Below are positions 1 to 38,515 of a DNA stretch of 38,515 bases, one piece after another (within the stretch, counting starts at the first letter, position 1; every line of letters starts with the position of its first letter). The stretch spans positions 46,680 through 85,194 of the forward strand of contig QBML01000023.1 in assembly GCA_003242085.1 (NCBI GenBank), given 5' to 3'. The notes under the pieces are model-generated. The model was not told where the DNA came from, did no database searches, and saw only the letters and a program-made list of their open reading frames with translations. The translations under genes and the position numbers were made by a program. The DNA is from Pseudanabaena frigida. GTDB taxonomy: Bacteria > Cyanobacteriota > Cyanobacteriia > Pseudanabaenales > Pseudanabaenaceae.

Positions 1-2208
1 ACGGCTTGTACTTTTGTGTATCGGTTGTTGAAGTTCGCCAAGGCAAAGCGAATTTTGTTTTTAGTGGATACGAAGAATTTGGGAGAACAAGCGGAACAAG
101 AGTTTTTGAAATATCAGCCGACCGATGACAATCGCAAGTTTACGGAGCTTTATAATGTGCATCGTTTGAGTTCTAGTTATATTGCCTCGGATAGTCAGGT
201 TTGCATTTCCACAATTCAGCGACTCTATTCCATTCTTCAAGGGAAGGAATTGGAGGAATCTGCCGAAGAGACAAATCCTAATGAATCGGTTTGGCAGAAA
301 AAAGAACCTCTGCCCGTAAGTTATTCCATTAAGAACTTCATTGAGCAGTTCGATTTCATCATTATCGATGAATGTCATCGCTCCATTTATAACGTTTGGC
401 AGCAGGTATTGGAATATTATGATGCGTTTTTGATTGGGCTGACGGCTACGCCTGACAAGCGCACGTTTGGTTTTTTTAATCAAAATGTGGTGAGCGAATA
501 CACCTATGAAGAGTCGATCGCGGATGGGGTGAATGTGCCTTATAACGTCTATACGATTGAGACAGAAATTACGAAAAATGGCGCAAAACTGAAGGCGGAG
601 CAGTATATCGATAAGCGTGAAAAACTTTCTCGGAAAAAGCGTTGGGAGCGGCTGGATGAAGACTATGAATATAAGTCGAATAAGCTTGATAAGGATGTGG
701 TCAATCCCAATCAAATTCGGTTGATTATTCAGGAGTTTAAACGCGCATTAAGAGCCGATATTTTCCCCGATCGCATTGATGAGCATGGTGAGTATGAAGT
801 TCCGAAAACGCTGGTTTTTGCGAAGACGGATAGTCATGCTGAGGATATTATTGCGATCGTGCGAGAGGAATTTGGTGAGGGCAATGAGTTTTGTAAAAAG
901 GTGACGTATAACGCCGAAGATCCGAAATCAGTTTTAAATCGATTCCGTAACTCATGGAATCCACGCATTGCGGTAACGGTAGATATGATCGCCACAGGAA
1001 CGGATGTGAAACCGTTGGAAGTGTTGCTGTTTATGCGTGATGTCAAAAGCATTAATTATTTTGAACAGATGAAGGGGCGCGGGACTCGGACGATCGCTTT
1101 TGATGATTTGCAGAGGGTGACGCGCACGGCTAAGTATACGAAAACTCATTTTGTGATTGTCGATGCTGTCGACGCGATCAAGTCTAAGAAAACCGATAGC
1201 CGACCCTTGGAGCGTAAACCGAGCGTGCCTCTAAAGGATTTATTGAATGCTGTGGCGATCGGGGCGCAGGATGAGGACTTATTTTTGACTTTGGCGAATC
1301 GGTTGCTGCGTCTGGATAAACAATTAACGGAACCTGAGCAGGTGAAGTTTGCGGAATTGTCAGGCGGAAAGAATATCAACGCGGTGGTTAAGGATTTATT
1401 GAGTGCCTTCGATCCTGATGCGATCGCGCAGAGATTCAAGTCTTTAGTAAAAGAGATTGCGGTAGGCGATCGCAATCCTGCATTAGAAGAGTCAGCCCAA
1501 AAGCAAGCTCAGTCTGAGTTAGCGGATCTAGCCTCTGCAAATTTCAATGGAGAGTTAAATACCTATATTGACAATTTGCGGAAGGTGCATGAGCAGATTA
1601 TCGATACGATCAATCAGGATCGGATTTTGAAGTCAGAGTTTGATGCTTTTTCGACTGCGAAGGCGGAGTCGGTGGTACAGGATTTTGCGGCATATATTGA
1701 GGCAAATAAGGATGAAATCACGGCTTTGAGTTTGTTTTATGGTCAGCCCTATCAACGGCGGGAGTTGACTTTTAAGATGATTAAGGAGGTGTTAGAAAAG
1801 CTGAAATCAGATAAGCCGATGCTTGCGCCTGTGTATGTATGGGAGGCTTACGCACAGTTGGAAGGAGTGCGGGGCGATAGTCCTAAAAATGAGTTGGTGG
1901 CGCTGGTGTCTTTGATCAGGAGGGTGACGGGCTTAGATCAGGGTTTGACTGCCTATGACAAGACGGTGGACAAAAATTTTCAGAGTTGGGTGTTTGGTAA
2001 GCAGGCGGGTGCGTTGAAGTTTACGGAGGAGCAGATGCGCTGGTTAAGGATGTTGAAGGATCATGTGGTGACGAGTTTTCATGTGGAGTTGGATGATCTG
2101 GACTTTACGCCCTTCGATCGCGAGGGGGGTCGGATGAAGATGTATCAGCTTTTTGGAGATGAGATGGGTGAGATTATTGAGGAGTTAAATGAGGCACTGG
2201 CGGCGTAA
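1..2208 (+). CDS. hsdR: Type I restriction enzyme R subunit HsdR (5' end outside window)
   Basis: This is the ATP-dependent translocase and nuclease subunit of a type I restriction-modification enzyme. The reading frame is open from base 1 (TACTFVYRLLK...), and that stretch matches the segment just after Walker A in HsdR, so the apparent GTG at 16 is internal. The N-terminal nuclease domain and Walker A lie upstream of the window. Counting from the codon at 16, the visible part has a DECH box at residues 118-121, motif III GLTATP at 141-146, and the helicase motif VI region (QMKGRGTRT) near 350. A long helical C-terminal domain follows, as expected for binding HsdM/HsdS. It is the first visible gene of a same-strand cluster with hsdS (2950) and hsdM (5079). 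The order R-S-M reverses the common M-S-R. Function is secure; the true start cannot be given. Confidence 0.95.
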   Translation, partial: TACTFVYRLLKFAKAKRILFLVDTKNLGEQAEQEFLKYQPTDDNRKFTELYNVHRLSSSYIASDSQVCISTIQRLYSILQGKELEESAEETNPNESVWQKKEPLPVSYSIKNFIEQFDFIIIDECHRSIYNVWQQVLEYYDAFLIGLTATPDKRTFGFFNQNVVSEYTYEESIADGVNVPYNVYTIETEITKNGAKLKAEQYIDKREKLSRKKRWERLDEDYEYKSNKLDKDVVNPNQIRLIIQEFKRALRADIFPDRIDEHGEYEVPKTLVFAKTDSHAEDIIAIVREEFGEGNEFCKKVTYNAEDPKSVLNRFRNSWNPRIAVTVDMIATGTDVKPLEVLLFMRDVKSINYFEQMKGRGTRTIAFDDLQRVTRTAKYTKTHFVIVDAVDAIKSKKTDSRPLERKPSVPLKDLLNAVAIGAQDEDLFLTLANRLLRLDKQLTEPEQVKFAELSGGKNINAVVKDLLSAFDPDAIAQRFKSLVKEIAVGDRNPALEESAQKQAQSELADLASANFNGELNTYIDNLRKVHEQIIDTINQDRILKSEFDAFSTAKAESVVQDFAAYIEANKDEITALSLFYGQPYQRRELTFKMIKEVLEKLKSDKPMLAPVYVWEAYAQLEGVRGDSPKNELVALVSLIRRVTGLDQGLTAYDKTVDKNFQSWVFGKQAGALKFTEEQMRWLRMLKDHVVTSFHVELDDLDFTPFDREGGRMKMYQLFGDEMGEIIEELNEALAA

Positions 2209-2214
2209 ATATCT

Positions 2215-2347
2215 GTACTATGATTTGTGTGATTGTTTGGACATGATTTTTGTGATTAAGATGATGGACTATGATTAAAGATTATTCTGGATTGGCTTAG
2301 CCAATCTAAAATCATGGTAATCACATAAATCATAAAAATCATAGTAC
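2215..2347. repeat. Imperfect inverted repeat of TGATT-type units upstream of the GxxExxY gene
   Basis: The ends are complementary (GTACTATGATTT at the left, AAATCATAGTAC at the right). The centre is a perfect hairpin, GATTGGC-TTA-GCCAATC. Between them both arms are built of ATGATT/TGTGATT-like units. It fills nearly all the space between the hsdR stop and the next start codon, so the transcript could fold into one long imperfect stem. A related element lies at 2771-2952. Confidence 0.8.
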
Positions 2348-2353
2348 TAACAA

Positions 2354-2788
2354 ATGATTGATGATGGATACAAGCACTCTGCTCTGACTAGCAAAATCAT
2401 TGGGGCGGCGATGGCTGTGCATACTGGGTTGGGCAATGGTTTTCAGGAGGTGATTTATCAGAGGGCTTTGGCGATTGAATTGGGCGATCGCGATATTGCT
2501 TTTTGTCGTGAGTTTGAGATGCCGATCTATTACAAAAATCAACATATTGGGACGCGGCGGGTTGATTTTTTGGTGGAGGGGATGATTTCAGTGGAGTTAA
2601 AGGCGGTGATGGAGATTTTGGATGTGCATATGGCGCAGGCGATCAATTATCTGGAGGCGTATGATTTGGAGGTGGGGTTGTTGATTAATTTTGGGGCGCG
2701 GAGTTTGCAGTTTAAGCGTTTGTCGAATAAGAAGTTTAAGCAGAAGGCTCAGGGTAATCCGCATATTAGACATGATTTATGTGATTAA
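2354..2788 (+). CDS. GxxExxY family protein (PD-(D/E)XK nuclease-like)
   Basis: A 144-residue protein with the family signature at residues 29-35 (GFQEVIY) and a PD-(D/E)XK-like core, with D71 in RVDFLV and E81-x-K83 in VELKAV. The family is known mainly from sequence. It is common in cyanobacteria, Bacteroidetes and spirochaetes and its role is unproven; nuclease activity is inferred from the fold. Here it lies between hsdR and hsdS and is bracketed by two related inverted repeats. Its last codons (HDLCD then stop) are written in repeat sequence, so the second element overlaps the 3' end. That suggests gene and repeats moved in together. No clear Shine-Dalgarno is visible before the ATG. Confidence 0.85.
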   Translation: MIDDGYKHSALTSKIIGAAMAVHTGLGNGFQEVIYQRALAIELGDRDIAFCREFEMPIYYKNQHIGTRRVDFLVEGMISVELKAVMEILDVHMAQAINYLEAYDLEVGLLINFGARSLQFKRLSNKKFKQKAQGNPHIRHDLCD

Positions 2789-2952
2789 TGTGATGGACTA
2801 TGATTGTTTGGGCAGGATTTATGTGATTAAGATGATGGGCTATGATTTTTTTGGATGGTTGCGTTAATTTGGATTGTTTTTTTAATCATGGTCATCACAC
2901 AATCACGCAAATCATGTAATCATAGACCATCATATAAATCACATAAATCATG
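2771..2952. repeat. Large inverted repeat spanning the GxxExxY stop and the hsdS start
   Basis: The outer 35 nt at 2771 onward match the reverse complement of the last 35 nt ending at 2952 at 32 positions (CATGATTTATGTGATT at the outer edge). The inner arms stay alignable after a 7-nt gap. The stop codon of the GxxExxY gene (2786-2788) lies in the left arm, and the hsdS ATG (2950-2952) is the last triplet of the right arm. A folded mRNA would bury the hsdS start codon. Segments such as GTGATTAAGATGATGG are shared with the element at 2215-2347. Confidence 0.85.
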
Positions 2953-4359
2953 TTAAAGGATTGGATTGAGGTTGAATTAGGGGATGTTTGCGATTTAAAA
3001 AATGGATTTGCGTTTAAGTCGAAAGAGTATGTAGAGATTTCTGAAACTATGAATTTCAGAATGAGTCAAATTCGACCTAATGGAAAAATTGATCTTGACC
3101 ATAATCCGAAATATCTTCCTGATGAGTACGCCTTTTCATATTCTGATTACCTGTTAGAGAATGGTGACATAGTAATTGCTATGACTGATATGGCTTCTGA
3201 TACTAAAATATTAGGAGTGCCAACAATTGTTAAACAAGACAAAAGAAAACTGTTATTAAATCAGCGAGTAGGAAAATTTTTTAACTTAAATACTAATTGT
3301 GTTTATATTCCTTACTTAAGATACATAATCACCAGCCCTCAAATTTATAGCTATTACAAAAAACTGGGGAAAGGAGGAGTCCAAATTAATTTAAGCAAAG
3401 ATGACATTTTAAATGCAAAACTTCCACTTGCGCCACTGCCTGAACAAAGGGCGATCGCTTCAAAAATCGAGCAACTATTCAGCGAACTAGACAATGGCAT
3501 AGCCAACCTCAAAACCGCCAAATCCAAACTAGAAATCTACCGCCAAGCCATCCTAAAACAAGCATTTGAAGGCAACCTAACAAAAGACTGGCGCAAAAAA
3601 CAACCAAAAAATCATGGCAATCATGTAAATCAAAAAAATCACAGTGCAGACAACTTACCTGCAACTTGGAAATGGGTAAAATTATCTGAAGTAGCTAATC
3701 ATATAACAGATGGCGATCATCAAGCACCTCCAAAAGCATCAGAAGGTATTCCATTTATTACTATTTCAAATATAGACAAAAGCACTAATAGAATTGATTT
3801 CTCTAATACATTTTATGTAGAGAAAGAATATTATTTTAATCTCAAAGAAAATAGAAAACCTCAAAAAGGAGACATACTTTATACTGTAACTGGCTCTTTT
3901 GGGATTCCTGTATTAATTGATTTTATAAAAGATTTTTGCTTTCAAAGACATATAGGCTTAATAAGACCATTAGAATCAATCAATCAAAAATGGCTATATT
4001 GGCTACTTCAAACTCGTTTAGTCTATGGACAAGCAAGTGAAAAAGCAACAGGAACAGCACAGAAAACAGTTGCTTTAAGTATTTTGAGAAACATTACGAT
4101 TCCTTTTTGTCCAATTGAAGAACAAAACCAAATTGTCCAAGAAATCGAAACCCGTCTATCTGTCTGCGACAAACTTAACGAAGCGATCGATCAAAGCTTA
4201 GAAAAAGCCCAAGCATTGCGACAAAGCATCCTCAAAAAAGCCTTTGAAGGCAAACTCCTCAGCCAAGACGAACTCCAAACTTGTCGCCAACAACCCGACT
4301 GGGAACCTGCTGATAAACTATTAGAAAGGGTTAAAAAAGATAGCAAAACTAAGAGGTAA
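2950..4359 (+). CDS. hsdS: Type I restriction-modification specificity subunit HsdS
   Basis: HsdS chooses the bipartite DNA target for the methylase and restriction complex. The 469 residues show the usual two-fold layout: first target recognition domain (about 1-155), first conserved helical spacer (PLPEQRAIASKIEQLF, AILKQAFEGNL), second recognition domain from about residue 236 (NLPATWKWVKL, then ITDGDHQAPP), and second helical region (IEEQNQIVQEIETRL, SILKKAFEGKL). The start codon is the last triplet of a large inverted repeat and no Shine-Dalgarno is visible, so translation may depend on upstream ribosomes or RNA folding. The linker between the halves contains a captured copy of the repeat arm (3609-3644). 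Confidence 0.94.
   Translation: MLKDWIEVELGDVCDLKNGFAFKSKEYVEISETMNFRMSQIRPNGKIDLDHNPKYLPDEYAFSYSDYLLENGDIVIAMTDMASDTKILGVPTIVKQDKRKLLLNQRVGKFFNLNTNCVYIPYLRYIITSPQIYSYYKKLGKGGVQINLSKDDILNAKLPLAPLPEQRAIASKIEQLFSELDNGIANLKTAKSKLEIYRQAILKQAFEGNLTKDWRKKQPKNHGNHVNQKNHSADNLPATWKWVKLSEVANHITDGDHQAPPKASEGIPFITISNIDKSTNRIDFSNTFYVEKEYYFNLKENRKPQKGDILYTVTGSFGIPVLIDFIKDFCFQRHIGLIRPLESINQKWLYWLLQTRLVYGQASEKATGTAQKTVALSILRNITIPFCPIEEQNQIVQEIETRLSVCDKLNEAIDQSLEKAQALRQSILKKAFEGKLLSQDELQTCRQQPDWEPADKLLERVKKDSKTKR
3609..3644 (+). repeat. Copy of the TGATT-type repeat arm embedded in frame in hsdS
   Basis: These 36 nt match the right arm of the upstream element (2309-2344) at 31 positions (AAATCATGG.AATCA..TAAATCA). 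In hsdS the segment encodes an Asn/His-rich linker, NHGNHVNQKNH, between the first helical spacer and the second recognition domain. The linker position explains why an insertion there would be tolerated. Confidence 0.75.
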
Positions 4360-4363
4360 CTAT

Positions 4364-4441
4364 ATGCTAATCAACCAACTAAGAGAAAAGCGAGAAAATA
4401 TCTTAGCGATCGCTGCCAAACATGGAGCATTTAACCTATGA
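4364..4441 (+). pseudogene. 25-codon remnant of an MntA-like nucleotidyltransferase N-terminus
   Basis: A short ORF starts 4 nt after the hsdS stop, with a ribosome-binding-like AAGAGG just upstream. It reads MLINQLREKRENILAIAAKH then GAFNL and stop. From memory, this resembles the first helix of many cyanobacterial MNT antitoxins, in which AAKHGA is followed by the strand leading to the GS motif. Here it stops before any catalytic residue. Its TGA overlaps the ATG of the intact mntA (ATGA). I read it as the stump of an earlier mntA allele, replaced by the present one. It could still be translated as a leader peptide coupling hsdS to mntA. Confidence 0.6.
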
Positions 4442-4728
4442 GAAAGCAACAAGCCCTTCATCTTTTAACTATTAGTAAACCATTGTTAAAAGAGAAATAT
4501 GGAGTTACTAAAATTGCACTATTTGGCTCAACTGCTAGAGACACAGCTAATCCAAATAGCGACATAGACATTCTTATAGATTTTGACAGCCCAGCAACAT
4601 CAAAACGTTATTTTGGTGTTCTATTTTATCTAGAAGATCTCCTACAACATCCCATAGATTTAATTACAGAAAATGCATTAAGACCTGAATTGCGTCCCTA
4701 TATTGAGAAAGAAACTATATATGTCTAA
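4438..4728 (+). CDS. mntA: MntA-like antitoxin nucleotidyltransferase (MNT domain)
   Basis: A 96-residue minimal nucleotidyltransferase. The GS motif and arginine are at residues 30-34 (GSTAR), the two metal-binding acids in SDID (D42, D44), and a plausible third acid is D74 in HPIDLI. In characterised MntA-HepT pairs the MNT protein neutralises the HEPN toxin by adding AMP units to a tyrosine beside the toxin active site; the same is inferred here. It follows the remnant ORF with an ATGA overlap and overlaps the start of hepT by 8 nt. It lies inside a restriction-modification operon, between hsdS and hsdM. Confidence 0.88.
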   Translation: MRKQQALHLLTISKPLLKEKYGVTKIALFGSTARDTANPNSDIDILIDFDSPATSKRYFGVLFYLEDLLQHPIDLITENALRPELRPYIEKETIYV

Positions 4729-5086
4729 TTCATCAGAACGTGATTGGCACTTTTATATTAACGATATGATTATATTTGCTCAAAAAGTACTACGCTATAC
4801 CGAAGGATACGATCAAAAAAGCTTTCTTGAAAATGAATTAAACTATGATGCAACTCTAAGAAACCTTGAACTAATTGGGGAAGCTGCCACACACATACCA
4901 CCAGAAATACGTGCAGAAAATTTAGATATTCCTTGGCGACAAATTATCGCAACCCGCAACCGTATCATTCACGGATATTTAGGTATAGATAACAATATTG
5001 TTTGGGACATCATTACCGCAGAAATTCCAGAATTATTACACCTACTACAAAATCTTAGAAATCAAATCAATAATATTAATGAGTAA
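4721..5086 (+). CDS. hepT: HepT-like HEPN-domain toxin (DUF86 family)
   Basis: A 121-residue all-helical HEPN protein expected to be an RNase toxin. The catalytic RX4HXY motif is intact (R79, H84, Y86 in RNRIIHGY), and Y86 is the tyrosine that MntA partners modify. The frame is open back to an ATG at 4703, but the ATG at 4721 (MSNSSERDW) matches the family N-terminus and gives a normal 8-nt overlap with mntA, so I use it. The 3' end overlaps the hsdM start by 8 nt, so toxin and methylase are probably translationally coupled. Confidence 0.88.
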   Translation: MSNSSERDWHFYINDMIIFAQKVLRYTEGYDQKSFLENELNYDATLRNLELIGEAATHIPPEIRAENLDIPWRQIIATRNRIIHGYLGIDNNIVWDIITAEIPELLHLLQNLRNQINNINE

Positions 5087-6608
5087 CGAATCAAACCTAA
5101 TTTCTAAAGTCTGGAACTTCGCCAACATCCTCCGCGATGACGGTGTCAGCTATGGCGACTACCTCGAACAAATTACATACCTGCTATTCCTAAAAATGGC
5201 AGATGAAATGTCCAAGCCACCCTACAGCAAAAAGATTAAATTTCCACGCATCAAAGACGCGGACAATAAAGAAATTCCTGACGGTGAGCTATGTAATTGG
5301 GAAACCCTCACCAATAACAAACGCGGCGCAGAGCTTGAATCCTACTACACCCAAATGTTGCGATCGCTTGCCACCGAAAAAGGCACATTAGGACAAATCT
5401 TCACCAAATCGCAAAACAAAATCCAAGACCCATCGAAACTGCTCAAAATCATCGAGATGATCGCCAAAGAGCAATGGACAATGGTGGGAACCGATGTTAA
5501 AGGCAACATTTACGAAGGACTGCTAGAAAAAAACGCCGAAGACACCAAAAGCGGCGCAGGACAATACTTCACCCCCAGAGCCTTAATCAAAGCGATGGTC
5601 GCCTGTGTGCATCCCCAACCCAGCAAAACCATCCACGATCCCGCCTGTGGTACAGGAGGATTTTTCCTCGCCGCCTATGACTACATCACTACCCATCATT
5701 CCCTAGACCGCGAGCAGAAAGCCTTTCTCAAAAACCGCACCTTCTCAGGCAACGAAATCGTCGCCAGCACTCGCCGACTCAGCTTGATGAATATGTTTCT
5801 GCATAACATCGGCGAAATCGATGGTGAAAGCTTTATCTCTCCCAATGATGCCCTGATCGCCGATAGCGGAATTCGTGTGGACTACGTTTTAGCCAATCCT
5901 CCCTTTGGCAAAAAAAGCAGCATGACCATCACCAACGAAACAGGGGAACAGGAAAAGCAAGACCTCAGCTATAACCGTCAAGACTTTTGGGCAACCACTT
6001 CCAACAAACAACTCAATTTCCTGCAACATATCCGCACCCTCCTCAAAATCAACGGTGAAGCCGCCGTTGTCCTTCCTGATAACGTTCTCTTTGAAGGTGG
6101 CGCAGGCGAAACCGTGCGGAAAGAATTAATGAAAACTACGGATTTACATACAATTCTGCGATTACCCACAGGCATCTTTTACGCCCAAGGAGTCAAAGCA
6201 AATGTCCTCTTTTTTGATAACAAACCCGCCGCCAAAGAACCTTGGACAAAGGAAGTCTGGATTTACGACTACCGTACCAATGTCCAACATACTCTCAAGA
6301 AAAATCCCCTCAAACTGTCAGACCTCAAGCCCTTTATCGATTGCTACACCCCCACCAATCGGCATCACCGCAATGAAACATGGGCAGAAATAAACCCCGA
6401 AGGACGTTGGCGCAAATTTGGCTATGACGAAATTATTGCTAGAGACAAGACCAACCTCGATATCTTTTGGCTCAAGGACAAAAGCCTCGCCGATCTCGAT
6501 AATCTGCCCGACCCTGACATTCTCGCCAATGAAATCATCGAAAACATCGAAGCAGGGCTAGCAAGTTTCCGCGAAATTATGGACACAATCAATGCGATCG
6601 CACTATAG
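5079..6608 (+). CDS. hsdM: Type I restriction-modification DNA methyltransferase HsdM
   Basis: N6-adenine methyltransferase that protects host sites and, with HsdS, forms the core of the enzyme. The 509 residues contain an N-terminal helical domain (SKVWNFANILRDDGVSYGDY), the GQYFTPR segment, SAM-binding motif I DPACGTGG (187-194) and catalytic NPPF (273-276). The frame is open upstream to 4998, but that would run through hepT and add 27 non-homologous residues. The ATG at 5079 begins the conserved N-terminus (MSNESNLISKVW) and overlaps the hepT stop by 8 nt. All motifs are intact, so the methylase should be active. Confidence 0.95.
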   Translation: MSNESNLISKVWNFANILRDDGVSYGDYLEQITYLLFLKMADEMSKPPYSKKIKFPRIKDADNKEIPDGELCNWETLTNNKRGAELESYYTQMLRSLATEKGTLGQIFTKSQNKIQDPSKLLKIIEMIAKEQWTMVGTDVKGNIYEGLLEKNAEDTKSGAGQYFTPRALIKAMVACVHPQPSKTIHDPACGTGGFFLAAYDYITTHHSLDREQKAFLKNRTFSGNEIVASTRRLSLMNMFLHNIGEIDGESFISPNDALIADSGIRVDYVLANPPFGKKSSMTITNETGEQEKQDLSYNRQDFWATTSNKQLNFLQHIRTLLKINGEAAVVLPDNVLFEGGAGETVRKELMKTTDLHTILRLPTGIFYAQGVKANVLFFDNKPAAKEPWTKEVWIYDYRTNVQHTLKKNPLKLSDLKPFIDCYTPTNRHHRNETWAEINPEGRWRKFGYDEIIARDKTNLDIFWLKDKSLADLDNLPDPDILANEIIENIEAGLASFREIMDTINAIAL

Positions 6609-6651
6609 ATGCTGAATAATAACTAATCTGCACACCTTAGCCTTTTCTTTT

Positions 6652-7866
6652 ATGCTGCCTAGCGATCTCCTGATGCATCGATTGAATGGCGAAACTGTCG
6701 TTCCTAAAAAGTTGAAACTCGATCCTAAAAATCAGGCGATCGCTACGGAATTAATCGCGATTTTTGAGAATGCGAAAGGCAACACACAGGGCGAACTCGA
6801 TCGCCAATTATTAGAACTTGAAGGAGATACTCCTGACTATCGGGTGAAGCGGGGATTAGCACATATTCTCAAATCTTCATTCAGCATCTTTGAAATTATT
6901 AGTCCTCTCGAACCACAAGAGTTACGCCGCCGTATTTTTGAATTATCTGCTCAAGTAATTCCCAGTTATCAAGCGACACAATTAACATTATCTAAACTTG
7001 CAGATACATTAACCGAAGAACTCAAGCGCGAAGTCATTCCTTCACAAATTACAACAGGGCTTTATGCCGACCTGATCGAAAATCGTATTCTCACTCAATT
7101 TGAAACGCCTACACCTGAAGCCTTAATCCATCGATACAACCTCTCACAGGTACAAGGAATTTTTTATCGCGCTAGTCACATGACTTTAAAAGTGCATCGC
7201 AACGATCCAGGGGAATATAAGCTTTTATTCCGATATCTCAAGTTGTTTCAGCTCATGTCCTATATTGAAGGCGATGTGGACTATGGTTTTACGATTACCG
7301 TAGATGGTGCGACTAGCTTATTTGGGACTAGTACCCGCTATGGACTGGCGATCGCCAAACTATTACCAGCTTTGCTACATGTCACGAAATGGAGCTTGCA
7401 AGCAGCTTTAGTCGAAAAAGATGCCTACTCTAAACAAAAACGTACGGGTTTATTTACCCTTGATTCTGACTGTGATTTGGTGAGTCACTATCCTGCTGGC
7501 AAAATGTACGATAGTGCGATCGAGTCATCGTTTGCAGAGCGTTGGGCTGAGATGAAAACTGACTGGAAATTAGAAAGAGAAGTCGATCTGATTCCCATTC
7601 CTGGGAGCGTGATGATTCCAGATTTTCGACTAGTGCATCCTGATGGACGCAATTATTTATTAGAGATCGTCGGTTATTGGCGACCCGAGTATTTACGTAA
7701 GAAATTCTCACAGGTGCGGCAAGCTAATTGTGAAAATTTGATTTTGGCGATTTCCGAACGGCTGAACCTCGAAAAAGCGGGAGTAAATGTAAGCGATACA
7801 ACAGCGCTTACGGTTTGGTTTAAGGATAAGCTTTCCCCCAAAGCCGTTTTGCAAGTAATCAGCTAA
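6652..7866 (+). CDS. DUF790 / Bax1-like nuclease
   Basis: A 404-residue protein of the DUF790 family, whose archaeal member Bax1 is a nuclease partner of the XPB helicase. The N-terminal part (MLPSDLLMHRLNG...) and the C-terminal nuclease core are both recognisable. The core has IPDF (D324), then LLEIVGYW (E338) about 14 residues on, followed by the conserved RPEYLRKK. The usual XPB-like helicase is not in this window. It lies 43 nt after hsdM on the same strand with no obvious terminator between, so it may be expressed with the restriction genes. Family call is good; a link to the restriction system is inference. Confidence 0.82.
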   Translation: MLPSDLLMHRLNGETVVPKKLKLDPKNQAIATELIAIFENAKGNTQGELDRQLLELEGDTPDYRVKRGLAHILKSSFSIFEIISPLEPQELRRRIFELSAQVIPSYQATQLTLSKLADTLTEELKREVIPSQITTGLYADLIENRILTQFETPTPEALIHRYNLSQVQGIFYRASHMTLKVHRNDPGEYKLLFRYLKLFQLMSYIEGDVDYGFTITVDGATSLFGTSTRYGLAIAKLLPALLHVTKWSLQAALVEKDAYSKQKRTGLFTLDSDCDLVSHYPAGKMYDSAIESSFAERWAEMKTDWKLEREVDLIPIPGSVMIPDFRLVHPDGRNYLLEIVGYWRPEYLRKKFSQVRQANCENLILAISERLNLEKAGVNVSDTTALTVWFKDKLSPKAVLQVIS

Positions 7867-7898
7867 CTCAATCCAGCCTGTTTAGACTTTATGTAGTA

Positions 7899-7949
7899 CA
7901 AGAAATTTTTTGAAAGTGTTGCTTCGCAACACTTTCAAAAAATTTCTTG
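7899..7949. repeat. Perfect 24-bp hairpin with 3-nt loop
   Basis: The left arm 7899-7922 (CAAGAAATTTTTTGAAAGTG...) is exactly complementary to 7926-7949 around the loop TTC. To its right (7951-8012) lies AGCGCTAGGCGCTGTAA and AGCTATAAATC-type sequence that resembles, in reverse, the flank of the hairpin at 35834. It may terminate the DUF790 transcript, but it also belongs to a dispersed hairpin family. The rest of the interval before the next gene shows nothing recognisable. Confidence 0.85.
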
Positions 7950-8137
7950 GGTTTTGAGAAAGCGCTAGGCGCTGTAATTCCCTGTTTAGCTTAAATAGCT
8001 ATAAATCAAACTCTAAGTTAGCTGAAGTATATAAAAAACAATTTTTTGACTTTTAATGCCTATTTTTAGCTTGAAATGAGAGATGACATATTTGTGTGAT
8101 AACTGTACATTAATCAAAGAGTTTTTTGGTTTTCACG

Positions 8138-8677
8138 ATGACTCATCTCTCCAATGCTTCCGATCCGATCGTACATTTATCTGCTTCTAAGGCTCGTTCG
8201 TTTGGGATTGCTGCAAAATGTGCAGGCGATCGCGATAATTTCTCGGAATTTTTTACAGTGTGGCTGACGTTATGTTCGCGTCTGGATGCTTTTGGTCATG
8301 ATTGGCAAGTTAGTTTTTCCGATCCTGTGACTGTTTCGGACTACATTACGATGCGATGCTCATTGACTATTGATGGGATTACTCGTGAAGCTACAGGTAG
8401 CGATAAAGGTTGTCTAATTCAGGTCGGTTCAGCAACAATTGGCGTTCACGCTCCTGAAAGGGCGATGCTGAACTCTTTTTGTAATGCTGCTGCTCATTTT
8501 GGCGTGCTCCTGCCTTTCGGTAAACTGCGTGGTAAGAAACCTCCAGACAATAGCCAAGAGCTAATGGAAGTTGTGAAAATGCTCCGTAAATTGCAACGCA
8601 AACACAAAAGTTTTATGTTGTTTGGTTGGAATTTTCAGCCCTTTGCCAAATCTAAGAAAGCGACTGCTAAGTCCTAA
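8138..8677 (+). CDS. Unrecognised protein, possibly RAD52-like fold
   Basis: A 179-residue soluble protein. The frame is open to a TTG at 8126, but the ATG at 8138 (MTHLSNASD) is the more likely start; the upstream AAAGAG is only a weak ribosome site. No signal peptide or membrane segment is seen. The middle (WQVSFSDPVTVSDYITMRC, SLTIDGITREATGS, then a helix RAMLNSFCNAAAHFGV) follows the strand-strand-helix order of RAD52/Rad22-type annealing proteins, but the match is faint and I do not claim the function. The C-terminus is basic (KKATAKS). A strong terminator follows at 8711, so it is probably monocistronic. Confidence 0.6.
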   Translation: MTHLSNASDPIVHLSASKARSFGIAAKCAGDRDNFSEFFTVWLTLCSRLDAFGHDWQVSFSDPVTVSDYITMRCSLTIDGITREATGSDKGCLIQVGSATIGVHAPERAMLNSFCNAAAHFGVLLPFGKLRGKKPPDNSQELMEVVKMLRKLQRKHKSFMLFGWNFQPFAKSKKATAKS

Positions 8678-8710
8678 TTAGCATTTCCAATGATTCAAAA
8701 TCCAAAAGGT

Positions 8711-8735
8711 AAAGGCGGCACTAAGTGCCGCCTTT
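8711..8735 (+). terminator. Rho-independent terminator
   Basis: The hairpin AAAGGCGGCAC-TAA-GTGCCGCCTTT is followed by a T-rich tract (ATCTTTATT). It lies 33 nt after the stop of the 8138-8677 gene. Confidence 0.85.
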
Positions 8736-8797
8736 ATCTTTATTAGGTTTATGATGGAGTTCTAAGATCTTAAATTTGGATAATTACATTTGTTCCT

Positions 8798-10006
8798 ATG
8801 ACTATTGCTCCTCTAAGCTGGACCGAACTACAATCCCTCACAGATTTTCAAATAGATACGGTAAATGGTTCTACTAATGCCCAAGCTTGCTTACGCCTAT
8901 TTGGACATTCTGAATCAGATGTGCGAGTAGTGTTATATCGCGATAATCATGCATGGTGTCCCTACTGTCAGAAAATCTGGTTATGGCTTGAGGAAAAGCA
9001 GATTCCCTATCGCATCGAAAAAGTAACCATGTTTTGCTACGGCGAAAAAGAGATGTGGTACAAACGCAAAGTACCATCGGGAATGTTACCAGCGATCGAG
9101 CTAGATGGACGCATAATTACTGAAAGTGATGATATTTTAATTGCTTTAGAAAAAGTCTTTGGTTCCCTCAGTCACAGCATGACCGATCCTCAAGTAATCC
9201 CGATCAGAAGATTGGAACGGGTGTTGTTTAGGGCTTGGTGTGAATGGCTGTGCCGTCCGATGAGTTCGGAACGGCAAGAAAAGCGCCATCGCGAACAATT
9301 TGTGGAAGTAATGGCAAAAGTGGAAGAGGTTTTAGGAAGTACGCCTAGTCCTTATTTTCTCGAAGAATTCGGCACTGGGGATGTGATTTTTACACCCTAT
9401 GTCGAGCGGATGAATGCCAGCCTCTACTATTACAAAGGCTACTCTCTACGAGAAGAGAATCCTCGCATGTCGGCATGGTTTGATGCAATGGAAAGCCGTC
9501 CTACCTATCGCGGTACTCAAAGCGATTTCCATACTCATGCCCACGATCTACCGCCACAGATGGGGGGCTGTTGGGAAAATGGCGAACCGCAAATGCTAAT
9601 TAATAAAGCCAGAGTGGATCGCGGTTCTTGGTTTGGCTTACCCGATGTGACTTATGCAGAACCAGCAAACTCTCGTGAAGAAGCACTCCAACGTGTAATT
9701 AAGCATCACCAGAATATTATTCGAGTCAATCTTGCGGACGATCGCTTATTTGATGAAGCTTTACGTTGTGCTTTAACGAATATGATGACGGGTGAAGTTT
9801 GCACGCCACCACCTGACTCTGATATTGCTTTGCGATATTTGCGCGATCGCATTAGCGTGCCTCGCGACATGTCGATATACGCAGCTAAGCGGCTGAGAGA
9901 GTCATTAGAAAAAACTGCTGCTCTAGTAGGCGATCGGCAAGGCTCTCCCATACCGATCGGAAATCGCCGCGATCAAGATCCAGCCAACTTCAAAAGTGCG
10001 AATTAA
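8798..10006 (+). CDS. Glutathione S-transferase-fold protein with long C-terminal extension
   Basis: The 402 residues begin with a thioredoxin-like GST N-terminal domain (about 50-125). It carries a CPYC redox motif, the cis-proline region GMLPAIEL, and ESDDIL where glutathione would bind. A GST C-terminal helical domain follows to about 240. The last 150 residues are an extension unlike classical GSTs (which total about 200-230), with a conserved-looking GGCWENGEP segment and a helical tail. The CPYC pair suggests glutaredoxin-like thiol chemistry (inference); the substrate is unknown. It converges with gspE, with a hairpin at 10011 between them. Confidence 0.8.
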
Positions 10007-10010
10007 ATCC

Positions 10011-10051
10011 CCAAATAGAGTTGCAGTGCTCTGCACTGCGACTCTATTTGG
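10011..10051. terminator. Bidirectional hairpin between convergent genes
   Basis: Arms of 19 nt (CCAAATAGAGTTGCAGTGC and its complement, one G-T pair) surround a TCT loop. It nearly fills the 50 nt between the GST-like gene and the convergent gspE, so it probably stops transcription from both sides. Its build (long arms, 3-nt loop, GTTGC near the tip) resembles the hairpin family at 7899, 35834 and 36020. Confidence 0.75.
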
Positions 10052-10056
10052 AATAG

Positions 10057-11715
10057 CTACTCGTGAGGACTGTTTTCATAGATGAACAATTGCCGTGGTA
10101 AAACCCTTAGAGCTTCTTCTAGCGTGGTTATTCCAGTCGAAATTTTTTCGCGGACAGTGTGACGAAAAAAGTCATAACCCTGAGATATCAGGTAATCGAC
10201 TAATTGAGACTGAGTTCCTTCAGACATAACTTTGCGTACCTGAGGAGTCATGTTCAATAAATCAAATATTGCCACACGCCCTAAATACCCCGAACCGAAA
10301 CAATGTTCGCAACCCTTACCACGCCGCCAATCTTGATATTTAACATCTTGTACCGCTATGTTAAGTAACTTTAGCTCAGCCTTTGTCGGAACATAAGGTT
10401 CGGAACAGAAAGAACAAATCTTCCGTAACAGCCTTTGAGAAACTACTCCTAACAAAGATTCGCTAACTAAATTTGGATGCAGTCCCAGATCTTTTAATCG
10501 GGCGATCGTGCTAACTGCATCATTGGTATGCATAGTCGATAGAACTAAGTGACCTGTCAACGCTGCCCGAATTGTAATTTCAGCAGTTTCCAAATCGCGA
10601 ATTTCGCCCACCATGATGATATCGGGATCTTGTCGCAAAATGGATTTTAGCCCTGTAGCAAAGGTGAGTCCACCTGTTTCTTGTACTTGCCCTTGGGTAA
10701 TATTGGACAAGTTATATTCAATAGGATCTTCCATCGTAATTATATTTACTCGATCCGTTGCCAATAATTGCAGAGTGGCATACAGAGTACTAGTTTTGCC
10801 TGAACCAGTTGGGCCAGTAACAATAATTAAGCCTTGGGGTTGTTCGATCCAACTGCGATAGATACTTAGCGAGCTCTCATCAAATCCTAGATCCTCAAGT
10901 TTAGTTGCGAGCATTTTGTTACGCGGTAACAACCGAATTACAGCCTTTTCCCCTCCAACGCAAGGGAAAGTACTAACACGCATATCTAAGTCAAGGTCAA
11001 GGTTATCGGCAGTGACATAATGTTGGCTGATACGACCATCTTGAGGACGACGGCTTTCACCAATGTTCATATTGCTCATTACCTTGAGCGCGACGATAGT
11101 CTTGCGGCTTACTTCAGGGGGCAAAATGCGAGTTGTCCGTAATATGCCATCGATACGGTAGCGAACTCGCAACCCTGCTTCTGTTGGTTCTAAATGAACA
11201 TCACTAGCGCGATGCTGAAGAGCCACAGAAATTAAGGCGTTAATGCGATGAGTTTGATCGAGAGCTTGAGATAGATAGATTTCGGATATTTCATCTAAAT
11301 GGGCTTCATCGTTTACTCCTGTAAGCGGGTTTACAATTGGTGAAGCAATATTGCTTGGTTCGGGGAGATTTTGTCTGAGAAACCATAACAAATAACTTTC
11401 AGAAGATACAAGCACATTTTTGATACCTGTTAAGGTGACATTACTTATCTGCTTAATTTCTTCGTTAGTAAGCGATCGCGGTGAACCTAGATAAAAATAT
11501 CCATGCCACAACAACAAAGGGATTACAGGTGGTAATAACTTGCGATCTTCAAAATGATGAAAAAATCGATAATTAACATCCTCATCAAGTAAGTCGATCC
11601 GCAATCCCCCTCGTTTATCGACTAATAGTTGAATTGCATCTTCGCAAGTAATCTCTTGATTGCGAAGGCGCTTCCAAACAGAATTTGAAGAAATTACTGA
11701 TACTTCGTCACTCAT
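10057..11715 (-). CDS. GspE/PilB-family secretion or pilus assembly ATPase
   Basis: A 552-residue hexameric ATPase of the kind that powers type IV pilus extension or type II secretion. It has the N-terminal half with ASDVHLEP and RVRYRIDG, Walker A GPTGSGKTS (301-309), the Asp box (MEDPIEY), Walker B DPDIIMVGEIRD (363-374), the His box (STMHTNDA), and a zinc-binding CxxC pair (CSFC, CEHC at about 434-472) typical of GspE/PilB. It is shorter than the usual cyanobacterial PilB (about 670 residues, from memory), lacking part of the N-terminal domain, and has no pilT or pilC neighbour. It may therefore be the secondary paralog often annotated gspE. Catalytic motifs are intact. Confidence 0.85.
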   Translation of the reverse strand: MSDEVSVISSNSVWKRLRNQEITCEDAIQLLVDKRGGLRIDLLDEDVNYRFFHHFEDRKLLPPVIPLLLWHGYFYLGSPRSLTNEEIKQISNVTLTGIKNVLVSSESYLLWFLRQNLPEPSNIASPIVNPLTGVNDEAHLDEISEIYLSQALDQTHRINALISVALQHRASDVHLEPTEAGLRVRYRIDGILRTTRILPPEVSRKTIVALKVMSNMNIGESRRPQDGRISQHYVTADNLDLDLDMRVSTFPCVGGEKAVIRLLPRNKMLATKLEDLGFDESSLSIYRSWIEQPQGLIIVTGPTGSGKTSTLYATLQLLATDRVNIITMEDPIEYNLSNITQGQVQETGGLTFATGLKSILRQDPDIIMVGEIRDLETAEITIRAALTGHLVLSTMHTNDAVSTIARLKDLGLHPNLVSESLLGVVSQRLLRKICSFCSEPYVPTKAELKLLNIAVQDVKYQDWRRGKGCEHCFGSGYLGRVAIFDLLNMTPQVRKVMSEGTQSQLVDYLISQGYDFFRHTVREKISTGITTLEEALRVLPRQLFIYENSPHE

Positions 11716-11765
11716 ACTGATTTTTGCAACTAATTATCTCGATCGCAATTTTGATAGTGGTTCTG

Positions 11766-11815
11766 GAACCCGATTTTTTGTGGTGCGACTTTACCGCGCC
11801 ACAAAAAATCGGTTC
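11766..11815. repeat. Long-arm hairpin upstream of gspE
   Basis: The left arm 11766-11787 (GAACCCGATTTTTTGTGGTG) pairs with 11795-11815 (CCACAAAAAATCGGTTC at its end), with one bulged C and one G-T pair, around a 7-nt loop. It lies in the divergent region between gspE (-) and the pentapeptide gene (+), so it is not an obvious terminator for either. The rest of 11716-11944 shows no other clear element. Confidence 0.7.
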
Positions 11816-11944
11816 TTTATTTTACTGCACGTCCCTAACAGCTACTTTAACGTTAGCTCAGTTGTCATGAAACTGTTGAATTCACGTTAGATTGATACCT
11901 AAGGACATAAGAGACTTGAATAATGAAATCATTAAGAGACAATT

Positions 11945-12679
11945 ATGGCTAATGTACGACAGTTACAACTATTAGTCGATGGAGTAGATATTTGGAATCA
12001 ATGGAGGAATTCTCATCCAGATGAGCCGATCGCTCTACAAAATGCCACGCTTAACATTGCTAATCTACGCTATGCCAACTTAAGTCATGTCAATCTAGAA
12101 AGTGCCGATTTATATCACGCGAATTTAATCGAGGCAAATTTGCAGTACGCAAATTTAGCTAAAGCAAATTTAAATGGGGCGATTGCTACGGGTTTGCTTA
12201 GTTATGCCGATCTTAGTGAGGCGAACCTATACAGTTCGATTTTTACATTTGCTGACCTTAGTTATGTGAGTTTACAAGGAGCGATGGCGATCGCGGCAAA
12301 TTTTAATAGTGCGAATCTTCAAGGTGCAAATTTACAAAATATGAATGCCAGCCACGCAATTTTTTGGCAAGCAAATCTAAGTGACACTAATTTGAGAAAT
12401 GCGACTTTGTGGGGAACAAAGTTATATTGTGCTGATTTAAGGCGATCGCAGATGCAAGAATCCGATCTTAGTGGCGCAGACCTGAGTGGAGCCGATTTGC
12501 GCGAAGCCGATCTCAGTGGAGCCGATTTGCGCGAGGCTAATTTGAGTCGAGTTAATCTAGAGGGTACGAATTTAGAGGGGATTCGTTGGGGCAAAGATGT
12601 TCGCGGGCGCGATACCAATTGGCATAATGCGATCGGGCTCAAGTCAGCGCTAAATGTTCCTAAAGCACTCTTACTATAG
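11945..12679 (+). CDS. Pentapeptide repeat protein
   Basis: The 244 residues consist mainly of A(D/N)LXX repeats from about residue 36 to 218 (for example ANLQYANLAKANLNGA and ADLSGADLREADLSGA), which fold as a right-handed quadrilateral beta-helix. A short helical N-terminus (VRQLQLLVDGVDIWNQW) precedes the repeats. No membrane segment or signal peptide is seen, so it is probably cytoplasmic. Such proteins are very common in cyanobacteria and mostly of unknown role. An AAGAGA-type ribosome site precedes the ATG. Confidence 0.9.
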   Translation: MANVRQLQLLVDGVDIWNQWRNSHPDEPIALQNATLNIANLRYANLSHVNLESADLYHANLIEANLQYANLAKANLNGAIATGLLSYADLSEANLYSSIFTFADLSYVSLQGAMAIAANFNSANLQGANLQNMNASHAIFWQANLSDTNLRNATLWGTKLYCADLRRSQMQESDLSGADLSGADLREADLSGADLREANLSRVNLEGTNLEGIRWGKDVRGRDTNWHNAIGLKSALNVPKALLL

Positions 12680-12869
12680 TTGGACTTCCACAAAAGAACG
12701 AGATAATGAAACGAGGCTTCGGCTCCGCTGAGCCAATGATTATTATTTCTGGCTGAGCGAAGCGATGCACTGAGCTTGCAAAAGTGTTAAAGTCTACAAT
12801 TCTCTTAAATGAATTATTCACTGGGAAGGGAGTAGGATTGCTATAGTTTTCAAATAATTGGAAGTAGCT

Positions 12870-13286
12870 ATGTTCGGTTTTGCAATTTTCTCTGTTTTGA
12901 TCAATCTATTAGTAGGATTAGTACTTCTTTTCTGCTTGATTTTTATTGTCAATCTGATAGTTTATCGCTCATTGAAATTTCATAGGACAAAATGGAACTA
13001 CTTTGGCTCAATATGGGGAACAGTCTTTGCTACAAGCGTATTAGGAATTCTATGGAATTTGAGCCAAGGTGCTGATGCCAAATACGGCTGGTACGATAAC
13101 TTTATCCATATGCCATTGTATGGAGCTTTATTTGGTGGATATTTGGGATGGATTATGGGGGAGCAAATCTTGGGCAAAGCACCGAAAAATACCCGACCTT
13201 GGCTAGTAGGGCTTAGTATTGCGATCGCTCTTGCAGCTTTTTATGGATATCTCTACACAGGATTAGTTAGTTATGGAGATAATTAG
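12870..13286 (+). CDS. Small four-helix membrane protein, function unknown
   Basis: The frame opens with a TTG at 12858, but the ATG at 12870 preceded by GGAAG is the better start, giving 138 residues. Four hydrophobic segments are visible: near residues 1-31, 44-65, 79-101 and 111-134. The loop between the second and third carries SQGADAKYGWYDN. I recognise no family. It is followed at once by a strong hairpin (13287) and converges with the DUF6671-like gene. Confidence 0.7.
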   Translation: MFGFAIFSVLINLLVGLVLLFCLIFIVNLIVYRSLKFHRTKWNYFGSIWGTVFATSVLGILWNLSQGADAKYGWYDNFIHMPLYGALFGGYLGWIMGEQILGKAPKNTRPWLVGLSIAIALAAFYGYLYTGLVSYGDN

Positions 13287-13321
13287 AATCAAAAAGAAGT
13301 ACTTTGTACTTCTTTTTGATT
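13287..13321. terminator. Bidirectional terminator, perfect 16-bp stem
   Basis: AATCAAAAAGAAGTAC and its exact complement flank a TTT loop. It lies between the stop codons of two convergent genes, and its A/T-rich outer arms provide U-tracts in both directions. It would end the nitrate operon transcript on the minus strand. Confidence 0.8.
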
Positions 13322-13325
13322 AGTT

Positions 13326-14255
13326 TCAAGGATTGCAATAGGAGCAATATGTCGGATCGGCGAATTGGATGCCATCAGGAAATAAAATCTCTTGTTGAAA
13401 ATTGCAGCGATCGCATCCATATAAATGAGCGCGAGTAGTCTGAGTTAGTAAGCCGCAAAGTTCACAGGGTAATCCGCTTAATCGTTCGACAATATCAAAA
13501 TTCACAAAATTACAATTGGGACAGAGTTGTTGTAATTTGCGGACAAGATCTTCTGTCGCTTTAGCAATATTTTTCATGCGGGTGGGATTATATAGCGCTC
13601 GCATATCCGTTTCTATATGAATTGTTGGATGTATCGCCAAAAGTTCCATTACAGTATCCTTGAGAAGATCTACTGAATTAATTCCTTTATATATTGAATC
13701 CTTTGCGGAGGTCTTAGCATCCAGCATTAAGACAATTGCATGTTCAGGAAAGCCAATTTTTAGAGCGAATTCGTAGGCTTGCTCAAAACTTGAAATCTCT
13801 TGATGGCGGAAATTAGTATCTGCGGAGAGAGATTCACCATACACCGTGAAATCATGTTTTTTGTCAAGCAATAAAACAAGTTCGCGATTGTAAGCTATTC
13901 CTAAAATTGGATGTGGAAAGAAACTACCTTCGCTAGCGATCGCTAAATCCGCATCACTTGACTCTAAAGCTTTCTCAGCTTTAATCTTGGTAGTTTCTAT
14001 TTGATTGGCAGGACGCTCCACATCGCGGGTAAATGTGCCAAACAAATCGCTATCAAAATCTTTAGGGACAGTAACTCTGACTCCTAATGCTGTTTGTAAG
14101 ATTGGGGCAATCGCTAATTCCTTATGGTGCATTGTCGCAATTACCGCAAGGCGATCGGCAAGCTCTATCCGAATTCCTTGTTCCTCTCTTTCACTAAGAG
14201 AGGAATCGAGGAATTCGGCATCACTCAGTCGAGCTTTGATGGCATCACTCATCAT
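13326..14255 (-). CDS. DUF6671-like protein with C-terminal zinc ribbon
   Basis: About 309 residues. The frame opens at a TTG (14261), but the tandem ATGs at 14255 and 14252 are likelier starts; both overlap the end of nrtD, so translation is coupled. The body has GTFTRDVERP, DADLAIASEGSF and FPHPILGIA segments that I associate with DUF6671 (name from memory). The C-terminus has four CxxC pairs (CPNC, CELC, CDRC, CSYC), enough for two zinc sites. No biochemical role is known to me. The SEGSF and IETDMRA segments look like active-site or ligand loops, but that is a guess. It is the last gene of the nitrate transporter operon. Confidence 0.75.
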   Translation of the reverse strand: MMSDAIKARLSDAEFLDSSLSEREEQGIRIELADRLAVIATMHHKELAIAPILQTALGVRVTVPKDFDSDLFGTFTRDVERPANQIETTKIKAEKALESSDADLAIASEGSFFPHPILGIAYNRELVLLLDKKHDFTVYGESLSADTNFRHQEISSFEQAYEFALKIGFPEHAIVLMLDAKTSAKDSIYKGINSVDLLKDTVMELLAIHPTIHIETDMRALYNPTRMKNIAKATEDLVRKLQQLCPNCNFVNFDIVERLSGLPCELCGLLTQTTRAHLYGCDRCNFQQEILFPDGIQFADPTYCSYCNP

Positions 14256-15084
14256 GGGCAAAACGGTTATACAGAAAGTCTAGAGCAGTATTTCTAAGAT
14301 CGTAGTATAGAGGATCTTCCATGATTTGTGCGCGATCGCGTGGGCGAGGGAAAGGAATTCGCATGATTTCGCCAATATTGGCGGCAGGTCCATTAGTCAT
14401 CATCACTAGGCGATCGGCTAGAAACAGTGCTTCATCGATATCGTGGGTAATCATTAATACGGTACAGCGATGCTCTGTCCAGATTTGTAATAGTTCCTCT
14501 TGCAGTTCCTCTTTAGTAATTGCATCCAAAGCGCCAAAGGGTTCATCAAGAATCAATACTTCAGGACGAATTGCCAAGGCTCTAGCGATCGATACACGCT
14601 GCTTCATCCCGCCTGAAATCTGGGTAGGCTTTTTCTCGGCGGCTTCGCTCAAACCAACCATTGCAAGGTGATGGCGGACAATATCATTTTTCTCGCTCTT
14701 AGAGAGATTGGGATTAACTGAGTCAACGGCAAGCATGACGTTTTCATAAACCGTTAACCATGGCAATAGCGCATAGCCTTGGAAGACGACCATGCGATCG
14801 GGACCGGGTTTTGTAATTAATTTGCCATTAACCGTCACTTGCCCAATTGATGGCTTGGAGAAGCCGCCAACCATGTTTAAGAGTGTCGATTTACCGCAGC
14901 CAGAGTGACCAATTAAGCAAATAAATTCGCCTTCTTGAATATGCAGATTTACATCCTTAAGAACGACATATTCGCCATTATTGGGAGTGGGATAAATTTT
15001 GGAAACATTTTCAATACGAAGGAAGGCTTCTTGAGGGGGGACTTTGGCGATTTGGTTTGTATGTTCAAGTATGGTTTGGGTCAT
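14245..15084 (-). CDS. nrtD: Nitrate ABC transporter ATP-binding protein NrtD
   Basis: A 279-residue ABC ATPase that pairs with NrtC to energise nitrate/nitrite import through NrtB. Walker A is GHSGCGKST (near residue 60), the signature is ISGGMKQRVSIARAL, Walker B is VLILDEPFGALD, and the switch histidine lies in MITHDIDEAL. It is a single-domain ATPase, unlike NrtC. The order NrtC then NrtD and the close sequence similarity to the NrtC ATPase half support the name. It follows nrtC after about 150 nt holding a repeat, and overlaps the DUF6671-like gene. Confidence 0.93.
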   Translation of the reverse strand: MTQTILEHTNQIAKVPPQEAFLRIENVSKIYPTPNNGEYVVLKDVNLHIQEGEFICLIGHSGCGKSTLLNMVGGFSKPSIGQVTVNGKLITKPGPDRMVVFQGYALLPWLTVYENVMLAVDSVNPNLSKSEKNDIVRHHLAMVGLSEAAEKKPTQISGGMKQRVSIARALAIRPEVLILDEPFGALDAITKEELQEELLQIWTEHRCTVLMITHDIDEALFLADRLVMMTNGPAANIGEIMRIPFPRPRDRAQIMEDPLYYDLRNTALDFLYNRFAHDE

Positions 15085-15140
15085 GTTCTTTTTGCTCTCT
15101 TTTCGATCTCTTTTAAAGTAAGTAGGTTGCTGGAATTAAA

Positions 15141-15217
15141 TGTAGGATGGGTTAGCGATCGCGTAACCCATCATTTTGGAATAGTTGATGCGTTAAGTTG
15201 CACTAACGCATCCTACA
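15141..15217. repeat. Dispersed inverted repeat between nrtC and nrtD
   Basis: The outer ends TGTAGGATG and CATCCTACA are complementary. The inside contains GGGTTAGCG...CGTAACCC and GCGTTA...TAACGC stems. Elements of the form TAGGATGGGTTAGCG-CGTAACCCATC are widespread in cyanobacterial genomes. Lying within an operon, it may act as an RNA processing or stability element. Confidence 0.75.
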
Positions 15218-15233
15218 TGTCCCTACAGTGGGG

Positions 15234-17231
15234 CTAAGCAACCATTCGCATCGATTCCATGGCAATTTCTGCCATCGTGATATTGCGTTTAATATCTAGA
15301 TGATTCAGATAGTCAATGGGATCTTCGGCATTAAAGGGAATATCATCGAATAGCTGAATCGCATTGCGGCTGTAGGTAATATCTGTTAGACCTAACTCAC
15401 GGGCTGCCGTGCTGAATACGCCTACGCGACAAGTTTTCTCTAATACTTCTACCCAGTTGCGAGGGAAGGGAACATCGCCCCAACGCGCCATCTGGGTAAT
15501 GTGCCAGAGATGCTCGGAACGGCTAGGACGGTTAACCCCAGCGCCATAGAACTGATGGTGGGCGGGTTCGCGCATGGGGGAATCGATCGCACAGGTGACA
15601 TCATCAGGGTTACCCAAGTGGATGTAATTAACATTGGTACTGACATAGGCGCGACGGGAGAGAATCTGGCGGATCTCTTCGGCATTATTGGGATCGGCGC
15701 AATACATACAGGCTTCGAGTAATGCCTTAACAAGAGCGATGTGGGTATTGGGATAAGCGTTTGCCCAATCTTCGCGCACACCTAGAACTTTTCCGGGGTG
15801 ACCATTCCAGATTTCGAGATCGGTGGCGACGGTGAAGCCGATATTTTCCATGGCGGCGCGGAAGTTCCAAGGTTCGCCAACACAGAAGCCATCGATACTG
15901 CCTGCTTTGAGGTCAACTACCATCTGTGCAGGAGGAATGTTTTTTAGTTCCACATCGAGATCGGGGTCGATACCACCAGCCGCTAGCCAGTAACGGAGCA
16001 ACAGATTGTGCATTGATGAGGGATGGACTACACCCATACGGTGAGTGCGATCGCGAGTATTTTGTAACATCGCTTTGAAATCAGCGAGGGTATGAATGCC
16101 GCGATCGTAGAAACGGCGATCGAGGGTAATCGCGTTGCCATTGCGAGTCATCGTTAGGGCAGTCACGATGGGCTTACAAGCACCGTTACCACCAAGGGTC
16201 ATCCACATTGGTAAACCTGAGGGCATTTGCGCTGCATCGAGATAGCCTCCAGCAATGCCATCAACAATACCTCGCCAACTGGTTTCACGAACTAGAGAAA
16301 CTTCATCCAGTCCATGCTTTTCAAAAAATCCTTTTTCTTTAGCGACGGCGATCGGCGCACAGGCGGTTAAGGGAACGAAGCCGATCTCTAAATTGACTTT
16401 TTCTAAGCCGTGACGGGCAACAGTGGCAACCTTACGCGCATTCAGTTTCTTAACGCGCTTTTGTTGGTTCAAGAAATAGATGATTTCGCTGCGGAGACTA
16501 TAGTAACTAGGATGATTGACCGCTTCCATGCGTTGACGGGGACGGGGAATATCCACTTCCAAAATGCCGCCAATTTTCGAGGCGGGTCCATTGGTCAACA
16601 TCACAATGCGATCGCTAAGTAATACGGCTTCATCAACATCGTGAGTTACCATCACCGCCGTAATCTGATCTTCATTACAGATCTGCATGAGCTTTTCTTG
16701 CAGATTACCGCGAGTCAGCGCATCCAAAGCCCCAAATGGTTCATCAAGAAGCAAGAGTTTGGGACGGACGGCTAAGGCGCGGGCTATCGCCACCCGTTGG
16801 CGCATCCCACCTGATAGCTGGGTGGGTGGCTTATCGATCGCATGGGCAAGCCCCACCATGTTTACATAGCGCTCAACTAAAGCATTACGCTCACCCTTTG
16901 GTAAGTGGGAAAGAACTTCATCAACGGCAAGAGCCACATTTTCGCGAACCGATAGCCAAGGCAATAGCGAATAGTTTTGAAATACCACCATGCGATCGGG
17001 ACCAGGGCGAGATACGCGCTCATCCTCTAACATCACCACGCCGCCTGTGGGTAAGTCTAGCCCTGCAATCATATTTAGTAAAGTTGACTTCCCACAGCCT
17101 GAGTGACCGATGAGAGAAATAAATTCACCTTTTTTTATTTGGAGGTCGATTCCTTTGAGGGCAATATATTCCTTACCACCACCTAACGGAAATGTTCTCT
17201 CTACTTGATCGACTAAAACAAAATCCTGCAT
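15234..17231 (-). CDS. nrtC: Nitrate ABC transporter NrtC (ATPase fused to NrtA-like domain)
   Basis: A 665-residue fusion typical of cyanobacterial NrtC. An N-terminal ABC ATPase (Walker A GHSGCGKST at 42-50, signature LSGGMRQRVAIARAL, Walker B LLLLDEPFGALD) is followed from about residue 280 by a domain related to the NrtA binding protein (CAPIAVAKEKGFFEKHGLDEV onward). In studied strains the C-terminal domain inhibits transport when ammonium is present. The frame is open to 17261, but the ATG at 17231 (MQDFVLVDQ) is preceded by AAGGAG at 9-nt spacing, so I use it. A dispersed repeat separates it from nrtB. Confidence 0.94.
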   Translation of the reverse strand: MQDFVLVDQVERTFPLGGGKEYIALKGIDLQIKKGEFISLIGHSGCGKSTLLNMIAGLDLPTGGVVMLEDERVSRPGPDRMVVFQNYSLLPWLSVRENVALAVDEVLSHLPKGERNALVERYVNMVGLAHAIDKPPTQLSGGMRQRVAIARALAVRPKLLLLDEPFGALDALTRGNLQEKLMQICNEDQITAVMVTHDVDEAVLLSDRIVMLTNGPASKIGGILEVDIPRPRQRMEAVNHPSYYSLRSEIIYFLNQQKRVKKLNARKVATVARHGLEKVNLEIGFVPLTACAPIAVAKEKGFFEKHGLDEVSLVRETSWRGIVDGIAGGYLDAAQMPSGLPMWMTLGGNGACKPIVTALTMTRNGNAITLDRRFYDRGIHTLADFKAMLQNTRDRTHRMGVVHPSSMHNLLLRYWLAAGGIDPDLDVELKNIPPAQMVVDLKAGSIDGFCVGEPWNFRAAMENIGFTVATDLEIWNGHPGKVLGVREDWANAYPNTHIALVKALLEACMYCADPNNAEEIRQILSRRAYVSTNVNYIHLGNPDDVTCAIDSPMREPAHHQFYGAGVNRPSRSEHLWHITQMARWGDVPFPRNWVEVLEKTCRVGVFSTAARELGLTDITYSRNAIQLFDDIPFNAEDPIDYLNHLDIKRNITMAEIAMESMRMVA

Positions 17232-17285
17232 TTTAAAATTCTCCTTTTTATAAAATATCAATCTACTGATGCGCTAGATTCTAAA

Positions 17286-17360
17286 GATCCCCCCAGCCCC
17301 CCTTATAAAGGGGGGAGAATTTTTCTTCTTCGCCCTTTATAAGGGGGATTGAGGGGGATC
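17286..17360. repeat. Imperfect inverted repeat between nrtB and nrtC
   Basis: GATCCCCCCAGCCCCCCTTATAAAGGG (17286-17312) pairs with the complement at 17333-17360 with few mismatches. C/G-rich repeats with CCCCCTTATAAAGGGGG cores are common between cyanobacterial genes. It could attenuate or stabilise the nrt transcript between nrtB and nrtC. Confidence 0.75.
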
Positions 17361-17363
17361 TCT

Positions 17364-18206
17364 TTACTTCTGTTCTTCAGGCAAGATTACATTTTGAAGC
17401 CAAGCGACGGCGCGATCGAGAATCAAACCAACAGCACCGATATAAACTAGCGCCAAGATAACTTCGCCCACCTTGTCATTGGTGTATGCATTCCAGATAA
17501 AGAAACCGATACCAACAATACCTGACATGATGATTTCGGCGGCGATAATTGCGAGCCATGCTAGACCGATGGAAATGCGTAGACCTGTGAAGATATAGGG
17601 CAATGCCGAGGGAATCAAAATCTTGAAGAAATACTTTTGCTTAGAAAGTTGCAGCACTCGCGAAACGTTGCGATAGTCTTGAGGGATTTGTTTTACACCA
17701 ACCGCAGTATTTAACAAGATCGGCCATACAGCAGTGATAAAGATAACGAACAATGCGGCAGGTTCGTTTTGACGCAGTGCAGCAAGTGCGATCGGAACCC
17801 ATGCCAAAGGTGGCACTGTTCGCAGGAATTGGAAGAGAGGGTCGAGAGCTTTATCAATTACGGGCGTAGTCCCAACTAAAATTCCCATACCGATACCCAC
17901 GATCGCTGCTAATGAGTAGCCCTTAGCCACACGCTCGAAACTAGCGAGAGTTTGCCAGAATAGTCCTTTATCAGTACCGCCACGATCGAAGAAAGGATAA
18001 AGCAACAGGTTACGAGTGGATTTTTCAGCCATGATATTCCAAGGCCCTGGCAATTTGATTAAACCAATACTCGAAACCAGTTGCCAAATGATTAAAAATC
18101 CTAGAAGTCCGATGATGGGAAGTGCCCAGTTCTGAGCGTTTTTCTGCCAAAACTTGTTTAGCGATCGCCCTAAACTACCATTACGATTTCCAATACTTGC
18201 TGCCAT
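17364..18206 (-). CDS. nrtB: Nitrate ABC transporter permease NrtB
   Basis: A 280-residue inner-membrane permease of the binding-protein-dependent type. It has an N-terminal membrane segment (WALPIIGLLGFLIIWQLV), then five or so more, including AAIVGIGMGILVGTTPVIDK and the cytoplasmic coupling region around VSRVLQLSKQKYFFKILIPS, which contacts the ATPases. The C-terminal LALVYIGAVGLILDRAVAWL closes the domain. It forms the channel for NrtA-delivered nitrate with NrtC and NrtD. AGGAG precedes the ATG. It starts about 40 nt after the porin gene. Confidence 0.93.
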   Translation of the reverse strand: MAASIGNRNGSLGRSLNKFWQKNAQNWALPIIGLLGFLIIWQLVSSIGLIKLPGPWNIMAEKSTRNLLLYPFFDRGGTDKGLFWQTLASFERVAKGYSLAAIVGIGMGILVGTTPVIDKALDPLFQFLRTVPPLAWVPIALAALRQNEPAALFVIFITAVWPILLNTAVGVKQIPQDYRNVSRVLQLSKQKYFFKILIPSALPYIFTGLRISIGLAWLAIIAAEIIMSGIVGIGFFIWNAYTNDKVGEVILALVYIGAVGLILDRAVAWLQNVILPEEQK

Positions 18207-18246
18207 AAACTGTTTGCTCCTGTGAAATTTAATTGGTTTTTAGCTT

Positions 18247-19977
18247 TTAGAATGTGAATGTTGTCCGTAATACCCCAACGGTTGCGGTAGGCGCATTATT
18301 GATACCTTCGGGATTAAATACAAAGAACACCCCAGGGGTAACGCTGATATTTTTAGAAAGTTTGAAATTGAAATATCCTTCCAACTGATAGGGCGTAGCG
18401 GTAAACCCAGTGGGAATTGTGGCAATTCCACCAACAGCATTACGCGCTAGAGGCTGTCCAAAGATAATTCCAGCCGTGTTTCCTTCCTTGAAGACATCAC
18501 TAAATTGTAAGCCAGTCATCCAACTAGTAAAGGTCGTAGAAGCATCCTTATTAGTAAGATTGGCAAAGATCCAAGCGCCAGATAGATTAAAAGCAATCTT
18601 GGGAGTAATCCGCCATGTCAATGTCGAACCGATAGAATTCAATTTAATTGGGTCGCTTAGTGATGTTCCTGCTCCACTAATTGCATTAATGTCTGCGGAA
18701 GCTAAGCCTGTGCCTAAGATATTAATCTGGTGATAGCTATTTGCATAGTTGAGTCCGATATCAAGATTGGAAGTGGGTTTGAGGGTTAATTGAGCAGCCA
18801 GAATGGAACTACCACCAAAGAAGCCTGCACCAAGCAAAGTAGTTGGGCTGTTAGTAGCGATCGCTGGGTTGACACTTCCGTATAACGCTCGAAAATCAAC
18901 CTTATCGGAAGGAGTCCAGATGAAACCAACGGCGGCAGCTAGACCAGTACCAGATGTACCTCCAGATACGCGGGTCGCAGCATTTAAACCTTGACCAAAA
19001 CGGGAGATAGAGCCTTGACCTTCACTAGCAAAAGGGCTAATCGCTGGGAAAGCATCGGAAACTTCTGCATTAGAACCTGCAAATAGCGTCAACTTATCCG
19101 CAATAGGGAAAATGTAGAGCAATTTGTAAAGATTGACCGAGTTAGCGGCTGCCGTATTGGAGTTAGACGGATTGAAATTGAGGAATTGATTCTCAAATCC
19201 CAATCGGACATTACTAGAACTGCCAAGGGGATCGGCATAGCCTAAAGGTGCAGCTAGACTGTTGATATTGGTAGCTTGTAATCCCGTAATCAATAAGTCC
19301 TTACCAGAAAAGCTGGTCAATAAATTCAGGCGGACGCGGTTACTAAAAACAATGTTAGTATTTGTGCCACCGTTGTTAGGATTTGCTCCTGTTGCGCCCG
19401 ATACGCTGAAAATTGCTTCGCCACTTAGTTTAGTTGTCGTGGAGAACTGTTGTGCTTCCAGTTTGGCAGTTTTCGCATCAAGGGCATCAACTCGACCGCG
19501 TAGGGTTGCGAGTTCGGCTGCAAATTCCTCTTGGAGCTTTTGCAAAGTTGCGAGGTCTTCTTTGCTAACCTTGTCAGCTAATCCCGCCGAAATAATTTCA
19601 TTGATTTTGTCAAGACAAGCATTTAAACCAGCCGCAAACTCATAGCGCGAGGTTGCTTGCTTGCCGCGAAATGTGCGATCGGGATAGCCTGCAATGCAGC
19701 CATAGCGCTCGACTAGTGATTGTAAGGCAGTAAAAGCCCAATCCGTAGGACGCACATCTGATAGTTGAGAAACCGATGTGACATTCTGAGCAATCGGATC
19801 GTTAGTGATCGCCTTCAGTTGAGTTTCATTAGAAATTGGAGGAATAGAAGCGGTCGTTTCAGTTAATTTAACTGTTGAAGGATTAGCAGGACTTGCCTCC
19901 GCCGATACAGATATTGCTCCCAAAGACAAAGGCAAGCCGAGTAGAAGCAATCCAAGTTTACTGGTATGAATTTTCAC
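18247..19977 (-). CDS. SLH-domain OprB-type outer-membrane porin within the nrt operon
   Basis: The 576 residues start with a signal peptide (hydrophobic 8-24, AEA cleavage region). A single SLH domain follows (70-122, DVRPTDWAFTALQSLVERYG then TSRYEFAAGLNACLD), then a coiled coil (138-176), then a long beta-rich OprB-type barrel ending in a typical aromatic C-terminus (RTTFTF). The SLH domain should anchor it to peptidoglycan-linked polymer. The start codon is GTG with GAGGAAA upstream. It lies between nrtA and nrtB on the same strand with gaps of 79 and 40 nt, so it is probably co-transcribed and may admit nitrate through the outer membrane (inference). Confidence 0.9.
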   Translation of the reverse strand: MKIHTSKLGLLLLGLPLSLGAISVSAEASPANPSTVKLTETTASIPPISNETQLKAITNDPIAQNVTSVSQLSDVRPTDWAFTALQSLVERYGCIAGYPDRTFRGKQATSRYEFAAGLNACLDKINEIISAGLADKVSKEDLATLQKLQEEFAAELATLRGRVDALDAKTAKLEAQQFSTTTKLSGEAIFSVSGATGANPNNGGTNTNIVFSNRVRLNLLTSFSGKDLLITGLQATNINSLAAPLGYADPLGSSSNVRLGFENQFLNFNPSNSNTAAANSVNLYKLLYIFPIADKLTLFAGSNAEVSDAFPAISPFASEGQGSISRFGQGLNAATRVSGGTSGTGLAAAVGFIWTPSDKVDFRALYGSVNPAIATNSPTTLLGAGFFGGSSILAAQLTLKPTSNLDIGLNYANSYHQINILGTGLASADINAISGAGTSLSDPIKLNSIGSTLTWRITPKIAFNLSGAWIFANLTNKDASTTFTSWMTGLQFSDVFKEGNTAGIIFGQPLARNAVGGIATIPTGFTATPYQLEGYFNFKLSKNISVTPGVFFVFNPEGINNAPTATVGVLRTTFTF

Positions 19978-20056
19978 GGTTAATTTTCCTCACACAATAT
20001 TTTTAATTTGTTTGTCGATCTAGAAGTCTTTGACCCAATTGACCTAATTTTTTGAC

Positions 20057-21409
20057 CTATGCCTTCTTAATCTTTAGGCTGTCGAGATAGGCTTGAGGAT
20101 TTTCGGGATCGAACTTTATCCCGTCAAAGAATTCCTCAATACCGCGAGATGTACTAGAGGGAATATCAGCAACGGCAATACCAGCTTCTTTCGCGGCTTC
20201 GCGCCAGATATCCTCTCGGTTGACTTTCTTAATCCAATCCTTTACCGTGCCTAGAGAATCCTTCGGCAAGAAGCCCCAACGGACGCTCTCAGTCAAGAAC
20301 CAGAGATCGTGACTCTGATAGGGGTAGGAAACATTGCCTTTAGCATCTTTCCAATACAGTGGAGCCATGCTCTTGTCATTGATAATGCGCCCATCGCCCA
20401 TGTCATACTTGCCCATCATCGTGTCTTCAAGGATTTCAGGAGCAACACCAAAGTAGTTTTTGGTAGCCACAATCTGGACTAACTCTTTGCGATTATCGAA
20501 GTTGTCGCACCATTGCTGTGCTTCCATAATTGCTTTCAGCATCGCTTTAGTTGCCTTGGGATTTTTGTCTACCCAGTCGGCTCGCATAGCGAGATACTCT
20601 TCTGGGTGCGCTTTCCAGATTTCCGCAGTAAGGGCAGGAATAAACCCGATTTTCTCTTTAACGATGCGATAGGGCCAAGGGTCGCCCGTACTGAAAGCAT
20701 CCATCGTGCCAGTTTTCATATTGGCTACAGTTTGCGCCGCAGGTACGGTCAGTAATTCGATATCGGTATCAGGATCGACTCCGTTAGCAGCTAACCAGTA
20801 ACGAATCCAGAATTCTTGGTTCGCTTTTGGGAATGTGTAAGCGGCTTTGAATTTCGCACCTTCAGACTTAGTTTTCTCAAAGAAATCCTTGGCTTTATCG
20901 ATTTTTAGGGTTATCCCCTTATCTTTATGCTTGCCTGCGATCGCAATGCCATTGCCCTGTGTATTTAGTTGCAACAGCACGTACATCGGAATTTTGAGGT
21001 TATCGGTAATAATCCCTTCGGAAATTAAATAGGGCATTGGCATTTGCCATTGACCACCATCGATGCCACCCGCTGAGGAACCAATTTTGACGTTATCTCT
21101 TGCTGCGCCCCAGTTGGCTTGCTTAGAGATTTCGACATCGCTCATGCCGTATTTAGTAAAGAATCCCTTCTCTTTAGCAATGATTAAGGGTGCTGCTTCG
21201 ATAATTGGTAAATAACCTAGTCTGACTTTCGTAGTTTCAGGGACTTGTTCGGGAGGAATACTTATTTTGGTAGCATTTGCCGAACTGATAATTGGATTAT
21301 CGTCTGGAGGATTGCCAAGACACCCTTTGAGAAGGACTGAACTAAGGGCGGTTGCTCCTGCTGTAGCTAAAAAACGCCGCCGTGAAATGTTGTAATTGAA
21401 ATCAGACAT
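20057..21409 (-). CDS. nrtA: Nitrate-binding lipoprotein NrtA
   Basis: A 450-residue periplasmic substrate-binding component. The N-terminus combines a twin-arginine-like signal ([19 protein letters not shown], residues 9-27) with a lipobox cysteine at 30 (LLKGC), so it should be exported folded and anchored as a lipoprotein. The body has the NrtA-type fold ([48 protein letters not shown]). AAGGAGAG precedes the ATG. It is the first gene of the operon; about 330 nt of noncoding sequence separate it from hemH. No narB or nirA is in the window. Confidence 0.94.
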
Positions 21410-21698
21410 GGGTTAATTTCTCTCCTTAATATAGGTGTGTAGTAAAAGCAAAAAGTATTTAAGGGCTTTTATGAAGTCATCGCAAAGCTAAGCCAAGAGC
21501 GCACTTCTGCGAAGTGCAGATCTTAGACATAGAATTTACAGATCCGAGCTCAGCTTTTGGAAAAAACTAAGCGATTGAGGCTAAGTGAAAATTAGAACAA
21601 TTGATTGGTTGCTATTGATATCTTAGAGTCAAGTCTTGATAGAGTAAAGTCTATTATTTTTATAATATCAATAGATTTTACTCTATTGATAATCTATT
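21410..21698. other. nrt operon leader/promoter region
   Basis: This noncoding stretch upstream of nrtA should hold its promoter. I searched for the NtcA palindrome GTA-N8-TAC and found no exact match; the closest is GTA-N8-TAT at 21644-21657, inside the inverted repeat at 21638-21687. A small perfect hairpin, GCACTTC-TGC-GAAGTGC, lies at 21501-21517 in what is probably the mRNA leader. Confidence 0.45.
21638..21687. promoter_or_regulatory. Inverted repeat upstream of nrtA, candidate operator
   Basis: GATAGAGTAAAGTCTATT (21638-21655) is complementary to AATAGATTTTACTCTATT (21670-21687) at 16 of 18 positions, with an AT-rich 14-nt spacer. It lies about 230 nt upstream of nrtA. It could be a regulator site or part of the hemH 3' structure, as it is just beyond the hemH terminator. 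Confidence 0.45.
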
Positions 21699-21735
21699 AA
21701 AAAAGGAAGTGGTGCATCGAACCACTTCCTTTTTT
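21699..21735 (-). terminator. Terminator after hemH
   Basis: AAAAAAGGAAGTGGT and its exact complement flank the loop GCATCGA. It lies 6 nt past the hemH stop on the minus strand, with a U-tract on leaving the stem. Confidence 0.85.
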
Positions 21736-21741
21736 GGATTT

Positions 21742-22755
21742 TTAAGCAGCGATCGCTGTCGCCTTAGTTGTGCCGAGAGATTCCATCACTAATTCCGCAA
21801 GATCGTTGATGAAGATAGGATGGCTGTTTAAGGCAGGAACACGATCGAAGTTATGAATACCAGCTTCTTCTGCAACCTCGCGGTATTCGATATCAATCTC
21901 TTGCAATGTCTCAATATGTTCGGAGACAAAACTAATTGGAACTACTAACAGATCGTTAATGCCGCGCTTGGCAATATTTTTAATCGCTTCCTCAGTATAG
22001 GGTTGCAGCCATTCTACGGGGCCAACTCGACTTTGATAGGCGAGGGTATGAGCATTGTAATGGTTGTAATCGCGCCGCAAAGCTTTCATAATGCCATCAA
22101 CGCAGTTTTCCATTTCTGACTGATATGGATCGCCGTATTTCGTGACATATTTTACTGGCACACCATGGGCACTAAAGAAAATATGGACATTTTCGGGTTC
22201 CGCAAAAGACTGTAATTTAGCATCGATCAATTCATTCATCGCACGAATATAACCGGTGCGCTCGTACCAAGATTTGATCGTGATTCGCTCGATCGCTTGC
22301 AGTTCGGGATCGTTTTCCCAAATTGCATCAAGTTGCTTGAGGCTAGAACCACTGGTGCTAATCGAGTATTGTGGATACAAAGGTAATACCACAAGGCGCG
22401 TGATGTCGTCTTGTTTGATTTGGGCGATCGCTTCTTCGGTATAGGGGTGCCAATAGCGCATGGCAACATATACCTTGGCATCGACTCCATGACGTTGCAA
22501 GACATTTTCAATGTTTTCGCCTTGCTCTTCAGTAAGCTGGCGCAAAGGCGAACCACCGCCAATCATTCTGTAATTCTCTTGGCTGATGGGAGCGCGACTA
22601 GCCGCGATCAACGAAGCGATCGGTCTTTGTAAAAAGGGAATGGGGAGGCGGATAATTTCTGGATCGGCGAACAGGTTATACAAGAAAAGATAGACATCTT
22701 CTAACTTTTCAGGGCCTCCTAAATTTAAAAGCATTACTCCAACGCGACCAGACAT
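21742..22755 (-). CDS. hemH: Ferrochelatase HemH, short form
   Basis: Inserts ferrous iron into protoporphyrin IX, the last step of protohaem synthesis. In the 337 residues, the catalytic histidine is H197 (FFSAHGVP) and the conserved glutamate is E282 ([11 protein letters not shown]). The N-terminal [15 protein letters not shown] and [13 protein letters not shown] loops are intact. Cyanobacterial ferrochelatases commonly carry a C-terminal hydrophobic CAB-like segment (total about 390 residues). This protein ends at TTKATAIAA without it, and a terminator follows at once, so it is a real short form, not a sequencing break. TAGGAAA precedes the ATG. Confidence 0.93.
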
Positions 22756-22952
22756 AAAACAATTTCCTAAAATTTTATAAATTGATGGTTTTAGATTCAG
22801 AAAAGCCAGTAATTGATGATGACTTTCCTAAGCTCTTGATAATTAAATAAATGGAATTTATATAAGTGAAATTTTAAAACTCAGTCTAAATATTAATCTA
22901 TGTTACAAGTAAATATTAGCTCTTGTTCCTAGCTGTCTGTGAATATATGGGG

Positions 22953-22991
22953 CATAAAAGTAGAGTGTTACTCTGAAACTCTACTTTTATG
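22953..22991 (-). terminator. Terminator overlapping the response regulator stop codon
   Basis: CATAAAAGTAGAGT and its exact complement flank an 11-nt loop. On the minus strand the stem begins in the last codons of the response regulator gene (stop at 22987-22989) and exits into a T-rich arm. Confidence 0.75.
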
Positions 22992-23373
22992 GCTTGTCTA
23001 ACCACTGTTTGACACAGGCTTCCAACAAATCAATATCTAAAGGCTTTGTCAGATAATCATCACAACCTGAAGCGATCGCTGCTTCTTTATCCCCCTTCAT
23101 TGCATGGGCTGTAACTGCCACAATTGGAATTTTAGCAGTGCGATCGCTAGCTTTGAGTTGTCTAGCAACTTCCCAGCCATCGACCTCTGGTAAAGATAAA
23201 TCCAGCAAAATTAGATCGGGATGATTGGTTTCTAGCCAATCTAATGCGGCTTGACCATCTTGGATGCAAGTCACACGATATCCAGAGTCTTGAAATACCT
23301 GCTCTACCAAAACTTGGTTGTCAGGTGCATCTTCGACAACTAGGATTAGTGGCTGGCTTTTAAGTGCGGGCAT
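22987..23373 (-). CDS. Single-domain response regulator (CheY-like)
   Basis: 128 residues forming one receiver domain with no output domain. The acidic pocket is E14-D15, the phospho-acceptor D58 (LILLDLSLPEVDGW), the switch residue T88 (VAVTAHAMKGD) and the conserved lysine K110 (DDYLTKPLD). It starts inside the end of the upstream DUF362 gene (14-nt overlap), so the two are translated together. No sensor kinase is in the window, so its partner is unknown. It could be a stand-alone signal carrier. Confidence 0.92.
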   Translation of the reverse strand: MPALKSQPLILVVEDAPDNQVLVEQVFQDSGYRVTCIQDGQAALDWLETNHPDLILLDLSLPEVDGWEVARQLKASDRTAKIPIVAVTAHAMKGDKEAAIASGCDDYLTKPLDIDLLEACVKQWLDKP

Positions 23374-24325
23374 AGGTGCTGAGCGGTTCTTTGATGAACT
23401 TGATATAAAGATGTTTAAAGGTCGATTTCACTACTCTGGGTAGTTCAAAGTCGATCGCCATCATGGTCGTAGGTAGTTTCCAATCTGGGCTGTGCAATTG
23501 AGCGATCGGCGTGCCGATGATTTCAATAGCATCGAGGTCGCTGCATAGTCCTGTCCGAATAGCGGCAGCAACTGTAGGTACATCCAGAGGCTTAACTCCT
23601 AAGATATCCACCATAACGCGATCGAGCGCAAAAACATCACAAGAAGCCGCTAAAACACCTAAATCTTTTGGTTCGCCAGCACTAGGTCCGTTACCTTCAT
23701 GTCCGACGATACCATCAAGGATCGTCAGTTCGGGATTAATGGCTCTCGCAGTTTCAATCAACATTTGCGCGAATCTTTCAACATCTTTTCCTGCTTCCAT
23801 ATGCCACCAAGCTTTCATCTTGCCTGGGACGCAACCAAAAAGATTTTTAACACCAAGGGTGAGGGTTAACTGCATATGTGACTTGACCTTGGGCAAATTA
23901 ATCACCACATCCGCATCCATAGCTTCTTTGCTCAGTCTTAGATGTTGTAGTTCGCCTGCGCCTTCGGTTTCGTAGCGTTTGCCATGAAACTCGACGATCG
24001 GTATTCCCAATTCTTGAGCGAGAGGTAACAAGCCATTTGCCTTGGCAATCCCTTTGGCGCTACCAAAAGCAGGGCTATCACCTAAGAATGGTTTGCCACC
24101 AGCATCCTGAACCATTTTGGCGACGCAGTAAACTAATTCGGGGCGAGTGGTGCATTCTTTGGTCGGGCGCGACCCTGTGAGCAAGTTGGGCTTGAGTAAG
24201 ACGCGACCACCTGCTTTGACGATGCTGGACATACCTCCTAGCGGCTCAAGTACTGCCTCTAATGCTTGCATCAGTGATGCAGTTTCGTAGCTAGAGGTAT
24301 GTAGAAGACTGACGATTGGTTTCAT
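23360..24325 (-). CDS. DUF362 domain protein
   Basis: A 321-residue protein of the DUF362 family. Typical segments are RVLLKPNLLTGSRPTKECTT near the N-terminus, KPFLGDSPAFGSAKGI, VVINLPKVKSHMQLTLTLGV and ILDGIVGHEGNGPSAGEP. Many members also carry a ferredoxin-like 2[4Fe-4S] domain; none is visible here. The biochemical role is unproven. It overlaps the response regulator gene, an arrangement that links it to signalling only by position. Confidence 0.85.
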   Translation of the reverse strand: MKPIVSLLHTSSYETASLMQALEAVLEPLGGMSSIVKAGGRVLLKPNLLTGSRPTKECTTRPELVYCVAKMVQDAGGKPFLGDSPAFGSAKGIAKANGLLPLAQELGIPIVEFHGKRYETEGAGELQHLRLSKEAMDADVVINLPKVKSHMQLTLTLGVKNLFGCVPGKMKAWWHMEAGKDVERFAQMLIETARAINPELTILDGIVGHEGNGPSAGEPKDLGVLAASCDVFALDRVMVDILGVKPLDVPTVAAAIRTGLCSDLDAIEIIGTPIAQLHSPDWKLPTTMMAIDFELPRVVKSTFKHLYIKFIKEPLSTYART

Positions 24326-24469
24326 GAATATTTCTAGAAGGTGGTGGGTCAGCGAACTATTTAAAAATATAGCCTAGTAATATGACTTTGTAGGACTAAA
24401 AGCATTTTTCAGGGGCATTTTTCAAGGCGATTGCCCAAAGCCTCGATCTGCAATTTCCTGTAAGCATAG

Positions 24470-24604
24470 AGCAATCCTAAAGTTGAGGCTTTGCAATCAC
24501 AATTAAGCCAGTCAAAATCTCAGAATCCTAATAAGTTAGCTAAAAAAATTGGTATTGTGGTTCAGAGTGGCGGCAAGGCGGATATTGCAACGTTCAATAT
24601 GTAA
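24470..24604 (+). pseudogene. Remnant ORF ending in the same motif as the NLR N-terminus
   Basis: From a stop at 24467 to TAA at 24602, the frame encodes about 44 residues with no good start codon, ending NPNKLAKKIGIVVQSG then GKADIATFNM. The last 26 residues match residues 32-57 of the NB-ARC-TPR protein (EPNKLADNIGVVAQEG...NIRTFNY) at about 14 positions, while the third codon bases differ. This shows peptide-level similarity, not a recent DNA duplication. The motif lies right before the stop, so it was probably the C-terminus of an upstream protein now lost. No upstream domain can be read. The preceding interval 24326-24469 shows nothing else recognisable. Confidence 0.55.
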
Positions 24605-24627
24605 GTCAGTTTTTTACAGAGGATTTT

Positions 24628-24837
24628 ATGAAGGTATTTACTGCTGTTATTGAAAAAGATGTAGACACTAATCTATATGTGGGTTATGTCCCTTCATTTG
24701 TAGGTGCACATTCTCAAGGAGAGACTTTAGACGAGTTGCGTGAAAATTTGCAAGAAGTAATTGCAATGCTTTTAGAAGATGATTTGGTTTCCCCGCAGTC
24801 AGAATTTGTCGGTACTCAGTTAATTGCGATCGCCTAA
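24628..24837 (+). CDS. hicB: HicB-family antitoxin
   Basis: 69 residues with the partial RNase H-like HicB fold: KVFTAVIEKDVDTNLYVGYV, then the conserved turn PSFVGAHSQGETLDEL and helix RENLQEVIAMLLEDD. There is no C-terminal DNA-binding helix-turn-helix, as in many short cyanobacterial HicBs, so repression of its own promoter is less likely. AGAGGA precedes the ATG. It lies 19 nt before hicA, antitoxin first. It should bind and mask HicA. Confidence 0.88.
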   Translation: MKVFTAVIEKDVDTNLYVGYVPSFVGAHSQGETLDELRENLQEVIAMLLEDDLVSPQSEFVGTQLIAIA

Positions 24838-24856
24838 ATCAATAGAAATCAAAATT

Positions 24857-25090
24857 ATGGGCAGTATCCCTGTTCTTAAACCACAGCAAGTGATTCGATT
24901 GCTAGAAAATCTTGGTTTTGTGGAAGTGCGACAAAGAGGATCGCATAAGCAATTTCGTCATGCGGATGGACGCGGTACTACGGTTCCATGTCACAAAGGA
25001 CGGGATATTTCACCAACTTTGTTGCGTCAGATCGCCCGTGATATTGGTTTGACGATTGAAGAACTTTTAAGAGGCGATCAGGAATTATGA
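24857..25090 (+). CDS. hicA: HicA-family mRNA interferase toxin
   Basis: 77 residues with a double-stranded RNA-binding-like fold. The core is KPQQVIRLLENLGFVEVRQR and the catalytic histidine is H30 in GSHKQFRH; the conserved VPCHKGRDISPTLLRQI follows. The frame is open to a TTG at 24824, but that would overlap hicB and add 11 residues; the ATG at 24857 (MGSIPVLKP) fits the family. Its TGA overlaps the ATG of the NB-ARC gene (ATGA), so toxin and NLR are translationally coupled, which is unusual for a hicBA locus. Confidence 0.88.
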   Translation: MGSIPVLKPQQVIRLLENLGFVEVRQRGSHKQFRHADGRGTTVPCHKGRDISPTLLRQIARDIGLTIEELLRGDQEL

Positions 25091-27411
25091 GTTCACAACC
25101 AGAGAACAAGCAAGCAGGGCTAGAAAATGTAAATATCTTGGGAGATGCTGATATCAATATCTCCCAAGATATTCATCATGAGCCGAATAAGCTTGCTGAC
25201 AACATTGGTGTCGTAGCTCAAGAAGGGAGTGCTCTAAATATTCGCACTTTCAACTACAACCAAATTATTCAAGAGGCAAAACGGGCAGGAAGCTTGATCA
25301 ATTTGCCGCAGACTAATGTGACTTTCTTTGCAGGACGGGATGAGGATCTGGCAAAGGTGCATGAGCTTTTGCAGAAAAATCAGAGGGTGGCGGTGTCTGC
25401 TTTTGTGAAAGGGATGGGTGGAGTCGGGAAGTCGGAACTTGCCCTGCAATATGCGCTACGGCATCTGTTGACTGACTATAGCGGCGGGATATGTTGGTTG
25501 CGGGGAAATGAGGGGACTTTACCGACGCAGTTACAGGATTTTGTACAGGTGCAGCTTGGGGAAACGATGCCCGATGGTTTGGATAGTGGCGAAAAGTTGG
25601 CAGGGCACTGCTGGCGGAGGCTATCGGAGCGGGTGGAGGGACAGATGTTGGTGGTGTTGGATGATGTGAAAGATTATGGGAATGTGGAACCGTTTTTGCC
25701 AACTCTGGATGGGAAGTTTCGGGTATTAGTGACGACGCGGTTGGGATTGGGGAATGCGATGCAGCAATACACGTTAGATGTTTTAATGTTAGCGGCGGCG
25801 GTGGATTTGCTGAAGTCGTTTTTACCTGAAGCCGATCCGCGTCGTGGGAATGATGGGGAAATCGAGAAGCTTTGTGAATGGTTGGGGCGGTTGCCTTTAG
25901 CGATCGAGTTGGTAGGGCGGTATTTGGCAAGGAAACCCGATCTGTCGATTGCCAAGATGCAGGAACGTTTGAATGAGAAGAAGTTACAGCAAGATGCGCT
26001 GACTGATACGCAGAGAATGGCTTTGGCAGAAATGACCGCTAAGCTAAATGTGGCGGCGGCATTCGATTTGAGTTGGCAAGAATTGTCTGAGGGGGCGCAA
26101 AGGCTGGCTTGTTTGTTGTCGTTGTTTGCGCTAGCGCCGATTCATTGGCAATGGGTAATAGATGCGATGAGTGATGTGGATGAGGAGGAGTTGGAGGCTT
26201 GTCGTGATGATGAGTTGCTAAATCTACATTTGTTGGAACGGAAGCAACAGGGTGTGTATGAATTACATCAGCTTTTGCGGGAATATTTTCATTTTCAGTT
26301 GAAACAACATCCCGAATGGCAAGCTCTGCGGCAACAAGTTGCAATATCTCTGCTGAATATTTCTAAAGGAATTGGACAAACAATCACCATCGATCAAGTT
26401 AAGGAAGTTACTCCTGCGATTCCCCACCTAGAAATGCTCGGGAGCGAACTGTTGGATGATATTCCCAACCCTGAAGAAGATGTAATTTGGACATTTTGTG
26501 GAATAGCTAGATTTTATGGAGGGCAGGGGCTATATGCTTCAGCCTTAATTCCATATCAAAACTGCCTCAATGAAACAGAATCACGCTTAGGAGCAGACCA
26601 TCCCTCTGTCGCCACCAGTATTAACAATCTCGCATTACTTTACTATTCGCAAGGGAAGTACAGCAAAGCTGAACCTTTCTATCTGCGATCACTTGAAATC
26701 AGCGAACGACAACTAGGAGCAGACCATCCTTCTGTCGCCACTAGTCTCAACAATCTCGCGTTACTTTACGAATCGCAAGGGAAATACAGCGAAGCTGAAC
26801 CTCTCTATCTACGATCGCTTGAAATCAGAGAACGACAACTAGGAGTAGACTATCCTGATGTCGCTACCAGTCTCAACAATCTCGCAGAACTTTATCGAAT
26901 TCAAGGGAAGTACAGCGAAGCCGAACTTCTCTATCTACGATCGCTTGAAATCAGAGAACTTCAACTAGGAGCAGACCATCCCGATGTCGCCCAAAGCTTT
27001 AACAATTTAGCATTACTTTACGATTCTCAAGGGAAGTACAACGAAGCCGAATCTCTCTATGTACGATCACTCGAAATTATGGAACGACAACTAGGAGTAG
27101 ACCATCCCGATGTCGCTTCCAGCCTCAATAATCTTGCATTACTTTATGATTCTCAACGAAAGTACAGCGAAGCTGAACTTCTCTATCTGCGATCGCTCTC
27201 TATCAGAGAACGCCAACTAGGAGCAGACCATCCCGATGTCGCCCAAAGTCTATCCAACTTAGCCGCCCTCTATCACAACACCCAACGACATCCCGAAGCC
27301 CTGCAATCCATCCAACGTGCCATCCAAATTTACGAACAAAAACTTGGTACAGAGCATCCCGATACCCAAAATGCTCTCAGTTGGCTTCAGACAATCCAAG
27401 ATGCCATGTAA
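25087..27411 (+). CDS. NB-ARC-TPR STAND NTPase (NLR-like)
   Basis: The 774 residues are organised like bacterial NLR immune sensors. An N-terminal Asn/Ile/Asp-rich region (12-30, VNILGDADINIS) precedes a motif (32-57) shared with the remnant at 24470. The NB-ARC domain then has the P-loop GMGGVGKS (109-116), Walker B MLVVLDD (187-193), VLVTTR (213-218) and the GLPL-like LGRLPLAIEL (266-275). A winged-helix region follows (ELHQLLREYFHFQL), then six 42-residue TPRs from residue 501. No catalytic effector domain is fused. It overlaps hicA by 4 nt. Such proteins bind ligand through the repeats, oligomerise and activate effectors; a role in phage defence is inferred. Confidence 0.88.
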   Translation: MSSQPENKQAGLENVNILGDADINISQDIHHEPNKLADNIGVVAQEGSALNIRTFNYNQIIQEAKRAGSLINLPQTNVTFFAGRDEDLAKVHELLQKNQRVAVSAFVKGMGGVGKSELALQYALRHLLTDYSGGICWLRGNEGTLPTQLQDFVQVQLGETMPDGLDSGEKLAGHCWRRLSERVEGQMLVVLDDVKDYGNVEPFLPTLDGKFRVLVTTRLGLGNAMQQYTLDVLMLAAAVDLLKSFLPEADPRRGNDGEIEKLCEWLGRLPLAIELVGRYLARKPDLSIAKMQERLNEKKLQQDALTDTQRMALAEMTAKLNVAAAFDLSWQELSEGAQRLACLLSLFALAPIHWQWVIDAMSDVDEEELEACRDDELLNLHLLERKQQGVYELHQLLREYFHFQLKQHPEWQALRQQVAISLLNISKGIGQTITIDQVKEVTPAIPHLEMLGSELLDDIPNPEEDVIWTFCGIARFYGGQGLYASALIPYQNCLNETESRLGADHPSVATSINNLALLYYSQGKYSKAEPFYLRSLEISERQLGADHPSVATSLNNLALLYESQGKYSEAEPLYLRSLEIRERQLGVDYPDVATSLNNLAELYRIQGKYSEAELLYLRSLEIRELQLGADHPDVAQSFNNLALLYDSQGKYNEAESLYVRSLEIMERQLGVDHPDVASSLNNLALLYDSQRKYSEAELLYLRSLSIRERQLGADHPDVAQSLSNLAALYHNTQRHPEALQSIQRAIQIYEQKLGTEHPDTQNALSWLQTIQDAM
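26587..27342 (+). repeat. Six tandem 126-bp TPR-coding repeats
   Basis: Six consecutive units start at 26587, 26713, 26839, 26965, 27091 and 27217 (a partial seventh at 27343). Each encodes 42 residues of the form LGADHP.VA.SLNNLALLY.SQGKYSEAE..YLRSLEIRERQ. The middle units are strikingly alike at the DNA level (AGCAGACCATCC and GGGAAGTACAGCGAAGC recur). Such arrays can gain or lose units by recombination. Confidence 0.88.
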
Positions 27412-27442
27412 AATAAAAAGATAAACAGATCACCTAAGAACA

Positions 27443-27652
27443 ATGACTATCAAAGAAAAACTAATTCAAGAAGTCGAAAACATTTCTGAATCACTATTAG
27501 CAGAAACCCTTGACTTTGTATTGTTTCTCAAATCTCGCTATGCAGAAGAGGAAATAACTACAGAAGAAAAAGAAAACATTCTCGCTTCTCAAACAGCCTA
27601 TCTTTCAGGTGATTACTTAACCCTCGACCAATACGAGGTAAATCAAGCATGA
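27443..27652 (+). CDS. Antitoxin partner of the RelE-like toxin (DUF2281-like)
   Basis: 69 residues, strongly helical N-terminus (TIKEKLIQEVENISESLLAE, then TLDFVLFLKSRY) and an acidic, probably flexible tail. This resembles the small DUF2281/VapB-like antitoxins paired with RelE-type toxins in cyanobacteria. Its stop overlaps the start of the toxin gene (ATGA). It begins 31 nt after the NB-ARC gene on the same strand, so it may share that transcript. Confidence 0.75.
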   Translation: MTIKEKLIQEVENISESLLAETLDFVLFLKSRYAEEEITTEEKENILASQTAYLSGDYLTLDQYEVNQA

Positions 27653-27903
27653 GTTATTGCATCGTTATCCCTAAACCAGCCCAAAAGCAGCTAGATAACA
27701 TCACAAAAATTGAACGCGATCGCTTGATTGTGACATTGCGCTCTCTAGCCAACGATCCGCGTCATAACGGAGTCAAAAAGCTCAAAGGTTACGACAATAC
27801 CTATCGTGTCAGGGTCGGAGACTATCGCATTATCTACGAAATTAAAGACAGAGAGCTAATAGTATTATTGCTAAGTGTCAGTCATCGTAAAGATGCCTAC
27901 TAG
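27649..27903 (+). CDS. RelE/ParE-family toxin
   Basis: 84 residues with the full RelE-type fold: an N-terminal strand and helix (YCIVIPKPAQKQLDNIT), the NDPRHNGVKKLKG turn, then YRVRVGDYRIIYEI and the C-terminal LLLSVSHRKDAY, with the basic residues (R, K, H) expected for ribosome-dependent mRNA cleavage. The toxin appears complete, unlike the next locus downstream. It is coupled to its antitoxin by a 4-nt overlap. Confidence 0.88.
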   Translation: MSYCIVIPKPAQKQLDNITKIERDRLIVTLRSLANDPRHNGVKKLKGYDNTYRVRVGDYRIIYEIKDRELIVLLLSVSHRKDAY

Positions 27904-28002
27904 AAATCAAGGAAAAAGGAAAAGGGTAAAAGGAAAAAATGTGGATTTTTTGAGTTTTGTTGGTTGATGTTATCTTAGGACATAGGATTAGGCTAAAAAT
28001 AT

Positions 28003-28254
28003 ATGTATCAAGTCGCAGTAGATTATGCCAAAGCAAACCTTGATGAACTATGCGATCGGGCAGGTCAAGAACCAGAAGGAGTAGAGATCGTTCGTGAAAA
28101 TCGCAGTTATATTCTGATTACTCAAGAGGAATGGGAATCTCTAATTGAAACAGCGGAATTAATGCAAATACCCAACCTGCTCAACCAAGTTGCATCTGCC
28201 CGCCAAGAATACCAAGCAGGAGAAGCACTCTCGATGGAGCAAGTCTTTGGATGA
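28003..28254 (+). CDS. Phd/YefM-family antitoxin (partner toxin broken)
   Basis: 83 residues with the Phd/YefM N-terminal DNA-binding fold (YQVAVDYAKANLDELCDRAG, then GVEIVRENRSYILITQEEWESL) and a C-terminal toxin-binding tail (EYQAGEALSMEQVFG). It overlaps the following toxin start by 4 nt (ATGA), the standard arrangement, but that toxin is frameshifted and truncated. The antitoxin may therefore be an orphan or may act against related toxins elsewhere. Confidence 0.88.
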   Translation: MYQVAVDYAKANLDELCDRAGQEPEGVEIVRENRSYILITQEEWESLIETAELMQIPNLLNQVASARQEYQAGEALSMEQVFG

Positions 28255-28434
28255 AAATCTACAGAATCCTTTTTTCTAAACAAGCTCAAAAAGATATAGG
28301 CGAACTCACATCCAAACCAAAAAAGCAAACTCCAAGAAATTTTGCTTAACATACTCGCTCCTAATCATTACCTTGGGAAAGCTCTAAAATCGGACAAGAT
28401 CATCCCAGTACCCAAACAGTCATGTCTTCTCTAA
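28251..28434 (+). pseudogene. Frameshifted Txe/YoeB-type toxin remnant
   Basis: The first frame reads MKIYRILFSKQAQKDIGELT, a typical toxin start, but ends at 28347-28349 after an out-of-frame tail. Shifting by +1 at the A6 run near 28320-28325 restores family-like sequence (KSKLQEILLNILAPNHYLGK, ending at a stop at 28432). The C-terminal half with the catalytic arginine and histidine is missing in either frame. It is therefore a degraded toxin, and a simple sequencing error would not restore it. Confidence 0.8.
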
Positions 28435-28630
28435 TGATATTGCGATCGCAAATGTCTACAGGTATGAGTTCCGAAACATTACAACAAATGATTGCTAAAA
28501 ATTCTGATTATTATAGAGAATAAGAATAGTAATAGTGACAAAGTAATCGGTTTATCTATCAGAAAATACTATTTCCCTTCTATTTTGCGTTAATAATAAA
28601 TCACGTAAATACAAAGCATGGGAAATATTC
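28435..28630. other. Noncoding interval after the toxin remnant
   Basis: It contains a 33-codon reading frame (28423-28524, MSSLMILRSQMSTGMSSETL...) that I do not recognise and take to be debris of the decayed toxin-antitoxin locus. The last 100 nt are AT-rich and should hold the promoter of the formamidase gene. No hairpin or conserved site is obvious. Confidence 0.4.
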
Positions 28631-29626
28631 ATGAGTGGACTTGGCGGCTTAAACAAAACCCCTAACGGAGTAGTCCTAGGGATGGTACAACTTCAACTAC
28701 CAACAGTTGTTACCCAACAAGACTTAGCAGCCCAAACCAAACGTATTTGTGAAATGGTCGCTAAAGCAAGACGAAATATGCCAACGATGGACTTGGTTGT
28801 TTTTCCTGAATACTCTTTGCATGGTTTATCTATGGATACAAATCCAGACATCATGTGTAAATTGGACGGGGTGGAGGTTGCAGCTTTTAAAAAAGCTTGC
28901 ATTGACAATAATATTTGGGGATGCTTTTCCCTGATGGAATACAATCCTCAAGGTAATCCCTACAATAGCGGCATTATTATTGACAATCAGGGGAAATTGA
29001 AGCTTTACTATCGCAAACTGCATCCTTGGGTTCCTGTCGAACCTTGGGAGCCTGGCGATCTAGGTATACCAGTTTGTGAGGGGCCTAATGGTAGCACCCT
29101 CGCTCTGATTATTTGTCATGATGGCATGTTCCCAGAAATGGCTAGAGAATGTGCCTATAAAGGCGCTGAAATTATGATTCGCACAGCAGGATATACGGCT
29201 CCAATTCGTCATTCTTGGCGGATTACCAATCAAGCAAATGCTTTTTGTAATCTCATGGTGACGGCTTCAGTTTGTATGTGTGGCTCTGATGGCAGTTTTG
29301 ACTCTATGGGCGAAGGAATGATTGTTAACTTCGATGGAGAGCCGTTAGTAATGGGTAGTCACCGTCCTGATGAAATTATCACTGCCGAAGTTCGCCCCGA
29401 CCTTGTTCGCGAAGCCCGTAAATACTGGAGCGTAGAGAATAATATTTACCAGTTTGGGCATCGTGGCTATGTTGCGGTCAAAGGTGGCGCTCAGGACTGT
29501 CCCTATACTTATATGCAGGACATGGTCAAAGGTAAGTATTGTCTGCCTTGGGAAGAAGAGGTCGTCTATAAGGATGGAACTTCCTGTGGGTTCCCATCAC
29601 CTGAGCGGGTATACAATCCAAATTGA
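28631..29626 (+). CDS. amiF: Formamidase AmiF (nitrilase superfamily)
   Basis: Hydrolyses formamide to formate and ammonia in the cytoplasm. The 331 residues match the length of the Helicobacter AmiF (334, from memory). The Glu-Lys-Cys triad is present: E60 (VVFPEYS), K129 (YYRKLHPW) and C162 (LIICHDGMFPE). The motifs LHGLSMDT and RHSWRITNQANAF separate it from simple nitrilases and place it with amidases/formamidases; aliphatic amidase AmiE is the main alternative but is usually slightly longer. It could feed nitrogen to a cell that also imports nitrate. It is a single gene with its own terminator-like hairpin at 29707. Confidence 0.88.
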   Translation: MSGLGGLNKTPNGVVLGMVQLQLPTVVTQQDLAAQTKRICEMVAKARRNMPTMDLVVFPEYSLHGLSMDTNPDIMCKLDGVEVAAFKKACIDNNIWGCFSLMEYNPQGNPYNSGIIIDNQGKLKLYYRKLHPWVPVEPWEPGDLGIPVCEGPNGSTLALIICHDGMFPEMARECAYKGAEIMIRTAGYTAPIRHSWRITNQANAFCNLMVTASVCMCGSDGSFDSMGEGMIVNFDGEPLVMGSHRPDEIITAEVRPDLVREARKYWSVENNIYQFGHRGYVAVKGGAQDCPYTYMQDMVKGKYCLPWEEEVVYKDGTSCGFPSPERVYNPN

Positions 29627-29706
29627 TAACTTGTCATTCAACTACCAAGGCATTTAAGAATTGAGCATTGCATACTATCATCAGTAGATTTCGCGCAATG
29701 TGAGGA

Positions 29707-29749
29707 TAATCTCCTCTTATGAAGGTTAAACTTCCTTAAGAGGGGATTA
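29707..29749 (+). terminator. Terminator-like hairpin after amiF
   Basis: TAATCTCCTCTTATGAAG (from 29707) pairs with CTTCCTTAAGAGGGGATTA with one bulge, one mismatch and one G-T pair around a TTAAA-containing loop. There is no strong U-tract, so termination may be weak. It lies about 80 nt after the amiF stop. The rest of 29627-29868 shows nothing else. Confidence 0.55.
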
Positions 29750-29868
29750 CCCAACTAATCCCAAAAAACTGGGACTATGGGAATTTAAGCTAAATTGGCA
29801 ATGCTATAGAATCACAAAAAAGTTTGAAGAGCCTATATCATGCCATCCCTGAGAATTATTGAATCTAT

Positions 29869-31071
29869 TTACAATAAACCCGCGATCGCAGTTTGCACAG
29901 GATAGCCCAAATGCTTCCATGCTGCCGCCGTAGCTACTCGACCGCGAGGTGTGCGATTGATATAGCCAATCTGCAATAAATACGGTTCATACACTTCTTC
30001 AATCGTATGTGCATCCTCCCCTGTTGCCGCCGCCAAAGTATCCAAACCTGCGGGGCCACCATTAAAGTTCTCAATTAACACCGTTAACAGCTTGCGATCG
30101 ATCCAGTCTAAGCCTTTTGGATCGACATTAAACAATTCCAGAGCCGACTCCGCGATCGCACCTGTAATTTGTTCGCCCTTAGCCTTAACTTCAGCATAGT
30201 CCCGCACTCGCTTTAACAGGCGATTGGCAATCCGAGGCGTACCCCTAGATCTGGCGGCGATCGCGATCGCGCCATCATCATGGATTGGAGTCTCCAGAAT
30301 CTTGGCACTGCGAGAGACAATCTGCGTTAGTTCATCCTGCTCGTAGAAACGAAAGTGCTGCACAAAACCAAAGCGATCGCGTAATGGTGAAGATAAAGAT
30401 CCAATTCTCGTAGTCGCACCGATCAGCGTAAATTTATTTAACTGCACACTACGAATCCTTGCCCCTTGCCCTTTGCCAATCGTAATATCAAGGCGATAAT
30501 CTTCCATCGCAGGATAGAGAATCTCTTCCGTCACACTTGGTAAACGGTGGATTTCATCGATAAAGAGAATGTCTCCCTGTTGCAGAGAAACGAGTAAGCC
30601 AGCCACATCGCGAGGACGCTCAAGAGCAGGTGCGGAAGTGATTTTGCATTGCACGCCCATTTCTTGAGCAATAATCAAAGCTAGAGAAGTTTTGCCCAAT
30701 CCAGGGGGGCCATATAACAACAAATGGTCGAGAGCAGATGAGCGCGATTTTGCTGCCGCGATCGCAATATTTAGCAACTCTTTTAAATCTTTCTGACCAA
30801 TATAGTCAGCGAGATTTTTAGGGCGAATATTAACGTCAACTGTCGCAGGAATAGCCTCATTTTTCGCTAATTCATCGGCTAATTTCTCCTCTGGTGTAGC
30901 TTCTGCTTGCAACAAATCTAGCGCCTGCTGCATTTCTGGCGATGTTTCTTTTTTCGAAGCAGCTTTAGGCGATCGTTTTTTACTAGCAGTTTTTTCGGGA
31001 ACTACTGGCGAATTTTGAGCAGTTCGATCGCCTTCAGGATTTGGATTTGGTTTAGAGGAGATGATTGCCAT
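29869..31071 (-). CDS. ruvB: Holliday junction branch migration helicase RuvB
   Basis: Hexameric AAA+ motor that drives branch migration with RuvA. Present are Walker [10 protein letters not shown], Walker [11 protein letters not shown], sensor 1 ([20 protein letters not shown]), the arginine finger region, and the C-terminal winged helix ([12 protein letters not shown]). The frame opens at a TTG (31089); the ATG at 31071 ([10 protein letters not shown]) is preferred, giving 400 residues. About 75 residues before [13 protein letters not shown] form a charged, low-complexity extension ([19 protein letters not shown]) absent from E. coli RuvB. It overlaps the end of the creatininase-family gene by about 20 nt. 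Confidence 0.95.
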
Positions 31072-31867
31072 ATGCCTTCGGTTGCTCAAATTTATATATA
31101 TCTTCGATCAATTGCACCCAACCATCAACCAGAGAATCAAGTATTTGTTCACCTTTTTCTTTCGTTGCTGCCTTAGCATCTCCCAACACACCGCTTTTAG
31201 TCAAATCGCGCATTACCCATGCAAAGGGATTTGCCGATTCCATACTGAGTAAACTATTTTCAGGCAAGCCATAGGGATATTCGGTAACGGCTTTGTCCAT
31301 CTGTACTTGTTCGGGCAAAAGCGCCAACATCAGGCTGGTTTCGGCATCGCCACCATGAATTCCAAATTCTAATTCTTTTTCCGTCAAAAGCTCTTTGGCA
31401 ACATTGGGAACGCGCCAATTAAAGAGTGGAAAGATCGCAAAATCAGGATATTTCTCATGGAGATCGCGAGCAACTATTTCCAAAATTTGCGGCTGTCCGC
31501 CGTGAGAATTCATCAAAGCTAACTTCCGAAATCCTGCTCGATAAATACTCTCAGCAATATCTGTCAATACCGCTAGCATCGTCTGCGATCGCATGGTTAT
31601 CGTGCCTGCAAAAGTACTATGCTCATTCGACTTACCATAATACAAAGGTGGCAAAGCATAGGCAGGAATTGCTGGATCTAATTTCTCTAAAGACCTTGCC
31701 AATACTCCAATACTAATCGCAGCATCAACAATCAATGGTAAATGTGCGCCATGCTGCTCGATCGCCCCCATCGGCTGAATAATCACCACCTTTTCTTTGT
31801 TGGGCATGGCGGCGATCGCAGGTGATGTGAGGTAAGCAAAATATCGATGATTAGGGAAATAACTCAT
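31052..31867 (-). CDS. Creatininase-family metal-dependent amidohydrolase
   Basis: 271 residues of the creatininase family. The metal-binding set is visible: E37 and H39 in [12 protein letters not shown]48 in LIVDAA, H122 in MNSHGGQ and E176 in HGGDAETS. Members act on creatinine, on formamide intermediates of riboflavin/F420-type pathways, or in peptide maturation; the substrate here cannot be told. The start overlaps the end of the upstream MuiA-like gene (ATGA), and the 3' end overlaps ruvB, so all are probably one operon. Confidence 0.85.
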
Positions 31868-33444
31868 ATACCTTCTACATCAGGAGCAGCAGCAATTTTG
31901 TAGACTAGTATAACTTTTAATTGCGAATAGGCTGGCAAGTGTAAATTCCAATTGCAAAAACCGTTGGCATCGGGCTGAAGGCGATCGCTAGTTTCATCTT
32001 GAACAACCTCGATTTTCACCTTCTCTAACTCCGAGACAGGAACTCGCTCAGTCATGGAAATTTTTCTATCTTCATCGCCAATATTTGAGAGAAAGAGCCT
32101 AATTGTATTCGTAACGGTGTTCCATTGAGTAAGATGGTTCTTATCGCGTTTTTGGGACTCCGTGCGCTGTACCCGCATCGTAGCGTCAGTTCCCCAGCCT
32201 AGAGCAAATTTTTCATTTGGAGCAATAAAAGATACGGTTGTGCGTCCCACATATTCAGTAGAACGGACGAGATCGACTGGTCCCGCTAAAATCGGTAATG
32301 TCGAGCTATTAGTTTGTTCGCTCTTGAGAACGACTTGTAGAGCAATCTCTGGCATCAGCACGCGCTCAATTTTTGCGGGTGACTGAAACTGAAATAAAGG
32401 CACACGATAGGGTCTACCATCGGAGGGAATTGTGGCTTTGACAGGAGCGCGGAGGGTTCGCACTTCACCACCATCATCAACACCTGGTAATTCGATCGCA
32501 CTTGTTTCTGACCTAGTTTCTGCACCTAAGCCAGTAGTTTTGACTGCTTGATCGCGCATTTCTACAGCAATCCGTTTTGATTTTTCGCGGATGCTGAGGA
32601 GATCGTCACTCAGCAAGGGTGGTTCAGTGCCAAGGGAGGCACGGGCAGTGGAGAAGACCAAATCCACATTTTGCCAATCTTCACCTGTGTTTTGCCAAAC
32701 ACACCCATCGGTACGGAAGGTTAGCTGGGGATTCACTCCCATCTTTAATTGAGCTTGATGATATGGTCGCCACAGAGCATTGGGAACCACATAATCAAAG
32801 GCAATTTCGTATTCGCCCGTTTGTGCGATCGCCAGATCGGCTTCGAGATGCGCGGTATAGATTGTATCGGGTCTGGCTTCAGCATAGATGCGTTGCACCA
32901 ATCGCGCGATCGCCTCTCTTAGTTGCTCTTGAGCATGATATGTATTAAGGATTTCGCTACGGGTATCGCGTAATTTCTGAAAGATGGGTTGTAATTGCGA
33001 TCGCCATGTCATCGGATCGACTTGACCCCAAGATGCATCGATCGGTAATTCTTGCAGAGCCTTTGCTAAAATTGTGCCAATCTGTTCAAACCGATCTTCG
33101 CACTGCTGGCGATCTTCGGTTAGTGCATTGTATCGATCGTATTGCGATCGCCATTCTATTTTTAATTGCTCCACTAATTCCGTGCGGTCTGCTTCCTTAA
33201 TTAGCATCCTACGGTGGACACGCACATCATTTACCCTTGCGCCCAGAGCGTTAGCGTTACCAATAAACTCAGCACGTAGGGATTTATTCGATAAAACAGG
33301 TGCTACTCGATCGATCTGGACTCGCCAAAGTCCAGCCGTCAGCGTCGCTTTGCCAATGCGTTGTACTTGTGCGCGGTCTTCGAGTAGAGTCACAGTAGTG
33401 ACGGGAGCATCTAGGCTCAGAGTCTGAATTTCTGTGGATACCAT
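31864..33444 (-). CDS. DUF4139 / mucoidy inhibitor MuiA-like protein (short paralog)
   Basis: 526 residues. An N-terminal DUF4140-like domain (VTTVTLLEDRAQVQRIG, ending near 95) is followed by a helical region (about 100-190) and a DUF4139 beta-rich domain (LWRPYHQAQLKMG, VWQNTGEDWQNVDLVFSTAR, TERVPVSELEKVKIEV). There is no signal peptide or membrane segment, so it is probably cytoplasmic. Its close neighbour at 33448-35736 is a longer paralog 3 nt away, and it overlaps the creatininase-family gene by 4 nt. The name MuiA comes from a mucoidy phenotype; the biochemical function is unknown. Confidence 0.82.
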   Translation of the reverse strand: MVSTEIQTLSLDAPVTTVTLLEDRAQVQRIGKATLTAGLWRVQIDRVAPVLSNKSLRAEFIGNANALGARVNDVRVHRRMLIKEADRTELVEQLKIEWRSQYDRYNALTEDRQQCEDRFEQIGTILAKALQELPIDASWGQVDPMTWRSQLQPIFQKLRDTRSEILNTYHAQEQLREAIARLVQRIYAEARPDTIYTAHLEADLAIAQTGEYEIAFDYVVPNALWRPYHQAQLKMGVNPQLTFRTDGCVWQNTGEDWQNVDLVFSTARASLGTEPPLLSDDLLSIREKSKRIAVEMRDQAVKTTGLGAETRSETSAIELPGVDDGGEVRTLRAPVKATIPSDGRPYRVPLFQFQSPAKIERVLMPEIALQVVLKSEQTNSSTLPILAGPVDLVRSTEYVGRTTVSFIAPNEKFALGWGTDATMRVQRTESQKRDKNHLTQWNTVTNTIRLFLSNIGDEDRKISMTERVPVSELEKVKIEVVQDETSDRLQPDANGFCNWNLHLPAYSQLKVILVYKIAAAPDVEGI

Positions 33445-33447
33445 TTT

Positions 33448-35736
33448 CTATTCCTCTCTCCGATTACCATCAACCAACTCATTATCCACAAAGGTTTTGA
33501 TCGTATAATCGGCAGTCAGTTCGACTTCCCCACATGAGGGAACATTCACTTGCCAACGATAGCCGCCTTTGATCGGGATGTTCCGTTCTTGCTGCTCGTA
33601 TTTTTCCCATACTGGAGTAACCTGCGTGACTGTCACATCTACTTTGGTATCGGGTTGCGGCACGGGGACACGTTCGCGCACTTCGATTTGGGCAACTCTA
33701 CTTAGACGATTAGCGATCGCAATGTGAATCTTGTGACGCAACTCATTAAAGGCAACCAGACTCATACCCGATCGCACTTCCTTAAAGGAGGTGTTACGCG
33801 CTACCTTGATCGCTTGCTCGACACCCAAGGATAGTTCCATTTGTCCTTTCGGTGGTACGGTCGCAATTCTCGTCGTGAGAATATATTCTCCATCCACATA
33901 GACATCGGTCGAACCTGATAGTAATGGCGCTCGTAGTGGGTTGCGAAGTTGAGCAACACGGAAAACATTTGTATCTTCGCGTGGTACGACAATATAGCGC
34001 AGATCGATCTCGGCGTTCTCCTCCAGTAAAGCAACTGAATGAAACTGACCATCAGCAGGAATATCAATCCGTCCATTACCGAGATAGGCAAAATCAAAAG
34101 CCCCTGCTAATTGACGGACATTCACCCCAGTCACAGGTAGATGCATCGCCAGTCCAAATGCACTTTGCAATACAGTTGTAAGCTCGCATTTGACAGTTAT
34201 CTTCCAGCGCTCAAGGGATTCTAAATAGAGTGTTTTGGCATCGGGAATGTTCAGCTTTCCCCGCTGTGAAGTATCACTAGGAGCAGCCAAACGCATTAGT
34301 CCATAGTTCTTTATTTCTTGATTCGCATTAAAAATAGTTGCTAAATCTTGAGTAAATCCACCACCTAGTTCAGACCTGAGTGCAGCTAGTTCAGCATCAA
34401 CAGATTCGGCAGATTGAGCAACTAGAGATCGTCCTCTACTGGCTAAAGACTTTTGCTCAAACCGCTCCTCTTGAGGGCTGCTTCGCTTCGCTTTAGCTAG
34501 ACTTTGGGGCGATCGCACAGACATCTGCGTTGAGGCTGGTGCTGCGGGTGCTGCGACACTAGCCCCAAAAGAATTATAAAATTCATCATTACCTGCTGGT
34601 GCAGGACTCGGAAGACTCGATCCCGCTAAGATCTCGCCCAAAAAAGTTGTTCCTAAAGATGATATCTGCTTAGCAAAGGTAGATTCCTGTATCCCTATTA
34701 ATCGATCTACAGTCGGAATAATAAATGGTTCATAGAAAATAGCTGTCCTAGCTGTGTTATCAGCATGTTGCTTTTGGAGATCGTAATCTTCAAAGAGAAT
34801 CTCAGCTCCTTGAGGAGGACTACGCCAAGCTTTTTTAGACGAGATAGTTTGCGATCGCCCCAACCGCAAAGAAGGTAACTCAGGCAATTCACACCATCCC
34901 GTCGGTGTGGCAGTAGAAAGCTCAATCTTCACTCCTGACCAGTCCTCACCAGTCCGTTGACAGATCAAAGCACGTACGGCGATCGCTGCCGTATTCGTCA
35001 CACTATTGAGTCGGCAAACATAGGTTGGCATCCACCTTGCGCCACGGACAAAATATTCCACAACCAGTTGCAAAGTATCAGGCGATGGTAACGATTCTGG
35101 TGGGCGATCGCTTACATGCAGCCGCGCAATAATTGTTTTGCGAAGTTCATCGATTTTCGCGACATTAGCATTTGAGGCAAGGGTTTGTTTTTGTTGTAGG
35201 TCATCTAGACTTTCCTTGCCCTTTCGCAATTGGACTTCAAGTTCGCGCTTTTCTTTGATGCGTAACTGCCTTTGCTCATCTTTGAAATTTGCTAAGGCAA
35301 GCCTTGCACCTGTCGGCGATTGTGGTGGTGCTTTGCCTTCTTCTCCTACAGGGCGATCGGGAACCTGCAACTCATTCAAAATAAGTATTTCCAGACCGAT
35401 CGCACTCCGCAAATCTTCTAGGCGATCGACTTCAGCTTTTGCTGTCTGGATTTCGGTTTCTAAGGACGATACTGGGACTTCAGTAGGTGGAGGAACACTC
35501 AAACCAACCCTTACATCGGTAACGAATATATTGTCACCATCTGTATTATCGGCTGCGCCAGACTCTACTCTTACCCGCACAGTCGCATCATCTAGGGCTA
35601 GAGGCAATCCGACAATTTCGACTTCGGTTTCGCTTTGCCATGCGATCGCCGATAGGCTTGCTAAGCGCGTCACAGTTGAGCCTTCAGCGTAAACTTTAAC
35701 CTTATCGATTTTGGAAGTAAGCTGGGCGATCGTCAT
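33448..35736 (-). CDS. DUF4139 / mucoidy inhibitor MuiA-like protein (long paralog)
   Basis: 762 residues with the same layout as its neighbour: a DUF4140-like N-terminus (KIDKVKVYAEGSTVTRLASL), a coiled coil (about 120-205, rich in E, K, L, Q), and a DUF4139 domain (ARWMPTYVCRL, CQRTGEDWSGVKIELSTATP, VRERVPVPQPDTKVDVTVT). It is interrupted by a low-complexity Ser/Ala/Pro linker around 365-430 (SLPSPAPAGNDEF, APAAPAST). No export signal is seen. The tandem paralogs may form a hetero-complex (inference). The ATG at 35736 opens the four-gene minus-strand cluster ending in ruvB. Confidence 0.82.
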   Translation of the reverse strand: MTIAQLTSKIDKVKVYAEGSTVTRLASLSAIAWQSETEVEIVGLPLALDDATVRVRVESGAADNTDGDNIFVTDVRVGLSVPPPTEVPVSSLETEIQTAKAEVDRLEDLRSAIGLEILILNELQVPDRPVGEEGKAPPQSPTGARLALANFKDEQRQLRIKEKRELEVQLRKGKESLDDLQQKQTLASNANVAKIDELRKTIIARLHVSDRPPESLPSPDTLQLVVEYFVRGARWMPTYVCRLNSVTNTAAIAVRALICQRTGEDWSGVKIELSTATPTGWCELPELPSLRLGRSQTISSKKAWRSPPQGAEILFEDYDLQKQHADNTARTAIFYEPFIIPTVDRLIGIQESTFAKQISSLGTTFLGEILAGSSLPSPAPAGNDEFYNSFGASVAAPAAPASTQMSVRSPQSLAKAKRSSPQEERFEQKSLASRGRSLVAQSAESVDAELAALRSELGGGFTQDLATIFNANQEIKNYGLMRLAAPSDTSQRGKLNIPDAKTLYLESLERWKITVKCELTTVLQSAFGLAMHLPVTGVNVRQLAGAFDFAYLGNGRIDIPADGQFHSVALLEENAEIDLRYIVVPREDTNVFRVAQLRNPLRAPLLSGSTDVYVDGEYILTTRIATVPPKGQMELSLGVEQAIKVARNTSFKEVRSGMSLVAFNELRHKIHIAIANRLSRVAQIEVRERVPVPQPDTKVDVTVTQVTPVWEKYEQQERNIPIKGGYRWQVNVPSCGEVELTADYTIKTFVDNELVDGNRREE

Positions 35737-35833
35737 AGTTTGCAGCCCTGTAGAATTATTTCTAATTTTACACGCTGTTTGCCCCCTAGTCCTTTATGGC
35801 TATAGCCATTTTAGTTACAGCGCTTTGCGCTCA

Positions 35834-35894
35834 AACCAAGACCAAAAAAAGGAAAGCGTTGCTTTGCAACGCTTTCCTTTTTTTGGTCTTGGTT
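35834..35894. repeat. Perfect 29-bp hairpin with TTT loop
   Basis: 35834-35862 (AACCAAGACCAAAAAAAGGA then AAGCGTTGC) is exactly complementary to 35866-35894. To its left lies TATAGCCATTTTAGTTACAG then CGCTTTGCGC, a flank related in reverse to that of the hairpin at 7899. It sits in the noncoding interval 35737-36123, downstream of the minus-strand TonB-like gene. Confidence 0.88.
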
Positions 35895-36019
35895 CGCTCG
35901 ATCGGGAATTGATGTAAGACATAAAACCCAAAAGAGAGTTCAATGCTTTGTGATGAAATGATTTACGCAAAATGTATCTACCGCAGTATTGCTATAGCCA
36001 TTAATATTAGGACAAAAAC

Positions 36020-36072
36020 AAAACCCAAGAGAGAGTTGCGGCGCTTCGCGCCGCAACTCTCTCTTGGGTTTT
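36020..36072. repeat. Perfect 25-bp hairpin with TTC loop
   Basis: 36020-36044 (AAAACCCAAGAGAGAGTTGC then GGCGC) is exactly complementary to 36048-36072. AGGACA (36009) and TGTCCT (36074) extend the pairing beyond an internal bulge. A partial copy of the left arm (ACATAAAACCCAAAAGAGAG) occurs near 35921. It may end the TonB-like transcript, and belongs to the same hairpin family as 35834 and 7899. Nothing else is seen in 35737-36123. Confidence 0.88.
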
Positions 36073-36123
36073 ATGTCCTGACTTGATCGGCTACGGCTAT
36101 AATCTACCTAGAGAATCTCTATC

Positions 36124-37227
36124 TTAGGGGAAAACGTATTTAACAGTTACCAAACGGCGCATTTGAGGTTGAGGATCGTCAACGGGATTAAACGTATATG
36201 TTTTAACTGTATCTTTGACAATATCTATTAACTCTTTATCAGCAACTTTTTTGCCATCAGTTGGATCTAGGTATTTTTTTATTACCTTACCATCTGGAGC
36301 GACAAGCCAAAAATAGGTAACTGTCCCTTTCTTTCCTGCAACAGCTGCCTTCTTAGGCGGAATCCAAGCTACTCCTTTTTCTCTATTTTTCTCAGGGAAA
36401 GGAATCAATGCATCTTCGGGTGCAATTTGCGTATTTTTGAGTAACTTTTTACTTCTTAATTCAACAATTTCTGGATCGCTGGCGATGAAAGATATGTAAT
36501 CAATCGCTTTTTCTTCGCTCTCACCGTTTGTAGTGTTAGATGTAACTAATCCTTGTAAATTTTTTGGGGATTTGTTCGAATTTGTTGTAGTTGGCTCGTT
36601 CTTAACGCCATTACTTTGGAACTCAGGTTTTATATTTCTATTTGTTGTTTTGGTAGGGTTAGTATTATCTATCTTTCCAGAGGGCGTAAACTGTGATGAT
36701 TGAGGAGGCTGAGTTGCTGCAACACGTGGTGGTTTAACAAACTGTGGTTGTTCTATGTCTTCTTTAGGGTTATTTAAGAGAGGATCTTCGAGAGGAAGAT
36801 TAGTTACAGGAGGTAAATCTTCCAAGCGATCTAAGCTATCCAAATCTAAAGGGCGTAATGGACTATTTGGTAAAGAGTCGAGTTTATTAGATGATGGTTT
36901 AACAAATAGATTATCTAGAGGCGATGGATTCGTTTTTTGATTTGGAACTGTTTGCTTGGCTGGCAGCTTTACGACTGGGAGAGCGGAAACTATAACCTCA
37001 GGAGCTTCTTCTTTTTTGATAGGATTTGGTGCGATTAGAGCAAAAGCTGCATGAATCCCAAAAGAACCAATTACAAAAATCCAGAATGGATGTTTGGCAA
37101 TGAAACTTCCTGCTTTGCTCGCAAATTGACGCATAGATGCATTCGTCAAAATATTACGTACTGAGTTTGGCATCGGTCTCTCTGATTTACTTACAGTTAG
37201 TTGGCTTTCAGTTTCATTTGGCAACAT
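36124..37227 (-). CDS. TonB-like energy-transducing protein
   Basis: 367 residues. After a short cytoplasmic N-terminus there is one membrane segment (about 48-66), then a long Pro/Asn/Ser-rich periplasmic spanner (70-240; PLRPLDLDSLDRLEDLPPVT), and a C-terminal domain of about 90 residues (GTVTYFWLVAPDGKVIKKYL, then VKTYTFNPVDD and VTVKYVFP) with the TonB-type strand-helix-strand plan. Overall sequence is diverged, so the call rests on layout and on the exbD gene 121 nt upstream. It would link the inner-membrane proton motor to outer-membrane receptors. Confidence 0.7.
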   Translation of the reverse strand: MLPNETESQLTVSKSERPMPNSVRNILTNASMRQFASKAGSFIAKHPFWIFVIGSFGIHAAFALIAPNPIKKEEAPEVIVSALPVVKLPAKQTVPNQKTNPSPLDNLFVKPSSNKLDSLPNSPLRPLDLDSLDRLEDLPPVTNLPLEDPLLNNPKEDIEQPQFVKPPRVAATQPPQSSQFTPSGKIDNTNPTKTTNRNIKPEFQSNGVKNEPTTTNSNKSPKNLQGLVTSNTTNGESEEKAIDYISFIASDPEIVELRSKKLLKNTQIAPEDALIPFPEKNREKGVAWIPPKKAAVAGKKGTVTYFWLVAPDGKVIKKYLDPTDGKKVADKELIDIVKDTVKTYTFNPVDDPQPQMRRLVTVKYVFP

Positions 37228-37348
37228 TGTTTTTTTAGTAAGTAGGTGAACTCAAGTTAAATATAAAACCTTAAAAAGCTACGACATCAACTACAAATTA
37301 CATGGGAAATTTTTTAGTTTTTTGCTTTACTTACAACTGACAACTTAT

Positions 37349-37783
37349 CTAAGATCGAGATGTAGCGATCGCCACACGATTTCCTGCTATTGCTCTTAAT
37401 TCTGCGAGACGATTAATAACTAGTTGATAAGAAACACTAGGATTATCAGCACTAAGCACAACCACACCTCGGGAAGAATTTGCTAAAAAGTTACGAATAT
37501 CTTGTTCTAATTTTTGAGGAGATATAGATTTTCCATTCGATAACATCTGTCCAGCAGGATCTAGGGTAATTACGAAAACGTCCTCTGGTTTGAGATCGCC
37601 TGAATTTGCATCTCCCTTACTATTGCGATCGCTGACAGGTAAGTCAATACCAATACGATTCGGCAATGTAAGTGCCGATGATATCAAGATGAAAAATGCC
37701 AAAATTGAAAACACCACATCTAATAAAGCAGTCAAATTAATTTCTGCATTAGCTGATGATTTGTAACTTTTGCGGATTTTCAT
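37349..37783 (-). CDS. exbD: Biopolymer transport protein ExbD/TolR family
   Basis: 144 residues with a single N-terminal membrane helix (about 18-39) carrying the conserved aspartate D22 (INLTALLDVVFSILAFFIL) that takes part in proton flow with ExbB. A periplasmic domain follows (VFVITLDPAGQMLSNGK, then VVVLSADNPSVSYQLVI). Together with the TonB-like gene downstream it forms half of an energy-transduction complex. The expected exbB is not next to it in the window; the next gene on this strand is queF. Confidence 0.9.
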   Translation of the reverse strand: MKIRKSYKSSANAEINLTALLDVVFSILAFFILISSALTLPNRIGIDLPVSDRNSKGDANSGDLKPEDVFVITLDPAGQMLSNGKSISPQKLEQDIRNFLANSSRGVVVLSADNPSVSYQLVINRLAELRAIAGNRVAIATSRS

Positions 37784-37884
37784 ATAAATAATTATACTCG
37801 GATTAGTTTGACGTATTTAAAAAGCCTATTGTTCCTTAATATTACTTTTTTGATACTTCTTAAGATAACAGGATTTTAGCTTCA

Positions 37885-37913
37885 GGATAGACAGCTCTTT
37901 GAGCCGCCTATCC
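37885..37913. other. Symmetric hairpin upstream of exbD
   Basis: GGATAG-ACA-GCTC-TTT-GAGC-CGC-CTATCC forms two stems separated by a 3x3 internal loop. It lies about 100 nt upstream of exbD and about 90 nt beyond the queF stop, so it may be a queF terminator or part of the exbD leader. A weaker hairpin, ATGGATAA with TTATCCAT (37964-37989), is nearer the queF stop. The rest of 37784-38002 is AT-rich without other features. Confidence 0.45.
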
Positions 37914-38002
37914 CGATCTCTAGATCGCTAGCACTTTTTTATGATTTTATGTCAAAGAACAAAATGGATAATCTTTTAAACTTATCCATCCTGTTTGAGA
38001 GA

Positions 38003-38386
38003 TTAGTTGGATACAGGTTTAGTGTAATTTACTTCCACTACAGTGTGCACGTTACCCCGGGGACTAAAGTCACCTTTAACATTGATTCTGAGAGGATCGC
38101 CTGCTTTTACAAAATCATCAAGAATTTGATTGACTGATTCCTCATGGGAAATGAAGCGATCGCGATAGCTATTGATATACAGCTTAATTGCTTTGAGTTC
38201 TACCAATACTTGGTTTGGAGTATAGGTAATATAGATTGTGGCAAAGTCTGGATAACCTGAAAAAGGACATTTGCAAGTATATTCAGGAAGTGTGATTTGA
38301 ACGCTGTAGTCTCTGCCAATTCTGGGATTTGGGAAAGTGGTAAGGGTTGCTTCTGCGATCGCTTGTTCGCCGTACTTAACAGTCAT
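38003..38386 (-). CDS. queF: NADPH-dependent 7-cyano-7-deazaguanine reductase QueF
   Basis: Reduces preQ0 to preQ1 in queuosine biosynthesis, in the cytoplasm. 127 residues, the short type I form. The nucleophile is C40 and the proton-transfer aspartate D47 (CPFSGYPDFATIYITY), and the QueF signature ELKAIKLYINSYRDR binds NADPH. The start ATG fits the family. No preQ1 riboswitch could be recognised in the upstream 130 nt. It is separated from the upstream region by a terminator at 38459. Confidence 0.93.
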   Translation of the reverse strand: MTVKYGEQAIAEATLTTFPNPRIGRDYSVQITLPEYTCKCPFSGYPDFATIYITYTPNQVLVELKAIKLYINSYRDRFISHEESVNQILDDFVKAGDPLRINVKGDFSPRGNVHTVVEVNYTKPVSN

Positions 38387-38458
38387 GTCTACTCTAGGGT
38401 ATAAAAATTAAAACGAGCTAGATGAAATCTAGATTTCTAGCGTAACAAATACAGACTA

Positions 38459-38488
38459 AAAAAGGGCAAGATTTAACTTACCCTTTTT
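38459..38488 (-). terminator. Terminator of a gene beyond the right edge
   Basis: AAAAAGGGCAAG pairs with CTTACCCTTTTT around ATTTAA with one mismatch. On the minus strand it exits into a T-run, so it probably ends a minus-strand gene located to the right of the window. Confidence 0.65.
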
Positions 38489-38515
38489 ATTATTTCAAAT
38501 AAATGGAGGCGGCGC

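Follow-up and report, generated by a model that had tools for sequence, protein, structure and literature searches.

Hairpin-flanked GxxExxY genes suggest a little-described kind of minimal jumping DNA

Why does a small GxxExxY gene stand between two long hairpin repeats in the middle of a type I restriction locus? The question is raised by a stretch of 38,515 nucleotides from the cyanobacterium Pseudanabaena frigida (contig QBML01000023.1; the whole stretch that was analysed is called the window below), in which a unit occupying positions 2212-2956 lies between hsdR and hsdS. The features of this part of the window are as follows (L and G numbers in the text denote loci and genomes):

1-2208, + strand: hsdR, type I restriction subunit, its 5' end beyond the window (PF08463/PF04851; stop TAA 2206-2208)
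2212-2353, no strand: left hairpin of the unit (end TCTGTAC, TGATT units, loop, ...AATCATAGTACTAACAA)
2354-2788, + strand: GxxExxY protein gene, 144 aa, predicted PD-(D/E)XK nuclease fold (ATG 2354, stop TAA 2786-2788)
2766-2956, no strand: right hairpin of the unit (arms pair; scored against shuffles)
2950-4359, + strand: hsdS, specificity subunit (PF01420; ATG within the right repeat)
3610-3654, + strand: solitary right-arm-like stretch with the end CACAGTGCAGACAAC, in frame inside hsdS, translated KNHGNHVNQKNHSADN
4438-5086: nucleotidyltransferase/HepT-like pair, between hsdS and hsdM
about 5091-6608: hsdM, followed by a DUF790 gene

Related genomes carry different genes between hsdR and hsdS.

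In the right hairpin, arms 2770-2805 and 2918-2953 are complementary at 33 of 36 positions; the stop codon of the GxxExxY gene falls in the left arm and the start codon of hsdS (2950) in the right one. The left hairpin has outer arms that are 90% paired (2215-2234 and 2328-2347) and also longer, gapped arms (2233-2283 and 2303-2353). The right and left hairpins scored 29 and 20, and neither score was reached in 300 dinucleotide shuffles of 2101-3060, where the best hairpin score had a mean of 9.9 and a maximum of 15. The two hairpins are related to each other through 47-nt copies with 77 and 91% identity. An earlier note, made from the letters of the window, had described a GxxExxY gene framed by two related hairpin repeats, and this description holds; its statement that the outer 35 nt of the second repeat match at 32 positions, with the stop codon in the arm, is exact. 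Matches to the word RTGATTNNNGTGATTA (≤2 mismatches) number 14 in the window, where 2.7 are expected; none of 100 shuffles reached this count, and 13 of the matches fall between 2220 and 3642. The octamer GCGATCGC, which we take to be a cyanobacterial mark, is present 55 times (0.31 expected). Four further strong hairpins lie elsewhere in the window, at 35834-35894, 36020-36072, 7899-7949, and 17285-17361 (scores 29, 25, 24, and 22.5, respectively), and a tandem array at 26588-27363 repeats every 126 bp, with 5.2 copies and 83% matches over 26588-27243.

The protein encoded within the unit matched the full length of two profiles, PF13366 (E 1.3e-37, 129.2 bits, cut-off 22) and TIGR04256, the GxxExxY family (E 1.4e-39, 135 bits, cut-off 35); at E 0.001 it matched no other profile and no HUH tyrosine transposase. 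Six residues (E32, Y35, D71, E81, K83, and Q95) were invariant in an alignment of 48 sequences. The PD-(D/E)XK motifs of the window protein are intact, with D71, E81, K83, and Q95 all present, and D71, E81, and K83 form the D ... ExK motif of PD-(D/E)XK nucleases. Motifs of the type D71, E81xK83, Q95xxxY99 characterise Cas4, lambda-exonuclease, and RecB-type nucleases. The AlphaFold2 model of the protein (pLDDT 88.2, pTM 0.83) was most similar in the PDB to 4ic1, which we take to be the Cas4 protein SSO0001 and which aligned over 105 residues at 3.5 A (Z 9.0, Foldseek E 2.4e-4); further PDB matches had Z scores of 7.1 and below, a range for which the tool cautions on common arrangements. By its predicted fold, the window protein is a putative Cas4-like PD-(D/E)XK nuclease. 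It shares this predicted fold and the D71, E81xK83, Q95xxxY99 motifs with the Cas4, lambda-exonuclease, and RecB-type enzymes; unlike these, the GxxExxY gene stands alone between repeats, and around it in the window lie restriction-modification, nucleotidyltransferase/HepT-like, and DUF790 genes rather than partners in CRISPR adaptation or phage recombination. A PADLOC search gave nothing beyond Cas4b at E 0.034, PHROGs a single family at E 0.12, and a search of the PDB with the GxxExxY alignment A1 no sequence relative at E 1. Phages and plasmids were rejected as main carriers, the window protein having matched none of 50,697 records from phages and 8 of 72,556 from plasmids, and a pattern-limited scan of IMG/VR for a viral carrier yielded one relative. 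In open-access papers we found no described role for GxxExxY proteins; among 5.39 million of them the family name appears in two, a single time in each, and one of these is a mention in passing.

The window genome contains a single GxxExxY gene, and the repeats of the unit were not clearly found there a second time. The unit in its type I restriction locus is probably a lone copy, which may be immobile. PF13366 was matched in 15 of 58 relatives. The earlier note had proposed looking for empty sites between hsdR and hsdS in relatives; the hsdR end was found in six of the 26 genomes from this genus, and three of the six (G008, G017, and G002) have neither gene nor hairpins in roughly 1,100 nt each past this end, where they carry other intergenic content. 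G002 has GxxExxY genes at other places. Gene and hairpins follow hsdR in the remaining three, the window genome, G013, and G021, whose GxxExxY proteins are 91-94% identical. On reading, the left hairpins of these three genomes are strongly divergent, each still self-pairing.

How far this layout extends was assessed in a set of 80 loci, the best 80 of at least 547 confirmed loci, with one genome per species and, judged by title, mostly from Bacteroidota. Their flanks share a plan in which TGTCTGAAC and TGATT-type words precede the ATG, and the stop codon is followed by the words in inverted form and by GTTCAGACA. Counting matches with ≤2 mismatches to TGTCTGAAC or GTTCAGACA within 500 nt, the left end was found at 60 of the 80 loci, the right end at 59, both at 53, and neither at 14, compared with 99 (left), 128 (right), and 14 (both) of 708 control anchors on the same contigs. 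A local hairpin with a score of at least 18 within 500 nt was present at 13 of the 80 loci, on both sides in two (L065 and L099); the complete hairpin on each side seen in the window is a minority form. Because the arms in other loci often pair across the gene rather than locally, the local-hairpin scan was replaced by flank-to-flank scoring, and flanks were called paired when the complementarity score reached at least 14 within 150 nt. By this measure 38 of the 75 scored loci had paired flanks and 37 fell under 14, compared with 26 of 557 control ORFs with paired flanks. Flanks of the same locus paired better than flanks combined across loci (median 19.0 vs 13.5, 75 loci). Nine of the 80 tblastn ranges contained a stop or a frame shift.

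Within the cyanobacterial phylum PF13366 was present in 51 of 244 genomes. The cyanobacterial set comprised 87 loci (28 from the phylum, 18 from the genus, the window's own locus, and 40 fetched stretches) and left out weaker or partial PF13366 matches; a motif rule found the gene in 81 of them and none in L035, L036, L037, L193, L197, and L223. Paired flanks were present at 68 of the 79 scored loci and at none of 31 control ORFs. A later batch of 14 stretches contained 11 genes and three stretches without an intact gene; four of the 11 had paired flanks (L347, L351, L352, and L355) and seven scored under 14, with one flank of at least L348 and L350 clipped by the stretch boundary. Over all cyanobacterial genes, 72 of 90 had paired flanks compared with 4 of 84 control ORFs, among which are 1 of 23 added ORFs near PF05635 genes and 3 of 30 ORFs elsewhere in the window's own genome (scores 14.5-15.5; window gene left out). 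The best-scoring control ORFs of the sets of 557 and 31 include more GxxExxY genes (L113 and L098), two ORFs that are presumably REP/IS200-type transposases (L088 and L082), and what we assume to be a four-helix-bundle gene (L091). The phasing of the repeat words was visible as a peak in the base-match rate at lag 9 in the best-80 set (near-gene minus 1 kb away, 0.062) and at lags 8-10 in the cyanobacterial set (near-gene excess over 1 kb away, 0.056-0.065).

In many bacteria GxxExxY genes are accompanied by matching repeats of their own, an association that is well supported. The earlier note had viewed gene plus flanks as a discrete unit and had suggested searching for the repeats elsewhere; they accompany GxxExxY genes in relatives, far beyond the window genome, a check that could have gone against the unit and did not. 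Among the matches listed, the closest Bacteroidota proteins share 73-77% identity with the window protein and the best cyanobacterial relative outside its genus (L235) shares 75%, levels that are compatible with movement between phyla.

The repeats fall into several classes of 8-10-nt phased words. The defining words were chosen once the flanks had been read; a class could be given to 143 of 161 loci and not to the other 18, and the later batch of 14 stretches stands outside these counts. With few exceptions, the TGATT, AGGATT, GAATT, and CGGATT classes are found mostly with GNGFQE proteins, the CACRRAG and CGCRRAG classes with GxGLLE, GxGFLE, and GPGLFE proteins, and the GCRGATG class with GVGFLE and GIGFLE proteins. 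On a protein tree of 160 rows the class changed 36 times compared with a shuffled mean of 84.8, and none of 200 shuffles was as low; the tree, read with eight groups including the unclassed one, rests on few columns and leaves many forks open. The class agreed with that of the nearest protein from a different genome in 65 of 77 cases (mean 16.2 and maximum 32 in 1000 shuffles), whereas two genes of one genome did so in 10 of 59 pairs. After homologous sites had been removed by tblastn of the outer flanks, the nearest protein at a non-homologous site still shared the class in 109 of 143 cases (shuffles: mean 41.2, maximum 62); all these class shuffles ignore relatedness. In G193, G223, G272, and G147, the four or five genes of one genome fall into four or five classes. 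Repeat class follows the protein, not the genome, as is expected if the protein recognises its own repeats. Cognate recognition of the repeats by the GxxExxY protein is likely from these sequence comparisons; co-inheritance as one passive block would likewise yield a class that follows the protein.

Copies of the ends also exist apart from the gene. The AGGATT-class end TGTCTGAATCAGGAT (1 mismatch, both strands) was counted 139-675 times per genome in six genomes and its reversed-pattern control 0 times; these are counts of end motifs, of which a complete unit has two and many stand in tandem rows. Most of these end motifs are without a gene. The exact 15-mer TGTCTGAATCAGGAT occurred in 17 of 244 genomes and was absent from 227. 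Where a gene of the AGGATT class was identified, the exact word was found 216 (G147), 201 (G170), 502 (G185), 72 (G195), 90 (G223), and 131 (G272) times, and the other 11 genomes with the word, in which no cognate gene was identified, had 1-67 occurrences (67 in G193) and in some cases gene fragments that could not be classed (e.g. L360 in G274). The genomes with an identified cognate gene are richer in the AGGATT end (rank test p 0.0005, relatedness ignored). Solo gene-less units L260 and L272 measure 165 and 169 nt, and in Mucilaginibacter galii the solo unit L158 and the gene-bearing L087 have the same GAATT-type words. The TGATT pattern with 2 mismatches was clearly above its control in only 1 of 10 genomes (G059), and a high repeat copy number is shown for one class only and is not general. 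The gene-bearing copy looks like the autonomous form and the gene-less hairpins, which are numerous in some genomes and were not seen in the window genome, would be the non-autonomous form. On this point we depart from the earlier note, which had suggested a non-autonomous element for the gene-bearing copy itself.

Empty, filled, and remnant states were compared at the site of one gene-bearing unit, L234, whose flanks were sought in 16 genomes of its genus; one locus each was examined in 15 of them (all but G185). Twelve loci could be aligned on both sides, and those of G366, G246, and G170 could not. Two of the 12 sites are empty, with 4 and 12 nt between the aligned flanks; four have the gene motif, one of them (G272) in just 413 nt; three (L300, L307, and L308) are gene-less and retain both ends and remnants of the interior in 197-260 nt; and three have other content. 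The empty and filled sites belong to different species. At the one well-aligned junction no target duplication of ≥3 nt was found; one of 1-2 nt may be present. A second site gave a partial alignment only, in G246. The junction between yqgF and an O-methyltransferase gene was fetched as 30 loci from 61 genomes, in a Mucilaginibacter group; by eye it is nearly empty in L186, L166, L184, and L168 (gaps of 1, 6, 24, and 45 nt), contains the gene in forward orientation in L159, L162, L172, L177, and L179, and contains it reversed in L170, L171, and L176. The same junction (L159-L188) also hosts a longer ORF in L165, L173, and L178, presumably DinD-like. Outer flanks are A+T-rich, and the base before an end is most often T. 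That gene and repeats occur, diversify, and are lost as one unit is well supported by these observations.

The units have a preferred place in operons. In the best-80 set, 52 of the 57 left ends with a called neighbour follow a gene on the same strand and 5 follow one on the opposite strand. In 36 of these 52 the upstream stop codon lies between 5 nt before and 45 nt inside the left end, most commonly at 6 or 13-14, and the next ATG lies at -3 to +12 of the right end in 15 of 33 cases. Selection at the RNA level would favour G.T mismatches in paired arms; we counted 93 G.T and 80 A.C mismatches in arms pairing across the gene and 22 and 24, respectively, in local hairpins, so the arms are without an RNA-type bias. 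Rfam searches of 5 loci gave nothing at the gathering score, and four sub-threshold Rfam matches in window 1800-3800 (best E 0.052) were taken as chance. Right-end-like peptides were also seen within long ORFs at L066, at L095, and in the hsdS of the window (KNHGNHVNQKNHSADN).

Among known systems the closest in plan are the RAYTs. Papers on these describe one gene between inverted palindromic repeats, co-variation of gene and repeat, and cognate repeats that are numerous in the presence of the gene (PMC2817692, PMC3733652, PMC8266576), and the REPs are given there as 20-40 bp with GTAG or CGTC tags (PMC3733652). The GxxExxY gene likewise lies between two cognate inverted palindromic repeats, in the window and in relatives, and co-varies with them; cognate-repeat abundance was seen for one class only. 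Unlike the RAYT (TnpAREP, related to IS200/IS605), the GxxExxY protein has a predicted PD-(D/E)XK-type fold instead of that of an HUH tyrosine transposase, and unlike the REP tags, its ends read as TGTCTGAA-type, TGTC(T/A)GAA, with 8-10-nt phased units. By analogy, the GxxExxY unit would work like a REPtron but is not one.

A small ORF within inverted repeats, with a sporadic distribution and proposed horizontal transfer, is also described for the intervening sequences (IVS) of 23S rRNA (PMC4990558). The GxxExxY units resemble the IVS with the S23 protein PF05635 in having one small ORF inside inverted repeats. They differ in that the protein is unrelated and that the IVS lies in 23S rRNA and is excised as RNA, whereas GxxExxY units occur at many loci, the one in the window between hsdR and hsdS, and have no RNA-type mismatch bias. 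PF05635 itself was present in 114 of the 244 genomes of the phylum. We fetched 30 of its loci (L317-L346), and 23 of the 28 that were scored had paired flanks compared with the 1 of 23 control ORFs; by eye, these flanks consist of reiterated 7-9-nt words in a GxxExxY-like layout. The arrangement around PF05635 genes means that a nuclease need not underlie the layout, which weakens the claim that the nuclease is needed; it also suggests a wider class of units. The window genome has one PF05635 gene (G000:C1:94725-95039).

MITEs are short, gene-less derivatives with terminal inverted repeats, and the gene-less GxxExxY copies (L300, L307, and L308) resemble them in keeping both ends and interior remnants. 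Unlike MITEs, the GxxExxY units have arms of phased short words, no DDE transposase partner was identified for them, and the one aligned site has no target duplication of ≥3 nt. In searches of open papers, the 20 listed of 445 with the end 9-mers and the two with longer repeat words look unrelated to such units by title; the curated TIGR04256 text, outside the scope of these searches, may mention flanking repeats.

We consider it probable that window 2212-2956 is a minimal REPtron-like mobile unit consisting of a hairpin end, one PD-(D/E)XK nuclease gene, and a hairpin end, and we infer that the GxxExxY protein moves the repeats. On ends folded as single-stranded or cruciform DNA, the nuclease would recognise the 8-10-nt phased words of the class to which its repeats belong, and would cut there; cutting may thereby help both the unit and gene-less copies to be copied, or excised and joined again, at junctions rich in A+T. 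Such a unit would work as a RAYT/REP pair in which a Cas4/lambda-exonuclease-like nuclease replaces the HUH tyrosine transposase. Copies at the 3' ends of operon genes would persist, since stop codons, and often a start codon close by, come with the end. More tentatively, and with rather less confidence than we place in the unit itself, two hairpin ends of 8-10-nt phased words together with a small protein, either the GxxExxY nuclease or the unrelated four-helix-bundle PF05635, could constitute a class of bacterial mobile DNA that we did not find described in the papers searched. Its nuclease form would cut its own folded ends and in this way mobilise itself along with hundreds of gene-less copies, the unit having neither transposase nor integrase nor reverse transcriptase.

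The unit could instead be a passive passenger, moved by another system such as an HUH/RAYT-type transposase acting in trans, a reverse transcriptase, or host recombination, with GxxExxY a cargo, maintenance, or defence gene locked between the ends. We regard this as unlikely, though a serious contender: the unrelated PF05635 genes have the same layout, and the ends may not need GxxExxY; tens of end motifs are present in genomes without an identified cognate gene; and the presumed REP/IS200-type transposases L088 and L082 have strong paired flanks of their own. Against a passenger speak the tracking of GxxExxY protein by repeat class, both at unrelated sites and among the several genes of one genome, and the copy number of one class, which is highest where its cognate gene class occurs. 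Less probable still is a homing-type unit, whose nuclease would cut repeat-free alleles at a preferred site so that recombination copies the unit in, the hairpins protecting or regulating the gene. PD-(D/E)XK homing nucleases exist, one of them (I-Bth0305I) appears weakly in our fold list (E 0.77), and the same junctions are used repeatedly, such as that of yqgF and the O-methyltransferase gene; one repeat class, however, occurs at very many places per genome, and near-relatives of the gene lie at unrelated sites.

An element acting at the RNA level, with hairpins that serve mRNA stability, attenuation, or translational coupling in the manner of the RNase III-excised 23S rRNA intervening sequences and with incidental mobility, appears very improbable to us. 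The co-directional placement in operons, the stop and start codons supplied by the ends, and the identity of PF05635 as the 23S intervening-sequence protein family would fit it; the lack of a sense-strand G.T excess over A.C, the empty Rfam result, and the presence of the gene in both orientations at the yqgF junction do not. Hardly credible, finally, is the absence of any element, with quasi-palindromes that arise through template-switch mutation, which also keeps them perfect, and that accumulate in accessory operons by chance. The arms do change fast and in concert between related species, and template switching may still help to keep them paired. The linkage of class and protein already speaks against template switching and chance as a full explanation, as do the conserved ends, the gene-less copies with the same ends, the precise empty site, and the rarity of paired flanks around control ORFs.

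Our preferred reading, a REPtron-like unit moved by its own nuclease, suggests that hairpin-flanked GxxExxY genes are a little-described kind of minimal jumping DNA, whose ends add tails, starts, and linkers to adjoining genes such as hsdS. If GxxExxY proteins are the enzymes of their own hairpin repeats, one account would cover both this protein family and several families of repeats dispersed in cyanobacteria and Bacteroidota, and the question of whether the partner enzyme of a REP must be an HUH transposase would become testable with a small protein and a hairpin oligonucleotide.
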